61,584 nucleotides of DNA from Candidatus Endomicrobiellum porotermitis (lineage in GTDB: Bacteria; Elusimicrobiota; Endomicrobiia; Endomicrobiales; Endomicrobiaceae), in contig JAITQE010000023.1 of assembly GCA_031289055.1 (NCBI GenBank), positions 1 through 61,584 of the forward strand. Reading direction: 5' to 3'. The position numbers and the translations under genes were made by a program. Below are positions 1-61,584 of the stretch, piece by piece. Under the pieces are notes generated by a model, which was not told the origin of the DNA, made no database searches, and saw only the letters and a program-made list of their open reading frames with translations. Position 1 is the stretch's first letter. Each line of letters begins with the position of its first letter.

Positions 1-1
1 T

Positions 2-2876
2 GTTCTGACGGTACTAAAAAATTGAATTTGTTATAATCATCCACCGACTGGGATGAGATGGACGACGGTTCTGACGGTACTAAAAAATTGAATTTGTTAT
101 AATCGCGTTGCCCGACTTGACGCGGCGACGGCAGTTCTGACGGTACTAAAAAATTGAATTTGTTATAATTCCCCAACTTTTGCATGCCATTACCGGTCTG
201 TTCTGACGGTACTAAAAAATTGAATTTGTTATAATTGACGTGACGGTTGAATTAATCATATCAATGTTCTGACGGTACTAAAAAATTGAATTTGTTATAA
301 TAGACGTGTGCAAAAGCCTATCGCCCGACGTGTTCTGACGGTACTAAAAAATTGAATTTGTTATAATAGAATAGATTTAAAATCAACCAACAAAAAAGTT
401 CTGACGGTACTAAAAAATTGAATTTGTTATAATATGGCATACGCATACTCCGCAGATAAATATGTTCTGACGGTACTAAAAAATTGAATTTGTTATAATT
501 CCCAGTTTGCTTGTATATATAGTCGGTTAGTTCTGACGGTACTAAAAAATTGAATTTGTTATAATAATGAACGACATATTGACGCGCGTCGTAGAGTTCT
601 GACGGTACTAAAAAATTGAATTTGTTATAATGGCAAAACGTCGTCGCATATCGGTTTGACAGTTCTGACGGTACTAAAAAATTGAATTTGTTATAATCGC
701 AATAAAGGACATGTGGCCTTACCTGCAGTTCTGACGGTACTAAAAAATTGAATTTGTTATAATAATACAAAGAAAGAAGTAAAAGAAGAAGTTGTTCTGA
801 CGGTACTAAAAAATTGAATTTGTTATAATTCCCAACTCGCGCGAATTTGCCGACGACGCGTTCTGACGGTACTAAAAAATTGAATTTGTTATAATTTCGT
901 AATTTGCGTGATATCTGTGGCATTGGGTTCTGACGGTACTAAAAAATTGAATTTGTTATAATATCCTTTACAAGCATACTATTATATAAATTGTTCTGAC
1001 GGTACTAAAAAATTGAATTTGTTATAATATTGTCCTTCAACATGAAATGGCAGGGCGTGTTCTGACGGTACTAAAAAATTGAATTTGTTATAATTTTCTC
1101 GGTAATAACAACTCGCGTAAATCTGTTCTGACGGTACTAAAAAATTGAATTTGTTATAATAAAGTATCATTTTTTTTCGCGCGGCTTCTGGTTCTGACGG
1201 TACTAAAAAATTGAATTTGTTATAATAATTTTGCTGAGCAACGGATGCGAACGTTGGTTCTGACGGTACTAAAAAATTGAATTTGTTATAATTCAAAAAG
1301 TTTTTTCTCTTTCAAAGACAGCGTTCTGACGGTACTAAAAAATTGAATTTGTTATAATTCCTTTTAGAGCCATAAGAGATTGGTGGAAGTTCTGACGGTA
1401 CTAAAAAATTGAATTTGTTATAATAAAGCAGACGCAAAAAACGATTACCGCGCAGTTCTGACGGTACTAAAAAATTGAATTTGTTATAATAACGATTTAT
1501 TTTATCGGTCTTGAGGATAAGTTCTGACGGTACTAAAAAATTGAATTTGTTATAATGCTCGTCTTCAAGTTTGGTCACGTGCGACAGTTCTGACGGTACT
1601 AAAAAATTGAATTTGTTATAATGTGGTTGAATGAGCGACAATGCCCTCTAAAGTTCTGACGGTACTAAAAAATTGAATTTGTTATAATTGCGTAAAGCGC
1701 TCTTGCAAATGACCGAGTGTTCTGACGGTACTAAAAAATTGAATTTGTTATAATGTTCGCGTAAATATATCCGTTAAAAAAACAGTTCTGACGGTACTAA
1801 AAAATTGAATTTGTTATAATAAACCCGCAAAGATGTAAAATTTCGGACCTGTTCTGACGGTACTAAAAAATTGAATTTGTTATAATAGTCAATATTAATA
1901 TCGTAATCGTCAATCGGTTCTGACGGTACTAAAAAATTGAATTTGTTATAATAACGCGATAATTTTTTTCATAGCATATTTCGTTCTGACGGTACTAAAA
2001 AATTGAATTTGTTATAATGTTGGTAAAATTGATTGCGGAGTTCGGCGAGTTCTGACGGTACTAAAAAATTGAATTTGTTATAATTGTTTATTTGGATAAA
2101 AATTGTCCGATGAAGTTCTGACGGTACTAAAAAATTGAATTTGTTATAATTTAAATAATCCAGTTTAAATTTCTGCCATTGTTCTGACGGTACTAAAAAA
2201 TTGAATTTGTTATAATTTTAAAATTAGTCAAAATGTTGCACGATTTGTTCTGACGGTACTAAAAAATTGAATTTGTTATAATTTCAGAATTTTTGTTATC
2301 TTCCAAACCAATGTTCTGACGGTACTAAAAAATTGAATTTGTTATAATAATGTTTATTGAAAAAGTTAATCCGACTGAGTTCTGACGGTACTAAAAAATT
2401 GAATTTGTTATAATCGCATTTTAATTCAAATATCGGGGCTGGATGTTCTGACGGTACTAAAAAATTGAATTTGTTATAATGTGACGATTGCCATACTTGC
2501 CGCGTTTTCGGTTCTGACGGTACTAAAAAATTGAATTTGTTATAATAAAAAGTTTTAGCGTTATGTTTAATTGTTTGTTCTGACGGTACTAAAAAATTGA
2601 ATTTGTTATAATCCGTTATGGTTTCAAAATAATTTGTCGACTGTTCTGACGGTACTAAAAAATTGAATTTGTTATAATTATTCTTTTCAAGATGCGAGAT
2701 GCCAGAAAGTTCTGACGGTACTAAAAAATTGAATTTGTTATAATAACATATCCAAAATTTCCTTTGAAGAAAGCGTTCTGACGGTACTAAAAAATTGAAT
2801 TTGTTATAATCGTCTACATCGTTATATCTAATTGGCTTTGGTTCTGACGGTACTAAAAAATTGAATTTGTTATAAT
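2..2876 (+). CRISPR. Type II-C CRISPR array, 44 repeats
   Basis: There are 44 direct repeats of 36 bp. Each starts GTTCTGACGG and ends TTTGTTATAAT. The 43 spacers are 30 bp, except the one at 896-926, which is 31 bp. Repeat starts are 2, 68, 134 ... 860, then 927 ... 2841, a 66-bp period. Every repeat I checked is identical, including the last one next to the tracrRNA, so no degenerate terminal repeat is visible. The array starts at the window edge and may extend left, so its left flank cannot be judged. The + orientation is assigned because the anti-repeat downstream pairs with this strand, and because the 3' end of each repeat is an extended -10 promoter (TG-T-TATAAT), as in Neisseria type II-C arrays. 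I noticed no duplicated spacers. Apparent minus-strand reading frames through the array are repeat artefacts. Confidence 0.98.
2868..2876 (+). promoter_or_regulatory. Extended -10 box in each CRISPR repeat (last copy shown)
   Basis: The last nine bases of every repeat read TGTTATAAT, a perfect extended -10 element. Transcription would start about 7 nt into the following spacer, giving a crRNA of spacer followed by the next repeat. No good -35 hexamer lies at 17 bp, as expected for extended -10 promoters. The copy shown is in the final repeat. It has no downstream repeat and would instead read into the tracrRNA gene. Promoter-bearing repeats are known from type II-C systems of Neisseria and Campylobacter; activity here is inferred. 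Confidence 0.7.
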
Positions 2877-2914
2877 AGGATTCACTCTTAAAAGCGTTAA
2901 AGTACGTATAAGTT

Positions 2915-2943
2915 TTGCAAAAAGGTTACAAATTTTGTAAAAT
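2915..2943 (+). promoter_or_regulatory. tracrRNA promoter
   Basis: A -35 TTGCAA at 2915-2920 and a -10 TAAAAT at 2938-2943 are separated by exactly 17 bp. The predicted start at about 2950 coincides with the first base of the 21-nt anti-repeat. Seen directly in the sequence; activity is inferred. Confidence 0.7.
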
Positions 2944-2949
2944 TCTTCT

Positions 2950-3040
2950 AAATTCAATTTTTTAGTACCGCCTCAACTAAAGTTAAGACTGTTTTGCCTC
3001 TACATCAAAAGTACGCAAAACAGATCTTAATCGCAAACTT
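2950..3040 (+). ncRNA. tracrRNA for the type II-C system
   Basis: Positions 2950-2970 are a perfect 21-nt reverse complement of the inner part of the CRISPR repeat. After this, CC-TCAAC at 2971-2977 can pair with the 5' GUU of the repeat across an internal bulge, the usual crRNA:tracrRNA duplex shape. Next comes a tiny AAC-UAAA-GUU hairpin (nexus-like, 2975-2984), then a strong stem. Its arms are TTAAGACTGTTTTGC (2983-2997) and GCAAAACAGATCTTAA (3015-3030), about 15 bp with a one-base bulge. No clear U-tract follows, so the 3' end is uncertain. The gene lies between the array and the 3' end of cas2, convergent with cas2. Its role is to pair with crRNA and load Cas9. Confidence 0.8.
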
Positions 3041-3395
3041 ACCAAAATTGTAATTGTTCGCTTATGTTGTCTTTGTTATCTATTTGGCGAGCTTTTTTTT
3101 CTTTTGCTTTACTAATTGTTATACATTCTTCCCACTGTGTGTCCGTTATGAAATAACATTGTACATTTCCAGTAGTCGGAGCAATTTTTTTAATGTCGCT
3201 TATAAAACCTTTCTTCTTATCTAAAATCACAGCACATCTAGCATAAACAGAATACTGAAGCATTAAATAACCCAAATCTAGAAGCCCATTTCTAAATTTT
3301 GTTGCTTGATGCCTTTCATCTTTTGTGTCTGTAGGTAAATCAAATAATACAATAAGCCATCCCATGCGATATCTGCTTATATTTTTATTCTTCAT
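3039..3395 (-). CDS. cas2: CRISPR-associated endonuclease Cas2
   Basis: This 118-aa protein is of normal length for type II Cas2. It has the ferredoxin-like start with WLIVLFDLPT, in which Asp19 is the conserved acidic residue after strand beta1. Cas2 dimers bridge two Cas1 dimers in the spacer integration complex. The gene overlaps the end of cas1 by 11 bp and is the last gene of the cas9-cas1-cas2 operon. Its 3' end runs towards the tracrRNA. The C-terminal part is Lys-rich. No csn2 or cas4 follows, which fits subtype II-C. Confidence 0.95.
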   Translation of the reverse strand: MKNKNISRYRMGWLIVLFDLPTDTKDERHQATKFRNGLLDLGYLMLQYSVYARCAVILDKKKGFISDIKKIAPTTGNVQCYFITDTQWEECITISKAKEKKARQIDNKDNISEQLQFW

Positions 3396-4299
3396 TAAAT
3401 TTTATCGTCTCTAAAGATGGTATATAAAGATTATTTAACGTTTTGGTTCTAAAGCATGATGAAAATGACGTTATGTATTTTTCTATAGCAAGATTGAAGC
3501 TAACGTTTTTTGAACCAAATATGTTTATTTTTGAAAAAACAATATCTTTGGCGGCAAATTTTACCCATTCGTTTATTTGTTTACGCATATTTGCCTGTCT
3601 AAAACGTAATAACATAAAATCACAAAAAGGACGCAACGGTTCCATAATGTCATAAACTAAAGGATCGGATCTAAATCTGTATTTATGATAAATACCAATA
3701 GCAGGATTAAAGCCATGAACCAATAATAGTCTATGACACATAGCAGCTATTACAGCGTACCCATAATTTAACATACCATTTATTGGATCTTCAGCTCCTT
3801 TAGTATTTCTATTCCCAGGAGATAGTCTTCCAAATCTTTTAAAATAATGCTTCCAGTAATGTCTTGCGGCATTGCCTTCGTCTAAATTATCAATTTTAAT
3901 ATATTCCCAGAGTTTATGATTAGCGGAGATGTGATCTAAGATATAAGCTTGATTTTTTATCTTTGACAATATGATTTTATCCCACATCTGCTTAAGATAA
4001 AAAATATCCTGATGTATATTTATATCTATAAGTTCATTATGAACAACCCTGTGCAACCCCACCGTTTTTCCAATCGGTTTATAGTTATGATCACAGTGTA
4101 ATACAATACTGTTATGTCTCAATAATGCAGATAAGCATTCAGCTGAAAAACCAATGCCTTTTGCAGCCACTATAACAGCAAGAATATCATCCAAAGGCAC
4201 TCGTCTTGAAGGTTTCCCATGAATATTGCAAACTAAACAACCTCTATCAACGGATAATCTGCTTGAATGATTTAAAATATGAATTATATGATAGCTCAT
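3385..4299 (-). CDS. cas1: CRISPR-associated integrase Cas1
   Basis: This 304-aa protein is a type II Cas1. It integrates new spacers at the array as Cas1-Cas2. The expected metal-binding residues are present: Glu141 (EGNAARHYW), His205 (GIYHKYRF) and Glu220 (YDIMEP). The start codon overlaps the cas9 stop as ATGA, so translation is coupled. The gene looks intact, so adaptation could still work. The identical repeats of the adjacent array are compatible with recent activity, although spacer turnover cannot be seen from one sequence. Confidence 0.96.
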   Translation of the reverse strand: MSYHIIHILNHSSRLSVDRGCLVCNIHGKPSRRVPLDDILAVIVAAKGIGFSAECLSALLRHNSIVLHCDHNYKPIGKTVGLHRVVHNELIDINIHQDIFYLKQMWDKIILSKIKNQAYILDHISANHKLWEYIKIDNLDEGNAARHYWKHYFKRFGRLSPGNRNTKGAEDPINGMLNYGYAVIAAMCHRLLLVHGFNPAIGIYHKYRFRSDPLVYDIMEPLRPFCDFMLLRFRQANMRKQINEWVKFAAKDIVFSKINIFGSKNVSFNLAIEKYITSFSSCFRTKTLNNLYIPSLETIKFNEE

Positions 4300-7200
4300 T
4301 GTTTTTTATAAGTGGTCATACCGCATTGCTCTAAAAATATTTCTATATTTTCCGTTAGTGTTTTTTGAGTGTTTAGGTTTTCAATTTTACACCTGCCGCT
4401 GCTACTTATAAGAGTCCTAAGCTTATAAACTCCTTTCTGAATATCTTTTCCTTTCTGAATATCTTTATAATTTTCCTTGATCTCTACTAATTGCCCAGAT
4501 CTAAAAAATTCAACTCTTTTATACTTATCTGTATATTCTTTTCTTTTAATATAAACAGACTCAAACACGTAAATAGGAGCTACTCTCCATTTATCCTTTT
4601 CATCTTTATAAACAATTTGTCCTTGGTGGCTATCTTTTCCCTTGATCCACTGCCCCTTTACTGCGCCTTTATCTCCATATTCCCCTATTACATTATTGAT
4701 AGCGCCATCGGAATTAAAAACTTCAGATTCTTTGAATGCTTTAGAATCTATTATGGCTATTTTTTTGATTCTTTTATAATTGCCAGTATAATCTTCAAGA
4801 AACTCTTCCCACTTTTTTTGAGTAAGATTTTCTTCATTGAGTTTTTTCTGAAAATCTCTTTTTATTTTCAAATCAAATATGTAATCAATATTTTTTCTTG
4901 CACATTTATCATTGCTTTTGCTACCTTCTAAAAGTTTAAAATTACAAATTGATGAATCAAAATGGGAAACAAAATAATACTTCTTTTCAACCTTATTTGT
5001 TTTCTCATCTTTTTCCAATCTACATCTTAATCCGTAAATTGTTTCTCTCAATTTAGGGGTAACCCGTTTAATTGTTTTAGGATATACTTTATTTATTTCA
5101 TTTTCACAAAATTCCTTATTAAAAAAATCAGGTTTTTCTTTTACTTTTTTGAAATTGAGTTTTATTTCAGGGAGAACGCTTAATACAAGAGCGTCTAACG
5201 CATGATGCCTCTTGTTTTTTCTATTTTTATCTTTAAAATCATCGCTTTGTTTAGTCTTTTTGTATTCTTCATCCGTAAGATCTGCAAAAAGTATTCTGTT
5301 AAGCTCAAGATTCTTCCTTACACTTGCAGTTTCAGCTCCTGTATAAAATAAAATCTTTTTCTCATCATCCTTTGTATTTAGTCCCCAACCAAAATATAAT
5401 GAAGACAAATATTGAGCATCTTTTTCTATATAGGATGTTGCCTGCAAATCAGTTTTTCTACTATTAAGCTCAATAGCTTTATCAGATATCAGAAGATTGA
5501 CCTTATTTTTGCTGTTTTTATCCTTACCAAAAATTTCATTAACATTTTTAAAATAAGTATCCCAGTCTTCAGATCTCTTTTTATGAAACCATTCATAAGG
5601 AGTTAATCCCCCTTTATCTTGATTAAATTCTCTTTTTGTTAATATAAGATTAACCAGAGAGTCTGAACCGTTTCTTTCTCTTGGAACAATATGATCAATT
5701 TCATATTGATCAAGTTTGGAAATAACTATATTTCTGTTCTCTGTAGTATCATATATATCTTTGCCTTTTTGTCTTATATACAATCTTGCCCGTAAAATAT
5801 TCGTATCATTAATGCATATCTTATTTTCCAAAAGTTTTTTTGCGTCCGTAATTTCTTTTTTGTTGTCATTTTGAAAACTTTTATATTCAGCTTTTTTCTT
5901 CTCGCCAATAAAATCTTCTCTAGCAATTTCAAAAATAATCTTTTCAGGTTTTCCAAATCTTTTATCCAATTCTTCAAGTTTTGATTTTAGAATCAAAAGT
6001 CTATGACGCACAATCCTGTTAGATATACTACCTATAATCTTATCTATTTTTTCTAAGGACTGCTCTTCGGTCAGATTTTTATCTTCGTCTCTTGTATCAG
6101 GAATACTTATAGAATCCCAATCATTTGGCATATTTAATAGAAAACTATAATCTTTCTCAACTAATCCTTTGGATGTATCTGTATTCTTGTTCGTACTTAC
6201 AAGTTTTTTATAATAGTCACGCGGGTTTTCTCCTGAAAGAATCAAACCATGAAGAATATTAAGCGCAGGTTTACAAAAACTACTACGTCCAGATAATTTG
6301 GGCTGAGGTATAGAAGTCTGATTAGGGTTTACTTCTCCGCCCAAAGAACTAATATATTTTTTCCAGTTTCTTGCATTAACCAACGCTTTTTCTGTTTTTT
6401 GTTCATCTGTCTTAAGGTTACTTTTGTATTTCTCAAAAATATCTTTAATTTGTTCATGAGATAACGATTTTGAAGTATTTTGTTCCGAAGCATATCTCAT
6501 ATTTTTTAATTCCAACAAAAAAGTGACTTCTTTATTTAAGAGCTTTTCTGCCTTACATACGTTTAATCTAGGTATAAGTTTGCATTTTGATATTATGCGA
6601 TTATCAAACCTTGGCACTTTTTGTCCTAATAATCCTTGCCAATCCCATTCTGTCCCTCTATGTTTAAAATATTTTGGATTTTTAAAAGAAGCATACGGCT
6701 CTTTTGACGGACCATAAATAATATAATCTTCTCTCCCTTTAAGTTTTGGAAATTGTTTTGCAGCATTCACAAGCAATGCCTTTAACTCATTATATACAAG
6801 TTCCCTTGACGGAACGGCGGATTTATCTTTATTCCTAGACGGTTCAGGGTTTTCTTTAAGCTTTCCTTTTAAATTTTTTGGATCTTCCGGCGACCATATA
6901 CCTTGTTTATATGCTTCATAATAACACGGATAATAATACTCTTTTTTATCACCAAAGGATTTTTCCAATCTCTTATCATATTCATTAGAGGCATCTTCAT
7001 TTTCTTTCTTATCACTGTCAGTTGCCCATGGTAAATGTGAATCGTATCCTCTTCTTTGTATTGCCGACTTTATGGCTTTAAAAACTTGCCAGCCTTCCAA
7101 TTTTACATTTTGAAGTAAGGCTATTCTTAATAGGTGTGAAGAATATATAGTTTTATCATCAGTATTTGCTGAAGGAAACTCTCTAAGCATTTTTAAATCT

Positions 7201-7469
7201 GGTTTAAGACTTGGATTTTCTTTTGTCGGCTGCGCGGTTGACAATACTTCTATTTCCGCTTTCTTAGCTTCTTGTATCCACCATTCTTCCCTTTTCTTAT
7301 GCGCAACTCTCGTTCTTATTTGTCTGCGACGCTTTGAGGCATCTGTTACTGATGCATAAGTCGCTTCAATAAGTAAAGAATCCAAATAAAGTATTTCCCT
7401 TCCCTTTCTTACGCAGACTCCAATACTGCCAGAACCTAAATCAAATGCAAAAACAAGATCGTTTTTCAT
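4296..7469 (-). CDS. cas9: CRISPR-associated endonuclease Cas9, type II-C
   Basis: This 1057-aa protein is the RNA-guided DNA nuclease, of the compact size typical of subtype II-C. RuvC-I is FAFDLGSGSIG with Asp10. An Arg-rich bridge helix follows at about residues 45-70. RuvC-II is IIFEIARED with Glu514. The HNH motif is EIDHIVPRE with Asp592 and His593, then Asn607 and Asn616 at the expected spacings. RuvC-III is HHALDAL with His756 and Asp759. All catalytic residues of both nuclease sites are present, so it should be active. A good ribosome-binding site (AAAGGAG) lies 8-9 nt before the ATG. The gene leads the cas9-cas1-cas2 operon. The C-terminal region (about 900-1057) would hold the PAM-interacting domain and is not recognisable by eye. 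The PAM cannot be predicted here. Confidence 0.97.
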   Translation of the reverse strand: MKNDLVFAFDLGSGSIGVCVRKGREILYLDSLLIEATYASVTDASKRRRQIRTRVAHKKREEWWIQEAKKAEIEVLSTAQPTKENPSLKPDLKMLREFPSANTDDKTIYSSHLLRIALLQNVKLEGWQVFKAIKSAIQRRGYDSHLPWATDSDKKENEDASNEYDKRLEKSFGDKKEYYYPCYYEAYKQGIWSPEDPKNLKGKLKENPEPSRNKDKSAVPSRELVYNELKALLVNAAKQFPKLKGREDYIIYGPSKEPYASFKNPKYFKHRGTEWDWQGLLGQKVPRFDNRIISKCKLIPRLNVCKAEKLLNKEVTFLLELKNMRYASEQNTSKSLSHEQIKDIFEKYKSNLKTDEQKTEKALVNARNWKKYISSLGGEVNPNQTSIPQPKLSGRSSFCKPALNILHGLILSGENPRDYYKKLVSTNKNTDTSKGLVEKDYSFLLNMPNDWDSISIPDTRDEDKNLTEEQSLEKIDKIIGSISNRIVRHRLLILKSKLEELDKRFGKPEKIIFEIAREDFIGEKKKAEYKSFQNDNKKEITDAKKLLENKICINDTNILRARLYIRQKGKDIYDTTENRNIVISKLDQYEIDHIVPRERNGSDSLVNLILTKREFNQDKGGLTPYEWFHKKRSEDWDTYFKNVNEIFGKDKNSKNKVNLLISDKAIELNSRKTDLQATSYIEKDAQYLSSLYFGWGLNTKDDEKKILFYTGAETASVRKNLELNRILFADLTDEEYKKTKQSDDFKDKNRKNKRHHALDALVLSVLPEIKLNFKKVKEKPDFFNKEFCENEINKVYPKTIKRVTPKLRETIYGLRCRLEKDEKTNKVEKKYYFVSHFDSSICNFKLLEGSKSNDKCARKNIDYIFDLKIKRDFQKKLNEENLTQKKWEEFLEDYTGNYKRIKKIAIIDSKAFKESEVFNSDGAINNVIGEYGDKGAVKGQWIKGKDSHQGQIVYKDEKDKWRVAPIYVFESVYIKRKEYTDKYKRVEFFRSGQLVEIKENYKDIQKGKDIQKGVYKLRTLISSSGRCKIENLNTQKTLTENIEIFLEQCGMTTYKKQ

Positions 7470-7593
7470 TGTATTTATCTCCTTTTATATGTTTTAACCG
7501 GCGCTTTATTAAAAAATAAACATTAGGCAAATTCTCTCATATCATACAAAATCAACCCATTAAGCGAACATGCCCCCCTCCAAACATAAGCCA

Positions 7594-7622
7594 ATTATAA
7601 GTTAGTAAAATCGGTTTGTAAA
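7594..7622 (-). promoter_or_regulatory. cas operon promoter
   Basis: On the minus strand a -35 TTTACA (7617-7622) and a -10 TATAAT (7594-7599) are separated by 17 bp. The start would be near 7587, leaving a leader of about 118 nt before the cas9 ATG. That is unusually long compared with other genes here. Inferred from consensus only. Confidence 0.6.
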
Positions 7623-7699
7623 GACGTCAAAAAAACCGTTGTCTTAAAAACTCATTAGGCTTTAAACCGTTTAAAGAACTTTGATCGCTTGCGGCAATG

Positions 7700-7820
7700 G
7701 TATTGTTATTTGCGATATTTTAAACTCGCGATGATTTGGGAAGTTCTACGAATAAGGTAGCCGGAAGCGTATGTAAAGGCGATAAAGCAATTTATGCGGT
7801 TGGCAACATAACCGTTAAAA
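7700..7820 (+). other. Short coding remnant upstream of the flippase relic
   Basis: The stretch between the cas promoter and the flippase relic has no intact gene. One + frame reads a short peptide ending DKAIYAVGNITVKNV before a stop at about 7830. It has no start codon and a stop upstream. It may be the 3' scrap of a lost gene; I do not recognise it. It is not the missing N-terminus of the flippase. Confidence 0.25.
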
Positions 7821-8855
7821 ATGTATAATTACCGACATACCAATTCATTAAAGGAAAGTTACGAAAAATATATCGTCGCAACTCTACAAATAATAGTCCT
7901 TTTGTTGGCAGCCGCATTACTTGCCGTAGTATTGACATCTTCCCCCGCTCAAGAAATAATATTTAGAAAATTCACATCCATACAAGAAATACAAAATATA
8001 AATATAGTTCTTTTTGTCGGAATAATATGCGCGACAACGGCTATTTTTAGCATAGTATACAGAATATATTATGCCCTGCACAAAGGATATATTCCAAACA
8101 TTATGCCTGCGATAGCCGCTATCGTATCAATGACTTTAATCGTCGCATTCAACCGTTACTCGCCCGTACGACGCAGCATTTTATCAGCTTTGTTGATTTT
8201 CACGCTGCCTCAGCTGTTTTTAGTTTTAATACCATTTATCATAATTTTTAAAGATTATTTCGCAAAAATGTTAAATTTTAATTTTGAAGTCGTAAAATCG
8301 TTATTTACAAAAGCTTGGAAATTTTACGGTATAAGTATTCTAGGGTTGGCTTATATGCAAACTGATTATTTGGTAATGTCGCAAACCCTAAGTCCAGACG
8401 AAATAGTTAAATACAATATCTTTTCAAGGGTATTCATGTTTTTTACATTCATACACATTACAATGATGCAAGCTATTTGGCCTTTAAGCTCAAAAATGTT
8501 TATTAGAAGAGAATTTACAAAAATTATAACCATTATAAAAAAATGTATTGTAAGTACTGGAGCTTTTATAGCAGTAGGAACCATAGTTATAATATTTTTT
8601 GCAGATTTTATAATAAAAGTATTGGCTCCAGAGGTAAATATCGCTCCTTCTTTATCTTTAATATTGCTTCTCGGATTTTATACAATTCTATTAGCATGGC
8701 AAAATACATTTACAGCGCTATTGCAAAGCATGAATGTATTGAAAATATTCTGGATATATTTGCCTCCAATGGTTGCAATAAACGTGTTATTTCAATATAT
8801 TATGTCAAAAAAATATGGAGCTAATGGGATTGCTTTAGGAATGTTTTCAGTGAGG
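7821..8855 (+). pseudogene. Truncated polysaccharide flippase (Wzx-like)
   Basis: Up to about residue 345 this frame is a multi-pass membrane protein resembling Wzx-type polysaccharide or O-antigen flippases, with about nine to ten hydrophobic helices. The reading begins inside the family domain, as the first one or two helices (about 70 residues) are missing. The family sequence stops abruptly at GIALGMFS near 8850. The open frame then continues to 9023 only by reading the antisense of the neighbouring glycosyltransferase. Both ends are therefore lost, and the ATG is probably fortuitous because it has no ribosome-binding site. In an intact gene the product would export undecaprenyl-linked sugar repeats across the inner membrane. 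Confidence 0.7.
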
Positions 8856-9663
8856 AACTTAAAACAAAACAATCTGCCGCAGAATAATAGTCTTTTATAT
8901 TATTTTGGGATCCGGCAAAAATTACATAATCTTCAATTTTTTCTTTACAAGCAAATTCTTTCAATTCCTGCAATAATTCTCCCGAGCCAACAATCATCAA
9001 CTTTGCTTTTAACTCGTATTTAATTAAAAAAGAAAAAGCTTTAAGTAAATTTTCATGGTCTTTTTGCAAAGTTAATCGTCCGACGTTAAGAAAAACAAAT
9101 TCTTTCTCTCTAATGTTATATTGTTTGCGTATATATTTTCTTGCGATATAATTGATTTTAAACTTTGATAAATCTATACCATTGTAAACAGTTAAGCTTT
9201 TAGACTTAGAAAAAGCCTTTTGTTTAATAAAGCAACTTGTTGCGCTTTCAGAAACATTTGAATTAAAATCCGACAAAAAATCCGTAATACGATAGACAAA
9301 CATTCTAAAATTATTGCCTATATTATGTTCTGTGGAAATTAATTTTGGCATTTTGTAGAAAATCTTGAGAATTCTTGCGAAGATATTTGCGTGGAACATC
9401 TGCCCATGCACAACATTAGGGGAAAAACTTTTAAGAATTTCGCGCGATTTGAAAATAGCTCTTATAAAACTCCATGGGGTTTTCTTCATATTAAGAGCAA
9501 ACGTTTTTACGGAAGCATTTATATCCGGTTTATGTAGATTCTCTCCGGTGAGATAAATTATGATTACATTATTGCCTAATCCAGAAATACGGTTGGCAAT
9601 ATCAACCGTTACTCTTTCGGCTCCTCCGATTCCCAGCCCTGTGATTATATATGCAATATTCAT
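8850..9663 (-). pseudogene. 3'-truncated GT4-family glycosyltransferase
   Basis: The N-terminus is a clean glycosyltransferase family 4 start (YIITGLGIGGAERV). It is followed by the acceptor-domain motif VVHGQMFHAN and the donor-domain signature LNVGRLTLQKDHENLLKAF. Family members are about 360 aa and carry an EGFGL-type motif after FVLSSS. Here the sequence breaks right after SSSL at about 8850, and the frame ends a few codons later at 8821 in foreign sequence. The sugar-nucleotide-binding end is missing, so it is probably inactive. It abuts the truncated flippase tail to tail. Originally it would have added a sugar to a surface polysaccharide. Confidence 0.75.
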
Positions 9664-9690
9664 TGTAACTCGCGAATATAGTTTATTTAA

Positions 9691-9907
9691 TTACTTTGCT
9701 TGCCCATCGTAGACTACAATATATTTTTTCAATTCCTTTTTTAAAAGTTTGCCGCGCTTTGTTCTAAAGCCATTTCAAATGTTTTCACCAAAGCATTGCG
9801 ATACATTTCATAATCTATGCATCCTTCTTCGCTTTTCATCAACAATCCATAAGACTTTTCAAGCGTCGTTATGCATCTCTTTAAAATTCAGTACTGATTT
9901 CGCTCAT
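9691..9907 (-). pseudogene. Frameshifted nucleotidyltransferase-substrate-binding-like protein
   Basis: Reading the minus strand in successive frames gives MSEISTE, then NFKEMHNDA, then LEKSYGLLMKSEEG and YRNALVKTFEMALEQS, and finally GKLLKKELKKY. Joined, this resembles the small helical HI0074-type nucleotidyltransferase substrate-binding proteins, the partners of minimal nucleotidyltransferases in toxin-antitoxin-like pairs. At least two frameshifts break it and the C-terminus is short. The family call is from memory of motif style and is tentative. That the stretch is a decayed gene is more certain. Confidence 0.45.
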
Positions 9908-9916
9908 TTCAACTCT

Positions 9917-11602
9917 TTATTTATTGCAAAACCCCTTAGAGTTAATTATTAAATTTCTCGCGTGGTCTAGAGCTGTTTTTGATATTTTTTCGCCGGATAC
10001 CATTCTGGCAATTTCTTCAATATGTTCGGATTCTTTTAAAACTTTCGCTCTTGTGTATGTTCTTGAATTTTCTATTTCTTTGTAAATTTTAATGTGCGTT
10101 TTGGCAAATGAGGCAACCTGCGCAAGATGGGTTATAGAAAACACTTGCTTTCTTTTTGCAAGTTTGGCAAGGTTTTCCCCAATTTTTCCCCCTGTTTTTC
10201 CGCCAGCGCCTGTATCAATCTCATCAAATACAGAAGTTTGATAGTTTTGAATTTTTGCAGACAATTCTATTGCAAGCAAAACTCTTGAAAGTTCGCCGCC
10301 TGACGCAGTACTTTTCAAAGGAAGAATTTTCTCCCCTTTGTTGGCGCAAAACATAAACTCTATAATGTCGTATCCGTTAGCCGAGGGTTCTTTTCTTGCA
10401 AATTTAACTTCAAACGCTGCATTTTTTATTTCCAATTCCAAAAGATTATCTTGCACAGATTTGGCTAAAATTTTAGCTGTTTTTTGTCTCTTTACGCTTA
10501 TCGCGCCGCAAACTTCCAACAAGCGTTTTCTATTTTCTTCAAGATCTATTTTAAGTTTATCTGAATTGTCTTTGTAACCGCTTAAGGAGTTTAACTCTGA
10601 AACAATTTTATCTTTGTATTTAATAATTTCTTCTATAGTATTGCCGTATTTTTTCTTTAGCTTTTTTATAAGTTCTGACCGCTCAAGAGAGTCGTTTAAC
10701 TTTTCAGGGTCTAAACTCGTCTTTGAAAGTATATTTTCAACTTCTCTATATGCTTCTTCCGCCTGATAGTAGGATTGCTCCATTAAAGATAAAGTTTCTG
10801 AAGCGTCTTCGCCGTAAGAGTTTATTAATTCAATGTTTTTTTTGGCTTTCAAAATACCGTCTAAAACTGCATTTTCTGAAGAATACAATATTGAAATTAC
10901 TTCTTGCAATAAGGAAGAAATTTTCTCGGCATTTTTTAATTTAGGAAGTTCCGCTTCAAGTTTTTCATCTTCGCCAAGTTCAGGGTTCGCATCGTCAATC
11001 TCTTTAATTTGGAAAGAATACAAATCAATTTTTCTTTCCCTTTCTGCATCGGAGAGATTCATAGCCTCTATCTTTGATTCTAAATCTTTACCTTTCGCAT
11101 ATAAATCAGCTGATTTTTTTAACAAAGGTTTTAAATCTTCGACCTCATTATCCAATATTTCCAGCTGGGAATCTAAATCAAGAAGAGAATGCTTTTCGTT
11201 TTGTCCGTAAAAATCTATAAGGAGATCTCCAATAGAAGCAAGGGAAGAGATGCTTACTTGCGAATCATTCATAAAAGCTTTACTTTTCCCTGTGTTTTCT
11301 ATAGTTCTGCGAATTAGAATCGCGTCATCGTTAAATGGTATTGAAAAATTATTTAGAAACTCTGCAATTTTATCGCTCTTAGACTCAAAAGAGGCGCTTA
11401 TAGTACACACAGAACATCCCGCGCGTATTAACGCTAAGTCAGCTCTTGCGCCTGTAAGAAGCTCCATAGATTTTATTAATATAGATTTTCCAGCTCCAGT
11501 CTCGCCCGTAATCGCTGTAAATCCGCTTGAAAAATCTATATTTAAATCCTCAATCAAAGCGAAATTCTTAACGGACAGAGCGGACAACATTAAATGCTCC
11601 AA
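9917..11602 (-). CDS. recN: DNA repair protein RecN
   Basis: This 561-aa SMC-like ATPase acts in recombinational repair of double-strand breaks. The Walker A motif is GETGAGKS (residues 33-40). Two coiled-coil arms fill the middle, and the C-terminal Walker B and signature region is LSRVLLAIELSAK followed by VFDEIDTGAGG. The length is normal for RecN. The start overlaps the end of nadK by 13 bp, so the two are co-transcribed; nadK-recN is a common bacterial pairing. A second Met at residue 5 (MLSALSVKNF) matches typical RecN starts and is an alternative. Confidence 0.95.
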   Translation of the reverse strand: MEHLMLSALSVKNFALIEDLNIDFSSGFTAITGETGAGKSILIKSMELLTGARADLALIRAGCSVCTISASFESKSDKIAEFLNNFSIPFNDDAILIRRTIENTGKSKAFMNDSQVSISSLASIGDLLIDFYGQNEKHSLLDLDSQLEILDNEVEDLKPLLKKSADLYAKGKDLESKIEAMNLSDAERERKIDLYSFQIKEIDDANPELGEDEKLEAELPKLKNAEKISSLLQEVISILYSSENAVLDGILKAKKNIELINSYGEDASETLSLMEQSYYQAEEAYREVENILSKTSLDPEKLNDSLERSELIKKLKKKYGNTIEEIIKYKDKIVSELNSLSGYKDNSDKLKIDLEENRKRLLEVCGAISVKRQKTAKILAKSVQDNLLELEIKNAAFEVKFARKEPSANGYDIIEFMFCANKGEKILPLKSTASGGELSRVLLAIELSAKIQNYQTSVFDEIDTGAGGKTGGKIGENLAKLAKRKQVFSITHLAQVASFAKTHIKIYKEIENSRTYTRAKVLKESEHIEEIARMVSGEKISKTALDHARNLIINSKGFCNK

Positions 11603-12411
11603 TGCAATTTTGTCTTTAAAGTCTCAAAATAAGATTTACTACGATTTTTTATAAGCTTTAATGGTTTTTTATAGAGAGCAAACTTTACGATAGAACCGTT
11701 GAGCAAAGTGTAATTTTCCTGACCGTCTATTGATATCATAATTTTGCCAGACCCGTACTTATTTTTGGCAGCAAAAGAGACGCGACTCTTGTCAGACAAT
11801 ATCATAGGTCTCTGCGTTAATGTGTGAGGCGAAATAGGCGTAAGAATGAACACAGGTATATTAGGATAAACTATAGGTCCCGAAGCGGCTAGAGAATAAG
11901 CCGTTGAGCCTGTCGGCGTAGATATAATCATTCCGTCGCATTTATATTCCGCAGTGAAATCTTTGTCTATATTAACATCAACAGTAATGAGTTTCCCCCC
12001 TGTTAAAGAACGAACTACGCAGTCGTTTGCGGCTATTGTTTTTATTTTCTTGCCGTTATATGCAAATTCAACCGATAACAAAATTCTTTTTTCTATTTTT
12101 AAACCCGAAAAAAACAAATTTTTTAAGAAATCAAAAACTTCATTTGCGTCAGTATCGGTTAAAAATCCAAGAGAGCCGAGATTTATGCCTTTTACAGGCA
12201 CGGACAAAGGCGAGAATGTCCTTATAACTTTCAGCATTGTGCCGTCGCCGCCGATAGATAGAACAAAATCAAATTTTTTGGGTTTTACGGACATGGAATC
12301 GTTTAAAAATACTTTACACTTGTTCTCTTTAAGTCGCGTCGCAATCTCAAGAGCAAGTTTTTTAGCGCTCGCTTTAGACTTGTTATAAATAACGCCGGCA
12401 TTATATTTCAT
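11590..12411 (-). CDS. nadK: NAD kinase
   Basis: This 273-aa enzyme phosphorylates NAD+ to NADP+ in the cytosol. The diagnostic GGDGT is at residues 54-58 (LSIGGDGTMLK). The conserved NADP-site segments are present: GINLGSLGFLTD, the acidic CDGMIISTPTGSTAYSLAASGP, and the C-terminal LSPHTL-like patch PISPHTLTQRPMI. The length fits the family. It is the first gene of the nadK-recN operon and is divergent from the penicillin-binding protein gene. The -10 box lies 6 nt before the ATG (see the promoter entry). Confidence 0.95.
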   Translation of the reverse strand: MKYNAGVIYNKSKASAKKLALEIATRLKENKCKVFLNDSMSVKPKKFDFVLSIGGDGTMLKVIRTFSPLSVPVKGINLGSLGFLTDTDANEVFDFLKNLFFSGLKIEKRILLSVEFAYNGKKIKTIAANDCVVRSLTGGKLITVDVNIDKDFTAEYKCDGMIISTPTGSTAYSLAASGPIVYPNIPVFILTPISPHTLTQRPMILSDKSRVSFAAKNKYGSGKIMISIDGQENYTLLNGSIVKFALYKKPLKLIKNRSKSYFETLKTKLHWSI

Positions 12412-12423
12412 GCGGTTATTATA
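12412..12423 (-). promoter_or_regulatory. nadK -10 box, predicted leaderless start
   Basis: The minus strand reads TATAAT (12418-12423), then AACCGC, then the nadK ATG. With the usual 6-nt gap from the -10 box to +1, transcription would start at the A of the ATG. No Shine-Dalgarno sequence can fit. No clear -35 hexamer is present, so activity is uncertain. Confidence 0.5.
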
Positions 12424-12492
12424 TAAAATTTTAGCAAAAACTTTTACAACCGCAAGGCGCGTAAATAAGTCTACAAACCGCGTTTGCAGCTA

Positions 12493-12521
12493 TTGAAACA
12501 ATCCGCAGTTTAAAATATAAT
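12493..12521 (+). promoter_or_regulatory. Promoter of the class A PBP gene
   Basis: TTGAAA (12493-12498) and TATAAT (12516-12521) are separated by 17 bp, a near-consensus sigma-70-type promoter. The ATG at 12533 lies 11 nt after the -10 box, so the leader would be about 5 nt with no room for a Shine-Dalgarno sequence. Confidence 0.75.
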
Positions 12522-12532
12522 TACTTTACATT

Positions 12533-14671
12533 ATGAGATATCAGCTTAAATTAAAAAAAAACGTCTTTTCCAGATTTATTTTTATCACGATATTTTCTGC
12601 GCTTGCTATAATCGTTTGCGGTAAAATTATTTCAAATTTTATAGACAATCTTCCGTCAATACAACAACTTGGGGATTATACGCCTAATTTATCAACCAAA
12701 ATTTACGATAAAGACAACAATCTTATAGCTGAACTTTTCACGGAAAGACGCGTTCTTACTCCTATAAAAGATATCTCTGTAAATTTACAAAACGCATTTA
12801 TATCCATTGAAGACAACGATTTTTTTAAACACTGGGGAATTTCAATAAAAGGCATAATACGAGCTTGCGCAAGGGTATTATTAAAAGGAAGAGCTGCCGA
12901 AGGCGGTTCCACAATTACTCAACAACTTGCAAAAACTATATTCTTAACCCGTGAAAAAACTATAGTAAGAAAAATTAAAGAAGCTTTACTTACAGTACAA
13001 CTTGAAAAAAACTACTCAAAAAATGAAATTTTGCAATTTTACATAAACCAAATTTATTTTGGAAGCGGAGCGCACGGCGTACAGTCGGCAGCGGAGATAT
13101 ACTTTAATAAAGACGTAAAAGATTTAAATCTCGCCGAATGCGCCATGCTTGCGGCGATACCTAAATCGCCCAATTATTACAACCCTTTTAAAAACGCTAA
13201 AGCCGCTATTGCAAGAAAAAACCTAGTCTTATCAAGAATGAGACAGCTTGGCTATATAACGCGGGAGCAAGAAAAAGAAGCTCTTGAAACGACTTTGCCT
13301 ATAAAAGCTTCTTCGCTAAAAAAAGAAGAAAAGGGACATTATTTTGTAGAAGCTTTAAGACTTATACTTGAACCAAAATATGGAACAAACGTTTTGTTTA
13401 GAGACGGTTTGTCAATTTACACTACTCTTGATATGCAAGCTCAAACTGCGGCTGAGAAAGTAATTGAAGAAACCCTTGCCGACTTTGATAAAGGGAAATT
13501 AAGATTTTTTGAGATAACAAAACAAACGCCTGTAAAAGTTCAAGGCGCTCTTATAGCAATAGACCCCAAAAACGGCGCGATAAGAGCTATGGTTGGAGGA
13601 CGCAGTTTTAAAGAATCGCAGTTTAACAGAGCAATCCAAGCAAAAAGACAAGCAGGTTCGGCTTTTAAACCGTTCGTATATCTTACGGCAATACAACAAG
13701 GGTTTACGCCCGCGTCCACGCTTGAAGACGAACCTTTAGTGTTTATGTGCAACAGAGGTTCGTGGGACTTAGTTTCAAGAGATATAACCTATATTGAAAC
13801 AATAGCCGAAAATGTTTTTGAAGACGATTTAATTGACACAAACAAAGTTTGGGCGCCAAAGAATTACAGTAAAAAATTTAGAGGAACAATAACTTTAAGA
13901 ACGGCTTTAGCGTTATCAATAAACACTTGCGCGGTTGAGTTGATAATGAAAACAACGCCTGTAAAAGTTATTGAATCGGCAAAAAACCTTGGCATAACCA
14001 CGCCTCTTATAAATTCATATTCTCTTGCGCTTGGAGCAAGCGACGTTATTCTTGAACAAATGGTCTCGGCTTTTGCAGTTTTTGCTTCGGGAGGAATTAA
14101 AACAAAACCTTATATAATAACGCGAATACTTGATAAGTGCGGAAAAGTATTGGAAGAAAACATTCCAGAACAAGAAGAAGTCCTCTCGCCTCAAGTATGC
14201 TTTATTTTGACTAATATGCTTAAAGCCGTTGTTGAAAAAGGAAGCGGCTGGTATGCCAAAAATTTAGGAAGACCTTGCGCTGGAAAAACCGGAACTACAA
14301 ACGGTGGAAGCGACGCTTGGTTTGTTGGGTATACTCCGCAACTTGTCGCAGGCGTTTGGATTGGATATGACGATCGTTCAATGCCGCTGGGCGATAGGGT
14401 TACCGGAGGAGGTCTCGCGTGTCCTATATGGACCAGATTTATGAAAGAAGCGCTTGAAGGAAAGCCTGTGTTAGATTTTAAACAACCTGATGATATAGAA
14501 TGGGCGCTGATTGATCCAAGCACAGGCTTATTGGCTTTAAGCAACACGCAAGGAGCGTTTTTAGAGGCGTTTAGAAAAGGGACCGCTCCGACTCAATACT
14601 ATAATCAATCAACTAAAAATTCCGACGAACAAGAAAAGCAGGATTTGAGCAGAGAAGAAGAAGGGTTCTAG
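12533..14671 (+). CDS. mrcA: Class A penicillin-binding protein (PBP1A)
   Basis: This 712-aa bifunctional peptidoglycan synthase is anchored by one N-terminal membrane helix (residues 15-35). The glycosyltransferase domain shows EDNDFFKHWG and the GGSTITQQLAK motif. The transpeptidase domain has the active-site SxxK as Ser376-Lys379 (QAGSAFKPF), SxN as Ser462-Asn464 (LSINTC) and KTG at 585-587. Everything needed for glycan polymerisation and cross-linking is present, so the cell still builds peptidoglycan. The gene is alone on the + strand between two minus-strand operons. It has a strong promoter and an almost leaderless start. Confidence 0.93.
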   Translation: MRYQLKLKKNVFSRFIFITIFSALAIIVCGKIISNFIDNLPSIQQLGDYTPNLSTKIYDKDNNLIAELFTERRVLTPIKDISVNLQNAFISIEDNDFFKHWGISIKGIIRACARVLLKGRAAEGGSTITQQLAKTIFLTREKTIVRKIKEALLTVQLEKNYSKNEILQFYINQIYFGSGAHGVQSAAEIYFNKDVKDLNLAECAMLAAIPKSPNYYNPFKNAKAAIARKNLVLSRMRQLGYITREQEKEALETTLPIKASSLKKEEKGHYFVEALRLILEPKYGTNVLFRDGLSIYTTLDMQAQTAAEKVIEETLADFDKGKLRFFEITKQTPVKVQGALIAIDPKNGAIRAMVGGRSFKESQFNRAIQAKRQAGSAFKPFVYLTAIQQGFTPASTLEDEPLVFMCNRGSWDLVSRDITYIETIAENVFEDDLIDTNKVWAPKNYSKKFRGTITLRTALALSINTCAVELIMKTTPVKVIESAKNLGITTPLINSYSLALGASDVILEQMVSAFAVFASGGIKTKPYIITRILDKCGKVLEENIPEQEEVLSPQVCFILTNMLKAVVEKGSGWYAKNLGRPCAGKTGTTNGGSDAWFVGYTPQLVAGVWIGYDDRSMPLGDRVTGGGLACPIWTRFMKEALEGKPVLDFKQPDDIEWALIDPSTGLLALSNTQGAFLEAFRKGTAPTQYYNQSTKNSDEQEKQDLSREEEGF

Positions 14672-14685
14672 AAAATAGAAAAATC

Positions 14686-16113
14686 TTATTCAAAAACTAT
14701 TTGATATTCTTCTCTAGCTACTTCCTGACTTGTTTTTATTTCAAAATCTGCATTAAACAATTCTTTTAGTCTAGACTTTCTTTCTTTGAAATAATCCGCA
14801 ACGTCAGGGTGAAGTTTTATTTTTATTTTCCCATGATATTCGTCAAATTTCAATTGTTCTATTTCATTGCAAACGTTTATAAAAATACATTCTTTTGACA
14901 AAACAAGTCCTAACCCTTTGCATACGGGACACGTATCGCCAAGCAAAGAAAACAGCGATTCTCTTTTTCTTTGCCTTGTCATTTCTATAAGTCCAAGTTT
15001 TGTTATAGGCCATATTTTTATTTTCGCTTTATCGCCTTTGGTCGCCTCGCGAAGTTTTTCCAAAACTTTTTGGCGGTTAACAGCTTTTTTCATATCTATA
15101 AAATCTATAACTATAATTCCGCCTATGTTTCTGAGTCTGAGCTGTCTTGCTATTTCAACCGCAGCTTCAATATTTGTAACCGTCGCCGTATCTTCTTGAG
15201 AAGTTTTTGCCGTAAACTTTCCGCTATTTACGTCTATGGCGCAAAGAGATTCTGCTTCTTGTATAATAAGGTATCCGCCTGATTGAAGCCTTGTTTTATT
15301 TGAACGAAGCCTTTTAATTTCTTCTTCAATACCATAAGCCTTAAATATAGGAGACTTGCCGCCGTACAAAACTATTCTGTCAAGCAATTCAGGCGAAACT
15401 ATTTTTACAAACTCAGTCACGTCGTTAAATTCTTTCGGAGAGGCTATATGCATAAGTCTCACATTATCCGAAAAATAGTCTCTTATCGTCTGGAAAACAA
15501 CGCCTAAATCCTTATGTATAAGACTCATGGACTTAGCGTCGTTAAACCTTAAAACAATAGACGCCCAAAGCCTTGTCAAATACTTTATCTCGCTTCTGAT
15601 TTCAGATTCATCGGCGTCTTCTGCTTCTGTCCTTACAATTATACCGCCTGGAATATCTTTTTTTATTTCAGCAATGATATTTTTTAATCTATCGTGTTCT
15701 TTTTCATCTCCGATATTTTTTGATATGCCTATATTATTGCTAAAAGGCATGTATACAAGAAGTCTTCCAGGAAGAGAAATATCCATTGTAACTTTAGGTC
15801 CCTTCGTACTGATAGGCTCCTTATAAATCTGAACCATCGCATCCTGCCCAACTTTAATCATATTTTCTATATTTTTTTCTTTTCTTTGGGCTATTATATC
15901 GTCAATTCCAAGATATGCGCTTTTGCCAAAACCTATATCAATAAAAGCGGATCCTAGCGCAGGCACGATATTTTGCACAACGCCTTTATAAATATTGTTT
16001 AAAATCTTTTCTGACTCCCTTCTTTCAATAAATAAGTCAAAAAGCTTGCCGTCTTCAAGCACGGCAACCGTCGTCTCTTCAAGAGTTCTATTTACTACTA
16101 TTTCTTTGTTCAC
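14686..16113 (-). CDS. rng: Ribonuclease G (RNase E/G family)
   Basis: This 475-aa endoribonuclease functions in rRNA maturation and mRNA decay. An N-terminal S1 domain (GSAFIDIGFGKSAYLG) is followed by the catalytic core, with Asp in CAIDVNSGKFT and in GGIIVIDFIDM as the two Mg2+ ligands. The zinc-link Cys pair is in DTCPVCKGLG. The short length without an RNase E-type scaffold tail makes it RNase G-like. It lies 20 bp downstream of the radical SAM gene, a pairing common in Clostridia and related bacteria. Confidence 0.93.
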   Translation of the reverse strand: MNKEIVVNRTLEETTVAVLEDGKLFDLFIERRESEKILNNIYKGVVQNIVPALGSAFIDIGFGKSAYLGIDDIIAQRKEKNIENMIKVGQDAMVQIYKEPISTKGPKVTMDISLPGRLLVYMPFSNNIGISKNIGDEKEHDRLKNIIAEIKKDIPGGIIVRTEAEDADESEIRSEIKYLTRLWASIVLRFNDAKSMSLIHKDLGVVFQTIRDYFSDNVRLMHIASPKEFNDVTEFVKIVSPELLDRIVLYGGKSPIFKAYGIEEEIKRLRSNKTRLQSGGYLIIQEAESLCAIDVNSGKFTAKTSQEDTATVTNIEAAVEIARQLRLRNIGGIIVIDFIDMKKAVNRQKVLEKLREATKGDKAKIKIWPITKLGLIEMTRQRKRESLFSLLGDTCPVCKGLGLVLSKECIFINVCNEIEQLKFDEYHGKIKIKLHPDVADYFKERKSRLKELFNADFEIKTSQEVAREEYQIVFE

Positions 16114-16133
16114 CTTTTTCCCACTTCAACAAA

Positions 16134-18599
16134 TTACGGCAAAAACAATTCTCCCTTCTTAGTTTCAATATACAAATTTGTTCTTTCTATATCGTATATT
16201 CTGCCATAATTTTCTTTATTTTCCAATAATTCATTTAAAACAGCTTCCGGCTTTACGGTTTTGCCGCTGCCAAAACGTATCTGAAGTTTTAAAGCGTCAT
16301 TTTCACTAGTAAAGTTCCTTATTAAAGGCTTAGCGTCAACAGTTATACCTTTGCCTTTTTTTACTTTTTCAATAATTATTGAATCTCGCGTTAAAAATTC
16401 GGCAATTTCATCTCGGCTTACTTCAATGCCTTTTATTTCATATTCTGCAACATTTGACAAAATATCTATTGAAGGAAAATTTAAAGGCACTCTTTTTGCA
16501 TCAAGCGCTTTAAACCCTTCCGGCAAAACTCTCGCAAACTCTTTTTTAACTTCTTCTATATCAACTTTCCGCGTAAAATATAATTCCACGTATTCGCTTG
16601 CGCTTTCCTGCCCTATAGACAACGGCGGACCGTAAGACGATTTCACTTGCGAACTAAATCCTGCCGTAAAGGCTATTGGAAGACCTGAACGTCTAGCAGC
16701 TCTTCTAAAAACTTCTATTTGTTCCAAGTGGGATATAAATTTGATCGTTCCTTTCTTTGAAAAACGAAGTCGTAAACGCATAGCAGGAGGCAAAACGGAG
16801 ATTGTAGGTTCAACATAATTTGCAGGCACCGAGCAGTTTGATTTGTCAAACTGCTCTGCCAAAATATCCGCTGTTTCATTTATGCCTTTAATATAATCTT
16901 CGTAAAGATCTTTCTTAGACATGCCGAAAAATAAATGATCCCATGGGAAAATTTCATCAGGCTTTCTTTCTCTGCGCGCGTAAAAATTCAAGTCTATATT
17001 GCTTTCGGCAAGAGCTTCGTCCCATATATTATTGCCAAATTTATCAGCCCACTGGTCAAACCTAGCGCCTTTCTGCCACGCTTTATAAATAACTATTGAA
17101 AGACGTCTATCCCCTTTTGCTATCAAAGCCTCTAACACGCTTGACCCGAGATTATGGGTTTTAACATCCGCGGGAAGAAATTTATGCAGAAAATCTATTT
17201 TTTGCTTTATAGAGTCCGCGCTTGCCATTGACGCCCATTGAAAAGCAGTCTGCGATTTTGGCACAAAAGGAGAAACTGTTACAGTGAAATTTAATCCTCT
17301 TGCTTCTTTTTTGACAAGTTTTACCAAGCGCTCAATTCCTGATAAATCTTCGTCAGTTTCCGTAGGGAGACCTATCATAAAATAAAGTTTTATCGCTTTC
17401 CAACCCATAGCGTTTGCCGTAAGCAAAGTCTCAACAATCTGTTTTTCGGAAAGATATTTTCCTATGACGTTTCTCAATCTATCGGAGCCCGCTTCTGGAG
17501 CAAACGTAAGAGTAGGTCTTTTACTTCTGTTTATATATTGGGCAACTTTTAAAGAACGTTCATTGCATCTTAAAGACGGCAAAGAAATATTTAATTTGGA
17601 ATCGCCGTATAAATTGTTTGTTTCTATAAGAAGTTTATCTAAGCGTTTATAGTCGCTGCAGGAAAGAGAAGAAAACGCAATCTCTTCAAAACCTGTAGCT
17701 TCTATGCCTTTTTTTACAAGTCCCAACAATTTCTCAAGAGGTCTCTGCCTCCAAGGACGATAGTATTTTGAGGCTTGACAAAAACGACACTGTCCCGGAC
17801 AACCTCTTGCAACTTCAATATTTAATCTGTTGTGCACAGTTTCAACAAAAGGGATTATCTTTTTCTCAGGAAAGTACGCGTTTTCAAGATTTAAAAGCCT
17901 CTTTTTTACCACAGGCTTTATATCAGACGAAATAGGCGTTACGGATTTTACCGTATTATCGTCATTATACTGCACATCGTAAAAAGACGGAACGTAAACG
18001 CCTTCTACGCTTGAAAGTTTTTTTAATGTCTCAAGCCTTGAAAGTTTATTCTTTTTGGCTTCCTTACATACCCTTATTATATCTTGCAAAGCTTCTTCGC
18101 CATCGCCTAAAACAAATAAATCAAAAAAATCGCAAAAAGGCTCCGGGTTAGTTAACGCCGGACCGCCAGCTATTACAAGAGGCTCGTCTTCCTTTCTGTC
18201 TTTTGAAAATATTGAAACGCCCGATAAATCCAAAATATTAACAACGTTAGTTGCAACAAGCTCGCATTGTATTGTTATTCCAAGAATATCAAAACTTCTT
18301 AATTCGCTATGAGATTCTAAAGAGAATAGCTTAAGATTTTCTCTTCTTAAAATATCTTCCAAGTCCGTATCGGGAGCAAAAGCCCTTTCGCAACGAGCAA
18401 GTTTCTTCTCGTTTACTAAGTGGTACAATATTTCAAGCCCTAAGTTTGAAGCCCCAACTTCATAAATATCCGGAAAACACAAAGCTACAGAAAAATCTGC
18501 AGACATGTCAGCTGGATGAGAGTTAAGTTCGCTATTTATATATCTTGCTGGTTTTTGTACTAAATTTAATATCTTTTCAATTTTTGATAAATTTTTCAT
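16134..18599 (-). CDS. B12-binding-type radical SAM protein fused to a TIGR03936/DUF2344 domain
   Basis: I place the start at Met 18599 (MKNLSKIEKILN), giving about 821 aa. An open frame continues upstream to 18671 but would overlap the divergent antiporter gene. The N-terminal part is a B12-binding-like fold (PDIYEVGASNLGLEIL). The radical SAM core has the CxxxCxxC cluster in RGCPGQCRFC. The C-terminal part (LRLRFSKKGTIKFISHLEQ onward) is the small TIGR03936 domain that is often a separate gene. Family members sit next to rng and rplU in many bacteria; their substrate is not established, though a tRNA or rRNA modification is plausible. The -10 box is 10 nt from this ATG. Confidence 0.88.
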   Translation of the reverse strand: MKNLSKIEKILNLVQKPARYINSELNSHPADMSADFSVALCFPDIYEVGASNLGLEILYHLVNEKKLARCERAFAPDTDLEDILRRENLKLFSLESHSELRSFDILGITIQCELVATNVVNILDLSGVSIFSKDRKEDEPLVIAGGPALTNPEPFCDFFDLFVLGDGEEALQDIIRVCKEAKKNKLSRLETLKKLSSVEGVYVPSFYDVQYNDDNTVKSVTPISSDIKPVVKKRLLNLENAYFPEKKIIPFVETVHNRLNIEVARGCPGQCRFCQASKYYRPWRQRPLEKLLGLVKKGIEATGFEEIAFSSLSCSDYKRLDKLLIETNNLYGDSKLNISLPSLRCNERSLKVAQYINRSKRPTLTFAPEAGSDRLRNVIGKYLSEKQIVETLLTANAMGWKAIKLYFMIGLPTETDEDLSGIERLVKLVKKEARGLNFTVTVSPFVPKSQTAFQWASMASADSIKQKIDFLHKFLPADVKTHNLGSSVLEALIAKGDRRLSIVIYKAWQKGARFDQWADKFGNNIWDEALAESNIDLNFYARRERKPDEIFPWDHLFFGMSKKDLYEDYIKGINETADILAEQFDKSNCSVPANYVEPTISVLPPAMRLRLRFSKKGTIKFISHLEQIEVFRRAARRSGLPIAFTAGFSSQVKSSYGPPLSIGQESASEYVELYFTRKVDIEEVKKEFARVLPEGFKALDAKRVPLNFPSIDILSNVAEYEIKGIEVSRDEIAEFLTRDSIIIEKVKKGKGITVDAKPLIRNFTSENDALKLQIRFGSGKTVKPEAVLNELLENKENYGRIYDIERTNLYIETKKGELFLP

Positions 18600-18615
18600 A
18601 ATGTCGTATATTATA
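18600..18615 (-). promoter_or_regulatory. -10 box of the radical SAM-rng operon
   Basis: The minus strand reads TATAAT (18610-18615), then 10 nt, then the ATG chosen for the radical SAM gene, leaving a leader of about 4 nt. No convincing -35 is seen. Confidence 0.4.
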
Positions 18616-18665
18616 CACAATTTACATATCATACCTTTGTTCAATTTTCTTTGGGCGGAATATAA

Positions 18666-20444
18666 ATGCACGAATATAAATTGCTTGAAATTATGGCCAT
18701 AGGATTTGGTCTTGCGTTAACTTTTGGTTTTATAACCCAAAAAATTGGACTTTCTTCTATAGTAGGGTATTTATTAGCTGGTTTTCTTATAGGTCCGTCT
18801 TCGCCTGGTTTTACCGCAGATCCCGCTCTAGCGCTCCAGCTTTCCGAAGCGGGAGTTATTCTTTTAATGTTTGGCGTAGGGCTGCATTTTAAAGTTGACG
18901 ATTTGATAGCGGTTAAAGGGGTGGCTATTCCAGGAGCCATAATACAAAGCAGCATTGCCACTGCGTTTACTACATTTTTGGCTTTAGCTTTGGGTCTTAG
19001 TTTGAAGTCTGCCTTGATATTAGGTTTTGGACTTGCCGTTGCCAGCACCGTAGTGCTTTTAAGAGTTTTGGAAGATAATGATACCGTAAACACAGTACAC
19101 GGTCATGTAGCAGTCGGCTGGCTTGTAGTAGAAGATATTTTAACTGTGCTAATACTAGTCGTTCTCCCGAGCCTTTCGGCAATCTTATCAAATTCAAGCG
19201 CAACAACCGGAAGTCTTGATATACTAAAAGCTATAACCATAGCGTTATTGCGCATAGCTCTGTTATGGATTATCGTAATGAAAGGCGGCGGGAAAATTGT
19301 TCCATGGATTTTGTCAAAAATTGTAAAAACGCGATCTCAAGAGCTGTTTACTCTTGCAGTGTTAGTAATAGCCTTTGCAACGGCGGTCCTAGCTGCTTTT
19401 GTATTCCAAGCGTCATTTGCTTTAGGAGCTTTCTTAGGCGGAATGGTCGTAGGAAAGAGTAAATTAAGTCATCAAGCTGGAGCCGATATTTTACCACTTA
19501 GAGACGCTTTTGCGGTTTTGTTTTTCTTGTCAGTAGGAATGCTCTTTGACTTCAAATTTTTAACTGAATACCCCGCTCTTATATGCGCATGTCTTGTAAT
19601 AGTTTTATTGATAAAACCGTTAACTGCGTTGATTACTGTTTCCGTACTCGGTTATTCTCCAAAAACTGCTCTTACGGTTGCGGCGGGTCTTGCTCAAGTA
19701 GGAGAATTTTCATTTATACTAGCTCAGGAAGCAAGACGTTTAAATCTGGCAGGCAGCGAAGTTTACAATGCAATAGTAGTCTGCGCAATTATTTCAATAA
19801 CGCTGAACCCTTCAGTATTTTCAAAAATACCGGCAATTGAAAACTTTTTAAAAACAAAGGAAACATTGTGGAATATTTTAAATTTCAATGTCGCGAGAAA
19901 AGGCGATAACAATAATAAAAGCAAACAATTTGTACAAAAAATTCTTCCGGCAGAAGACTTTACAGCTCAAAGTAACGCAATAGTTGTCGGCTACGGTCCA
20001 ACTGGAAAACAAGTTGTAAACGCATTAAAAGAACAAAATGTAAAACCGGTTATTATTGACATAAATATAGATACTATAAACAGTTTAAGCGCTCAAGGAT
20101 TTTTTGTCGTATACGGAAATTCTTCGCAAAAAGAAATTTTATTTGCAGCAGGAATAAAAAACGCAGATTACTTAATTATTACCATACCGTCTTTAGCCTT
20201 AACGTTGGAGACAGCGACTCTCGCTTCATCTTTAAATCCCAAAATAAGAATACTCGCCAGAGCTCGGTTCTTAGACTATAAAGAAAATCTAAAACAAGCC
20301 GGAGTTACACAAGTTGCTTTTGAAGAAGCCGAAGTAGCAAAAGCCTTGACCTCATTGCTTCTTGACGACTTAGAGAACCAGAATCTACTCGCCGCAACAT
20401 CAGAAATGGCTTCCCAACCAACGGAAGAAGAAAAACATAAATAA
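18666..20444 (+). CDS. Kef/YbaL-type monovalent cation:proton antiporter with TrkA-N domain
   Basis: This 592-aa CPA2-family membrane protein starts with about 12 hydrophobic helices, including the family stretch GYLLAGFLIGP and FxGMxVG (FLGGMVVGKSKLS). A cytoplasmic RCK/TrkA-N NAD-binding domain begins at about residue 435 (AIVVGYGPTGKQVV). It probably exchanges K+ or Na+ for H+ at the inner membrane, gated by nucleotide. It is divergent from the radical SAM gene and ends at a strong terminator. A purine-rich site (GGGCGGAA) precedes the ATG. Ion specificity cannot be told from sequence. Confidence 0.9.
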   Translation: MHEYKLLEIMAIGFGLALTFGFITQKIGLSSIVGYLLAGFLIGPSSPGFTADPALALQLSEAGVILLMFGVGLHFKVDDLIAVKGVAIPGAIIQSSIATAFTTFLALALGLSLKSALILGFGLAVASTVVLLRVLEDNDTVNTVHGHVAVGWLVVEDILTVLILVVLPSLSAILSNSSATTGSLDILKAITIALLRIALLWIIVMKGGGKIVPWILSKIVKTRSQELFTLAVLVIAFATAVLAAFVFQASFALGAFLGGMVVGKSKLSHQAGADILPLRDAFAVLFFLSVGMLFDFKFLTEYPALICACLVIVLLIKPLTALITVSVLGYSPKTALTVAAGLAQVGEFSFILAQEARRLNLAGSEVYNAIVVCAIISITLNPSVFSKIPAIENFLKTKETLWNILNFNVARKGDNNNKSKQFVQKILPAEDFTAQSNAIVVGYGPTGKQVVNALKEQNVKPVIIDINIDTINSLSAQGFFVVYGNSSQKEILFAAGIKNADYLIITIPSLALTLETATLASSLNPKIRILARARFLDYKENLKQAGVTQVAFEEAEVAKALTSLLLDDLENQNLLAATSEMASQPTEEEKHK

Positions 20445-20446
20445 AA

Positions 20447-20490
20447 AAGCCTCCGGCCTGAAAGATATACAGTCCGAAGGCTTTTGGTTT
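20447..20490 (+). terminator. Rho-independent terminator of the antiporter gene
   Basis: Arms AAGCCTCCGGCCTG (20447-20460) and CAGTCCGAAGGCTT (20470-20483) form a 14-bp stem with two mismatches and a 9-nt loop, followed by TTGGTTT. It begins immediately after the stop codon. Confidence 0.85.
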
Positions 20491-20544
20491 AAAAGAATTA
20501 CTTTTTCTTTTTTTGACTTTCCAATCTTATTATACTAATCCGAA

Positions 20545-20845
20545 TTCAGAATGGGGTTCCGCTCAATTCTAGATCGTCAATCTCACGATTAATCTCAGAA
20601 GACTTTGAAAGCGCTCCATTGTCGTAATACGCCGTATGCTAGCGTTTTTCAGCGCATTAATCGCATCCCTTATAGATCCGCATTCTGATACGGCTCAGAT
20701 GACTTATCCACACTCTCTAATTGTTTTTTAATATCCACTGCTTTGTCTCATCTTCGCTAAGAACCAGCTCCTGCGCCATTGCTCTGCCGCTTACTGAAAC
20801 CAACATAGTAAAAACTACGACCAAACTTACAAATTTCTTCAACAT
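20545..20845 (-). pseudogene. Broken gene for a small exported protein
   Basis: An ATG at 20845 opens a clear signal peptide (MLKKFVSLVVVFTMLVSVSG, then cleavage after RAMA) and about 20 mature residues before a stop. The sequence resumes in other frames: VDIKKQLESVDKSSEPYQNA, then IRDAINALKNASIRR, then GALSKSSEINREIDDLELSG. Joined, this is a secreted, mostly helical protein of about 100 aa, broken by three or so frameshifts. I do not recognise a family. Confidence 0.6.
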
Positions 20846-20919
20846 TTTAATGTTATATCCTTTCTTTTTAAAATAGTCGATGTAGGCAACGTTACAATTT
20901 TTGCCGTAAGAATGCTAAA

Positions 20920-21119
20920 ATGAACGTCAAACAAAAATTTTCACTGCCGCCAAATATAAGTTATCCGCAAAAACAGACGTTTACCTTAAACGGCGACGGA
21001 GCTTTCTCAAAGATAATGCAAAATATTATCGCTCAGGTTAAATATAATCTTCCGATAATGTAAGAGCCGCCAAATCTATAGGCACAAAAGGATATGCGAT
21101 AACAAAAAGAGAAATATAA
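20920..21119 (+). pseudogene. Small broken gene upstream of cutA
   Basis: A 47-codon frame runs from ATG 20920 to a stop at 21063. A second frame (SDNVRAAKSIGTKGYAITKREI) continues the coding look to 21119, two bases before the cutA ATG. A single frameshift near 21050 would join them into one protein of about 66 aa. Not recognised. The spacing suggests it was once co-transcribed with cutA. Confidence 0.4.
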
Positions 21120-21120
21120 A

Positions 21121-21444
21121 ATGAAAACTCCTAAATATTTGCTTGTTTTTGTAACAACGCCAAACTCAAAAACAACTCAAAAAATTATCAAAACGCTTCT
21201 TGAAGAAGAAATGATTTCTAGCGCGCAAATATCAAACAATATAAAGTCTTATTATTGGTGGAACAACAAAATAGAAAAGAAAACTGAAACTCTTATAATA
21301 ATGATAACGCTTGAAAAGAATTTTAAAAACATTGAAAAAGAAATAATCAAACTGCACCCGTATAAAGTTCCGCAAATAATCTCGGTATCAATATCAAATG
21401 CAAATAAAGATTTCCTTAAATGGATAAATCAATACTGCGGTTAA
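21121..21444 (+). CDS. cutA: Divalent-cation tolerance protein CutA
   Basis: This 107-aa protein has the full CutA1 pattern. The start LLVFVTTPN, the central YYWWNNKIEKKTE stretch and the C-terminal HPYKVPQIISVSI are family hallmarks. CutA forms very stable trimers linked to copper and other metal tolerance, but its exact role is unclear. It is the one intact gene in an otherwise decayed stretch. Confidence 0.9.
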   Translation: MKTPKYLLVFVTTPNSKTTQKIIKTLLEEEMISSAQISNNIKSYYWWNNKIEKKTETLIIMITLEKNFKNIEKEIIKLHPYKVPQIISVSISNANKDFLKWINQYCG

Positions 21445-21470
21445 GCAGTATAATAACGGTTCGCCGAAGT

Positions 21471-21862
21471 TTATGAAAAAAATAATAAACTCAGTCGAAC
21501 TTTGCCTTGCTCAATTTTCTTTAAGTCCGTCAACGTCTTCTTAAACATCATCCTTATACACAATTTCAGACCTTCTTTCTTTGTAACGGCGTCAGCCGCA
21601 ACTATACGCTTTACAACTGAGGAATCGCTAGGAATATTGTACATAGCGTCAAGCAAAATTCCTTCTATTATCGCTCTTAAACCTCTTGCTCCAGAATATT
21701 TCTTTATAGCCTCTTGCGCTATATTTTATCCAAAGCTTCTTTTTCAAATTCTAATTCAACGTTTTCAAGTTCAAACATCTTCTTATATTGTTCTACCAAA
21801 GCATTTTTAGGCTTAGTCAAAACATGAACTAAATCTGAAACTGTCAAACTATTTAAAGTTAG
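21471..21862 (-). pseudogene. clpX: 3' remnant of clpX
   Basis: The minus strand reads the C-terminal part of the ClpX unfoldase. [20 protein letters not shown] and [20 protein letters not shown] are in one frame. After a frameshift near 21722 comes KKYSGARGLRAIIEGILLDA, then MYNIPSDSSVV. These match the alpha/beta end and sensor-2 region (GARGLR) of ClpX. The AAA+ core with Walker motifs and the zinc domain are absent, and the tail after about 21600 does not match. It is a dead fragment. A working clpX, if any, must be elsewhere. Confidence 0.8.
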
Positions 21863-22019
21863 GCGCGGAGAATAGGCGATACGAACCCAAGACGCGAGAC
21901 ATAATTAATGTTCTTTACTTATAGAGCGTTTGGTTTCTTTAATTAAAACATATAATATATATAAACTAATCATTAAATATATTTACTTTAGCATAACTAG
22001 ATAAAAGCTGGCGAAGATT

Positions 22020-22337
22020 AAAAAGGAAGTCCTGCAACATCAATGGCATGGTATGCATCCGTTCTGTTTGTTTTAGGATTGACGGATAAATTACGCGATA
22101 TTGCAGATGCAAATAACGATTTGACAGGGCGTATGCTGGAAACTATCCGATATGGAAATAGAATATATGTCTTCCGCTTTTGAACATAGTGAAATAGAAA
22201 AAGCAAAAAAGATTTGATTGCGTATGACAAACAATATTGTCATAAAATAAGCTTGCACGCCGAAATTCGCTACTTTATGCTCCCAATGCTAATGAACGGT
22301 CAAGTTTCGATAGGAGATAAAAATGGATATCTTTAAC
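22020..22337 (+). pseudogene. Frameshifted gene overlapping the start of the 1150-aa gene
   Basis: Three successive + frames give SMAWYASVLFVLGLTDKLRD and NNDLTGRMLETIRYGNRI, then SSAFEHSEIEKAKK, then DLIAYDKQYCHKISLHAEIR and MLPMLMNGQVSIGDKNGYL with a stop at about 22337. Two frameshifts (near 22165 and 22215) join them into one protein of 100 aa or more whose 5' end is also lost. Its stop overlaps the first codons of the large gene, the arrangement of a translationally coupled pair. I do not recognise the family. It was probably the operon partner of the downstream protein. Confidence 0.5.
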
Positions 22338-25300
22338 GTTGAAGAATTTCTGGCTTCAAAACTTACCAGAGAACAAAAGAAAATCAGAGAAATTTTAAAA
22401 ACTTTTAGTTTTAGTAATGATGCGGAATCTATTTATATAGCTGGGATATGTATATTAAAAATTGATAATTTTCCGGCACAGCAATCTATTGTTTCTCACT
22501 GTTTTAGAGAACTTATCAATGCCATACTCAGGTGGGAAGAAACTGAATGCAAAGATCAAGCTATAGTTGCTATAACAGATGCTCTAAAAAAAGTTGGTTT
22601 TATAAAAAATGGACGACCGACAGATGAGAGGATAAAAGAAACAGTTAATCAGATATGGGATAAAATTAAATCGTTACACAATGAGCGTGACAAGATGAAA
22701 AAACTAATTTCAGAAAGACATCCTAAATTAAAAACAGAAGAAATAGATAATATTGTTAACAAAACGAACGAAGCGAAAAAAAAAATAAATGGGTTGAGAC
22801 ATTTTGACAAAGAATTTAAAACAATTCTTTTAGATGAGTTTAATGAGCATATAAAGACGCTTGAAAATTTTATCTTATATTTAGAACCATATTTAGAACA
22901 AAAAGAGGTCTCATACGACATCTTGGAAAGTAGCAAAAAAAGGAACGTCCCAACAAAAGATGAAATAGAACATGTTGCTAATCTGAAAAGCAATCTTAAA
23001 CCATATTTCTTCTCTAAACTTGAAAATCCCGAATGGTTTAAACCGTTAAATGAAAGAGAATTATTATTTCATAGCATAGATACAAACGAGAATGGACAAG
23101 AAATTTTTTACTGGGATTCTTTACCGTATTTGATAAAGATTACAGCTGATAAATACGATGATATTTTAGAACTTATTAGACCTATCGTTGAAGATATGGA
23201 TAAGGGCAATAAAATCAATTCATCTCTTGTTTGCGTTTGCGTTTTTGACATTGCTATGAATATGCCTGATGATAAATTTATATTTATTTGCAAATCTTTT
23301 TTTAAATGGTTGAGAAATTCTAATGATATATATTGTTTTTATGAAGAAAAGTTAAAAAAGTTTTTTGAAAAATTAAAATCTATTGATAAAAACTTAACTC
23401 TTGATATTATCAAAGAGTTATTGAAATTATCTGTGAATATAAAAAAGGAATCTCCGGGAATTTTTGATAATAATGGTAATCCTATAGAATTTGACGATAG
23501 TGAAGTGGTATCAAAATTTGGCAGTCATGAAAGCTACGGATATGAACAATTTGTAGAAATTATAAAGTCTATATTTAAATATGACGACTTTGAATTATTT
23601 AAATTGTTTAGAGGCATATATAACGGACTGTTTGCCGGTATATCTAACGAGGAAATAGAGCGATATGAAGATTTGATTAATCATAGACGCTCCGCAATAG
23701 AGTATAATCGGCAAGATGGATATAGTCAGGATGAGTCTGTTTATATTATAGTATCCGCTATTCGCGATTATGCTGAAGCTATATTAAAAAATAATGACAA
23801 ATCAGAAATTAAAGATGTGTTTAATTTGTTAAAAGACGGAAAATTCAATATTTTTACACGAATTATACTTCACCTATTGCGTGTGAGCGATAATTATGAA
23901 AAAGCGCTTTTGGCAGAATATATGACGGATAAAAATTTATTTGATAATCCGTCGTATCATCATGAGTATTATCTTTTAGAGCAAGAGAAATTTCGCTCGC
24001 TTCCCATTGAATCGCAAAATATGATTTTTGGATATATTGATAAAGGACCAATAGATGAGAATTATCAAAAAGACGACGGCGAATGGACAAGTGAAAAAAA
24101 GAAAAATCGTTGGCGGATACATAAATTAGAGCCTATCAGAAAATATTTACCTGAACAGTTGCAAACGAAATATAAGGATATCTTGACAAAGGATGGCGAG
24201 CCAATTTATTATAATGGCGTTGACGGACATCCTGAGTTTTTATCTTATAAATTTTCAAGTGATAGTTTATCGCCATTGCCAGAAAATGCGATGTCAAATA
24301 TGTCAATCGAAGAAATAATTAATTATCTAAAACCAGATAATAAGACAATAGACTCTTCGGACATTCATGGCTTGTCAAATTCATTGCTCGCAGACGTTAA
24401 AGCCGCTCCGAAAAAATATTTGGAAAATTTGGCGTCGTTTAATGAAATATCAGAACCCGCGTATATTTATTCTTTGTTATTTGGTCTTAGGGAATATAAC
24501 AAAACGCAAATTGATTGGGATGCTATTGTTGATTTTGGAAACCGGGTTTTAGAGCAAAATAGCTCTGAGGCTGATTTTTTTGAACATTCAAATTGGCATT
24601 GGGCAAAACAAGCGGTTGCTGAATTGGTGGCTGACTTTTTTAGGCAAGCAGCAGATAAAAATATTGATGATATATTTTTGAAGAATTCATTTAAAATATT
24701 AAAATCTCTACTTCTTGAAAAAGATAAATATCTTGAGAAAGAAAGAAATGATGAAAGTATTGATTATTATAATAGCGCTATAAATTCAACGTTTGGCACA
24801 GCATTTGAAGGTTTGATAAGATATGGTCTGTGGCAACATAATAGCGAAAAATCTAATGATAATCTTAAATCATGTTTAGAGAAATTATTAAGCGATAGCG
24901 CTTATTTAGAAACTTGGGCATTGTTTGGCCGCTGGTTGCCTCGGATACGTTTAATGTTTTCCAAATGGACTACGGAAAATATAGACAAAATTTTACCGAA
25001 AAATGAACCGAAAAAATTTAAAGCGGCGTGGACAGCATATATTAACTTTGTCAATCCTTCCAATGATATTGATATGTTTGATTTGATGAAACCTAAATTT
25101 GAATATGTATTGCAGAATAATAAGTTATTTCTCGGAAATAAAGAAAATAATAAGCTTCGTATCAGTCAACATATAGCAATATATTACGCCAGCGAAAAGA
25201 TTGATTTGAATGACGACATAATGGAATATGTCTTTAATAGATATGAAAACTCCCAAGAACGTCGGTCATTTATAAATTTCATAGGGGTCTCGCTAAAAAA

Positions 25301-25775
25301 CTCTGATGATGTTCCTAAAAAAATTATTGATAGATATCAAAAGTTTTGGGATTGGCGGGTTTGTAAAATAGAAAGCAATGAGTCGCGATACGTCAAAGAA
25401 CTTGAGCAATTTGAATGGTGGTATAGGTGTAGAAAATTTGACAGAAAATGGGCGATTGAACAGATGCATAATTTAGTTGTCAATCATAATATTAATATGC
25501 GCCGCTATATGATAGAAGAAACGCTTTTAGAAGATTTGCCGACTTATACGCGCCAGACGTTTGATATAGTCAAAAAACTTAGTATCGGTACGATGGAAAT
25601 GCATGACTATTCTAAAAATAATATTATAGAAGAAACTGTAAAGTATATTAAAGAAAATAAATTTGATGATGAAGCATTAAAAACAGATAAAGATACGTTT
25701 ATAAATGAGTTTTTGGAAAAGCGCGCTTATGACGCTCAAGAGTGGACTGAGAAACTACAACCATACTTGGAATAG
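22323..25775 (+). CDS. Uncharacterised large helical protein, 1150 aa
   Basis: This is an intact 1150-codon gene with a ribosome-binding site (ATAGGAGAT) 8 nt before the ATG. I see no Walker A, nuclease, helicase or protease motif, no signal peptide and no membrane helix. The whole chain looks alpha-helical. A Lys/Glu-rich segment at about 100-200 could be coiled coil. Trp- and Tyr-rich patches occur later (NWHWAKQAVAELVADFF near 756, then NSTFGTAFEGLIRYGLW near 820). Such segments recur in large solenoid-type proteins I recall from mobile and defence gene neighbourhoods, but I cannot verify this. Base composition looks more AT-rich than in the housekeeping genes. It lies between decayed genes and a tRNA-Ser gene, a typical island location. 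No function is assigned; a defence or toxin-like role is only a hypothesis. Confidence 0.85.
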   Translation: MDIFNVEEFLASKLTREQKKIREILKTFSFSNDAESIYIAGICILKIDNFPAQQSIVSHCFRELINAILRWEETECKDQAIVAITDALKKVGFIKNGRPTDERIKETVNQIWDKIKSLHNERDKMKKLISERHPKLKTEEIDNIVNKTNEAKKKINGLRHFDKEFKTILLDEFNEHIKTLENFILYLEPYLEQKEVSYDILESSKKRNVPTKDEIEHVANLKSNLKPYFFSKLENPEWFKPLNERELLFHSIDTNENGQEIFYWDSLPYLIKITADKYDDILELIRPIVEDMDKGNKINSSLVCVCVFDIAMNMPDDKFIFICKSFFKWLRNSNDIYCFYEEKLKKFFEKLKSIDKNLTLDIIKELLKLSVNIKKESPGIFDNNGNPIEFDDSEVVSKFGSHESYGYEQFVEIIKSIFKYDDFELFKLFRGIYNGLFAGISNEEIERYEDLINHRRSAIEYNRQDGYSQDESVYIIVSAIRDYAEAILKNNDKSEIKDVFNLLKDGKFNIFTRIILHLLRVSDNYEKALLAEYMTDKNLFDNPSYHHEYYLLEQEKFRSLPIESQNMIFGYIDKGPIDENYQKDDGEWTSEKKKNRWRIHKLEPIRKYLPEQLQTKYKDILTKDGEPIYYNGVDGHPEFLSYKFSSDSLSPLPENAMSNMSIEEIINYLKPDNKTIDSSDIHGLSNSLLADVKAAPKKYLENLASFNEISEPAYIYSLLFGLREYNKTQIDWDAIVDFGNRVLEQNSSEADFFEHSNWHWAKQAVAELVADFFRQAADKNIDDIFLKNSFKILKSLLLEKDKYLEKERNDESIDYYNSAINSTFGTAFEGLIRYGLWQHNSEKSNDNLKSCLEKLLSDSAYLETWALFGRWLPRIRLMFSKWTTENIDKILPKNEPKKFKAAWTAYINFVNPSNDIDMFDLMKPKFEYVLQNNKLFLGNKENNKLRISQHIAIYYASEKIDLNDDIMEYVFNRYENSQERRSFINFIGVSLKNSDDVPKKIIDRYQKFWDWRVCKIESNESRYVKELEQFEWWYRCRKFDRKWAIEQMHNLVVNHNINMRRYMIEETLLEDLPTYTRQTFDIVKKLSIGTMEMHDYSKNNIIEETVKYIKENKFDDEALKTDKDTFINEFLEKRAYDAQEWTEKLQPYLE

Positions 25776-25794
25776 TTCTTATCAGACTTCCAAA

Positions 25795-25890
25795 CCGAAC
25801 CGAATGACTTTCAAGCGAAGCCACGTAATGGCGCAGATTTCTCCGTAAAAATCTGCTATTCTTGCCAGTTTAGCGCGCTATTCGGTTCGG
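25795..25890. repeat. Nested inverted repeat between the large gene and tRNA-Ser
   Basis: The outer arms CCGAACCGAAT (25795-25805) and ATTCGGTTCGG (25880-25890) are perfect 11-bp inverted repeats. Inside, GCAGATTT (25833-25840) pairs perfectly with AAATCTGC (25849-25856), flanked by TGGC and GCCA further out. It could be a folded RNA 3' end of the large gene, a remnant of a small non-coding element, or a recombination site. It is not a simple terminator because no T-run follows. Confidence 0.6.
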
Positions 25891-25916
25891 AAAAAGAAAA
25901 CCCCCGACGTGGGGTT
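25891..25916 (-). terminator. Terminator of tRNA-Ser
   Basis: On the minus strand AACCCC-ACGTCG-GGGGTT forms a 6-bp stem followed by TTCTTTTT. It lies about 45 bp downstream of the 3' end of the tRNA gene. Confidence 0.75.
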
Positions 25917-25959
25917 GCGCCACATTGTGGAATATTTGCAAGAGAGCGTATCTGGGATA

Positions 25960-26047
25960 CGGAGAGAGAGGGATTCGAACCCCCGATACGGTTTCCCGTA
26001 TATCAGTTTTCGAAACTGACGCCTTCAACCAACTCGGCCATCTCTCC
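25960..26047 (-). tRNA. tRNA-Ser(CGA)
   Basis: An 88-nt type II tRNA on the minus strand. The acceptor stem is GGAGAGA with TCTCTCC, then discriminator G. The D-arm begins TGGCCGAG. The anticodon loop is TTCGAAA, giving anticodon CGA, which reads UCG. A long variable arm (TACGGGAAACCGTA) is diagnostic for serine, and the T-loop is GGGTTCGAATCCC. No CCA is encoded. It lies beside the large accessory gene, and tRNA-Ser genes are common integration sites. Confidence 0.96.
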
Positions 26048-26198
26048 AATTATTTTAGAATTTAAATTAAAACTGAATTAAACTCTTCAGGCATATCTAA
26101 AACTAAATCTGCGCGCCAAACAAATACTGCTATAAAACGAATTCCCCGATAAAACTTCCGGATATATTATAGCAAATACAGTTTTTTACTTTTCTCTG

Positions 26199-28301
26199 TC
26201 ATAACATTAATCTATCCAAAGCAGAACCACAATTCAGCCATGGATAGAATATTTCTGTAGGATTATCATCGTATCCTAAATTATTGCCGTTTTTACCGAA
26301 CGGCATGTTAGTTTTCATATCAAATTTAACTTCACAATCCCAGTCGTTAGTTCTCTTTCTGTAAATTAGTCCCAAATTATAGCAATGACAATCCCTGTAA
26401 ATCTTTAATTCATGCTCATTTAACCTTGAGTACATAACATTCATCGCAATTGCGTTTTTTACGTTGTAATCAAGTCTCCATTTTGGATTAAGCCACAACC
26501 CAAACCCTATAATATTGTCTATTCTATTATTCCTGTACGTTTCTCTAGGATTGTTATAACGTTGATAGAAAGCTCCGAAATTGAAATAAGCCTTTGTCAA
26601 CTCGCCTGTTTTTATATCAACTTGCAACGAATTAAATTTAAAAGACGGGTCTAATTGTTGGGCTTCTTTAGCATAAACGGCAATATAGGATTTTGGGGTC
26701 CAAGTTACTTCAGTAATAAGAGGAGAGCATTTTTTAGGAGTAATTTTTCTATCGCGCATAAGATTATAAGTTATGGAGTTTCTAACCATTGCCCTGTCTC
26801 CAATATACATATAATTGCTGAAATTTACGTTATTTGCCTCTATTCCGTAATTCCGTAGGTCTTTATCTATATCTAAAGAATTTGTTTTTGTTCTGGCTCG
26901 CACTGTGTAAAGAGCATTCCAATCCATCCAACTTGCAGCTCTAAATCTTGTATTAAAAGTTCCTCCGTAACTAGTAAAACAAGCGTTTTTCCACTTATTA
27001 TTATCGTTTCTGTCGTACCAGTTTTCGGAAACGTCTAATCCTGGCTTTAAAGTAAATCTTCTGCCAACTTTAAAACTTTTGGCGAGAGCATACCTAAACG
27101 TCATCGTATTTTTATAAAACGGATCTATTAAAGAATTATATTTTTTATAAATATTGCCATACTCAAAAAACGACTTATGCATTATTCCCCAAACAAGTTC
27201 TCTTTGATAGTATGTCCAACTTATTTTTGGAAGATTTATAGACGTTGCTTTTGCTTTGTACTTGGAAGTATTTGCGGCGTATTTGGAAGTATTTTCAAAA
27301 TTTAATTCTGCGCTTGTTTTGCGACCTTGTCTTGTTAACGAAGCGTAAGACCGTAAATAGTCTGTCGTTCTATCCCAATTGCTTTGATTATAAAAATTAT
27401 TAAAATTGCGATCGCTTATAAGCTCAGCTCTGGACCTCAGCGTCCAAGCGTTGTTTATCCTCTGAAAATAGTTAGGTCTGAAAGTCCATCTTTCTCTATT
27501 GTCAAGCAAATCTTTTACGATATAAGCGTCAATATTTAACATGCATCCGTTCGTTACATAATTAAACTCTCCGCCGTATCCAGTTCCTCTTCCGCCAAGA
27601 TAATCGTATTTGACCTTGGCTATAGAATTCTCGCTTAAAGCGCAAGAAACTGTTGTCTTTACATAAAAGCCTCCTGCGCCAGTATGCCCCGGCTCAACCG
27701 CCAATCTTAAGCGCGAACCAAACCCCCAACCGCCTTTTAAGGATTTTGTTACAAAAGGAAGATAAAATACCGGAATTTTGCCAATATAAAAAACAGCGTT
27801 ATAAATTGTTATTCTTCTGTTTAATACAAGCTTTCCGCGATTTGCTTTAAAATAGGAATGAGGCTCGTCCAAGTCGCAAGTTGAAAACATTACGCGTTTT
27901 AAACTAAAAGTATCTTTGCCGAGCCTGTCCATAGATTTAGAACGTATGTACAATAGATTTGAAGAAGAAGCGAATGTTTCTTTTATTTGGCCGGTTTCGT
28001 CATTGTAATTGTATACGGCGCTTTCAGAATGCACTATGCCGCCGTTTTCTTCAATGGTAACATTTCCCGACGCGGTCATACTTTTTTTGTTTATAAAAAA
28101 TTCAACATGGTCCGCAAAAACTTTCTTATTATTCCAACCCAACACAACATGCCCCCGAGCGACCGCTCTTCCTCCGAGTTCGTCATATTCAAGCTCGTCG
28201 GCAGAAATATCCACCTCGTTAGAAGCAAAAACAACAGGCGCTAATAATAAGAATATAAAAATAGCAAAAATAAATTTTTTAAATATTGGCTTGACTATCA
28301 T
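26199..28301 (-). CDS. lptD: LPS-assembly outer-membrane protein LptD
   Basis: This 700-aa protein has a signal peptide (cleavage after PVVFA, about residue 26). An LptA/OstA-like beta-jellyroll follows (ISADELEYDELGGRAVARGHV, then TASGNVTIEE), then a long aromatic-rich beta-barrel. With LptE it inserts lipopolysaccharide into the outer leaflet. The family has Cys pairs that form disulfides; I see only scattered Cys (for example STCDLD). Its ATG overlaps the stop of the preceding ROK remnant (ATGA). The gene ends about 150 bp before tRNA-Ser. Confidence 0.9.
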   Translation of the reverse strand: MIVKPIFKKFIFAIFIFLLLAPVVFASNEVDISADELEYDELGGRAVARGHVVLGWNNKKVFADHVEFFINKKSMTASGNVTIEENGGIVHSESAVYNYNDETGQIKETFASSSNLLYIRSKSMDRLGKDTFSLKRVMFSTCDLDEPHSYFKANRGKLVLNRRITIYNAVFYIGKIPVFYLPFVTKSLKGGWGFGSRLRLAVEPGHTGAGGFYVKTTVSCALSENSIAKVKYDYLGGRGTGYGGEFNYVTNGCMLNIDAYIVKDLLDNRERWTFRPNYFQRINNAWTLRSRAELISDRNFNNFYNQSNWDRTTDYLRSYASLTRQGRKTSAELNFENTSKYAANTSKYKAKATSINLPKISWTYYQRELVWGIMHKSFFEYGNIYKKYNSLIDPFYKNTMTFRYALAKSFKVGRRFTLKPGLDVSENWYDRNDNNKWKNACFTSYGGTFNTRFRAASWMDWNALYTVRARTKTNSLDIDKDLRNYGIEANNVNFSNYMYIGDRAMVRNSITYNLMRDRKITPKKCSPLITEVTWTPKSYIAVYAKEAQQLDPSFKFNSLQVDIKTGELTKAYFNFGAFYQRYNNPRETYRNNRIDNIIGFGLWLNPKWRLDYNVKNAIAMNVMYSRLNEHELKIYRDCHCYNLGLIYRKRTNDWDCEVKFDMKTNMPFGKNGNNLGYDDNPTEIFYPWLNCGSALDRLML

Positions 28302-28552
28302 TTACTAGCCGCGCGACTTAAGCCGCCGCAAAAAACAACCGTATCAGGGTTGGAAAAATTCATAATTTTGGTTTTTGGATAATTTTTGAGTTTAGAAGCT
28401 AAATAAACAACAGAATTTAACACGTTGGAAGATTTTGCATTTACGTCACTAGGCATAGCGATTTCTTCTTTTATAACGCCTTTTGAAGTAACGACAGCTA
28501 CTTTGATTTGCGTTCCGCCCATGTCAACGCCTAAATACAAGTCTTTGGACAT
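28298..28552 (-). pseudogene. Internally deleted ROK-family sugar kinase
   Basis: The 84-codon frame starts like a ROK glucokinase (LYLGVDMGGTQIKVAVV, the phosphate-binding loop). After about 60 residues it jumps to the late family segment NFSNPDTVVFCGGLSRAA. Intact ROK kinases are about 300 aa, so the catalytic Asp and the zinc-binding Cys cluster have been deleted in frame, and the C-terminus is also short. The frame stays open and overlaps both folC upstream and lptD downstream. The deletion may have been tolerated because it keeps translation coupled. It cannot be an active kinase. Confidence 0.8.
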
Positions 28553-29829
28553 TAAGCTCCCTTTGTATTACGCTTTTGTATAATCTCTAAAACCTCGCCT
28601 ACTAAATATAAAGAACCTATCGTTATTCCAACTTTGCCGCAATCAAACATACGAAATGATTCCTTAACGGAATTTACCACAAAAATTTTATCCTCTGAAA
28701 TATGCTTTGAAAATTCATTCTTTAAATCTATTGGATTTACAGCTCTACTATTTTTAATATAGGGAAGTATTATTTTTTCTGCAAAAGAGGCTGTCTTTTT
28801 TGCCATCTGTTCATACTTTTTTCCCTTCGTTACCGCAAAAATAAAAATCTTCTTTTCATTTGCAAAACCAAGTTTATTAAAAGTATCAAAAAAAGAATCC
28901 AAACCTTCAATATTGTGAGCGCCGTCTATAATCAACTTGAAATTTTTATTATTAATTGAAAGCTCTCTTATGTCAAAACGCCCCGACCATACGGAATTTT
29001 TTAAACCTTTCTTTATGTCCGCTTTGCTTAACGCAAAACCTTTCTTTGACAAAAGCTCCGATGCGCAAACAGCAACAGAAGCGTTTATAATTTGATGCGT
29101 CCCAAGCAAGCTTATATCAATATTCTTTAAATTTAGGCTTTTGCTTATATAGTCAAATCTTTGGCTTAATACGCCGGCCGCTCTATTATTGCCAGAACTA
29201 AAAGCTTTTCCATAAAAATACGGATTTGATTTATTCCTTATAATTAATTCCGCTTTTTTAGGAAGTTTTCCGCAAACTAGATCGCAGTTTTTTTTAATTA
29301 TACCCGCTTTTTCAAAAGCAATTTTCTCAATAGTATTGCCCAATACTTCTTGATGCTCTTTTGCTATAGACGTTATAACGCAAACAAGAGGCTTTTTTAT
29401 CACATTAGTGGCATCAAAACGCCCGCCAAGACCCGTTTCAATTACCGCGACGGCAACTTTTTGTAAAGCAAAATATATAAAAGCAAGCGACGTTAAATAC
29501 TCAAAATAAGACAATTTGCATTTTACGGCTTTATCAAAATATTTCTTTGATAAATCTTTAAATATTTTTTGGGGGATATTTTTTCCGTCAATGCTAATTC
29601 TTTCCGTAATATCAATTAAATGAGGCGAAGTGTATAACGCAGTCTTGTACCCTGCGGTTATTAAAATATTTGAGATAAAAACCGCAGTTGAACCCTTCCC
29701 GTTGGTGCCTGCTATATGAACGACGTTAAGTGAATCTTGAGGATTGCCGACGCCTTTCAAAAATTTCTTTATTCTTGAAAGACCAGGCTTCATACCTTCG
29801 TATTCTTTTAAGTTTTCAAAAAATTTCAT
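28552..29829 (-). CDS. folC: Folylpolyglutamate synthase / dihydrofolate synthase
   Basis: This 425-aa Mur-ligase-like ATPase adds glutamate to folates. The P-loop is [12 protein letters not shown] (about residues 42-53). The Mur-type segments [12 protein letters not shown] and [15 protein letters not shown] are intact, as is the C-terminal domain (DGAHN motif at about residue 305). It follows accD with a 4-bp overlap, the accD-folC order also seen in proteobacteria. Confidence 0.93.
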
Positions 29830-30641
29830 TTTTTAACAAAAAACTTTAAAACCTTAGCAAGAACGTCTTTCATATTTTTTCTTTCAACCACAATATCAAC
29901 CATGCCGTGTTTTTGCAAGAATTCAGAAAGCTGAAATCCTTCAGGAAGTTGTTGTCTTATGGTCTGCTCAATAACTCTTGGTCCCGCAAAACCGATTAAA
30001 GCTCCGGGTTCGGCTATATTGACGTCGCCAAGCATCGCAAAACTTGCAGCAACGCCTCCCGTAGTAGGATCGGTCAAAACTGATATATACGCAAGACCGT
30101 TGTCGGCAAGCTTTGCAATGGCCGCGCTCGTTTTACCCATTTGCATAAGCGATAATACGCCTTCCTGCATTCTTGCTCCGCCAGAAGCAGAGATAATAAT
30201 AAGAGGACATTTTCTCTTTATGGCTCTCTCAACGGCTCTTACTATTTTCTCCCCGACCACAGAACCCATGCTTCCGCCCATAAAATAAAAATCCAGCACA
30301 GCCATAACAACGTTGTAACCGCCAATCTTAGCCTCGCCTGCAACTATCGCATCTTTTAAAGGAGATTTTTTTATCTTATCGGCATATCCGGAAAAATCCA
30401 AGAAATCTACAGGTATTAAATCGCCGTCTATCTCTTTAAAACTTCCTTCGTCCGCAGTAAATTCTATTCTTTTTTGAGCATCAAGCCTTGTGTAGTATCC
30501 GCATTTGGGACACACCATTAAGTTCTCTTCAAAATCTTTTTGAAGAAACATTTGTTCGCACTTTTTACACTGCGTCCAAATGCCTTCAGGCAATCCTTTC
30601 TTCTCCAACATATTCTCAACCAACGTTTCTGTCATACTCAT
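29826..30641 (-). CDS. accD: Acetyl-CoA carboxylase carboxyltransferase subunit beta
   Basis: This 271-aa protein moves the carboxyl group from biotin to acetyl-CoA, giving malonyl-CoA for fatty acid synthesis. It has the N-terminal zinc ribbon with Cys25, Cys28, Cys44 and Cys47. The crotonase-like CoA site shows [11 protein letters not shown] and the downstream [13 protein letters not shown]. Its length is slightly short but normal for the family. The accA, accB and accC genes are not in this window. Confidence 0.95.
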
Positions 30642-30668
30642 TATATTCCTCCAACGTTATAAAGCATA

Positions 30669-31634
30669 TTACGCAATACCTTCAACAAGCAAATCCCCCT
30701 GGTCTAAAATCCCTATTGGCTCTCTGTCCTCGTTTATCACTGGAATGTTGTCTATATTATACTTCTTTAATACTTCAGCCGCCTCAATCGCAAGAATTTC
30801 AGAGGTTATAACTTTTGGATATTTTGTCATAACAGAAGTTATGCTCTTTTTCAATAGTTTCTCGTCAAATGACAAACGCCTGCGCAAGTCGCCGTCGGTA
30901 AAAAATCCGACAATTTTACCATCGTCGTCAACAACGCTTACAGCGCCGATTTTAGTGCCCGTCATTACAAGAAGAGCGTCTTCAACAGCGACATTTTGTT
31001 TTACGACAGGATTTTGTTTTCCCTTTCTCATCAAATCGCTAACATGCATTGTAAGCCTTTTGCCTATGGCGCCTAACGGGTGCAAAACAGCTAAATGCTC
31101 TTTTTTAAAACCTTTCAAATTTGAAACAGTAAGCGCTAATGCATCGCCCATAGCAAGAAGCGCGGTAGTAGAAGATGTCGGAGCAAGATTATAAGGACAC
31201 GCTTCTTTTTCAACGCTGCAGTCAATAATACAGTTAATACCTTTCCAAGCGAAAGCTTTTGGGTTTCCTGTCATAGATATAATAGCAACTTTCATTCTTA
31301 TCAGAGCGGGAATAATCCGTTTAACCTCTTCAGTTTCTCCAGAATAGGAAAGCATTATAACAACATCGTCGCTCATAATCATTCCCAAATCGCCGTGCAG
31401 ACCTTCTGAAATGTGCAAAAACACTGAAGGAACGCCGATTGAAGACATAGTGGCGGAAATTTTTCTTCCCACTAATCCTGATTTTCCCAAACCTACAACC
31501 ACTACATGACCTTTGCAATTTTTAATTAGAGACACAGCCTCTTCAAAATTTGAATCTAAATGCTTTAACTGGTCTTTTACAGATTGAGCTTCAGATTTAA
31601 GCGTTTCTTTGGCAATCTTAAAAATATCTGTCAT
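30669..31634 (-). CDS. kdsD: Arabinose-5-phosphate isomerase (KDO pathway)
   Basis: This 321-aa protein has an N-terminal SIS domain (VVGLGKSGLVGRKISATMSS) and two C-terminal CBS domains (from about residue 205), the standard KdsD/KpsF layout. It converts ribulose-5-phosphate to arabinose-5-phosphate, the first step to KDO in the inner LPS core. Its presence with lptD, msbA and the lpx genes shows that KDO-containing LPS is probably made. It lies 27 bp upstream of accD in the same operon. Confidence 0.93.
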   Translation of the reverse strand: MTDIFKIAKETLKSEAQSVKDQLKHLDSNFEEAVSLIKNCKGHVVVVGLGKSGLVGRKISATMSSIGVPSVFLHISEGLHGDLGMIMSDDVVIMLSYSGETEEVKRIIPALIRMKVAIISMTGNPKAFAWKGINCIIDCSVEKEACPYNLAPTSSTTALLAMGDALALTVSNLKGFKKEHLAVLHPLGAIGKRLTMHVSDLMRKGKQNPVVKQNVAVEDALLVMTGTKIGAVSVVDDDGKIVGFFTDGDLRRRLSFDEKLLKKSITSVMTKYPKVITSEILAIEAAEVLKKYNIDNIPVINEDREPIGILDQGDLLVEGIA

Positions 31635-31635
31635 A

Positions 31636-31728
31636 TTAAATCCTCAGTCCGCGAGCAACTTTTATAAACGCACTCATTTTATCGTAATTTTTTCTTTTAG
31701 GCAGATTCGTTTCCGTAGAATTGAACAT
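31636..31728 (-). other. Possible 30-codon reading frame before kdsD
   Basis: A short ATG-initiated frame (MFNSTETNLPKRKNYD and onward) ends two bases before the kdsD ATG. An overlapping frame from an ATG at about 31770 (MTGLRRDKEVWYKK) could be its continuation across a frameshift, so this may be the 3' scrap of a lost gene. No family recognised. Confidence 0.25.
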
Positions 31729-31790
31729 TTTTTATACCAAACTTCTTTATCCCGCCGTAATCCGGTCATGTTATACAAATTTGCAATAAT

Positions 31791-32723
31791 TCAATATTTT
31801 ATGTAATAATTTACCGCATAATTAACAGGTCTATTTTCGTTAGCTGTCGGAACGATTCTTGAAGCGTCAAAATACACCGCCCTAGTATCAGAACTCGAAC
31901 CGCTATTGCTGTTCCCATGCGATACGTCATCTGCGCCATAAAAAGCTCCCAAAAATCCGCTATTAGGTTTTGTTTTTGCAAATCTACCCGTAATATTCCT
32001 TATTGCGTCGCCTTGTTGTTGTCCCACTGGAAAGGCGTTGCCACCAGCACCTCTTAAAAACATTCCGCAAAAATTTGGAAGTTTAAATTTTGGACTGCCA
32101 TTGCCGCCGTAAATTGTGCCTATTGCTCTAAATAAGTCTGGATACATTGATGCGTCAATTTCTCTCCCATCGCAAAGTAAATATCCTCTCGGAGCGCTAT
32201 TTCCAGCAAAAGCTATAACAGTGCCTGGAGGCACGCCCAAACATTCCTTCTCAGCTTTTTGAGAAGGCTTATAGTACAGACGACTGTTTCCATCCATGCC
32301 TATGTATGCCGAATTTTCGCCTATTTCTATTTTTATTTCACTTTCGGAAGATAAATTTTCTGCAGAATATGAATGGAATGAGTAAGGCTGAGCCGTAACT
32401 TTTTCTCTAGGAAAAAGTTCTCTTCCGTCAACAACAATTTGAAGCCACAAATCTTTTTTTCTCCAGTCCACCATGGACTCATCAGGCTTTATTATATACG
32501 TAAAGACCCCGCTGGAAAGTTTTACAGTCTGATTTCCTGACTCCCAAAGGGCAGTTCCGCCTTCGCTTGCGTCATAGATTTTAAAGTTAAAAGGCATATT
32601 TCCGCTAACGGGATAATTGTAAGATTTTAACTTTCCGCTATACCTTATTTCACCTGGAACTCCGGAAAATGCGACAACCGTAAACGAAAAAAAGACAAAT
32701 AACAAAACCAATAGTCTCTTCAC
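31791..32723 (-). CDS. Exported protein with phage tail-collar domain
   Basis: This 310-aa protein has a signal peptide (about residues 1-20). A beta-rich segment follows that resembles the conserved N-terminal region of secreted Elusimicrobiota/Planctomycete-type proteins (LPFNFKIYDA-like, then TALWESGNQTVKLSSGVFTYII). From about residue 160 there is a phage tail-collar domain: PPGTVIAFAG, APRGYLLCDGREID, then LPNFCGMFLRGAGG. The start is a GTG preceded by GGAGGGG. Tail-collar domains normally sit at the tips of phage tail fibres. On an exported protein they may form a surface adhesin. It is not near other phage genes. Confidence 0.8.
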   Translation of the reverse strand: MKRLLVLLFVFFSFTVVAFSGVPGEIRYSGKLKSYNYPVSGNMPFNFKIYDASEGGTALWESGNQTVKLSSGVFTYIIKPDESMVDWRKKDLWLQIVVDGRELFPREKVTAQPYSFHSYSAENLSSESEIKIEIGENSAYIGMDGNSRLYYKPSQKAEKECLGVPPGTVIAFAGNSAPRGYLLCDGREIDASMYPDLFRAIGTIYGGNGSPKFKLPNFCGMFLRGAGGNAFPVGQQQGDAIRNITGRFAKTKPNSGFLGAFYGADDVSHGNSNSGSSSDTRAVYFDASRIVPTANENRPVNYAVNYYIKY

Positions 32724-32758
32724 TTTGCCCCTCCCCGCGCGCGCGTTTTAACCCAACG

Positions 32759-34534
32759 TTAATTATGCATAAACTGAACGTTGTACAAATTTGCGTAATA
32801 TCCATTTAACGCTAACAGTTCTTTATGAGCGCCAACCTCAACAATATCGCCCGATTCAAAAACATATATTCTGTCGGAGTTTATTATTGTAGATAAACGA
32901 TGCGCTATAACTATTGAAGTTCTTCCGTTCATAAGTTTTTCAAGCCCTTCCTGAACCATTCTTTCAGATTTCGAATCCAAAGAACTCGTAGCCTCGTCAA
33001 GGAGAAGTATTGGAGCATTTTTAAGCATGGCTCTTGCTATAGAAACCATCTGCTTCTGTCCACCGGACAATGCGCCGCCTCTTTCGCCAACAATAGTATC
33101 ATATCCGTGTTTTTGCTTCATAATAAAGTTGTGAGCGGCGGCATGTTTTGCAGCTTCTATCGCATCATCATCAGTAGCTCCGGGTCTGCCCGTCAAAATA
33201 TTGTTCTTAATAGTATCATCAAAAAGCACAACGTCCTGCGAAACAAAGGCTATGTTCTCGCGCAGAGACCTTATAGTAACGTCTCTTATGTCCTGATCGT
33301 CTATCTCTATACCGCCATCTTTAACATCGTAAAATCTCAGTAACAAATTCATCAGCGTAGATTTGCCCGATCCCGCCGCTCCAACAATAGCCACCTTCTC
33401 GCCAGATTTTACTTCTAAGTTAATACCGCGCAGAATCTCAACGCCAGGAACATATTCAAACTTAACTTTTTTAACTTTTATCGCTCCTTTATCCACTTTT
33501 AAATCGTAAGCGCCGCGTTTGTCTACAATAAACGGTTTTTTATCCATAATCGCAAAAATACGATCTATTGCCATTATTCCCATCTGCATCGTCGTATTTA
33601 AATTCGCCAATGATTTCATAGGCTGATATGCCGCGACTATAGCTATTAAGAAAACTACAAAGTCGCCCGTAGTAAGCGTTCCGCGCACAATTCTATATCC
33701 GCCGTAGGCAAGAGTTCCGGCAGCGGCTACGCCTCCGAAAAATTCCATAAGAGGACTTAGTATGTTGCTGTTTTTAGCCATTTTAACTTCAATGCCCGCG
33801 ATAGCTTCGGCACTGCCTCTAATTTTCTTTGATTCCAATTCTTCCATATTGTAAGATTTTACTATCTTTATACCCTGAAAAGACTGCGCAAGCATCGCAT
33901 ACAAATTCCCGAAAGAATTCTGCTGATTGCTGAAAATTTTCTTTATTTTCTTCCCAAAGTAGACCATTGGATAAAAAGCTATCGGAAAAAGAATAAACAT
34001 CGCCGACGCCATGTCAAAACTCTTCCAAAACATAAGAATAACCAAAAATAGTACAGAACAAGCGTCTCTGACAACTGTAGTTATGCTGTTTACAATTGCG
34101 TTCCTTATAGCTCCCAAATCGCCCATAAAATGCACTAAAAGATTTCCTGAATTGTTCTTGTTGAAGAACTCCAAATCCTGCGCTATAATCATGGCAAACA
34201 AATCGCCTTGCAAACGTTTAGTAAAATTTGACCCCATTTTTATCATTGTTACAGATTGCATATACTGAGCCACTCCTTTAGCGCCGAATGCAAATATTAC
34301 CTGAGCGGCGATCACAAAAAGAATATCTTTATTTTTTTCTATAAAAACTTTATCAAAAACAGGCTTGAGCAAACTAACGGACCAAGCATTTAGAGCCGAA
34401 TATATTCCCATAAAAACTAAAGATACTACCAAAAGTTTCCATTGCGGCAACATATAAACAAGCCATAAGCGTTTTACTCTTTTAACCGCTTCTGCGCTTG
34501 TATTTTTGAAAAGTCTTTCTTTAATAATGAACAC
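32759..34534 (-). CDS. msbA: Lipid A export ABC transporter MsbA
   Basis: This 591-aa protein fuses a six-helix transmembrane domain to one nucleotide-binding domain. Walker A is GAAGSGKST, the signature LSGGQKQ, Walker B ILLLDEATSSLD, and the H-loop IVIAHRLST. All are intact. The homodimer flips lipid A-core across the inner membrane. The LPS context (kdsD, lptD, lpx genes) supports MsbA rather than a general multidrug exporter, although sequence alone does not settle this. It lies between the ABC-F gene and the tail-collar gene. Confidence 0.88.
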   Translation of the reverse strand: MFIIKERLFKNTSAEAVKRVKRLWLVYMLPQWKLLVVSLVFMGIYSALNAWSVSLLKPVFDKVFIEKNKDILFVIAAQVIFAFGAKGVAQYMQSVTMIKMGSNFTKRLQGDLFAMIIAQDLEFFNKNNSGNLLVHFMGDLGAIRNAIVNSITTVVRDACSVLFLVILMFWKSFDMASAMFILFPIAFYPMVYFGKKIKKIFSNQQNSFGNLYAMLAQSFQGIKIVKSYNMEELESKKIRGSAEAIAGIEVKMAKNSNILSPLMEFFGGVAAAGTLAYGGYRIVRGTLTTGDFVVFLIAIVAAYQPMKSLANLNTTMQMGIMAIDRIFAIMDKKPFIVDKRGAYDLKVDKGAIKVKKVKFEYVPGVEILRGINLEVKSGEKVAIVGAAGSGKSTLMNLLLRFYDVKDGGIEIDDQDIRDVTIRSLRENIAFVSQDVVLFDDTIKNNILTGRPGATDDDAIEAAKHAAAHNFIMKQKHGYDTIVGERGGALSGGQKQMVSIARAMLKNAPILLLDEATSSLDSKSERMVQEGLEKLMNGRTSIVIAHRLSTIINSDRIYVFESGDIVEVGAHKELLALNGYYANLYNVQFMHN

Positions 34535-34575
34535 CTTTCGCTCCGGGAATTTTATATGTACCGGAACATATTAAA

Positions 34576-36432
34576 TCATATTTTGGGATTGTTGTCTTCT
34601 AATTTTTCCATACGGTTTCTAAAACGTTCAGATTCTTTTTCGTATTTTTCAAACACGCACGCAAGTTCCGTATAAAAACTTTCTATTTCCGCTTGAAGAG
34701 TCTTATTGAGTTTGGACCCTTCCGATAAGAAAGATATATTGCCATTTTGGGAAGCCTCTATAAGTTGTTGCGTGTTTAGATTAAACTCTTCTTCTTTTTT
34801 TGTTATACCGCTTTCAATATTGTTAATCTTTTCTTCCAAAGGTCTTAAAATTCTTGATTTTTCTTGTATAAGCTCAGCGCGAAGCTTCTTTATTTCTTCT
34901 TTGCTTTTTTCAAATATCTTTTGAGAAGTTTTCGCCTTTATCTTAGAACTTTCATCTTCCCAACCTGTTTTTTCTAAAAAGTCTTGATACGCACCGTCAA
35001 AGACAGAAACTTTATCTCTGTCAAAGATTATGAATTTTGTAGCTATAGCGTGCAGCATTTCCTCATTATGCGTAACTATGATAACTGAACCGCGGAATTC
35101 GTTAATCGCGTCTATCAGTCCTTCGCAGGATTCCATATCCAGATGGTTGGTAGGCTCGTCAAGCAGCAAGAGATGGCATGGATTTGCCAAAATTTTGCCA
35201 AGCAAAACTCTGCTTTTTTCGCCGCCGCTTAAAACTTCTATTTTTTTAAGCGCGTCATCGCCGCTAAACATCATTGAGCCGGCAATATTCCTCGCTTTCT
35301 GAGGCAGGCATTTATCCGATGCAAGAATTTCTTCAAAAACCGTTTTTTGAGGATTTAAATTTGCGCTGTCTGACTGAACAAAATACGCTGTTTTTAAATC
35401 AGGGTGTTTCTTTATACTGCCATCGCAAGGCGTAAGCCTCTCCGCTATCAATTTTAAAAGCGTTGATTTTCCCTTGCCGTTTTTGCCTATAACGCAAATT
35501 CGCTCATTTTTCAAAACATCAAAACTTAGTTTGTTTATCAAAAGCTTATCCAGGGTATAACCAAACGCCAAATTGTGGACGCCAAGCATTTTTGCCGCGG
35601 GAAATTCTAATCCTGAAAAAGAAAAGCCTAAAGTTTCTATTTCATCAAGTTTTTCAAGATTATCTTGTTTTTCAATGGTTTTTAAGCGCGATTGAACCAT
35701 TCCCGCAAGTCTTGCCTTCGCTCTGAAACGCCTGATAAAAAGCTCTGTTTGCTTGATTCTTTTTTCAACATTTAATCTTGTCTTTTCGTATATTTCTTCT
35801 TCTTTTTCTATTTGCTCGTAAAGCTTTTGCGTACTGCCTTCAATTTTTCTGACTTTAGTTCTGTGTATTGCCGCGCAATGCGTTATAACGCCGTCCATAA
35901 AGTTTCTGTCGTGAGTAATAAGCATCAATTCGCCTTTCCAAGAACGCAAAAATCCGCTAAGCCACCTTATAGCAACAATATCAAGATAATTGTTTGGCTC
36001 GTCAAGCATAAGCATATCCGCATCTGAGAGTAAAACTTTCGCTAAGTTTATACGTATTTTGTATCCGCCCGAAAAATCAACGGGATTCTTTAACATATCG
36101 CTTACTGAAAAACCAAGTCCAGAAAGAGTCTTTTCGGCTTTCCAAGACGAATCTTTTTCTTCTCCAGATAAAGCAAGGCAAGCTTCGCCAAGAACCGTAT
36201 TTTGAGTGAAATTTATATGCTGCTCAAGATACCCCAATTTATAATTTTTAGGCATACTTATAGATCCTGAATCATACTCCATCTTACCCAGAACCATTTT
36301 AAATAAAGTAGTCTTGCCATGACCATTTCTTCCCACGACACCAACTCTTTCTTTAGCGTTTACGTTTAAACTAAGATTGTCAAACAACGTCCTGCCGCCA
36401 AATGATTTATTAAGATTTACAATTTTAATCAT
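34576..36432 (-). CDS. ABC-F family ATPase
   Basis: This 618-aa soluble protein has two ATP-binding domains and no membrane segments. The first has [22 protein letters not shown] and [10 protein letters not shown]. The second has [22 protein letters not shown] and [12 protein letters not shown] charged linker of about 70 residues joins them, and a C-terminal coiled coil (about 520-618) matches the Uup/YheS-type tail. ABC-F proteins bind the ribosomal E-site or resolve stalled translation. The exact subfamily is not clear from motifs. Confidence 0.92.
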
Positions 36433-36445
36433 ACTTCAATCCCGA

Positions 36446-36700
36446 TTATCCCTCAGTAACTTTCATATCTATAACGCGCATTTGCTTCCATTCGCCATTT
36501 TTATATCTGAAATAAAAAATCGTAAAAAAAGCTATCGCGTAAGCCATAGCTATAATCCAGTCCGCATACGCTCATCGCTTAAAAACATTTACGATTAAAA
36601 CATAAACGGCAATTTTTTAAAATTATCCAAGTCTGCCAGACAACAATAACATAGATTCCGACTTTCGCCGCAGCGACAAAAAGCAATATGAGCTATTATA
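36446..36700 (-). pseudogene. Remnant of a small membrane protein gene
   Basis: The minus strand downstream of recG reads AAAKVGIYVIVVWQTWIILK in one frame. After a frame change and one in-frame stop it continues with ADWIIAMAYAIAFFTIFYFR and KNGEWKQMRVIDMKVTEG to a stop at 36446. Two hydrophobic helices are clear. It looks like a decayed inner-membrane protein of about 80 aa. The family is not recognised. Confidence 0.45.
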
Positions 36701-36705
36701 CAAAA

Positions 36706-38814
36706 TTAGCCGACGTTGATAAGTTTGATTTTGTTTGAGAAATGTTTATTTATAAGAGTTTTTAAAACAGCATTGCTTTCTTTAACTAGAAGAGGATCGT
36801 CTTCTATAATTTTTGTAGCATGACTTTTTGTAAATTCAATAATATCCGCGTCTTTTATCAAATCCCCCGCTTTAAATTCTGGAAATCCGTGCTGGACTGT
36901 TCCCATAAGCTCGCCTGGGCCTCTCATCTTTAAATCCTCTTCGGCTATTTTAAACCCGTTGTTTGTAGATGTTATTATTGAAAGTCGCTTATTGGCATTT
37001 TCGCCGTTTGAACTTCCTATAAGATACGCATACGACTGCTTAGCGCTTCTGCCTATCCTTCCTCTAAGTTGATGCAAAGCCAATAATCCGAATCTTTCAG
37101 CATGATGTATTATCATAATTGTAGCGTCAGGCGCATCTATTCCCACTTCAATTACCGTAGTAGATATTAAAACATCGTATTCTTTATTTTTAAACTTCCG
37201 CATTACTTCATTTTTCTCCGACGGCTTAATCTTGCCGTGTAAAAGTCCGACTTTAAAATCTTTAAACCGCGTTTGTTGTAATTTTTCGGCTTCTTGAACC
37301 GCAGATTTTAAAGCAAGTTTGTCGGACTCGTCTGCCAAAGGATAAACGATATAAGCTTGATTGCCGTTTTTTAATTCTTTTATCGCATTCTCATAAGCGC
37401 AATTTTCGTTTGAAGAATACGTTTTAATAGGCGTCCTTCCCGGAGTCGTAGAAGTTATTGTAGTCACGTCCATTTCGCCGTATAGAGTCATAGCCAACGC
37501 TCTTGGTATAGGGGTTGCCGTCATCATCAAAATATCAGGAGTTTCAGCTTTGTCCAACGCTGCAAATTTTTGCATAACGCCAAATCTGTGCTGCTCATCG
37601 ACAACTATCAAAGATAGATTTTTAAATTTTATTCTCTCTTCCATCAAAGAATGCGTGCCTATTGCAATCTTTATCTCGCCGTTTTTAAGACCTGACAAAA
37701 TTTTATCTCTTTGGCTTTTTTTCTTAAGCGTTGAAGACGTAGCTAAAACTATTTTTACATCTAAACCCGAGAGCATATTTGATATTGTCAAATAATGCTG
37801 CTCGGCTAAAATCTCCGTAGGAGCAACAATCATTGCTTGATAATTGTTTTCCGCCGCAAGAACAATAGCGCTCAAAGCCACAACAGTTTTGCCAGAACCG
37901 ACGTCGCCCATAAGTATTCTGTTCATTGGATATAAACTTTGCATATCCGCAAAAATATCATTTATCGCTTTTTTTTGCTCTTTAGTAAATTCAAAAGTTA
38001 AGTTATTTTTGAAAGCCGGCAGAAGAGTTCTTCGTATATCGTATTTTTGCGTTTTACAATTCTTCTTAATACTATTTCGCGATAGAGAAAGAACCGATTC
38101 TAAAACGAAAAATTCCTGCAAAGCAAACGCTCTACGAGCTTGCTCAGCTTCTTCTAAACTGTTAGGATAGTGAATCTTTCGGATTGCATCTTCAGATTTC
38201 ATATTAGGAATGCTTCCGAAGTTATGAATTAGTTCAGAAATATCGGGGTACAAGCTGCCAAACATACCTAAAACGCTATTGACAATTTCTCTTATAAACT
38301 TTTGATTTAACTTTTCCGTAGCCGCGTATACGGGAACTATTTTATTAAACAATACAGGTTTGACACTCTTTTCTCCAACAACCTCATAGTCTATTGCAGA
38401 TATAAATCTACCGGCGCGTTCCAGTTTAACTTCGCCGTAAATATAAGCATATGACCCCGGAGTAAAAGCCTTTTTTATAGGAGCGAAAACATCTGCGAAA
38501 GAATACGGATTCTTTTTTCTAAAAAACCGAGCAGCCGCCATAGAAGAATCGTCAAATATTTCCACATCCAGCACGCTTAATCCTTTAGACAGACTTCTTT
38601 CATAAGAATTACCGACTCTCGCAAACAAGCAGCCGTGTCCATGCTCATAGATATCTTTTACTGAAATAATTTTTGTTCTATCTTGATACTGAACAGGGAA
38701 AAAAGTAAGAATATCGCCAATAGTTTGAATGCCAAGTTTTGAAAATGCTTGAGCGCGCTTCGGACCCATCCCTTTAAGATATTGTATTTCAGTGTCTAAA
38801 TGAATTGTCGCCAT
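36706..38814 (-). CDS. recG: ATP-dependent DNA helicase RecG
   Basis: The 702-aa branch-migration helicase starts at Met 38814 ([15 protein letters not shown]). An in-frame ATG 15 bp further upstream lies inside or before the -10 box and is less likely. The N-terminal wedge/OB region is followed by the helicase core with [12 protein letters not shown] ([10 protein letters not shown]), [12 protein letters not shown] and the C-terminal QLRGRIGRS. RecG remodels stalled forks and Holliday junctions. It is divergent from rpmB. Confidence 0.94.
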
Positions 38815-38849
38815 GCGGGCATTATACAAATTTGACTAGAACCTGCGAA
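38815..38849 (-). promoter_or_regulatory. recG promoter, predicted leaderless start
   Basis: The minus strand reads TTCGCA (38844-38849), a 17-bp spacer, TATAAT (38821-38826), then GCCCGC and the ATG. The 6-nt gap puts +1 at the A of the ATG, exactly as for nadK. Confidence 0.55.
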
Positions 38850-38894
38850 ATAAGATATGATTCCTTATCTAAGGACTTATTGGGGGTGTTTAAA

Positions 38895-39086
38895 ATGTCT
38901 TACAAATGCGTAGTTTGCGGCAAAGGTTCAACATCAGGAAATACTATCAGCCATTCAAATAAAGCTTCTAAGAGGCTTTTCAGACCTAATCTTCAAAGCC
39001 TCAATATTATGCTTGACGGTAAAAAAAACCGCGAGTATGTTTGCACTTCTTGCATTAAATCAAACAAAGTTAAAAAAGCTATATAA
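38895..39086 (+). CDS. rpmB: 50S ribosomal protein L28
   Basis: This 63-aa ribosomal protein has the motif [19 protein letters not shown] and the later [23 protein letters not shown]. Two CxxC pairs make it the zinc-binding L28 type. I chose the ATG at 38895 because GGGGGTG lies just upstream; a longer in-frame extension to 38805 has no family similarity. It is a single-gene unit with its own terminator. Confidence 0.95.
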
Positions 39087-39094
39087 ATAAAGCA

Positions 39095-39138
39095 GAGAAT
39101 ACTTATCGCGTTTAATTTTGCGTATTCTCTTTTTTTGT
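39095..39138 (+). terminator. Rho-independent terminator of rpmB
   Basis: Arms AGAGAATAC (39095-39103) and GTATTCTCT (39123-39131) form a perfect 9-bp stem ending in a run of seven T. The mirror image lacks a similar T-run right after the stem, so it serves mainly the + strand. Confidence 0.85.
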
Positions 39139-39146
39139 TTGCGCTA

Positions 39147-40184
39147 TTATTTACTGTTTAAATATTTGACAAGTTTCTGAATTTGGTCTTTTACAAAAGT
39201 AGTTTTCGCTTTATTGTAAGCTTCGTTCGCATACGCCTTTGCTTCGCTTATTCTTCCCGATCTATAAGCTACTTTAGCCCTCATAAAATCAACTACGGCA
39301 TAAGAGGAATCTATAGCGTAAGCTTTATTAAACATTTTCAAAGCTTTCTTGCTTTCTCCTTTCAAATCGTAAAGCGAAGCAAGATAAACATAAACTTTAA
39401 AGTTGCCATTATTCATTTTTAGATATTTTAAAAACAAATCTTCCGCCGTATTATAGTCGCTTCTATTCATATAAATCATGCCGAGATCAAATATCAACTC
39501 AGAATCATCATGTTCTTTCAAGAATGGTTCTAAAATTGCAATAGCTTGGTCAGTTTTATTTAAATTGATATAACAATCCGCAATCTTTTTTACGACTTCT
39601 CTGTCGTAGAATTCTTTAGGGATTTTATTGTAATATTCAAGGGCTGCCGCATAAACGCCTTGTTTATAGAAAACGTTTCCCATTCCTATTTTAGCTTCAA
39701 TTGAATGTTTATCTGTTTTTAAAGCGTCTAAAAACGCTTTTTCAGCAAGAGTAAACAAATTTTCTTCCAACGAAATATATCCGATTTTAACCATAATCTG
39801 CGAGCTTTTTTTACGTATGCACAAAGCTTTTTTATAGTAATCAAAACTAAAAACGTAATTTCTATTGAGACTGTGCAAATCTCCTATTTTTACGTAATAT
39901 TCAAAAAGTTTCTTTTTGGGAAGTTTCTGCCGTAAAATGCCGTTATACACATTTATCGCTCTATCATAAAATCCTTTATCAGCAAAACTTTTCGCAAGAA
40001 GTTCAAGTTCTTTTAGTTTTTCTTTTTTATTTTTAGCGGCGATATCAACTTCAACCGGAGATTCAGCTACCGCCTTAGAAGATGAAGAGTCTCTTTGAGG
40101 TTCTAAATCGGCTTTTAACGCAAAAGACGCGCCGACAAAAACAAACATTATTAACGATATAACGCAAATCCTCAAACTATTCAA
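39147..40184 (-). CDS. Exported TPR-repeat protein
   Basis: This 345-aa protein starts with a signal peptide (cleavage after ASFA, about residue 22) and a short disordered Ser-rich stretch. At least seven tetratricopeptide-like helical repeats follow (for example AEKAFLDALKTDKHSIEAKI and ALEYYNKIPKEFYDREVV). TPR proteins are scaffolds, and no enzyme motif is visible. It overlaps the patatin-like gene by 8 bp and is the last gene of a TolC-patatin-TPR operon, so it may act in the periplasm with them. Confidence 0.85.
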   Translation of the reverse strand: MNSLRICVISLIMFVFVGASFALKADLEPQRDSSSSKAVAESPVEVDIAAKNKKEKLKELELLAKSFADKGFYDRAINVYNGILRQKLPKKKLFEYYVKIGDLHSLNRNYVFSFDYYKKALCIRKKSSQIMVKIGYISLEENLFTLAEKAFLDALKTDKHSIEAKIGMGNVFYKQGVYAAALEYYNKIPKEFYDREVVKKIADCYINLNKTDQAIAILEPFLKEHDDSELIFDLGMIYMNRSDYNTAEDLFLKYLKMNNGNFKVYVYLASLYDLKGESKKALKMFNKAYAIDSSYAVVDFMRAKVAYRSGRISEAKAYANEAYNKAKTTFVKDQIQKLVKYLNSK

Positions 40185-41142
40185 TTAAAAATCTCTCCGA
40201 TATTTTGCCTATAATGACTTTTTTTACCTCTTTAATAGATTCTTCTGCCGCCTTATAGCCTTTATCTATGGTTTTGTAAGCTCCAGCAAAATTTTCTGCG
40301 TTTAAATCGCCGACATCCGGACGAATTACAATATCTGCCATTGCTAAATTATGTTGATCAAGAGATTTTCCTTGTATATATATGGCTTGCATAAGAGTCA
40401 AAAAAACATTAGATATATTGTTCTTAGTAATGTCTGCAGCAACCGAAACCGCTATTATAACGTCTACTTTAAAAAGTTTAGCTACGCTTACAGAAATGTT
40501 TTCCGACAAACCTCCGTCTATCAAATAGCGCTGCATGTATTCAACCGGTTGAAAAATGCCCGGCACCGTAGCGCTGGCTCTAGCGGCAAAAGCCACATTC
40601 CCTTCTCTAAGCAAAATTCTTTCGCCGGTAATCAAATCTGTGGCAACACAAACTAAAGGAATTTGTAAGCGGTCAAAAGTAATATTTCCGATTTTTTCAT
40701 CTATAAAATTTTCAATCTTTTCGTTTGATAGAAGATGTTCCGTTAAAAACATTCTCAAAAGAGACGGATAAGAAAAATTTGAAATATCTTTTACGTCAAA
40801 ACCTTTTATATCTTCGGCAAGATGCTCAAAAGGAATACCCGTACAGTACAAAGCTCCAGCTATTGCTCCAATGCTGGTGCCGACAACCAAATTTATCGGA
40901 ATTTGTTCTTTCTGAAACACATGCAAAACGCCAATATGCGCAAAGCCTCTAGCGCCGCCTCCGCCTAAAACCAAGGCTACGGTAGGAAGTTTTGTTTCTT
41001 CCACAGACATGACTTTTCGCCACAAAACGTCCACAAGAAAATCTTCATCGTTAAATCCTTGTACTTCGGCAAACGAGACGCCAACAGAAAACAATGCGGC
41101 AAAAATTATAAAAATAGAGGCACTAATAGGAATCAAGGTCAA
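40177..41142 (-). CDS. Patatin-like phospholipase (RssA type), exported
   Basis: This 321-aa protein has a hydrophobic N-terminal signal or anchor (residues 7-25). The patatin motifs are complete: oxyanion loop GGGGARGFAH, nucleophile elbow GTSIGAI with the catalytic Ser, and the DGG dyad Asp in LIDGGLSEN. It would hydrolyse acyl esters of phospholipids or glycerides, probably on the outer face of the inner membrane or in the periplasm. It overlaps the TolC-like gene upstream by 20 bp and the TPR gene downstream. Confidence 0.88.
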   Translation of the reverse strand: MTLIPISASIFIIFAALFSVGVSFAEVQGFNDEDFLVDVLWRKVMSVEETKLPTVALVLGGGGARGFAHIGVLHVFQKEQIPINLVVGTSIGAIAGALYCTGIPFEHLAEDIKGFDVKDISNFSYPSLLRMFLTEHLLSNEKIENFIDEKIGNITFDRLQIPLVCVATDLITGERILLREGNVAFAARASATVPGIFQPVEYMQRYLIDGGLSENISVSVAKLFKVDVIIAVSVAADITKNNISNVFLTLMQAIYIQGKSLDQHNLAMADIVIRPDVGDLNAENFAGAYKTIDKGYKAAEESIKEVKKVIIGKISERFLIE

Positions 41143-42307
41143 CCCCTACGGCAAGTTCAAGATTGTAGTAACTCTTATTTAAGTTTCTTATCAATTCAAT
41201 ATCGTCTTCATCGTAACGCTTTTTTTTCAACAATTTAGAATCAATAGCGCGGGTTCTCCAAAAGTTGTACTCCAAAAAGGACTTGCTTATGCTCAATCTT
41301 ACCTCTCTTTCAGCTTTTGCTCTCGCCAAAACAGACTGCCTCACTTTTATCGCGCATTGTTTAAGCTTTGCAAACATAGTGCCGCCGTCAAAAATAGGAA
41401 TATTTATGTTTAAAGAAATATACCAGCTCATATCGTCTTTAAAAAGTCTTTCTCCAACCCATTCTTGAGCGCCGCCTAACGTTATATCTGGAAATTTCTG
41501 AAGAGAAAGCAAGTTAAGCGTCAAAGCGTCTACTTTTTCTTGATTCTGCAATGATTTTAATTCCGGTTTAAACTGATATGCAAGAAATAAGCATTTTTCC
41601 AAATTCAATTGTTTGATTTTTGGAGCAAGTCCGCCTGAAATTTTAACGATAGAATTAAGTTCTTTCCCCATAACGGCAAGCAAATTTAAAACTTCCTTCT
41701 CATAAGATAATTGTTCTTCTATACATTTTTTTCTCAATTTCTTAATATTTTCTAAAGAAAGATGCGTTCTTCCAAGCTCAACAGATCTCAGTTTTGCAAG
41801 ATCCGTATCCAATAATTCTTTGTAATACAAACATTCGTTAAAAATCAACTTCACATTGTTTATTATTTTACTTCTAACAATATTTCTTTCGTCTTCCGTT
41901 TTTTCTTTATTTATTTTTGTAACCTTGTTTGCAGTTCTTATTCTTCCTCCCGTATAGATATTCTGCCAAACTGAAATTCTTGCAGAATAGCGCAGATTTT
42001 GTTCCCCTGTTGGTAAAATGATAGGAACTTGCGACATATTGTCTGAAACAAGCGTTAAAGCTTTATTATTGAAATGGGAAAAGTTTATGTTAAAATCAAA
42101 GTTAGGAAAGTATAAAATTTTAGCTTCCATAACCTTTTGCTTTGCATATTCAACTTCTTGAGAAGATTCAAGTATTTCAATATTAGACGACAAAGCTCTT
42201 TGGACGCTTATTGCTTCTGTCAAAACTTCCTCAAACATTTGGGCTTGAAGCGACGCTGTAAAACAGACGCAAACCGTCAAAACAAAAAAAATCTCGTTTT
42301 TTTTCAT
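41123..42307 (-). CDS. TolC-family outer-membrane efflux protein
   Basis: This 394-aa protein has a signal peptide (cleavage near ASLQAQ) and two long amphipathic helical hairpins typical of TolC-family trimers, with GGRIRTANKVTKINKEKTED and the later IPIFDGGTMFAKLKQ as the paired hairpin signatures. It is slightly shorter than E. coli TolC. It forms the outer-membrane duct for efflux or type I secretion, but no inner-membrane pump or adaptor gene is adjacent. It overlaps argH upstream by 4 bp. Confidence 0.85.
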   Translation of the reverse strand: MKKNEIFFVLTVCVCFTASLQAQMFEEVLTEAISVQRALSSNIEILESSQEVEYAKQKVMEAKILYFPNFDFNINFSHFNNKALTLVSDNMSQVPIILPTGEQNLRYSARISVWQNIYTGGRIRTANKVTKINKEKTEDERNIVRSKIINNVKLIFNECLYYKELLDTDLAKLRSVELGRTHLSLENIKKLRKKCIEEQLSYEKEVLNLLAVMGKELNSIVKISGGLAPKIKQLNLEKCLFLAYQFKPELKSLQNQEKVDALTLNLLSLQKFPDITLGGAQEWVGERLFKDDMSWYISLNINIPIFDGGTMFAKLKQCAIKVRQSVLARAKAEREVRLSISKSFLEYNFWRTRAIDSKLLKKKRYDEDDIELIRNLNKSYYNLELAVGVDLDSY

Positions 42308-43632
42308 TTTAATTTCCGCTTAATGCTTTCTATTTGCCTGACAACAGACTTTCTTGAAGTAGAACCGTAGGAAACTTTCATGTCCGCAATATTTTTAGCG
42401 TCTAAACATTTAAAAATATCTTTTTTAAAAATCGGCGAGAATTTATTGAATTCTTCAATGGAAAGCTCATTTAAAGTCTTGGAATGTTTTTTACAATACA
42501 AAACAATATCTTTAACTATGCCATGCGCCGTTCTGAACGGAACATTTTTTCCGGCAAGATAATCGGCTATCTCGGTAGCCGCGATAAATCCTTTCTCCGT
42601 ACTTTTTAAAGTATTTTCTTTAATAAATTTCAAACTTGCTATCATTTCGTTCATTACTTCTAAACATCTTTTTACGCTGTCAAAAGCGTCAAACACTGGA
42701 GGCTTGTCTTCCTGCAAATCTCTGTTGTAAGCCAAAGGCAAAGACTTTACAATAGTAAAAAAAGCCGTTAAATCTCCAAAAACCCTTCCAGATTTTCCTC
42801 TTATTACTTCAGCGCAGTCCGGATTCCTTTTTTGCGGCATAATGGAAGAGCCTGACGTAAATTTATCATCTATGGTTATATAGCAGAACTCCGGATTCAT
42901 CCATAAAATTATTTCTTCGCAAAATCTTGTCAAATGCAAAGATATAACAGACATGCAAAAAACAAATTCTATCGCAAAATCTCTGTCGCTAACGCCGTCT
43001 AAAGAATTTTCGCTTACGTTCTTAAATCCTAAAAGTTTCGCCGTATAGCGCCTGTCGATTTTAAAAGATGTTCCCGCTAACGCCGCGCTTCCCAAAGATA
43101 AAACGTCAACTCTCTTGCAACAATCTTCCAATCTTTCCTTGTCTCTTTGAGCCATATAGGCGTAAGCAAGAAGATGATGCGACGCTAAAATAGGCTGCGC
43201 CGGCTGCAAATGAGTAAATCCCGGCATAATCACGTCTATGTTATCGCTTGCTTTCTTTACAAGTATTCTTTGAAAATTGTTTAACAAATTCTCAATTGCT
43301 TTTGAGGCGTCTTTAATATAAAGCCTTAAATCTGTGGCGACTTGATCGTTTCTGCTTCTGGCTGTGCGCATTTTACCGCCGACAACGCCTATTCTCCGTA
43401 TAAGTTCCTTTTCAACCGCAAAATGTATATCTTCCTCTTTGGGAATTTTCCAACCGTTTTTTAAATCTTTCAATATTGACGCAAGTCCTGCGACAATTTT
43501 ATTACCGTCGGAAGAACTTATAATTTTCGTCTTTACGAGCATTTTTGTATGAGCTATAGAGCCTATTATGTCAACTTCCGCGAGCCGCCCGTCAAAAGAA
43601 AAAGATCCAATAAACTGTTCAAGATTTTCCAT
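42304..43632 (-). CDS. argH: Argininosuccinate lyase
   Basis: This 442-aa enzyme cleaves argininosuccinate to arginine and fumarate. The fumarase/ASL superfamily signature GSSIMPQKRNPD carries the catalytic Ser loop. TARSRNDQVATD and HLQPAQPIL are the two other conserved regions. The fumarate it releases could feed the fumarase and malic enzyme genes at the right end of the window. No other arginine genes are nearby. Confidence 0.95.
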   Translation of the reverse strand: MENLEQFIGSFSFDGRLAEVDIIGSIAHTKMLVKTKIISSSDGNKIVAGLASILKDLKNGWKIPKEEDIHFAVEKELIRRIGVVGGKMRTARSRNDQVATDLRLYIKDASKAIENLLNNFQRILVKKASDNIDVIMPGFTHLQPAQPILASHHLLAYAYMAQRDKERLEDCCKRVDVLSLGSAALAGTSFKIDRRYTAKLLGFKNVSENSLDGVSDRDFAIEFVFCMSVISLHLTRFCEEIILWMNPEFCYITIDDKFTSGSSIMPQKRNPDCAEVIRGKSGRVFGDLTAFFTIVKSLPLAYNRDLQEDKPPVFDAFDSVKRCLEVMNEMIASLKFIKENTLKSTEKGFIAATEIADYLAGKNVPFRTAHGIVKDIVLYCKKHSKTLNELSIEEFNKFSPIFKKDIFKCLDAKNIADMKVSYGSTSRKSVVRQIESIKRKLK

Positions 43633-43675
43633 CGCACAATCCTTATAAATTAACTAATAACCTAAACCCAGCAAA

Positions 43676-43945
43676 TTAATATTCTATACCTCTTTGAGCT
43701 TGCATATTTTCCTTATAATAACGTTTTATTTCCTTCATTTCAGCAGCGATATCGGCGACATCAAGCAAACTCCAAGTAGCGCCTCTTCCGGTTACGACAA
43801 TATTTGACTTCCGGGACAATTGCTTTAAAAGAGCTAAGAATTCTCTTTTATTTATAAATTTATCGCGTAAAGCTATATTAAATTCTTCCAAAATTATTAA
43901 ATCGTACTTTTTAGGATTAACAGACAGCGATTTTACTTTATCCAT
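43676..43945 (-). pseudogene. cobO: 3' part of a corrinoid adenosyltransferase gene
   Basis: The 89-codon frame matches only the C-terminal half of CobO/BtuR: KKYDLIILEEFNIAL (Walker B-like), VVTGRGATWSLLDVADIAAE and the terminal AQRGIEY. The N-terminal P-loop half (about 80 residues) is missing and is not found upstream, where a glutaredoxin remnant sits. It cannot bind ATP and is presumably non-functional, so cobalamin adenosylation must rely on another gene or be lost. Confidence 0.8.
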
Positions 43946-43947
43946 AG

Positions 43948-44228
43948 CTAAACAACAGTCGCTTTTTGCATCTTTGACGCTATTGTTTTTGTTTTATCGA
44001 TCACTATTCCTCACTGCGGGTTTACTAATGGCAACTCTTTCATAACTTTGTCTTTCTCGTCGCCTACAATTAAGTCAACGTCAACGTAATCGTATTTAAT
44101 TCCCAAGCCAACTAAAAGACGCGTTGTTTTTTACACCACACGCAAGTGCTTAAAGTGTAAAGAAAAACCGACTTCTTATCATTTTTCCCATTAACATGAT
44201 TTATCGTCTTAATCTCCTCTTGCCGTAA
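43948..44228 (-). pseudogene. Frameshifted glutaredoxin-like gene
   Basis: One minus frame gives KKSVFLYTLSTCVWCKK with a CxxC active site in the glutaredoxin position. After a frameshift near 44120 another gives VGLGIKYDYVDVDLIVGDEK and VMKELPLVNPQ, then a stop, then GIVIDKTKTI. Together this is a glutaredoxin-family thiol-disulfide protein, broken by a frameshift and a premature stop. Confidence 0.7.
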
Positions 44229-44290
44229 AATATATACGACTCAGGTATAAAATAGACGATTACCGCGTAAATTTAACCAAATTTTGACTT

Positions 44291-44983
44291 CTATATCAAA
44301 TTATGTTCTTTAAAGCTAAAATAATCGTTATTTGAAACTATTATATGGTCTAAAAGAAGAACTTCTATCGCTTCTAACGCTTTCCTTACTGAAATCGTTG
44401 CGGCAATATCGCTTTGAGAAGGGCTTAATGTTCCGCCCGGGTGATTATGAGCTATTATTATAGAAGCTGCTTTATTGTTTAAAGCTATTTCCGCTATTTT
44501 TCTCGGTATGAGGAAAGATTTATTTACTGTGCCGCTTTCAATCTCTTTGTAAAATATTACTCTGTTTCCAGAATCCAGCGTTAAAACATAAACTTTTTCT
44601 ATTTTTTCTCCGCTTAAAGAAGAAATTAAAAAATCTTTCACTCTATCCGGAGAGTTTATTTTTTTTTGTTGTTTTACAGCGAGAGAAAGATATAAAGAGG
44701 ATAGTTTTCTTAAAAATAGTAAGAATCCTGCGGAATAATCCGATAAATTTTTTATCTTTTTTAAATCATTTATATCGGCATCTAAAACTTGTTTTAGACT
44801 GCCAAATTCTTGTATCAACGCTTTAGCTTGAGGTTTTACGTCTCTTCTGGGAATTACGTACGTAAGAGCCAGTTCCAAAATTTCGTAATCGGCAAGACCT
44901 TTAAAACCCGTTTCCAAAAACCTATTCCTGAGTCTATTTCTATGCCCGAGATAGTGAGGTTTTGACTTTTTTTTAAATATCAA
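44291..44983 (-). CDS. radC: RadC family JAB-domain protein
   Basis: This 230-aa protein has an N-terminal helix-hairpin-helix-like part (YEILELALTYVIPRRDVK) and a C-terminal JAMM/MPN+ domain with HNHPGGTLSPSQSD, the metal-binding motif. Despite the name, a direct DNA repair role is not established. It overlaps the GGQ-protein gene by 4 bp. Confidence 0.92.
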   Translation of the reverse strand: MIFKKKSKPHYLGHRNRLRNRFLETGFKGLADYEILELALTYVIPRRDVKPQAKALIQEFGSLKQVLDADINDLKKIKNLSDYSAGFLLFLRKLSSLYLSLAVKQQKKINSPDRVKDFLISSLSGEKIEKVYVLTLDSGNRVIFYKEIESGTVNKSFLIPRKIAEIALNNKAASIIIAHNHPGGTLSPSQSDIAATISVRKALEAIEVLLLDHIIVSNNDYFSFKEHNLI

Positions 44984-45390
44984 TAGCTTACCTTTTCTCG
45001 CATTTCTTTTTTACGAGACGTTATTTTTTTATTCCTAAAAAATTTTTCTTTCGCTCGTTTTGAGCGCTTTTTTTTCCGATTGCGTATCTTTTCTATCATT
45101 TGGCGCTTTTTTGACAGTTCGCCGAGAATCTTTTCTTCTATCTTTTCGGCAAGCAATCGTCTTGCCAAAAATCTGTTTAATCCTTGCGTTCTTTCGCGAT
45201 GGTATTTTACTTCCACGCCAGTAGGCAAATGCTTTAAATAGACAGCCGTAGACGCTTTATTGACGTTCTGTCCGCCTTTGCCCGGCGAACGCACAAATTT
45301 TTCTTTAATATCCGACTCTTTTATCGCATAACGGTCAAAAATTTTATCTAGTTCGACCTGTTTTTTTAAACTCACGCCAAAATCTATCAT
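44980..45390 (-). CDS. Release-factor-like GGQ peptidyl-tRNA hydrolase
   Basis: This 136-aa protein carries the class I release factor catalytic loop SPGKGGQNVNKAST and lacks the codon-recognition domains. A very basic C-terminal tail (KKKRSKRAKEKFFRNKK) follows. That layout matches ribosome-rescue factors of the ArfB/ICT1 or C12orf65 type, where the tail enters the empty mRNA channel of a stalled ribosome. It is translationally coupled to the HAD gene upstream and radC downstream. Confidence 0.82.
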   Translation of the reverse strand: MIDFGVSLKKQVELDKIFDRYAIKESDIKEKFVRSPGKGGQNVNKASTAVYLKHLPTGVEVKYHRERTQGLNRFLARRLLAEKIEEKILGELSKKRQMIEKIRNRKKKRSKRAKEKFFRNKKITSRKKEMREKVSY

Positions 45391-46001
45391 ATTAAAACCT
45401 TTTCTTCCTTAAGTTTTCTTACGAATTCATAAGGTTTAACAAACAAGCAAGCATTGATTCCGTTTCTAGCAGCAGCTTCAATATTTTCTTCCATATCGTC
45501 GGTAAAAAATATTTCCGAAGGCAAAATACCATAACGGCTTATTAACTTTTTATAAATTTTGTCTTCCGGCTTTCTCAAATGCATTTTATAAGAAAGAAAA
45601 AAATCATTAAAAAGAGCAAACACTTCGGGATAACGATCTTTCAAATAATCAAAATGCAGTTCATTTGTATTTGACAGTATTGCAAGTTTATATTTACCTG
45701 CAAGCATAATTATCAATTCTATTGTTTCAGGCATGGGTTCAAAAATATTATTCCAATGAAAAGAAAACTCGTTATACGTCCCAGTATATTCAGTTCGTTT
45801 AGCCAAAATATCATAGAAATCAAAAGAAGAAATATTGCCTTTTTCATAAGAATACGCAAATTCAGAATATGTAGGAATCAGCTCGTTAAAATCGGCTATT
45901 TTGTGGTTAGGAATTTTTTGGACATAGGCTTTGACAAATTTCATTAAGTCAAATCTGAATATAACATTGCCCAAATCAAATACAATAACTTTTGCAGACA
46001 T
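45387..46001 (-). CDS. HAD-family hydrolase
   Basis: This 204-aa haloacid dehalogenase-like phosphatase (subclass IA, YihX-like) has motif I as FDLGNVIF, motif II as LAILSNTNE, the motif III Lys in HLRKPEDKIY and motif IV as FFTDDMEEN. The substrate is probably a small sugar phosphate but cannot be read from sequence. It lies 3 bp downstream of phoU. Confidence 0.85.
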   Translation of the reverse strand: MSAKVIVFDLGNVIFRFDLMKFVKAYVQKIPNHKIADFNELIPTYSEFAYSYEKGNISSFDFYDILAKRTEYTGTYNEFSFHWNNIFEPMPETIELIIMLAGKYKLAILSNTNELHFDYLKDRYPEVFALFNDFFLSYKMHLRKPEDKIYKKLISRYGILPSEIFFTDDMEENIEAAARNGINACLFVKPYEFVRKLKEEKVLI

Positions 46002-46004
46002 GCG

Positions 46005-46664
46005 TTAAGCTCTCGGGTGGCGAATATCCTTGCCATGCACCATAAAAATTACATCTTCGCAAACGTTAGTCGCGTGATCGCCAAGCCGCTCTATGCTTTT
46101 AGCTATAAACATCAAGTCCGTCGCCCGTTGAATAGTATCCGAATCATGCAATTTAATCAGCACTGTTTTCAATTCGCTTATAATTGCGTCCCTTAAAGCA
46201 TCTACTTCGTTATCTTTAGATAAAACAGACATGGCTAAATCAGAATCGCTAGTATTAAAAGATTTTATACAATCTATAATCATATTTTGAACAATCCCTA
46301 TCATCTTTGGAATATTGACGAGAGGCTTGATTTCAGGATACTTTATTAAATCTAAAGACATCTTGGCTATGTTTAAAGACTCGTCTCCCATTCTCTCTAA
46401 ATCGCTGTTGATTCGCATCGCCGAAGTTATAAATCTTAAATCCGCTCCCGCCGGTTGGTTTAAAGCTATAAGTTTTAAACATTTATCGTCAATAACTATT
46501 TCCTGAATATTAACTTCTTTTTCCAAAGAAAGAACCGCGTCTATTTGATTGGGATCTCTGGAAACAAGCTCATTAGTCGCTGCTTGTATCATTTTTTGAA
46601 CAAGACCCGCCATATCAAGAAGATGATTTTGTAAGTTGCTCATTTCAACGTCAAAGTGCCGCAT
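46005..46664 (-). CDS. phoU: Phosphate signalling regulator PhoU
   Basis: This 219-aa protein consists of two PhoU three-helix repeats, each with the metal-binding E/DxxxD-type motif (RINSDLERMGDESLNIA and AKSIERLGDHATNVCEDV). It dampens PhoR signalling by contact with PstB. It follows pstB by 12 bp. No pstS, pstC, pstA or phoR/phoB gene is in the window. Confidence 0.92.
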   Translation of the reverse strand: MRHFDVEMSNLQNHLLDMAGLVQKMIQAATNELVSRDPNQIDAVLSLEKEVNIQEIVIDDKCLKLIALNQPAGADLRFITSAMRINSDLERMGDESLNIAKMSLDLIKYPEIKPLVNIPKMIGIVQNMIIDCIKSFNTSDSDLAMSVLSKDNEVDALRDAIISELKTVLIKLHDSDTIQRATDLMFIAKSIERLGDHATNVCEDVIFMVHGKDIRHPRA

Positions 46665-46676
46665 ACCGGTGCCTCC

Positions 46677-47432
46677 TTAACCAAACCTGCCGCTGACATA
46701 ATCGTCAGTTTCTTTTCTTGATGGATTAGTAAATATTTTCTCAGTTTTATCAAACTCTATAAGCCTACCCATAAACATAAAAGCCGTCTCTTGCGAAACT
46801 CTGGCCGCTTGCTGCATATTGTGCGTTACTATTACTATCGTATAATTCTCTTTGAGCTTAATAATCAACTCTTCAATATTTCTCGTGGCAACAGGATCGA
46901 GAGACGAACACGGCTCGTCAAGAAGAATAATACGCGGAGCTATAGCAATAACCCTTGCTATACAAAGCCTCTGTTGCTGTTCCAAAGTTAAAGATAACGC
47001 CGACTTACGAAGCTTATCTTTTATATCGTTCCATAACAAAACGGCTTTTAAACTTTTTTCTACTGTTTCATTTATAACGTCTTTATCCGAAGCTATTCTG
47101 TTTACTTTAAGGCCAAAAGCCACATTTTCATGAATTGAAATTGGAAAAGGATTAGGTCTTTGGAAAACCATTCCTACGTTTTTCCTTAACATATCTACAT
47201 CGGTATCTTCAGCATAAATATTACGATTTGAAATATTTATTTCACCGACGGTATAAACATCGTCTATTGTGTCATTAATTCTGTTTATAGACCTCAATAG
47301 CGTGGATTTTCCGCACCCTGAAGGACCTATCATGGCAGTTACGCGGTTTTCCCCTATGCTTATGTTAATATCTTTAAGCGCATGAAAATCAGAATAATAC
47401 AGATTAAAATTTTTTATTTTTATTATGGACAT
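46677..47432 (-). CDS. pstB: Phosphate transporter ATPase PstB with degenerate ABC signature
   Basis: I use the start at 47432 (MSIIKIKNFNLYYSDFHA), which has AGGAG about 12 nt upstream; the open frame reaches 47468 but the extra 12 residues are unrelated. Walker A GPSGCGKST, the Q-loop and Walker B RIILLDEPCSSLD are intact. The ABC signature, normally LSGGQQQRLCIAR, reads LTLEQQQRLCIAR. The two Gly that contact ATP across the dimer are lost, so ATP hydrolysis should be impaired. With no pstSCA beside it, the gene may be retained for PhoU-linked signalling or be decaying. Confidence 0.9.
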   Translation of the reverse strand: MSIIKIKNFNLYYSDFHALKDINISIGENRVTAMIGPSGCGKSTLLRSINRINDTIDDVYTVGEINISNRNIYAEDTDVDMLRKNVGMVFQRPNPFPISIHENVAFGLKVNRIASDKDVINETVEKSLKAVLLWNDIKDKLRKSALSLTLEQQQRLCIARVIAIAPRIILLDEPCSSLDPVATRNIEELIIKLKENYTIVIVTHNMQQAARVSQETAFMFMGRLIEFDKTEKIFTNPSRKETDDYVSGRFG

Positions 47433-47471
47433 AACAAAACTACTCCTAACCTCTGCAATAACAAACAAAGA

Positions 47472-48407
47472 TTAAAACTGCATATTTCTTAAAATATTTA
47501 AAGCGAGCTCTACCGAGTCTCTACCCTGTTCTCCTGAAACAGCGGGCTTTTTGCCTTCTATAACGCTGCTTATGAAGTTATCCAATTCATAAAAAAGCGG
47601 TTCATTTGGCGGGAGTTTGGGTTTCTTTACGTCTATATCAAAAAGCGACGTAATTTTTTCTCTCCCATCTTTTTTTGCATAAACTTTAAGATTTTTTCCA
47701 GCATAGTCTATTGAAACATAGCTATCAGGCTGGAAAATCCTTATCTTCCTATACTTTTCCATAGAAACTCTGCTTGCAGAAACATCTGCCACACAACCGC
47801 CGGCATATCTTAGCCTAACCTTAGCAATATCCTCAGTGTCTGATAGAATTTTGGCTCCGTGAGCTTCCAAAGACACAACTTTATCTTTAACAAGATAAAA
47901 CAATATGTCCAGGTCGTGTATCATCAAGTCTAAAACCACGCCGATATGATTAGTTCTTGGATCGTATGGTCCAAGTCTGTTAACCTCAATAAACTTAGGG
48001 CTGCTGATAAACGGAGCGGCAGCTATGATTGCAGGATTAAATCTTTCAACATGACCGACTTGTAGAACTAAATTTCTAAATTTTGCTATTTCTATAAGTT
48101 CTTCCGCCTCGGCAACGTTTAAAGTAAAAGGTTTTTCCACCAAACAATGAACGCCGCTTTGTAAAAGAGGTTTTGCAACTTGATAGTGATACGGCGTCGG
48201 AACGGATATAACCGCAGCGTCAACGTATCCGACAAGCTCATTAAAATCTGTTAAGTAATTTGTTTTGTTGGCTTTCGCTATTTTTTTAGCTCTTTCGGCG
48301 TCGGCATCTACAACAAATTCAAGTTTTGAATCAGGGCGCTCCCCCAAAATTCTGGCGTGATGTTGTCCTAGAGAGCCAACTCCTATTACTGCGGTCCTTA
48401 TACTCAT
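47472..48407 (-). CDS. Gfo/Idh/MocA oxidoreductase, probable UDP-GlcNAc 3-dehydrogenase GnnA
   Basis: This 311-aa protein has the N-terminal Rossmann motif GVGSLGQHHA and the family EKPF (LVEKPFTLN), then the GfoIdh C-terminal domain. It overlaps the DegT aminotransferase by 4 bp at the end of the lipid A operon. In Acidithiobacillus and Leptospira a dehydrogenase/aminotransferase pair next to lpxA (GnnA/GnnB) makes UDP-2,3-diamino-glucose derivatives for amide-linked lipid A. The same job is inferred here from context. Another surface sugar pathway is possible. Confidence 0.75.
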   Translation of the reverse strand: MSIRTAVIGVGSLGQHHARILGERPDSKLEFVVDADAERAKKIAKANKTNYLTDFNELVGYVDAAVISVPTPYHYQVAKPLLQSGVHCLVEKPFTLNVAEAEELIEIAKFRNLVLQVGHVERFNPAIIAAAPFISSPKFIEVNRLGPYDPRTNHIGVVLDLMIHDLDILFYLVKDKVVSLEAHGAKILSDTEDIAKVRLRYAGGCVADVSASRVSMEKYRKIRIFQPDSYVSIDYAGKNLKVYAKKDGREKITSLFDIDVKKPKLPPNEPLFYELDNFISSVIEGKKPAVSGEQGRDSVELALNILRNMQF

Positions 48408-49498
48408 TTTTTATAACTCTTTACTACTTTAATTATTTCGTCAACTTCCGCCGCTAAAAGCGACGGATGGACAGGAAGAGACACGACTTCCATCGCGGCT
48501 TTTTCAGCTTCTTTACAAAGACCAGATTTATATCCGAGTTTTTTATAAAGCGGCTGCTTATATATTACGCAAGGATAATAAATTCCGCTTCCTACGCCCT
48601 TATCGGCAAGACGCTTCATAAAACTCTCTCTTTCCTTTGAAGAAACTCTTACCGTATATTGATGAAAAACATGCCTGCAATTTTCAGGAACGTAAGGGGT
48701 TTGCAAAAACTCTAAATCTTTAAAAGCTTCGTTGTATTTTTTTGCATTCGCTATTCTTTTTTCAATCCAACTTTCAAGCTGTCCAAGTTGAGCTACGCCT
48801 ATAGCCGCAGCTAAGTTTGTCAATCTGAAATTATATCCTAAAACTGTATGCGTAGAATGCCCTTCTCTGCCATGGTTTATAATTTGCCTGCCATATTTAT
48901 CGGCTTTTGCGTCATTTGTAAGAACTATTCCTCCTTCTCCGGTCATCATATTCTTCGTCGCATAAAAAGAAAATGCCGAAGCGTTGCCAAAAGATCCCGC
49001 TTTTTTATTTTTAAATTCCGCTCCATGCGCCTGGCAAGCATCTTCTATAAGCTTAAATTTATATTTCTTTTTCAACTTTAGAATCGCGTCCATATTGCAA
49101 GTAAGCCCGTACAAATGCGCTATTATGACAGCTTTAACATTCTTTTCTTTTTTTAACGTCTCTTCCAACTTAATAGAATCTATGTTAAAGGTTTTCGGAT
49201 CAATGTCTGCAAAAATTGGTTTTGCTCCGCAAAAAAGAACGGAGTTGGCAGTAGCTATAAAAGTAAAAGGAGTAGTAATTACCTTGTCGCCGGGCTTAAT
49301 GCCAAACATCAAAAGCGCCGTATGGAGAGACGTAGTTCCGTTAGCGTTAGCTATGCCAAATTTAGCGCCGCAATACTCTGCAAAAGATTGTTCAAATTGC
49401 GATACGTATTTGCCGCTCGCTAAAATTCTTGAGTTCAAAACGTCGTTTACCAACCGTCTTTCTCTCTCTCCGATAATCGGACAAGCAACATTTATCAT
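48404..49498 (-). CDS. DegT/DnrJ/EryC1 aminotransferase, probable GnnB
   Basis: This 364-aa PLP-dependent sugar aminotransferase has the family pattern: NGTTSLHTAL at the cofactor site, EDACQAHGA (Asp-Gln pair on PLP), and the Schiff-base Lys in FYATKNMMTGEGG. It would put an amino group on a nucleotide keto-sugar. It lies between lpxI and the Gfo/Idh gene. Paired with the latter it would make the 3-amino sugar for lipid A (GnnB role), an inference from the operon. Confidence 0.8.
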   Translation of the reverse strand: MINVACPIIGERERRLVNDVLNSRILASGKYVSQFEQSFAEYCGAKFGIANANGTTSLHTALLMFGIKPGDKVITTPFTFIATANSVLFCGAKPIFADIDPKTFNIDSIKLEETLKKEKNVKAVIIAHLYGLTCNMDAILKLKKKYKFKLIEDACQAHGAEFKNKKAGSFGNASAFSFYATKNMMTGEGGIVLTNDAKADKYGRQIINHGREGHSTHTVLGYNFRLTNLAAAIGVAQLGQLESWIEKRIANAKKYNEAFKDLEFLQTPYVPENCRHVFHQYTVRVSSKERESFMKRLADKGVGSGIYYPCVIYKQPLYKKLGYKSGLCKEAEKAAMEVVSLPVHPSLLAAEVDEIIKVVKSYKK

Positions 49499-49515
49499 TT
49501 TTTACCTCTGTTATT

Positions 49516-50316
49516 TTATATTCCAATTATAGTCGCGCCGAGCTTTTTCGCTTTTTCTATCACTTCATCTTTATCCAACATCAAGGTAACGCCGGACTCT
49601 ATCGCTATTGCTCTTACTTTGTTTTCTTTTAAAGTATCAATTGTGTTAAGCCCTATAACGGGAACGTCAAACCTAAAATCTTGATTTGGCTTTGCAACTT
49701 TAACAACTATAGAATTTGCTCCGCCAAGAGCATACGCTCTTTTAATACATTCATCCGTCCCTTCTACAGATTCCACCGCAAGAACAGACTTATCTTTCAC
49801 AACAACAGTCTGACCTATGTCAAACCCTGAAATATCTTTAGCTATTTTATATCCAAACTCCGCGTCTTTATTTTCATCTGAAGAAAGCTTCTTTCCGGCT
49901 ATCAAACCTTTTGGGGCAAGCAAATGTTCTAGATAGGCATGAGACACTATAAGATGCATTCCATCCTTTTCAAATTCGTCGGCAATTGTTTTTAGGATTG
50001 TATCAGTTTTCTTATTTATCAAACTTCCCATTACTTTAATAGCGCGAAAGTCCATGCTTATAGCAGAATAAATTTTTACGTGTTGAACTTGCCCCGCCAT
50101 TATAACAGTTTTCACATTTTCGCTTTTTAGAACATCTATAATTTTCTGAAACTTTCCTACTGAAAGCCAATATGTTTTATCGCAGATTTTTTCCAAATCA
50201 GAATCGGCTTCTTCTTTTAGAGCAATGCAAATTACTCTATCGCCGCTTCTTTTTATTTCTTCGGCAACCAAGAACGGAAATCTGTTGTTTCCTGCTATCA
50301 AGCCTATATTTTCCAC
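49516..50316 (-). CDS. lpxI: UDP-2,3-diacylglucosamine pyrophosphatase LpxI
   Basis: This 266-aa protein is of the LpxI (DUF1009) family, which replaces LpxH in many bacteria. The start IGLIAGNNRFPFLVAEE and the C-terminal block SIVVKVAKPNQDFRFDVPVIG, GLNTIDTL match. It cleaves UDP-2,3-diacylglucosamine to lipid X and UMP. It follows lpxA by 23 bp in the lipid A operon. Confidence 0.9.
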   Translation of the reverse strand: MENIGLIAGNNRFPFLVAEEIKRSGDRVICIALKEEADSDLEKICDKTYWLSVGKFQKIIDVLKSENVKTVIMAGQVQHVKIYSAISMDFRAIKVMGSLINKKTDTILKTIADEFEKDGMHLIVSHAYLEHLLAPKGLIAGKKLSSDENKDAEFGYKIAKDISGFDIGQTVVVKDKSVLAVESVEGTDECIKRAYALGGANSIVVKVAKPNQDFRFDVPVIGLNTIDTLKENKVRAIAIESGVTLMLDKDEVIEKAKKLGATIIGI

Positions 50317-50339
50317 TATCGTAATAACTCCTTAAAAAA

Positions 50340-51104
50340 CTATCCGGGTCTGGCAATACCTCTTTGGGAATTTTTAATAAACGCTACTATTTCTTGCACC
50401 GCTATAGATTTACTTTGTCCAAGCTCTGACAAAGCATCTTTGAGCATTAACTTTGACATAAAAAGAATGCGGTACGCCTCTTTCACAGCGTTAATTTCTT
50501 CCGTAGGCATTTTTCTTCTTCTCATACCTACCAAGTTCAAACCGTTCGGCGCGGCTCTATATCCCGCACACAAGACGTAAGGAATTATATCCATTGTAAC
50601 AGTAGCGCCCGAGCCAACCATAACGCCCTTCCCGACTTTAGTAAGCTGATGCAAACCTACGGTAGCGCTTACAAAAGCATCATCTCCAACCTCTACGTGT
50701 CCACCTATTGCAGAACAATTTGCAACAATAACATTGTTACCTACTCTAGCGTCGTGAGCCGCGTGCGACGACGCCATAAAATAACAATTTTTTCCTATGA
50801 TTGTTTTTCCCGTCTTGGCAGATCCTCTGTTAAAAGTTACGAACTCTCTGGCTACGGTCCCGTCGCCTACGAAAACTCTTGAAGGTTCATCTTTATAGCT
50901 TAAATCCTGAGGAGCTGTTCCAATAGAAGCTGAATGGTAAATTTTACAATTCTTACCGATTTCGGCGTATTCTATGTAAGCGTTTGAACCAATAATGGCG
51001 CCATCGCCTATTACAACATCTTTGCCTATCACCGTATAAGCGCCTATTACGACATTGTTGCCTATAATAACAGATTTATCAATTATCGCAGTTTGGTGTA
51101 TCAT
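50340..51104 (-). CDS. lpxA: LpxA-like acyltransferase, second copy
   Basis: This 254-aa left-handed beta-helix acyltransferase is the second of two tandem copies, separated by 2 bp. The catalytic His is kept in FMASSHAAHDARVG, and the C-terminal helical domain ends SQRGIARPG. It differs from the other copy around the acyl and substrate pocket (GLHQLTKVG versus GVHQFCKIG; CAGYRAAPNGLN versus QGDRAVLVGLN). It may have a different acceptor (O- versus N-acylation) or acyl length. Confidence 0.88.
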   Translation of the reverse strand: MIHQTAIIDKSVIIGNNVVIGAYTVIGKDVVIGDGAIIGSNAYIEYAEIGKNCKIYHSASIGTAPQDLSYKDEPSRVFVGDGTVAREFVTFNRGSAKTGKTIIGKNCYFMASSHAAHDARVGNNVIVANCSAIGGHVEVGDDAFVSATVGLHQLTKVGKGVMVGSGATVTMDIIPYVLCAGYRAAPNGLNLVGMRRRKMPTEEINAVKEAYRILFMSKLMLKDALSELGQSKSIAVQEIVAFIKNSQRGIARPG

Positions 51105-51106
51105 TT

Positions 51107-51877
51107 TTACCCCTGTCTTGGTCTGGCAATACCTCTTTGGGAATTTTCTATAAAAAGCATCATTTCTTTAACATATTGAGACGATGAGTCCTTAAGCTTA
51201 ACAACAGCGTCTTCCAGAGACAATTTTGACATAAACAATACTCTGTAAGCGTCTTTTATATCTTCAATTTCTAAAAGTTTCACTTTTTTTCTTTTTAAAC
51301 CTATGAGATTTAAGCCAACAAGAACGGCTCTATCGCCTTGAGCCGTTACGTATGGAACAATATCCATGCTTACCATTGAACCCGCGCCGATAATTGCGGA
51401 TTTCCCGATTTTGCAAAATTGATGGACGCCTATTGCAGAGCTTAGTATAGCGCTGTCGTCTATTTCAACATGACCCGCAAGACCCGTAGAATAGCCAATT
51501 ATAACGTTATCGCTTATTATACAGTCGTGAGCAACATGAGCGCAAGCCATAATTAAACAGTTTTTACCTACAACAGTCCGACCGGCGGCCGCAGTGCCTC
51601 TGTTTAAAGTAACGCTCTCTCTGATAGTTGTTCCATCGCCGACTACAACTTTCGTCTTTTCGCCTTGATATTTTAAATCCTGAGGACGTTTGCCTATTGA
51701 CGAAAAATTAAAAATTTCGCAGTTATGTCCTATTTCGGCGTATTCAATTACAGATTGACCATGTATTTTTGTTCCGCTTTTTACAACGGTATCCGGACCA
51801 ATAACGGCATAAGGACCTATTTCTACATTATCCTCTATAACAGCACTTTTATCTATTACAGCCGTTTGATGTACCAT
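51107..51877 (-). CDS. lpxA: UDP-GlcNAc O-acyltransferase LpxA, first copy
   Basis: This 256-aa protein has hexapeptide repeats and the LpxA centre MACAHVAHDC with the catalytic His, then GVHQFCKIG close to the E. coli LpxA sequence. It catalyses the first step of lipid A synthesis. Of the two tandem copies it is the more canonical. It is separated from lpxC-fabZ by 117 bp that contain an AT-rich stretch with TATAAT (about 51919-51930), possibly an internal promoter. Confidence 0.92.
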   Translation of the reverse strand: MVHQTAVIDKSAVIEDNVEIGPYAVIGPDTVVKSGTKIHGQSVIEYAEIGHNCEIFNFSSIGKRPQDLKYQGEKTKVVVGDGTTIRESVTLNRGTAAAGRTVVGKNCLIMACAHVAHDCIISDNVIIGYSTGLAGHVEIDDSAILSSAIGVHQFCKIGKSAIIGAGSMVSMDIVPYVTAQGDRAVLVGLNLIGLKRKKVKLLEIEDIKDAYRVLFMSKLSLEDAVVKLKDSSSQYVKEMMLFIENSQRGIARPRQG

Positions 51878-51994
51878 TTATTTTACCTTTATGTTAATTA
51901 ACAAAACTAACCGACTTATTAATTATAATATGGACACTACTACCAACTACGCGCAAAACGACAAACTGAAAGGCAAATTTATAATAATAAATCG

Positions 51995-53338
51995 TTATTG
52001 CTCTCTGTCTACAATAATAAACATAAACTCAGCTTCCGTTGCTAATTTCCCGCCGACATAAGCTTCGCCTCTCACCTTTCCGTGTTTTCCGCCGTCTTTG
52101 ATAATTTCAACTCTTAACTCAAGCAAGTCTCCGGGTCTTACGGGTTTGCGAAATTTTGTTTTATCTATAGACATAAAATACGCAAGCTTTCCCTGCATTT
52201 CGGACTTGGATAGAAACATAACGCACGACGTTTGAGCCATAGCCTCAACTATTAGAACGCCCGGCATAATCGGCGCGCCCGGAAAATGTCCCTGAAAAAA
52301 ACCTTCGTTGCCGCTCACACACTTATAGCCTATAGCTTTAGTAGGCTCCGCGCTATTTATTTTAATTTTGTCTATCATTAAAAACGGATATCTATGCGGT
52401 ATATATTTTAGAACTTCTTCATGGGATAGAATTCTTTCCGTTCCAGACGTTTCGCAATTTGCGCTCATTCTGCCCTCCGCTTGTTTATCTTCTTCTATAA
52501 CCGCTTCTTCTAAGAATGCTTTCACAAAAGCAATATTATTTTGATGTCCAGGCTTATCTGCAACTATTTTGGCTTTTATCGGTTTGCCGGCAAGGTACAA
52601 GTCTCCAATTAAGTCCAAAATTTTATGTCTTACAAACTCGTCATCGTAACGCAAAGGCTCTTTATTATGAATGCCGTTTAATCCCAAAACAATAGCATTG
52701 TCCATAGAGCCGCCAAGGGCAAGACCATTATTTTGAAGAGCCTCTATTTCATAGTCAAAACAAAACGTTTTAGCAGGAGCAATGTTGTTTAAATAATCGT
52801 CCTTGCTTACGCTCCCAAAAGACATTTGTTGAAATTTTAACAGCGGATGATCAAAACCTATAGTGCAGTCTATTTCAAATTTATCTGAAGGGTAAGCCGT
52901 TATTTTAGTTTTTCCCGACTCGAAGCAAATAGGTTTCTTTATTACATAATATTGTTTGGGAGAATCCAGCGCTTTTAGTCCGCCCTTCAACAAAGTTTCC
53001 GCTATTATTTTTGCGCTGCCGTCAAGAATTGGAGGCTCGTTGTTGGTTATCTCTATAATTAAATTATCAATGCCAAGCGCTGCGCATGCCGACATTATAT
53101 GTTCTATCGTATGAATTCTAACGCCGTCTTTCTCTATAACGCTGCCTCTAACAACAAGACCTGGAGCTGCATTGGAATAAAGAGCCGCAATTTCAGGCTT
53201 ATTTGGCAAATCTACCCTGATAAATTTTATACCAAATCCAGCAGCGGCAGGTTTAAAAACCACAACGCTTTTATTTCCTGTGTGGAGACCAATGCCTTCA
53301 ACGGAAACTTCTTTCACAATAGTCGTTTGTTTTGCCAT
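51995..53338 (-). CDS. lpxC-fabZ: Bifunctional LpxC deacetylase / FabZ dehydratase fusion
   Basis: A 447-aa fusion. Residues 1 to about 300 are the LpxC zinc deacetylase, with His76, Glu79 and His80 in HTIEHIMSA and a second metal site in RHKILDLIGDLYL. From about residue 310 comes FabZ (YIPHRYPFLMIDKI, then FQGHFPGAPIMPGVL with its active-site His/Glu region). It couples commitment to lipid A with unsaturated acyl-ACP dehydration, whose product is the LpxA/D acyl donor. Such fusions are known in Bacteroidota and Elusimicrobiota. Confidence 0.95.
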   Translation of the reverse strand: MAKQTTIVKEVSVEGIGLHTGNKSVVVFKPAAAGFGIKFIRVDLPNKPEIAALYSNAAPGLVVRGSVIEKDGVRIHTIEHIMSACAALGIDNLIIEITNNEPPILDGSAKIIAETLLKGGLKALDSPKQYYVIKKPICFESGKTKITAYPSDKFEIDCTIGFDHPLLKFQQMSFGSVSKDDYLNNIAPAKTFCFDYEIEALQNNGLALGGSMDNAIVLGLNGIHNKEPLRYDDEFVRHKILDLIGDLYLAGKPIKAKIVADKPGHQNNIAFVKAFLEEAVIEEDKQAEGRMSANCETSGTERILSHEEVLKYIPHRYPFLMIDKIKINSAEPTKAIGYKCVSGNEGFFQGHFPGAPIMPGVLIVEAMAQTSCVMFLSKSEMQGKLAYFMSIDKTKFRKPVRPGDLLELRVEIIKDGGKHGKVRGEAYVGGKLATEAEFMFIIVDREQ

Positions 53339-53344
53339 TTAAAT

Positions 53345-54373
53345 TTACTTATCCTCCAAATCTTTCTTTATTTTTCTTAAATCAGAATACATTTTAGGAA
53401 GTTTTCTCATTAAGGCTCTTATCTTTATGCTTTGATTCAGCGGAGCCATGGGATTACCGCCGACAATACCTCCATCTTTAACATTTCCGGAAATACCAGA
53501 TTGGCTTGAAATCATAACATTATTGCCTATTTTTATATGTCCTGCAATTCCAGTCTGCCCGCCTATCGTCACATTATCGCCTAAGTGGGTAGATCCGGAT
53601 ATTCCAACTTGCGAAACTATTATGCAATTCTCGCCTACTTGAACATTGTGGGCTATCATGACAAGATTGTCTATTTTTGCGCCGTTTCCTATTCTTGTAG
53701 CGTCAACGGTAGCTCTGTCAATTGTAGTGTTAGAACCTATTTCAACGTCATTGCCTATTTCTACCCTTCCTATTTGAGGAATTTTCTGAGCTTTGCCATC
53801 AACAGAAACAAATCCAAAACCATCGCCGCCGATAACAACGCATGGCTGCAAAACAACTCTATCGCCTATCAAAGAATTTTCTCTTATTACGACATTAGGG
53901 TATATAAGACAATCTTTGCCGATTTTTACGTCTCTGCCTATGTAAACGTTAGGAAAAATTTTAGCGTTGTCTCCAATTTCAGCCCCGTTCTCAATTACAA
54001 CGTTCTGCCCTATATAAGGGTCTTTGCCGATTTTGGCTTTATCAGATATTGACGCCGAGCGATGAATTTTTTTATTTATTAAAGATAATCTTTCTTTTTC
54101 TATAATGGAAAGAACCACACTGTACGCATACTGAGGATTTTTAACTTTGATTATGTTTTTATTTTTGAACTGGACAGCGTCAGTATTAAGCCCAACAAGA
54201 ATAGCGCCGGCTCGAGTATTTAGCGCATCATGAAGATATTTCAAATTCCCCAAAAAAGAAACTTCATTGTTTTTTGCTTCTAAAAGACCATTTACGCCTG
54301 TTAAAACAACATCTTTATCGCCAATAAGTTCGCCTGAAACAACTGCCGCAAGCTCAAATGCTGTAAATCTCAT
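53345..54373 (-). CDS. lpxD: UDP-3-O-acylglucosamine N-acyltransferase LpxD
   Basis: This 342-aa protein has the N-terminal LpxD uridine-binding domain ([20 protein letters not shown]), hexapeptide beta-helix coils, the catalytic His in MIAHNVQVG, and a C-terminal helical cap. It N-acylates UDP-3-O-acyl-glucosamine after LpxC. Its ATG is one base from the stop of ompH. Operon order: bamA, ompH, lpxD, lpxC-fabZ. Confidence 0.94.
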
Positions 54374-54970
54374 CTATCTATCCTTTGCCATTTTTATAAC
54401 TTCATCAGTCACATCTTTACATTTTTCGGTTACAACGACCTGTTTATCTAAAACTATCGTCGCGCCGTATTTTTTAAGTTCTTCTCTGAGCAAAGATTCT
54501 ATATCCTTTAATACTCCAGCCGTATTCCTTTCTTCCATTAAAACTATTTCAACTTTTGTTCTTTCAGACAAGTCGGAAATATCTGATTTCTTAACGTTTA
54601 TCAACTCGCCAATATCGCTTAACTGTTTGAAAAGCTCGTCCAAAGGCTTATTTTCAGACTTTGCTTCCGATATTTTTAAATTAACAATTTTCGCTTGTTC
54701 TTTAAGAGAATTAAACTCTTTTACAAGGTTCTCGATAGCATCTTTGCGCGTCCTTACAAAAGCTTTTATTTCCTTTTTATACTCTAAAGTCATCGGGTGA
54801 GAATTAAAAACCTTCTCCATATCAACAAAAATAATATTATTTTCGGCAGTTTTATTTCTAGCGGGCTCATCAATGCGTTCAACCGCTCCGTTTATAGGTA
54901 TTTCAAAACAAAAAGCGACTGCCATAAATAAGAAAAAAACAACAACAGAAAATATTTTTCTTAAAACCAT
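54374..54970 (-). CDS. OmpH/Skp-like periplasmic chaperone
   Basis: This 198-aa protein has a signal peptide (cleavage near AFCFE), the OmpH/Skp start IIFVDMEKVFNSHP, and a long charged coiled coil (about 55-150) ending in a short beta domain with ATIVLDKQ. It probably holds unfolded outer-membrane proteins on the way to BamA, its upstream neighbour. The bamA-skp-lpxD order is widespread. Confidence 0.88.
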   Translation of the reverse strand: MVLRKIFSVVVFFLFMAVAFCFEIPINGAVERIDEPARNKTAENNIIFVDMEKVFNSHPMTLEYKKEIKAFVRTRKDAIENLVKEFNSLKEQAKIVNLKISEAKSENKPLDELFKQLSDIGELINVKKSDISDLSERTKVEIVLMEERNTAGVLKDIESLLREELKKYGATIVLDKQVVVTEKCKDVTDEVIKMAKDR

Positions 54971-55004
54971 TCCCTATCCTAAAAGTTGATTATACAAACA
55001 TTAT

Positions 55005-57257
55005 CTACGGGAAACCTATGGAGAAGTATACGGCTTGCAAATTCTCTTTTTCTTTATGATTAAACCCGTACGCCCAACCAATTCTTATAGGAAACGCCGG
55101 CGTCGCAATTCTCAATTCAAACCCTGCCGAAGAACGAAGATTGTTTTCCTCAGTTCCAAGCCATTTTAGAGTTCCGTGCCTTCCCCAATCGCCGCCTATA
55201 TCGTAAAAAAGCGCGCCGACTAAAATTGAGTTGCCCCTCTCGGCGACTAGCGGGCATTTATATTCAAAATTAATAACGGCTTTATAGTTACCGCCGTCAT
55301 CAGGACCGATTTCCGCTCTATACTTATAACCTCTTACGCTTTCTGGTCCGCCTGTGTAAAACCTCTCGTAAATAGGCACTGTCGTTGAACGTCCATAAGA
55401 TACTATAGAACCGACTTCCACCCTTGCGCTAAATACAAACTTCCAAAATACAGGCAAAAACCAAGAGCTTTTTAAAACCGTCCTTACATAATCAACTTCT
55501 CCGCCAAAGTAAGATCCTGCAAGGTTTACGCTCAACGCTTGTCTGTTGCCGCTTGTTGGATCATATCTATAGTCCAACGAATCGTAGACTACTTGCGTAA
55601 ATACGCTGGTTGTTCTATCTTTAGATAAATCATCTGACGCTTCTTCTATCTTCTGTTTTACTGAATTGTCAATATTGGAAAGCATTACGTTTTCGTATCT
55701 GTAGCCAAACATTAAACTTACAAGCGAGCTGATTCTAGGACCTATGCCGACTGAAAAACCTGTTCTATGTTCGTCATAAGCATTAGTAACGTCGGCATAA
55801 TCCTTCTTTCTAACCATATCAAACGCGCTTAACGTTAAACTTGCATTTTTGTCAAAAATATAAGGCTCCGTCCAACTTATATTGAAATTTGTCTTTTTCT
55901 TTCCGTACTCAACCGAGAAATCCAAGCGCTGACCCAAACCAAACAAGTCCATATGCATAAGACCGCATGTAAAAACAACTTCGTCAACTGAAGAATAACC
56001 TACGCCAGCATTGACGTTGCCTGGTTTTCCTTCCATAATTTCAATGGCTAAATCTACAATATTAGGAGCGCCGGTAGGCAGCAAATGAGGCTCAACGCCG
56101 TCAATGAACCCTAAGTTCCTTATTCTTTGCATACTTCCTATAAGCTTCTTTCTTGAAAATACGTTTTCAGGCTTTAATAATAACTCTCTTCTGATAACTT
56201 TTTCTTTAGTGGACTCCAGCCCTTCTATATAAATATTTCCAACATAAACCACTGAATTTTCTTTTATACTCCAATCAACGTCCACAATATCGCCGCTCTT
56301 ATGAAAATCTGGAACAATCTGAGCTTGAAGATACCCTTTATCCGCATAAGACTCGGCAATCTCCTGTTTTGTTTCGGCAATTTTTTGCTCGTTAAACACT
56401 TGTCCCTTTTTAAATTTTACCGTCTTTTTTAACTCTTTGTCTTCTAATACAAAATTACCATCAAAAGCAACTTCTCCTATCTTATATTTGCCGCCTTCGC
56501 TTACGTTCAAAGTCAAAAATATTTCCGTTCTAGCTTTGTTGAAAGAAGTCGTAGACGTTGCCAGTTTATAATCTATAAAACCGTTGTTTTTATAAAAAGC
56601 CTCTATATCTAATAAATCCTTTTGATAATTTTCATCTTTAAATATTTTCTTAGGTCTTATTTTTTTCATAAGTTTAAGAATTTTTTTCTCAGAGTATGAA
56701 ATAGCGCCTTCAATTTTAACGCCGCCTATTAAAATTTTATTATTTTCCGTTATAAGGAAAGTTACGGTCATTTTATTTGTATCTACGTCAACGGTTGGAT
56801 AAGCTTCAATAACGCAATCGGCATACCCTTTGTCGCCGTACAACTTTATTATCTTTTTTTTTGATTCTTCCAGCTTTAAAATATCATAGAACTCTTTTTC
56901 TTTTAAAACGCTGACGCCTTTAAGCTTATTTTTTGAAAATTCAAAATTGCCTCTAAAAACAATATTGTCTATATAAGGCTTTTCAACAACGTCAAACGTA
57001 AGAACCCCAGTATTTCTATCAAAAGTAAAAGTACAGTCGTCAAAATATTCAAGCTCAGTAATAGAACGAACTGCATCTCTGACTGACTCTAAAGAATATA
57101 CCTTGCCCTTTTTAAGTTTTATTTCAGATAAAACGCTTTTTTCTTTTACGTTGCGCAAACCTTCAATATTTAATTTAGAAATTATATTATCGGCATAAGC
57201 GAACGCGGACATTAACGCGCTAACGCACAGCACTGTCAAAAACAAACGAAGTTTCAC
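55005..57257 (-). CDS. bamA: Outer-membrane assembly factor BamA
   Basis: This 750-aa protein has a signal peptide (cleavage near AFAYA), five POTRA domains (about 22-395) and a C-terminal 16-stranded barrel. The barrel has the family signature GGPESVRGYKY and ends with a final beta-signal phenylalanine (YFSIGFP). It inserts barrel proteins such as LptD and TolC. The start is GTG with a perfect AGGAGG six bases upstream. It heads the envelope operon that continues to lpxA, lpxI and the sugar genes. Confidence 0.95.
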   Translation of the reverse strand: MKLRLFLTVLCVSALMSAFAYADNIISKLNIEGLRNVKEKSVLSEIKLKKGKVYSLESVRDAVRSITELEYFDDCTFTFDRNTGVLTFDVVEKPYIDNIVFRGNFEFSKNKLKGVSVLKEKEFYDILKLEESKKKIIKLYGDKGYADCVIEAYPTVDVDTNKMTVTFLITENNKILIGGVKIEGAISYSEKKILKLMKKIRPKKIFKDENYQKDLLDIEAFYKNNGFIDYKLATSTTSFNKARTEIFLTLNVSEGGKYKIGEVAFDGNFVLEDKELKKTVKFKKGQVFNEQKIAETKQEIAESYADKGYLQAQIVPDFHKSGDIVDVDWSIKENSVVYVGNIYIEGLESTKEKVIRRELLLKPENVFSRKKLIGSMQRIRNLGFIDGVEPHLLPTGAPNIVDLAIEIMEGKPGNVNAGVGYSSVDEVVFTCGLMHMDLFGLGQRLDFSVEYGKKKTNFNISWTEPYIFDKNASLTLSAFDMVRKKDYADVTNAYDEHRTGFSVGIGPRISSLVSLMFGYRYENVMLSNIDNSVKQKIEEASDDLSKDRTTSVFTQVVYDSLDYRYDPTSGNRQALSVNLAGSYFGGEVDYVRTVLKSSWFLPVFWKFVFSARVEVGSIVSYGRSTTVPIYERFYTGGPESVRGYKYRAEIGPDDGGNYKAVINFEYKCPLVAERGNSILVGALFYDIGGDWGRHGTLKWLGTEENNLRSSAGFELRIATPAFPIRIGWAYGFNHKEKENLQAVYFSIGFP

Positions 57258-57293
57258 AGCGAACCTCCTAAAAATTAAGTTTTTATCAAAAAA

Positions 57294-57299
57294 ATTATA
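57294..57299 (-). promoter_or_regulatory. Candidate bamA -10 box
   Basis: TATAAT on the minus strand, 36 nt before the GTG, preceded by TAG. No strong -35. It could give the envelope operon its own start separate from coaX. Confidence 0.35.
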
Positions 57300-57313
57300 C
57301 TAACTAACAAACA

Positions 57314-58108
57314 TTACTTAATAATTGCATTTGCGCTTATTTCCCAGATAATACGTATTCCTTCCAGAGTCAAATTGGGAAGAATAACTTCTATTTCCTT
57401 TATTTCGCCAAGCATAAGATCTGCAAGCCCGCCTGTGGCTATTATGCGCTTTACCGCCATTTCATTCTTCATTCTCTCAATAAGTTCTTTAACAAGTCCG
57501 ACATAACCAAAATAAAGTCCAGACTGTATGCACTCCACAGTCGTCGTTCCTATTGATTTTGGAGGTTTCTTCATCTCAACTTGCGGCAACTGGGCTGTTT
57601 TCAAATTTAAAGATTGAGCCGATATTACGGGTCCAGGAGCTATAGCCCCGCCCCTGTATCTGCCTTTTTCGTCTATACAATCAAAAGTTGTAGCGGTCCC
57701 AAAATCTACGATAATACAACCGCATCCATACATGGAATAAGCGGCGACAGCGTCTGCAATTCTGTCAGCTCCAACTTCTCTAGGATTTTCCACGGCAAAA
57801 ATAATGCCGCCTGAATTAGTATGGTTTACAAAGAAAACTTCTTTTCCAAAATAATTTCTTACTAAATCTTCAAAAATAAGATTTAATGACGGAACAACGC
57901 TCGCTATACCCACAGACGTTGCTTTTTTCGCGTCAAACCCGCAATAAAAGAACATATCCATAAGCATTGTCGCATACTCATCGGAAGTTTGTTCTTTTAT
58001 AGTAGACATTCTCCATACTTTTAGTGGTCCTGGCAAAACTTTGCCGTTGTGCATATCAAACAAACCTATAGTTATATTTGTATTACCTATGTCTAAAGCT
58101 AAAAACAT
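57314..58108 (-). CDS. coaX: Type III pantothenate kinase
   Basis: This 264-aa ASKHA-fold kinase performs the first step of CoA synthesis. The phosphate loop is LALDIGNTNITIG with Asp6. NPREVGADRIADAVAA carries the catalytic Asp, and the second phosphate motif is VDFGTATTFDCID. CoaX needs a monovalent cation and is not inhibited by CoA. It lies 18 bp downstream of the fumarase beta gene. Confidence 0.94.
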   Translation of the reverse strand: MFLALDIGNTNITIGLFDMHNGKVLPGPLKVWRMSTIKEQTSDEYATMLMDMFFYCGFDAKKATSVGIASVVPSLNLIFEDLVRNYFGKEVFFVNHTNSGGIIFAVENPREVGADRIADAVAAYSMYGCGCIIVDFGTATTFDCIDEKGRYRGGAIAPGPVISAQSLNLKTAQLPQVEMKKPPKSIGTTTVECIQSGLYFGYVGLVKELIERMKNEMAVKRIIATGGLADLMLGEIKEIEVILPNLTLEGIRIIWEISANAIIK

Positions 58109-58126
58109 GGTTTCCTCTTACAATAC

Positions 58127-58657
58127 TTACAAAACAGTCTTATTAAAAATATTATTACCAAGACTATCTATCGCAACAACTAAGGGCATATCTTTAACTT
58201 CAAATCTATAAACAGCTTCAGGTTCTAAATCTTCAAAAGCCAACAATTCGGCTTTTTTTACTGTCTTTGAAATAAGCGCTCCAACGCCGCCTGTTGCGAC
58301 AAGATATACCGCATTGTTCTCTTTCAAGGCTTTTGCCGCCAATTCCGTTCTGGCGCCTTTACCTATTAAAACTTTAACGCCTTCTTTTAAAATTCTCGGC
58401 GTATAAACGTCCATTCTGGAAGACGTTGTAGGTCCGCAAGATCCCACAATCTCTCCGGGTTTTGTCGGAGTAGGTCCACAATAATAAATTGCCGAATTTT
58501 TTAAATCAATAGGCAGCTTTTCACTCTTGTCTAAAATATCTACAATTCTTTTATGCGCTGCGTCTCTTGCCGTATAAATATTTCCGCTAAGTAGAACTTT
58601 TTGTCCGGCTTTTACATCTTTAATATTTAAAATTAAATCTTGTAAATTTATTTTCAT
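58127..58657 (-). CDS. fumB: Class I fumarate hydratase, beta subunit
   Basis: This 176-aa protein corresponds to the C-terminal half of one-chain class I fumarases (YYCGPTPTKPGEIVGSCGPTTS, then GKGARTELAAKAL). I chose Met 58657 because its ATG overlaps the alpha-subunit stop (ATGA); the frame extends upstream to 58690 without family support. With the alpha subunit it interconverts fumarate and malate. Confidence 0.93.
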   Translation of the reverse strand: MKINLQDLILNIKDVKAGQKVLLSGNIYTARDAAHKRIVDILDKSEKLPIDLKNSAIYYCGPTPTKPGEIVGSCGPTTSSRMDVYTPRILKEGVKVLIGKGARTELAAKALKENNAVYLVATGGVGALISKTVKKAELLAFEDLEPEAVYRFEVKDMPLVVAIDSLGNNIFNKTVL

Positions 58658-59496
58658 ATAGTGATCGTCTTTCTTCTGCAAGAATGGCATTGAATGCTTA
58701 CCGCGACAGGAAGCGAAGCTATATGCGTAGGTTTTGCAGCTATAAATACAGCAAGCGCTGTAGTATTGCCGCCCATTCCCATTGGACCTATATTTAATTT
58801 GTTGATTTCGGAAAGTAATTCTTGTTCTTTTTTAGCATAGAATGCGTTTTCATTAACGCTGCTTATTTCTCTAAGCAACGCTTTTTTTGATAAAAGTCCA
58901 ACTGAAGCAAAATCCCCGCCTACGCCAACTCCTATAATTAAAGGCGGGCAAGCGTTTTTTCCTTTATCTTTTACAACGCTTAATACAAAATCTTTCACGC
59001 CTTCCCAACATGCAGAAGGCGTAAGCATCTTTAACGACGAGGCGTTTTCGCCGCCGCCGCCTTTGGGAAGAAACGTAATTTCTATTTTTTCTCCTGAAAC
59101 AATATCAATATAAATATTACTTGGCGTATTGTCAGTTGTGTTTTTTCTTTCCAGCGGATCAGAAACAATGGATTTGCGAAGATAGTTGTCTTTATAACCT
59201 AAAGCAACGCCTTTGTTTATTGCATCGCAAATATTACCGTTTTCTACGCGCACTTCTTGACCAAGCTTAATAAAAAAGTTGGCAGTTCCTGTGTCTTGAC
59301 ATAAAGGAACCTTCTCTTTTTTGGCAATAGACGCGTTTTTAGCTATCTGCTCTAATATATCGCGAGCTGCCGAGCCGTTTTCACAGCATATACAATCGCT
59401 TAAAGACTTTAGAACGTCGTCCGGGAGATTATAATTTGTTTCAGCGCATAAATCTTTAACGGCGTTTGTTATAATCTCTGACTCTATTTTTCGCAC
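58654..59496 (-). CDS. fumA: Class I fumarate hydratase, alpha subunit
   Basis: This 280-aa subunit carries the [4Fe-4S] cluster; its Cys ligands are in VPLCQDTGT, NACPPLIIG (nearby) and IQCHSCRR. SDPLERKNTTDNTPSNI is the substrate-site signature. It overlaps malic enzyme by 13 bp and the beta subunit by 4 bp, so malate/fumarate/pyruvate conversion forms one operon. The oxygen-labile cluster fits an anaerobe. Confidence 0.94.
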   Translation of the reverse strand: MRKIESEIITNAVKDLCAETNYNLPDDVLKSLSDCICCENGSAARDILEQIAKNASIAKKEKVPLCQDTGTANFFIKLGQEVRVENGNICDAINKGVALGYKDNYLRKSIVSDPLERKNTTDNTPSNIYIDIVSGEKIEITFLPKGGGGENASSLKMLTPSACWEGVKDFVLSVVKDKGKNACPPLIIGVGVGGDFASVGLLSKKALLREISSVNENAFYAKKEQELLSEINKLNIGPMGMGGNTTALAVFIAAKPTHIASLPVAVSIQCHSCRRKTITI

Positions 59497-60830
59497 TTTC
59501 CTATGTAACCTTTCTTCATCATAGTTTCGGTTATTGCTCTGCTTCTTTTTATTATCTCTTTCGCATCGCTATAAATTTTATCGTAACTTAATTTTTTGAC
59601 GGCTATTTTTTCTTTTACCGCTTTTACGCCTATAGCCGCCGCTATTTTTGGAAATATTTCCCAATCGTCCATCGTTGGAAGAATTTTGTTAGGTCTTATT
59701 TTATTGTCAGGTATACATGAAGCAAGCTCTATTGCCGCGGTTATGCACATCGCGTCGGTAATTGAGGAAGCTCTTACGTCTAACGCTCCTCTAAAAACAC
59801 CGGGGAAACCCAAAGAATTGTTAACTTGATTTTCAAAATCGCTTCTGCCTGTAGCGACAACGACAGCGCCAGCGTCTTTAGCCTCCCAAGGCCAGATTTC
59901 AGGCGTTGGGTTGGCGCAAGTAAAAACTATAGGATTTTTAGCCATAGCTTTTATCCATTCTTTCTTTATCACTCCGGGTCCTGGAGCGGATAAAGCTATG
60001 ACAACGTCGGCATTTTCCATCGCTTCTTTAGCTCCGCCTCTAATGTCGCTCGCATTTGTTATTGACGCAATATTCCACTGTTCTTTGCACAACTCTAAAT
60101 CTTGGCGATCTTTGTGAAGCGTCTCTTTTATGTCAACCATAACTATATTCGCAGGATTTGCTCCATAAAGCGTCAAAAGTTTTGATATACAAATATTTGC
60201 AGCTCCCGCCCCTATCATTGCTATTTTTATTTTGTTTACTTTTTTACCAACAACTTTTAATGCGTTGATAAACCCTGCAAGCGCTACTAAAGCGGTTCCT
60301 TGTTGGTCGTCATGCCACACAGGTATTTTGCATTCTTTTCTTAAGGCATCCAATACGGAAAAACATTTAGGTTGGGAAATATCTTCTAAGTTTACTCCGC
60401 CGAAAGACGGCTGCAATATTTTAACCGTTCGTATTATTTCTTTCTCATCTTTAGTGTCAAGACATATAGGGAAAGCGTCCACGCCGCCAAGATACTTGTA
60501 TAAAAGAGCTTTTCCTTCCATAACAGGAAGTCCTGCTTCGGAACCAATGTCGCCTAGTCCAAGCACTCTCGTGCCATCGCTTACAATCGCCACAGTATTC
60601 CACTTATTTGTATATTCATAGACAAGTTCTGGATTTTTGCTAATGTCAGCGCATACAGCTGCCACGCCGGGACTATACCATATTGAAAAGTCGTTTAAAG
60701 TTTCAATTCTGCACTTTGGAACAACTTCTATTTTTCCGCGGTAAAAAGGGTGCAGTTTTCTTGCAAGCTTTGCCGGCTCTTGAGCAGCCTTCAAAAGCAC
60801 AATTTCATCAACTTTTGTTCGTTTTTTCAT
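59484..60830 (-). CDS. Malic enzyme (NAD(P)-dependent)
   Basis: This 448-aa short-type malic enzyme converts malate to pyruvate and CO2 with NAD(P)H. It shows IWYSPGVAAVC, the metal ligands in WHDDQQGTALVALAG, and the nucleotide-binding GAGAANICISKLL. No phosphotransacetylase-like domain is attached. It heads the malic enzyme-fumAB-coaX operon. In host-associated Elusimicrobiota such an operon could serve either malate use or pyruvate carboxylation; the direction is not readable. Confidence 0.93.
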   Translation of the reverse strand: MKKRTKVDEIVLLKAAQEPAKLARKLHPFYRGKIEVVPKCRIETLNDFSIWYSPGVAAVCADISKNPELVYEYTNKWNTVAIVSDGTRVLGLGDIGSEAGLPVMEGKALLYKYLGGVDAFPICLDTKDEKEIIRTVKILQPSFGGVNLEDISQPKCFSVLDALRKECKIPVWHDDQQGTALVALAGFINALKVVGKKVNKIKIAMIGAGAANICISKLLTLYGANPANIVMVDIKETLHKDRQDLELCKEQWNIASITNASDIRGGAKEAMENADVVIALSAPGPGVIKKEWIKAMAKNPIVFTCANPTPEIWPWEAKDAGAVVVATGRSDFENQVNNSLGFPGVFRGALDVRASSITDAMCITAAIELASCIPDNKIRPNKILPTMDDWEIFPKIAAAIGVKAVKEKIAVKKLSYDKIYSDAKEIIKRSRAITETMMKKGYIGKCEK

Positions 60831-60880
60831 ATGTCTTTCCCGTAAATTATATAATCCAATAATTAAACAATTACACGAGT

Positions 60881-60910
60881 ATTATATATCTTTAGACGCT
60901 TGACCGTCAA
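60881..60910 (-). promoter_or_regulatory. Malic enzyme operon promoter
   Basis: Minus-strand TTGACG (60905-60910) and TATAAT (60881-60886) are separated by 18 bp, with +1 near 60874 and a leader of about 44 nt. The -35 overlaps an inverted repeat TTGAC-G-GTCAA that could be an operator. Confidence 0.65.
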
Positions 60911-60920
60911 ACAACTAAAA

Positions 60921-60960
60921 AAGCAAAAACCCGGACGCGAAAAATTCTCTTGCCGCCCGG
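60921..60960 (-). terminator. Terminator of a lost minus-strand gene
   Basis: Minus-strand CCGGGCG and CGTCCGG form a 7-bp stem (one G-U) followed by GTTTTTGCTTTTTT. It lies just upstream of the malic enzyme promoter and about 20 bp after the end of an Ala-rich reading frame (KAYATALAAAA), so it once ended a gene transcribed from the right. Confidence 0.6.
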
Positions 60961-60975
60961 ATTTAAAATGCGCTT

Positions 60976-61584
60976 TTAATTACGCTGCGGCAGCCAACGC
61001 TGTTGCGTATGCTTTTGTGTTAAAGCGCGTCTACCCTTAGCTAACGGGGCCCCCCCCCAGCTCCAACCGTTTGGCAGAGAATTAAAGCAAATTCGGTAGT
61101 GGACTTTTTTTTTGTGAAACATAAAAAGAAGAGCATAGCGGTTTTGGTCGGCGCGGTAGCGCTTGTAGTGTGGAAGAAGCGAGGAGCTATCAGAATGATA
61201 GCGCTGGCGAAGAAGTTCCGCAGGCGAGAGATTTGAGGGCAAGAGCGGAGCAAATAGCCCAAGAGTTTTACAATTACGAGAGAAAAGTTGCGGATGCTCG
61301 GATACGTTTTTTTCCACAAAGCGATGAAATTTGGAAGCGGAACACTTGTGGCGGAACGCGGGGCTAAAGCCGCAGGCGCCGCCGGATAATGCTTTAATGT
61401 ACATGCGACAATTCCTAGAAACGCGCGTTAGACCGTTATTAGCGCCCAAATTAAGTAAGGATAATAATGACAAGTGGCAGTTAATAGCGAGCCTAAAGCC
61501 GTTTGTCCTTGTTAAAGATGAAATTAAGGAATTGGCAGGTTGCAAGTTTTGAAGTTAAAAAACCTTGCATAGTTTTAATAATAG
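60976..61584. pseudogene. Degenerate stretch with coding scraps
   Basis: No intact gene is visible. On the + strand, fragments in different frames look coding: KHKKKSIAVLVGAVALVVWK (a membrane helix), RDLRARAEQIAQEFYNYERK, and NALMYMRQFLETRVRPLLA running to LKPFVLVKDEIKELAGCKF with a stop at 61552. On the minus strand, a 12-codon Ala-rich end meets the terminator. GGGG followed by nine C at 61046-61058 is unusual. This may be the remains of one or two genes, possibly phage-derived. The family is not recognised. Confidence 0.35.

What the first reader, a model, noticed from the sequence alone, without database searches (positions are those of the whole stretch)
2..2876. Every CRISPR repeat carries an extended -10 promoter
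All 44 repeats end in TGTTATAAT, a better -10 match than the known Neisseria TGCTACAAT. Each spacer may be transcribed independently, so crRNAs could form without processing. The array is very uniform and long for a reduced genome.
Basis: partly seen in the sequence, partly recalled or inferred. Interest (0 to 1): 0.6.

Follow-up and report, generated by a model that had tools for sequence, protein, structure and literature searches.

The report
CRISPR repeats carrying their own promoters
Each repeat of this bacterial CRISPR-Cas9 array ends in a near-perfect promoter element, so each stored phage memory is probably transcribed from its own start; this is a known trait of type II-C systems, here shared by relatives in several phyla.

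Summary
The window has 44 identical 36-nt repeats (2-2876), every one ending in TGTTATAAT, a perfect extended -10. The array continues on another contig of the same genome: 74 identical repeats, 73 spacers in all. It belongs to a cas9-cas1-cas2 locus with a tracrRNA just downstream on the same strand.

The promoter reading is well supported by comparison, not shown by experiment. Of 58 distinct type II repeats collected, 43 carry a -10 (5-6 of 6) at the 3' end (shuffles: mean 3.6, maximum 10), although their bodies differ. It was absent from 5 of 5 II-A-like arrays. The oldest repeat decays in its first half (46 mutations) and spares its last (1; none in the last 9 nt). No sense-strand promoter was found upstream of the array.

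Repeat-borne promoters are already published for type II-C (C. jejuni, by transcript mapping). "Without processing" goes too far: the 5' end needs none, but the 3' end would still need an RNase III/tracrRNA cut, and RNase III is encoded.

One arrangement I did not find described: the newest spacer lies directly upstream of the co-directional tracrRNA with no terminator between them, so read-through would give a natural single-guide RNA. Ordinary member of a known kind.

The parts
2..2876 (+). CRISPR array: 44 identical 36-nt repeats and 43 spacers; the 5' part (30 more repeats) lies on contig C25
29..37 (+). TGTTATAAT extended -10 at the 3' end of the first repeat in the window; the same in all 44
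2868..2876 (+). TGTTATAAT of the last (newest-side) repeat; would fire into the leader and tracrRNA
2877..2949 (+). 3' leader; starts AGGATT as in relatives; no terminator-like element
2915..2943 (+). promoter-like site TTGCAA-17-TAAAAT just upstream of the anti-repeat: candidate tracrRNA promoter
   Evidence: p 0.135 against shuffles for this leader alone
2950..2977 (+). anti-repeat of the tracrRNA, pairs with repeat positions 1-28 (21 nt exact, positions 8-28)
2950..3035 (+). tracrRNA (end inferred), with a hairpin at about 2984-3031
   Evidence: no Rfam match
3039..3395 (-). cas2, 118 aa
3385..4299 (-). cas1, 304 aa, type II kind
4296..7469 (-). cas9, 1057 aa, HNH and RuvC_III domains; NCBIfam label Cas9d

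Best explanation
This is a type II-C-like CRISPR-Cas9 locus in an Elusimicrobiota (Endomicrobium-type) genome. Each repeat ends in a sigma70 extended -10 element, so RNA polymerase starts inside each spacer, about 5-8 nt downstream of the repeat. The transcript is the remaining roughly 24 nt of spacer plus the next repeat. tracrRNA pairs with the 5' part of that repeat, RNase III trims the 3' end, and Cas9 takes up the guide. Because new spacers are added at the 3' (tracrRNA-side) end, far from any upstream promoter, each new repeat copy brings its own. Shown here: the element, its conservation across repeats with different bodies, its sparing in decayed oldest repeats of relatives, no sense-strand promoter-like site upstream of the array, and sigma70 and RNase III genes in the genome. 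Inferred: actual initiation, start site, processing, direction of acquisition.
For: 44 of 44 repeats end in TGTTATAAT. 43 of 58 distinct type II repeats from the phylum and from Cas9 relatives have a 5-6 of 6 -10 within 3 nt of the 3' end (30 perfect TATAAT, 29 with TG); composition shuffles mean 3.6, maximum 10 over 200 rounds; inner placements 14 of 290; the opposite repeat end 0 of 58. 10 of 13 clusters with different bodies keep it at the exact 3' end (representatives). It is absent in 5 of 5 II-A-like arrays, 2 of them with csn2 annotated. The anti-repeat spans repeat columns 7-28 in over 90% of 50 arrays but columns 34-36 in 22, 12 and 4%, so base pairing with tracrRNA does not explain the conserved end. 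Lightly mutated oldest repeats: 15 arrays, 46 mutations in positions 1-18, 1 in 19-36, 0 in the last 9 nt; sign test p = 0.001. No sense-strand promoter-like site lies between tRNA-Gln and the first repeat. RpoD keeps the residues aligned with E. coli H455 and E458 (their role in reading TG is recalled). RNase III scores 236.9 bits. Published precedent: C. jejuni starts at spacer position 5, repeats ending GGTAAAAT (PMC3656092, passages).
Against: No transcript data for this organism. TGNTATAAT is not enriched in the rest of the window and 1 of its 6 copies is intergenic, so its promoter use in this genome is unproven. RpoD differs from E. coli at the residue aligned with T440 (N). 15 of 58 distinct repeats lack the element, including relatives ending GTTTCAAT and GTTTTAAT and several Verrucomicrobia. 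Of three other plasmid type II arrays examined, two (Pontibacillus, Tistrella) lack it. No purine bias at the expected start positions in 72 spacers. Among 10 heavily mutated oldest repeats, 5 have changes in the last 9 nt (L164 has 7). Repeats are related, so counts are not independent.
Confidence: 0.85

Rival explanations
1. The conserved 3' end of the repeat is an integration signal for Cas1-Cas2, and its likeness to a -10 box is secondary; the array is transcribed from elsewhere.
For: Repeat ends are where new spacers are joined, and both ends of the repeat are conserved (columns 1-3 fixed in 38 distinct repeats).
Against: The variation at the end follows the -10 pattern: third base of the hexamer free, second base A and last T kept. 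Some repeats carry the -10 three bases inside the end (GGTAGAATTTA family), which an end signal would not do. The oldest repeat, no longer an integration site, still keeps its 3' half. II-A-like repeats lack it.
Confidence: 0.08
2. A single promoter upstream of the array makes a long pre-crRNA and all ends are processed.
For: This is how II-A arrays work (PMC3656092, passages). Transcription from the tRNA-Gln gene could run on into the array: no strong terminator was found between them.
Against: No sense-strand promoter-like site in the 281 nt scanned around the array's 5' end. In 55 arrays the best upstream promoter score is close to shuffles (8.0 against 7.6; 8 of 55 at p<0.05). The 5' end of the array looks like the old end in relatives.
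Confidence: 0.06
3. The -10 likeness is a by-product of an AT-rich genome.
For: The window is AT-rich; TATAAT occurs 111 times outside the array on both strands.
Against: Composition-matched shuffles of the repeats give 3.6 hits on average against 43 seen, and the opposite end of the same repeats gives 0 of 58; GC-rich Verrucomicrobia repeats still end in TACAAT or TAGAAT.
Confidence: 0.01

Closest known systems
Campylobacter jejuni type II-C CRISPR-Cas9 (PMC3656092, passages read)
   Same: cas9, cas1, cas2 only; tracrRNA; each repeat ends in an extended -10 (GGTAAAAT); crRNA starts mapped inside each spacer; one RNase III cut at the 3' end.
   Different: Array far longer here (74 against 4-8 repeats in the strains of that paper's Table 1); perfect TATAAT; different Cas9. 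Starts are measured there and only predicted here.
Neisseria meningitidis type II-C (cited in PMC7038990; the primary paper was not read, details recalled)
   Same: Extended -10 at the repeat 3' end, initiation from each repeat.
   Different: Repeat and Cas9 differ. The tracrRNA is not at the array's 3' end there (recalled).
Type II-C arrays of Endomicrobia (PMC11257099, passages)
   Same: 11 type II-C systems reported in this bacterial family.
   Different: In the passages I read, repeat sequence and transcription are not discussed.
Type II-D / Cas9d (PMC12669027, PMC9755519, passages)
   Same: NCBIfam model NF049971 'Cas9d' scores this Cas9 at 897 bits (cut-off 375).
   Different: No cas4 beside it; best-scoring solved structures are Cas9 chains of about 1050-1150 aa, none named Cas9d among the 60 shown; 1057 aa against 747 aa for the solved Cas9d (PMC11706934, abstract in listing).

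Membership tests
Type II-C CRISPR-Cas | cas9, cas1, cas2 and no csn2 or cas4 in the locus | tested here: met
   the only Cas4 family hit in the genome is a 29.5-bit match in a 484-aa frame on another contig
Type II-C CRISPR-Cas | tracrRNA with anti-repeat near the array | tested here: met
Type II-C CRISPR-Cas | spacers acquired at the 3' (downstream) end, oldest repeat at the 5' end | tested here: inconclusive
   In this array no repeat is degenerate. In relatives the first (5') repeat is mutated in 29 of 57 arrays, while 3' copies are almost all intact. Near-duplicate and 6-nt spacers lie in the 5' part.
Type II-C CRISPR-Cas | promoter in each repeat, start inside each spacer | not testable with these tools
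   the sequence element is present; transcription was not measured
Type II-D (Cas9d) | effector in the Cas9d clade | tested here: inconclusive
   NF049971 897 bits, but the family-profile search of the PDB lists no chain named Cas9d among the 60 shown of 90; no tree with reference Cas9s was built
Type II-D (Cas9d) | adaptation module with cas4 next to cas1 and cas2 (PMC12669027) | tested here: not met
   no cas4 in the locus
Type II-A | csn2 in the locus | tested here: not met
   no open frame for csn2 between cas2 and the array, or next to cas9

The most novel reading that the evidence does not exclude
Because acquisition appears to happen at the 3' end and the tracrRNA lies 27-101 nt beyond it on the same strand with no terminator between, the promoter of the last-but-one repeat would make, by read-through, spacer-repeat-leader-anti-repeat-tracrRNA as one molecule: a natural single-guide RNA that always carries the newest spacer. 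This could load the newest memory into Cas9 in cis and so give it a priority that equal per-repeat promoters would otherwise not provide. The array-then-tracrRNA order is seen with several repeat families, in Elusimicrobiota, Gastranaerophilales/Vampirovibrio and Verrucomicrobia.
Probability: 0.2. Interest if true: 0.65.

Novelty: new member of a known kind. Interest (0 to 1): 0.28.

Why it matters
It extends repeat-borne promoters to a Cas9 lineage labelled Cas9d by NCBI and to uncultured bacteria of several phyla, with a test based on decay of the oldest repeat that separates promoter from crRNA function. If the read-through single-guide RNA is real, these arrays would have a built-in way to favour the newest spacer, and natural single-guide scaffolds could be read straight from the DNA. 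As a finding about promoters in repeats alone, it confirms what is known.

Tried and rejected
Composition by-product: rejected by shuffles and by the opposite repeat end. Purine preference at +1 in spacers: none seen. Genome-wide use of TGNTATAAT as evidence: no enrichment in the window, so not used as support. Upstream leader promoter: none on the sense strand; flanks of 55 arrays close to shuffles. Intrinsic terminator upstream of the array: not found by rule, and folding was no better than shuffles. Protospacers: 2804 nt of the array (window 37-2840) against 50,697 phage records gave one 30-nt match at E 0.07, not credible; the repeat and two of 73 spacers searched exactly in IMG/VR gave nothing. 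Rfam: no CRISPR or tracrRNA match. Second array in the same genome as an internal control: the C14 contig ends in the leader and a solitary repeat lies on C12, so no array was available. Structure prediction was not run; it would not bear on the question. Rows dropped: from the array set I left out arrays with consensus length other than 35-37 nt, N-masked stretches, the type I-C repeat, and loci L014 and L033 (covered by longer loci); 87 oriented arrays became 73 unique (repeat plus leader) and 58 distinct repeats. 32 of the 79 loci gave no array to my finder. Of 8 further plasmid loci fetched as outside cases (besides the own-genome locus L190), three (L183, L184, L186) gave no array. One array (L126) was oriented the wrong way by the script and counts among the misses. 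The shuffles are single-base shuffles.

Full report
What is there. The window is the whole of contig C10 of a 1.04 Mb, 92% complete genome. Its first 2876 bases are a CRISPR array of 44 identical 36-nt repeats, every one ending in TGTTATAAT. The array does not start there: contig C25 overlaps it by about 118 bases and adds 30 further identical repeats, up to about 80 nt from a tRNA-Gln gene. In all there are 74 repeats and 73 spacers, with two near-duplicate spacers (8, 9) and one 6-nt spacer (14) in the 5' part. Downstream on the same strand comes a 73-nt leader and then a tracrRNA whose anti-repeat (2950-2977) matches repeat positions 1-28. cas2, cas1 and cas9 follow on the opposite strand. 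Titles of close relatives name Endomicrobium (Elusimicrobiota).

Is it more than chance? One repeat ending in a perfect extended -10 has a chance of about 4e-5 per position and strand in this window; the 44 copies are not independent. I therefore collected other type II arrays: stretches of up to 20 kb around Cas9 hits in 340 Elusimicrobiota genomes (19 over the family cut-off) and 79 named loci of Cas9 relatives. 73 unique arrays gave 58 distinct repeats. 43 of 58 have a -10 with 5-6 of 6 matches within 3 nt of the 3' end; shuffles of the same repeats give 3.6 on average, at most 10; inner positions 14 of 290; the opposite end 0 of 58. Clustered by body alone, 10 of 13 representatives keep it at the exact end. 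Some GC-rich Verrucomicrobia repeats still end in TACAAT or TAGAAT, though others from that group end in CAGAAT or CAAGAT, which miss the threshold. Five of five II-A-like arrays (two with csn2 annotated) lack it; of three other plasmid type II arrays, one has TGGTATAAT and two lack it.

Why a promoter. The anti-repeat spans columns 7-28 of the repeat in over 90% of 50 arrays, and columns 34-36 in 22, 12 and 4%, so pairing with tracrRNA does not explain the conserved end. The oldest repeat gives a cleaner test: its 5' half is in no useful crRNA, and its 3' half is useful only if it drives spacer 1. In 15 lightly mutated oldest repeats (1-6 changes), 46 changes fall in positions 1-18 and 1 in 19-36, none in the last 9; internal repeats show 14 and 9 changes over 1220 copies. 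Ten heavily mutated ones show the same trend with exceptions (L164 has lost the 3' end; five of ten have some change in the last 9 nt), and in these a breakpoint inside the repeat could also explain the pattern. Feussner et al. report the same 5' clustering in 364 II-C arrays and note that the first repeat needs to stay a promoter (PMC12080349; outline, two sections and passages read). No sense-strand promoter-like site lies between tRNA-Gln and the array. The genome's RpoD aligns with E. coli RpoD with H455, E458, Q437, W433 and W434 kept and T440 changed to N (the roles of these residues are recalled).

How it most likely works. RNA polymerase starts 5-8 nt into each spacer, leaving about 24 nt of guide, and runs into the next repeat. 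tracrRNA pairs with that repeat and RNase III (present) cuts. C. jejuni works this way by transcript mapping: starts at spacer position 5, repeats ending GGTAAAAT, one RNase III step (PMC3656092, passages). C. cellulolyticum (PMC7038990) and Flavobacterium columnare (PMC8092290) give further cases (passages).

Subtype. The gene set is that of II-C. NCBIfam calls the Cas9 'Cas9d' (897 bits against a cut-off of 375), but there is no cas4 beside it, and a profile of 13 family members finds Cas9 structures of about 1050-1150 aa best, with no chain named Cas9d among the 60 shown of 90. I call it II-C-like and leave the clade open. The HNH and RuvC motif residues (such as H593 and D759) are invariant, and D10 nearly so, in the alignment.

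What may be new. In 52 of 70 arrays an anti-repeat lies on the same strand within 150 nt of the array's 3' end at p<0.01; on the opposite strand 3 of 70; upstream 2 and 12 of 48 (some of the upstream hits are leftover repeats). The window (anti-repeat 74 nt on) is a further case not counted in the 70. Leaders also hold a sigma70-like promoter next to the anti-repeat (mean 9.2 of 12 against 7.5 shuffled; 16 of 52 at p<0.05; the window's own p is 0.135), often TATAAT with TG in front, and no terminator-like element (0 of 51). So the tracrRNA probably has its own start as well, but the transcript that starts in the newest spacer can also run through repeat, leader, anti-repeat and tracrRNA: a single-guide RNA in natural order. 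Folded, the window's version gives -65.5 kcal/mol, z -7.7, as the long repeat:anti-repeat helix demands. Seven loci with other repeats (L058-L063, L072) have the -10 or a near match but no anti-repeat there, so the two traits are separable. Searches for natural single-guide RNAs and for arrays reading into tracrRNA listed no paper whose title or abstract start describes this; I saw listings only, apart from PMC12080349. I rate it possible (0.2), with no direct evidence of such a transcript.

Limits. No RNA data; repeats are related, so counts are not independent events; orientation was set by the repeat's first bases; the sample is centred on relatives of this Cas9 and on one phylum.

Noticed in passing
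L009 (contig C25) 1-2072, minus strand: The array continues on a second contig: 30 more identical repeats, near-duplicate spacers 8 and 9, and a 6-nt spacer 14, ending near a tRNA-Gln gene.
   Followed up: yes
L057 (contig C14 of the same genome) 1-5316: A second type II locus in the same small genome: cas9 (about 1183 aa), cas1- and cas2-like frames and a tracrRNA-like stretch resembling the GTTAGGG repeat family; the contig ends in the leader, so its array is not resolved.
   Followed up: partly
L190 (contig C12) about 1501-1535: A solitary CRISPR-repeat-like sequence of the GTTAGGG family, ending in TAAAAT, outside any array.
   Followed up: no
window 4296-7469: NCBIfam labels this 1057-aa Cas9 as Cas9d (II-D), though the locus has no cas4; the model also passes its cut-off in 18 other Elusimicrobiota genomes of 340.
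   Followed up: partly
L100: A contig titled Clostridioides carries a Cas9 69% identical to the window's and nearly the same repeat: probably an Endomicrobium contig with a wrong label.
   Followed up: no
L086 about 11768-11803: One exact repeat copy in inverted orientation just beyond the array.
   Followed up: no
L077, L075: Two Elusimicrobiota type II repeats without a -10 at the 3' end (ending CAATGACT and AAACGGTTT), with an anti-repeat still downstream: natural exceptions worth RNA mapping.
   Followed up: no

Follow-up and report, generated by a model that had tools for sequence, protein, structure and literature searches.

A lipid A operon of Candidatus Endomicrobiellum porotermitis with two diverged LpxA paralogues and a candidate gene pair for UDP-GlcNAc3N synthesis

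Capnocytophaga canimorsus carries the genes lpxA, lpxA', gnnA and gnnB, and the hybrid GlcN3N-GlcN backbone of its lipid A has been shown chemically; the authors proposed that the two LpxA proteins explain this hybrid backbone (PMC3342949). The reaction that yields UDP-GlcNAc3N is cited for GnnA and GnnB of Acidithiobacillus ferrooxidans (in PMC8036547 and PMC3342949). Two diverged LpxA homologues (~45% identity) also occur in Segatella copri and other Bacteroidetes, for which a difference in substrate has been proposed (PMC12643348). Our literature search found no report on the lipid A structure of Elusimicrobiota.

Here we describe a locus from this phylum that bears similarities to each of these systems. 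The window analysed is a stretch of 61,584 nucleotides from contig JAITQE010000023.1 of Candidatus Endomicrobiellum porotermitis, a bacterium of the termite-gut type, and it contains a single tight minus-strand operon in the order lpxD, lpxC-fabZ, lpxA1, lpxA2, lpxI, degT and gfo. All five genes of the initial annotation, lpxA1 to gfo, were confirmed at their positions on the minus strand. The gaps from lpxA1 to degT measure 2-23 nt and degT overlaps gfo by 4 nt. The gene order lpxA1-lpxA2-lpxI-degT-gfo is kept in most genomes of the genus, so the arrangement is not due to chance. lpxI (49516-50316) encodes a UDP-2,3-diacylglucosamine diphosphatase with both LpxI Pfam domains (PF06230 and PF17930), and the lpxC-fabZ fusion (51995-53338) scores over the cut-off of NF009667 (473 bits). 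The open reading frame at 53345-54373 was identified as lpxD by its translation and its place in the operon; the LpxA profile gives a weak second match here, as expected for LpxD. An ompH/skp-like gene (54374-54970) and bamA (55005-57257), both on the minus strand and named from their translations, lie upstream of the lpx genes in an order that is kept among relatives. The next gene downstream of gfo is pstB; lpxB is located on another contig (G000:C25:27140-28135), and thus does not close the operon.

Like C. canimorsus, this bacterium has two lpxA genes together with a Gfo/DegT pair, although it belongs to a different phylum and the likeness follows the published description of C. canimorsus, not its GnnB or second-LpxA sequences; by analogy, we regard that gene set as the known precedent. 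The resemblance to S. copri consists of two diverged LpxA proteins with a proposed substrate difference, but its lpxA genes are far apart by locus tag, the proposed difference concerns the acyl chain, and the paper mentions no Gnn pair (PMC12643348).

With moderate confidence, we favour a reading in which the Endomicrobiaceae-like family would make a variant lipid A encoded by this operon. Gfo is predicted to oxidise UDP-GlcNAc at C3; the neighbouring DegT, from a branch other than that of the known GnnB enzymes, would then aminate the 3-keto sugar to UDP-GlcNAc3N. LpxA2, which has lost a lysine that contacts the GlcNAc ring, would likely act as the N-acyltransferase for UDP-GlcNAc3N, while LpxA1, which keeps the lysine and has a remodelled acyl groove, would likely be the O-acyltransferase for UDP-GlcNAc, with some residual use of UDP-GlcNAc3N. 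The products of both copies could then be processed by LpxC, LpxD, LpxI and LpxB into a mixed or hybrid GlcN/GlcN3N backbone. This reading is based on the observed gene content and phylogeny, on purifying selection and fixed residue changes, and on the joint retention of DegT and Gfo; from these we infer both enzyme reactions and the sugar and acyl linkages.

The gene gfo (47472-48407) encodes a Gfo/Idh/MocA oxidoreductase of 311 aa (PF01408, 94 bits), a predicted UDP-GlcNAc 3-dehydrogenase of the GnnA family. Its best PDB match is 7bvj (188 bits, with the next entry at 72 bits), which we take to be GnnA of A. ferrooxidans, and the EKP and DLMIHD motifs are invariant in both proteins. In the Gfo tree, it forms one family with 7bvj and with the aminotransferase-paired Gfo genes of Geobacteraceae and of gammaproteobacterial gnnA-gnnB loci, and this membership supports, at the sequence level, the initial annotation of the gene as a probable GnnA. 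The best-scoring model was NF040723, an equivalog for archaeal UDP-GlcNAc 3-dehydrogenase, yet the score of 217.8 bits falls below its cut-off of 450. As in A. ferrooxidans, a member of the 7bvj family is found in a pair inside an lpx operon.

The adjacent degT (48404-49498) encodes a PLP-dependent sugar aminotransferase of 364 aa (PF01041, 387 bits) with an invariant PLP lysine, K182, and an AF2 model that adopts the DegT fold (pLDDT 92); this ~1 Mb genome encodes no other DegT-family protein (E<=1e-8). Unlike the GnnA/GnnB type, it belongs to a separate DegT clade (support 100/100) outside the GnnB/WbpE clade, and an AU test rejected its placement inside the clade of GnnA-adjacent GnnB genes (p=0.0008), a reference set that comprised genes beside GnnA in Geobacteraceae and Gammaproteobacteria and left out GnnB of Leptospira, Campylobacter and Capnocytophaga. 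Its PLP loop, SFYATKNMMTGEGG, is of the C4-aminotransferase type and does not match the C3-type loop of canonical GnnB (SFFPSKNLGxxGDGG). The tree and the AU test rule out that DegT is a canonical GnnB, and the orthology proposed initially is unsupported because the protein falls outside the GnnB/WbpE clade. What can be retained of that proposal is a predicted GnnB-like partner function, which is supported by the coupling, co-loss and co-relocation of degT with gfo.

Both lpxA1 (51107-51877) and lpxA2 (50340-51104) exceed the cut-off of the curated LpxA profile TIGR01852 (291 and 286 bits, respectively, against 231) and that of NF003657. The two proteins share 52.6% identity and form sister groups that derive from one old duplication basal to several genera, which excludes a recent duplication and agrees with their earlier description as divergent copies. 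Purifying selection acts on both LpxA copies, DegT and Gfo (dN/dS 0.06-0.39), and dN/dS values of 0.07-0.39 exclude that one of the lpxA copies is a decaying pseudogene in this genome. The catalytic and binding residues H122, H125, H144, Q161, N198 and R204 are present in both copies. Residue K76 makes contact with the ring O or 6-OH of GlcNAc (PMC6286764; PMC7072397) and figures among the residues listed as essential for E. coli LpxA (PMC4322802). It is retained in our LpxA1 and in all 32 LpxA1 orthologues; it is replaced by Ser in our LpxA2 and lost in 27/27 LpxA2 orthologues. This loss supports LpxA2 as the putative N-acylating copy, and K76 is likewise replaced in the LpxA of Leptospira interrogans (3hsq), where the residue is Gly71 (see also PMC7072397). 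The absence of K76 is neither a perfect nor a necessary mark of gnnAB-linked LpxA, since some LpxA proteins of gnnA-gnnB loci (Geobacteraceae, L109, L110 and L117) retain the lysine, as do single-LpxA relatives with DegT and Gfo. The K76 site in Campylobacter jejuni LpxA is occupied by Ser, so that the lysine is missing from two bona fide LpxA enzymes, those of Leptospira and C. jejuni.

How the two copies divide their tasks is where the favoured reading meets its main rival, in which the pair makes UDP-GlcNAc3N, both LpxA copies use both sugars, and the duplication sorts acyl chains by length or branching and not N- from O-acylation. The acyl groove of LpxA1 carries a fixed change (G136, Y137, G140 and a small residue at 156), and residue 173, the ruler residue of E. 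coli, is mostly A in LpxA1 of the genus and S, V, T or I in LpxA2, as such sorting would suggest. It would also fit five genomes (G001, G014, G028, G029 and G062) that have lost LpxA2 and keep LpxA1 only, with DegT and Gfo intact and, in G001, G014 and G062, under purifying selection (dN/dS 0.14-0.19). LpxA2 is therefore not the sole user of the product of the pair. However, the most constant difference between the copies lies at the sugar-contacting K76, and residue 173 was dropped as their main difference after sampling of sister genera, where several rows of LpxA2 and of LpxA1 have Gly at this site. We consider acyl-chain sorting somewhat unlikely. The division of tasks suggested in the initial annotation holds in part: fixed changes at the sugar site of LpxA2 and in the acyl groove of LpxA1 favour it, but a strict N/O split is doubtful given that LpxA2-less genomes keep the pair.

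The remaining alternatives concern the pair itself. Across 42 genomes of the same genus, DegT and Gfo are intact together or decayed together, and in the sister genera g29 and g32 they have been relocated together away from the lpx genes. The genome of the isolate Endomicrobium proavitum (G071) probably contains the pair as well as two lpxA copies. The best reading of these patterns is a two-step unit that would convert UDP-GlcNAc to UDP-GlcNAc3N. The UDP-GlcNAc(3NAc)A (Wbp) pathway was set aside because its acetyltransferase and dehydrogenase are absent near the pair, even in the two checked loci to which it has been relocated, and because the genome has a single DegT. Could the pair instead make another amino sugar nucleotide, such as a C4 amine or one of another configuration, for lipid A or other envelope use and without GlcN3N? 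The position of DegT apart from the GnnB/WbpE branch and the similarity of its loop (KNMMTGEGG) to that of the C4 enzyme PerA (KIITTGEGG) point in this direction, and a Foldseek structure comparison of DegT did not separate C3 from C4 enzymes. We nevertheless judge this quite unlikely: the partner Gfo belongs to the GnnA family and is expected to act on C3, LpxA2 shares its loss of K76 with GlcNAc3N-using LpxA, and no dehydratase or other sugar-nucleotide pathway adjoins the pair at the two relocated loci checked. Throughout most of the phylum, and in many others, lpx operons contain Gfo without DegT, so Gfo cannot by itself mark GlcN3N, and two genomes (G041 and G055) have a lone lpx Gfo with DegT absent at E<=1e-30. 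This distribution would be expected if Gfo had an older role in lipid A unrelated to amination and DegT had come to lie beside it later, serving a function of its own. Such an account appears improbable, since most other lone-Gfo Elusimicrobiota encode a DegT of the GnnB/WbpE type at another genomic location, and the Endomicrobiaceae-like family has kept, lost and moved DegT and Gfo together.

Under the favoured synthesis of UDP-GlcNAc3N by the pair, we tentatively suggest a history in which a DegT from outside the GnnB branch was recruited beside a pre-existing lpx Gfo, giving rise to GlcN3N lipid A. LpxA duplication would have come later and, through K76 loss, yielded a dedicated N-acyltransferase independently of the Leptospira type; the genomes would then document how this branch was lost step by step in flagellate endosymbionts. 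Despite the shared replacement at residue 76, LpxA2 lies outside the clade of L. interrogans LpxA, which groups with gnnAB-adjacent LpxA of Rhodocyclales and Methylococcaceae (support 96, with long branches). As LpxA2 is instead sister to LpxA1, any preference for GlcNAc3N would be convergent. If correct, this history would extend amide-linked lipid A to a further lineage, in which it is formed via an aminotransferase of a second DegT-family branch. The naturally occurring paralogues would also point to K76 as a testable residue for O- versus N-acylation by LpxA.

The genus also provides natural knock-outs of each part of the system, with LpxA1, LpxA2, the pair or all of these lost, from which the order of erosion of a lipid A modification during endosymbiosis can be read. 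In line with the favoured reading, LpxA2 is intact among its genomes only where both DegT and Gfo are intact as well. Also in its favour, G024 combines an LpxA1 pseudogene with intact copies of LpxA2, DegT and Gfo, and G017 lacks LpxA2 and retains LpxA1, its DegT and Gfo having decayed.

On the minus strand of the window, the gene order is bamA, an ompH/skp-like gene, lpxD, an lpxC-fabZ fusion, lpxA1 (51107-51877), lpxA2 (50340-51104), lpxI, degT (48404-49498), gfo (47472-48407) and then pstB, with a 4-nt overlap between degT (DegT aminotransferase) and gfo (Gfo/Idh/MocA oxidoreductase). LpxB and LpxK are encoded elsewhere in this genome (G000; 1.04 Mb, 92% complete), which makes a functional lipid A pathway plausible. 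The genus was sampled with 42 species, whose genomes span about 0.2-1.4 Mb; G071, from the same family, is a one-contig genome of 1,588,979 bases. Here and in the closest relatives, pstB and phoU (window:46005-47468) continue the lpx operon; gfo is followed by lpxB in many other genomes, and the lpxB of G000 is on another contig.

The initial annotation had taken degT and gfo for a probable GnnA/GnnB pair, the dehydrogenase and aminotransferase that make UDP-GlcNAc3N, the source of the lipid A sugar GlcN3N. For the oxidoreductase this holds at the family level. Gfo shares a family with PDB 7bvj, taken here as A. ferrooxidans GnnA (188 bits, against 72 bits for the second-best PDB match), as well as with Gfo genes adjoining aminotransferases in Geobacteraceae and Gammaproteobacteria. 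Gfo also occurs in lpx operons without an adjoining DegT in most of the phylum, Nitrospirota, Acidobacteriota, Gemmatimonadota and others, and two Elusimicrobiota with a lone lpx Gfo (G041 and G055) had no DegT anywhere in the genome at E<=1e-30; its operon position is therefore old, and alone is no proof of GlcN3N. In most Elusimicrobiota, a lone GnnA-family Gfo follows lpxI with no aminotransferase neighbour (L067, L070, L071, L073-L077, L084, L086 and L087).

GnnB orthology of the aminotransferase is not supported. DegT, found within the lpx operon in only four families of the order (f1, f2, f4 and f5), makes up a clade of its own (100/100), separate from the branch (99/86) that contains WbpE, Pcryo_0616 (8e75) and GnnA-adjacent GnnB genes, and uniting it with the latter was rejected by the AU test (p=0.0008) in a comparison made without the GnnB of Leptospira, Campylobacter and Capnocytophaga. 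Its PLP loop, SFYATKNMMTGEGG, differs from the SFFPSKNLGxxGDGG of the GnnA-adjacent GnnB genes and resembles that of the C4 enzymes PerA and ArnB; an AlphaFold model of DegT did not separate the C4 type from the GnnB type.

Across the 42 genus genomes, DegT and Gfo are both intact or both absent or decayed, the exceptions being due to contig breaks or distant DegT paralogues; in G017 both are reduced to remnants. In genera g29 and g32 they stand together away from an lpx operon that has no Gfo (L223-L227 versus L233, L234, L250 and L251), and in the two relocated loci that were checked, L223 and L226, the pair has unrelated neighbours such as a FadL-like porin and a spermidine-synthase-like gene, joined in L226 by an uncharacterised nucleotidyltransferase. 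Since DegT and Gfo form a two-gene unit needing no further sugar enzyme, a two-step modification of UDP-GlcNAc fits, and a longer sugar pathway does not.

LpxA1 and LpxA2 both score above the curated LpxA cut-offs, and both retain H122, H125, H144, Q161, N198 and R204 (E. coli numbering throughout). They stem from one duplication within the family, and the single LpxA of genera g29-g32 branches before it. The copies are not recent duplicates, given their 52.6% identity and their separation into two clades in a tree with the wider family (LpxA1, 32 rows, 100/100; LpxA2, 27 rows, 100/99). Purifying selection acts on both, as on DegT and Gfo (dN/dS 0.06-0.39). A second, independent tandem lpxA duplication was seen in G036 (family f2; L066:2167-3869), which also has DegT; its copy 1 carries D74S, Y116 and F152, the last two shared with LpxA2.

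Fixed differences between LpxA1 and LpxA2 are located at substrate sites. Position 76 is Lys in LpxA1 (32/32 rows) and in single-copy relatives, and Ser, Gly, Asn or Cys in LpxA2 (27/27 rows); in LpxA1, G136, Y137 and G140 have become fixed together with a small side chain at 156, positions within the acyl groove or close to it. The lipid A of L. interrogans and C. jejuni contains GlcN3N. K76 is missing, as in LpxA2, from the LpxA of C. jejuni, which has Ser, and of L. interrogans, which has Gly (PMC7072397); the former species has gnnA/gnnB (PMC8036547). In E. coli LpxA, K76 forms a hydrogen bond with the ring oxygen of GlcNAc (PMC6286764), and in P. aeruginosa LpxA with the 6-OH (PMC7072397). 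Because some LpxA of gnnA-gnnB loci elsewhere keep K76, its loss is not required for GlcNAc3N use, though it does suggest such use.

Six LpxA1-only genus genomes form one group (support 86/91). DegT and Gfo are intact in the LpxA1-only G001, G014, G028, G029 and G062 (dN/dS 0.14-0.19 where measured), so LpxA1 there must use the pair's product, if that product enters lipid A. Wherever LpxA2 is intact, DegT and Gfo are intact too. LpxA1 has been lost from G024, where LpxA2 and the pair persist; in G017 LpxA1 persists, LpxA2 and the pair being lost. The suggested split between N- and O-acylation agrees with the K76 loss in LpxA2, the acyl-groove changes in LpxA1 and the tie of LpxA2 to the pair; a strict form of it is doubtful, given the five LpxA1-only genomes that keep the pair. 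These patterns fit an ancestral LpxA that could use either sugar, with a partial division of labour arising later.

Our best reading is that a dehydrogenase of the GnnA family and an aminotransferase that is GnnB-like but not orthologous to GnnB would supply two specialised LpxA, which would yield lipid A with mixed or hybrid GlcN/GlcN3N. The closest precedent is C. canimorsus, which likewise has two lpxA genes (lpxA and lpxA') with gnnA and gnnB, and in which a hybrid lipid A backbone has been demonstrated (PMC3342949). The system is a variant on the known GlcN3N lipid A theme and no new kind of system.

In G065, a genus member of 1.11 Mb, lpxD, lpxC, both lpxA, lpxI, degT, gfo and lpxB are all fragmented, which matches reports from Endomicrobiaceae, a family with the free-living isolate E. 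proavitum, that LPS genes of flagellate endosymbionts are pseudogenes or absent (PMC4505116; PMC11257099). The bamA reading frame is still open beside these lpxD to lpxB pieces (L255). Repeated lpxA1/lpxA2 fragments with internal stops occupy a short contig (L053:1-2343) of G020 (96% complete), in which neither DegT nor Gfo was found. In family f8 (L074, L077, L080, L081 and L083), the LpxA reading frame spans 434-466 aa, ~180 aa above usual, and is possibly a FabZ fusion. Beta-/gammaproteobacterial lpxA genes lie beside or near gnnA (and gnnB) in L105:1992-2774, L108:9120-9992, L136:5590-6381, L100:11757-12836 and L113:12146-12916; L108 has an additional ordinary lpxA with fabZ, and those of L100, L113, L105 and L136 cluster with Leptospira LpxA (96*, long branches).
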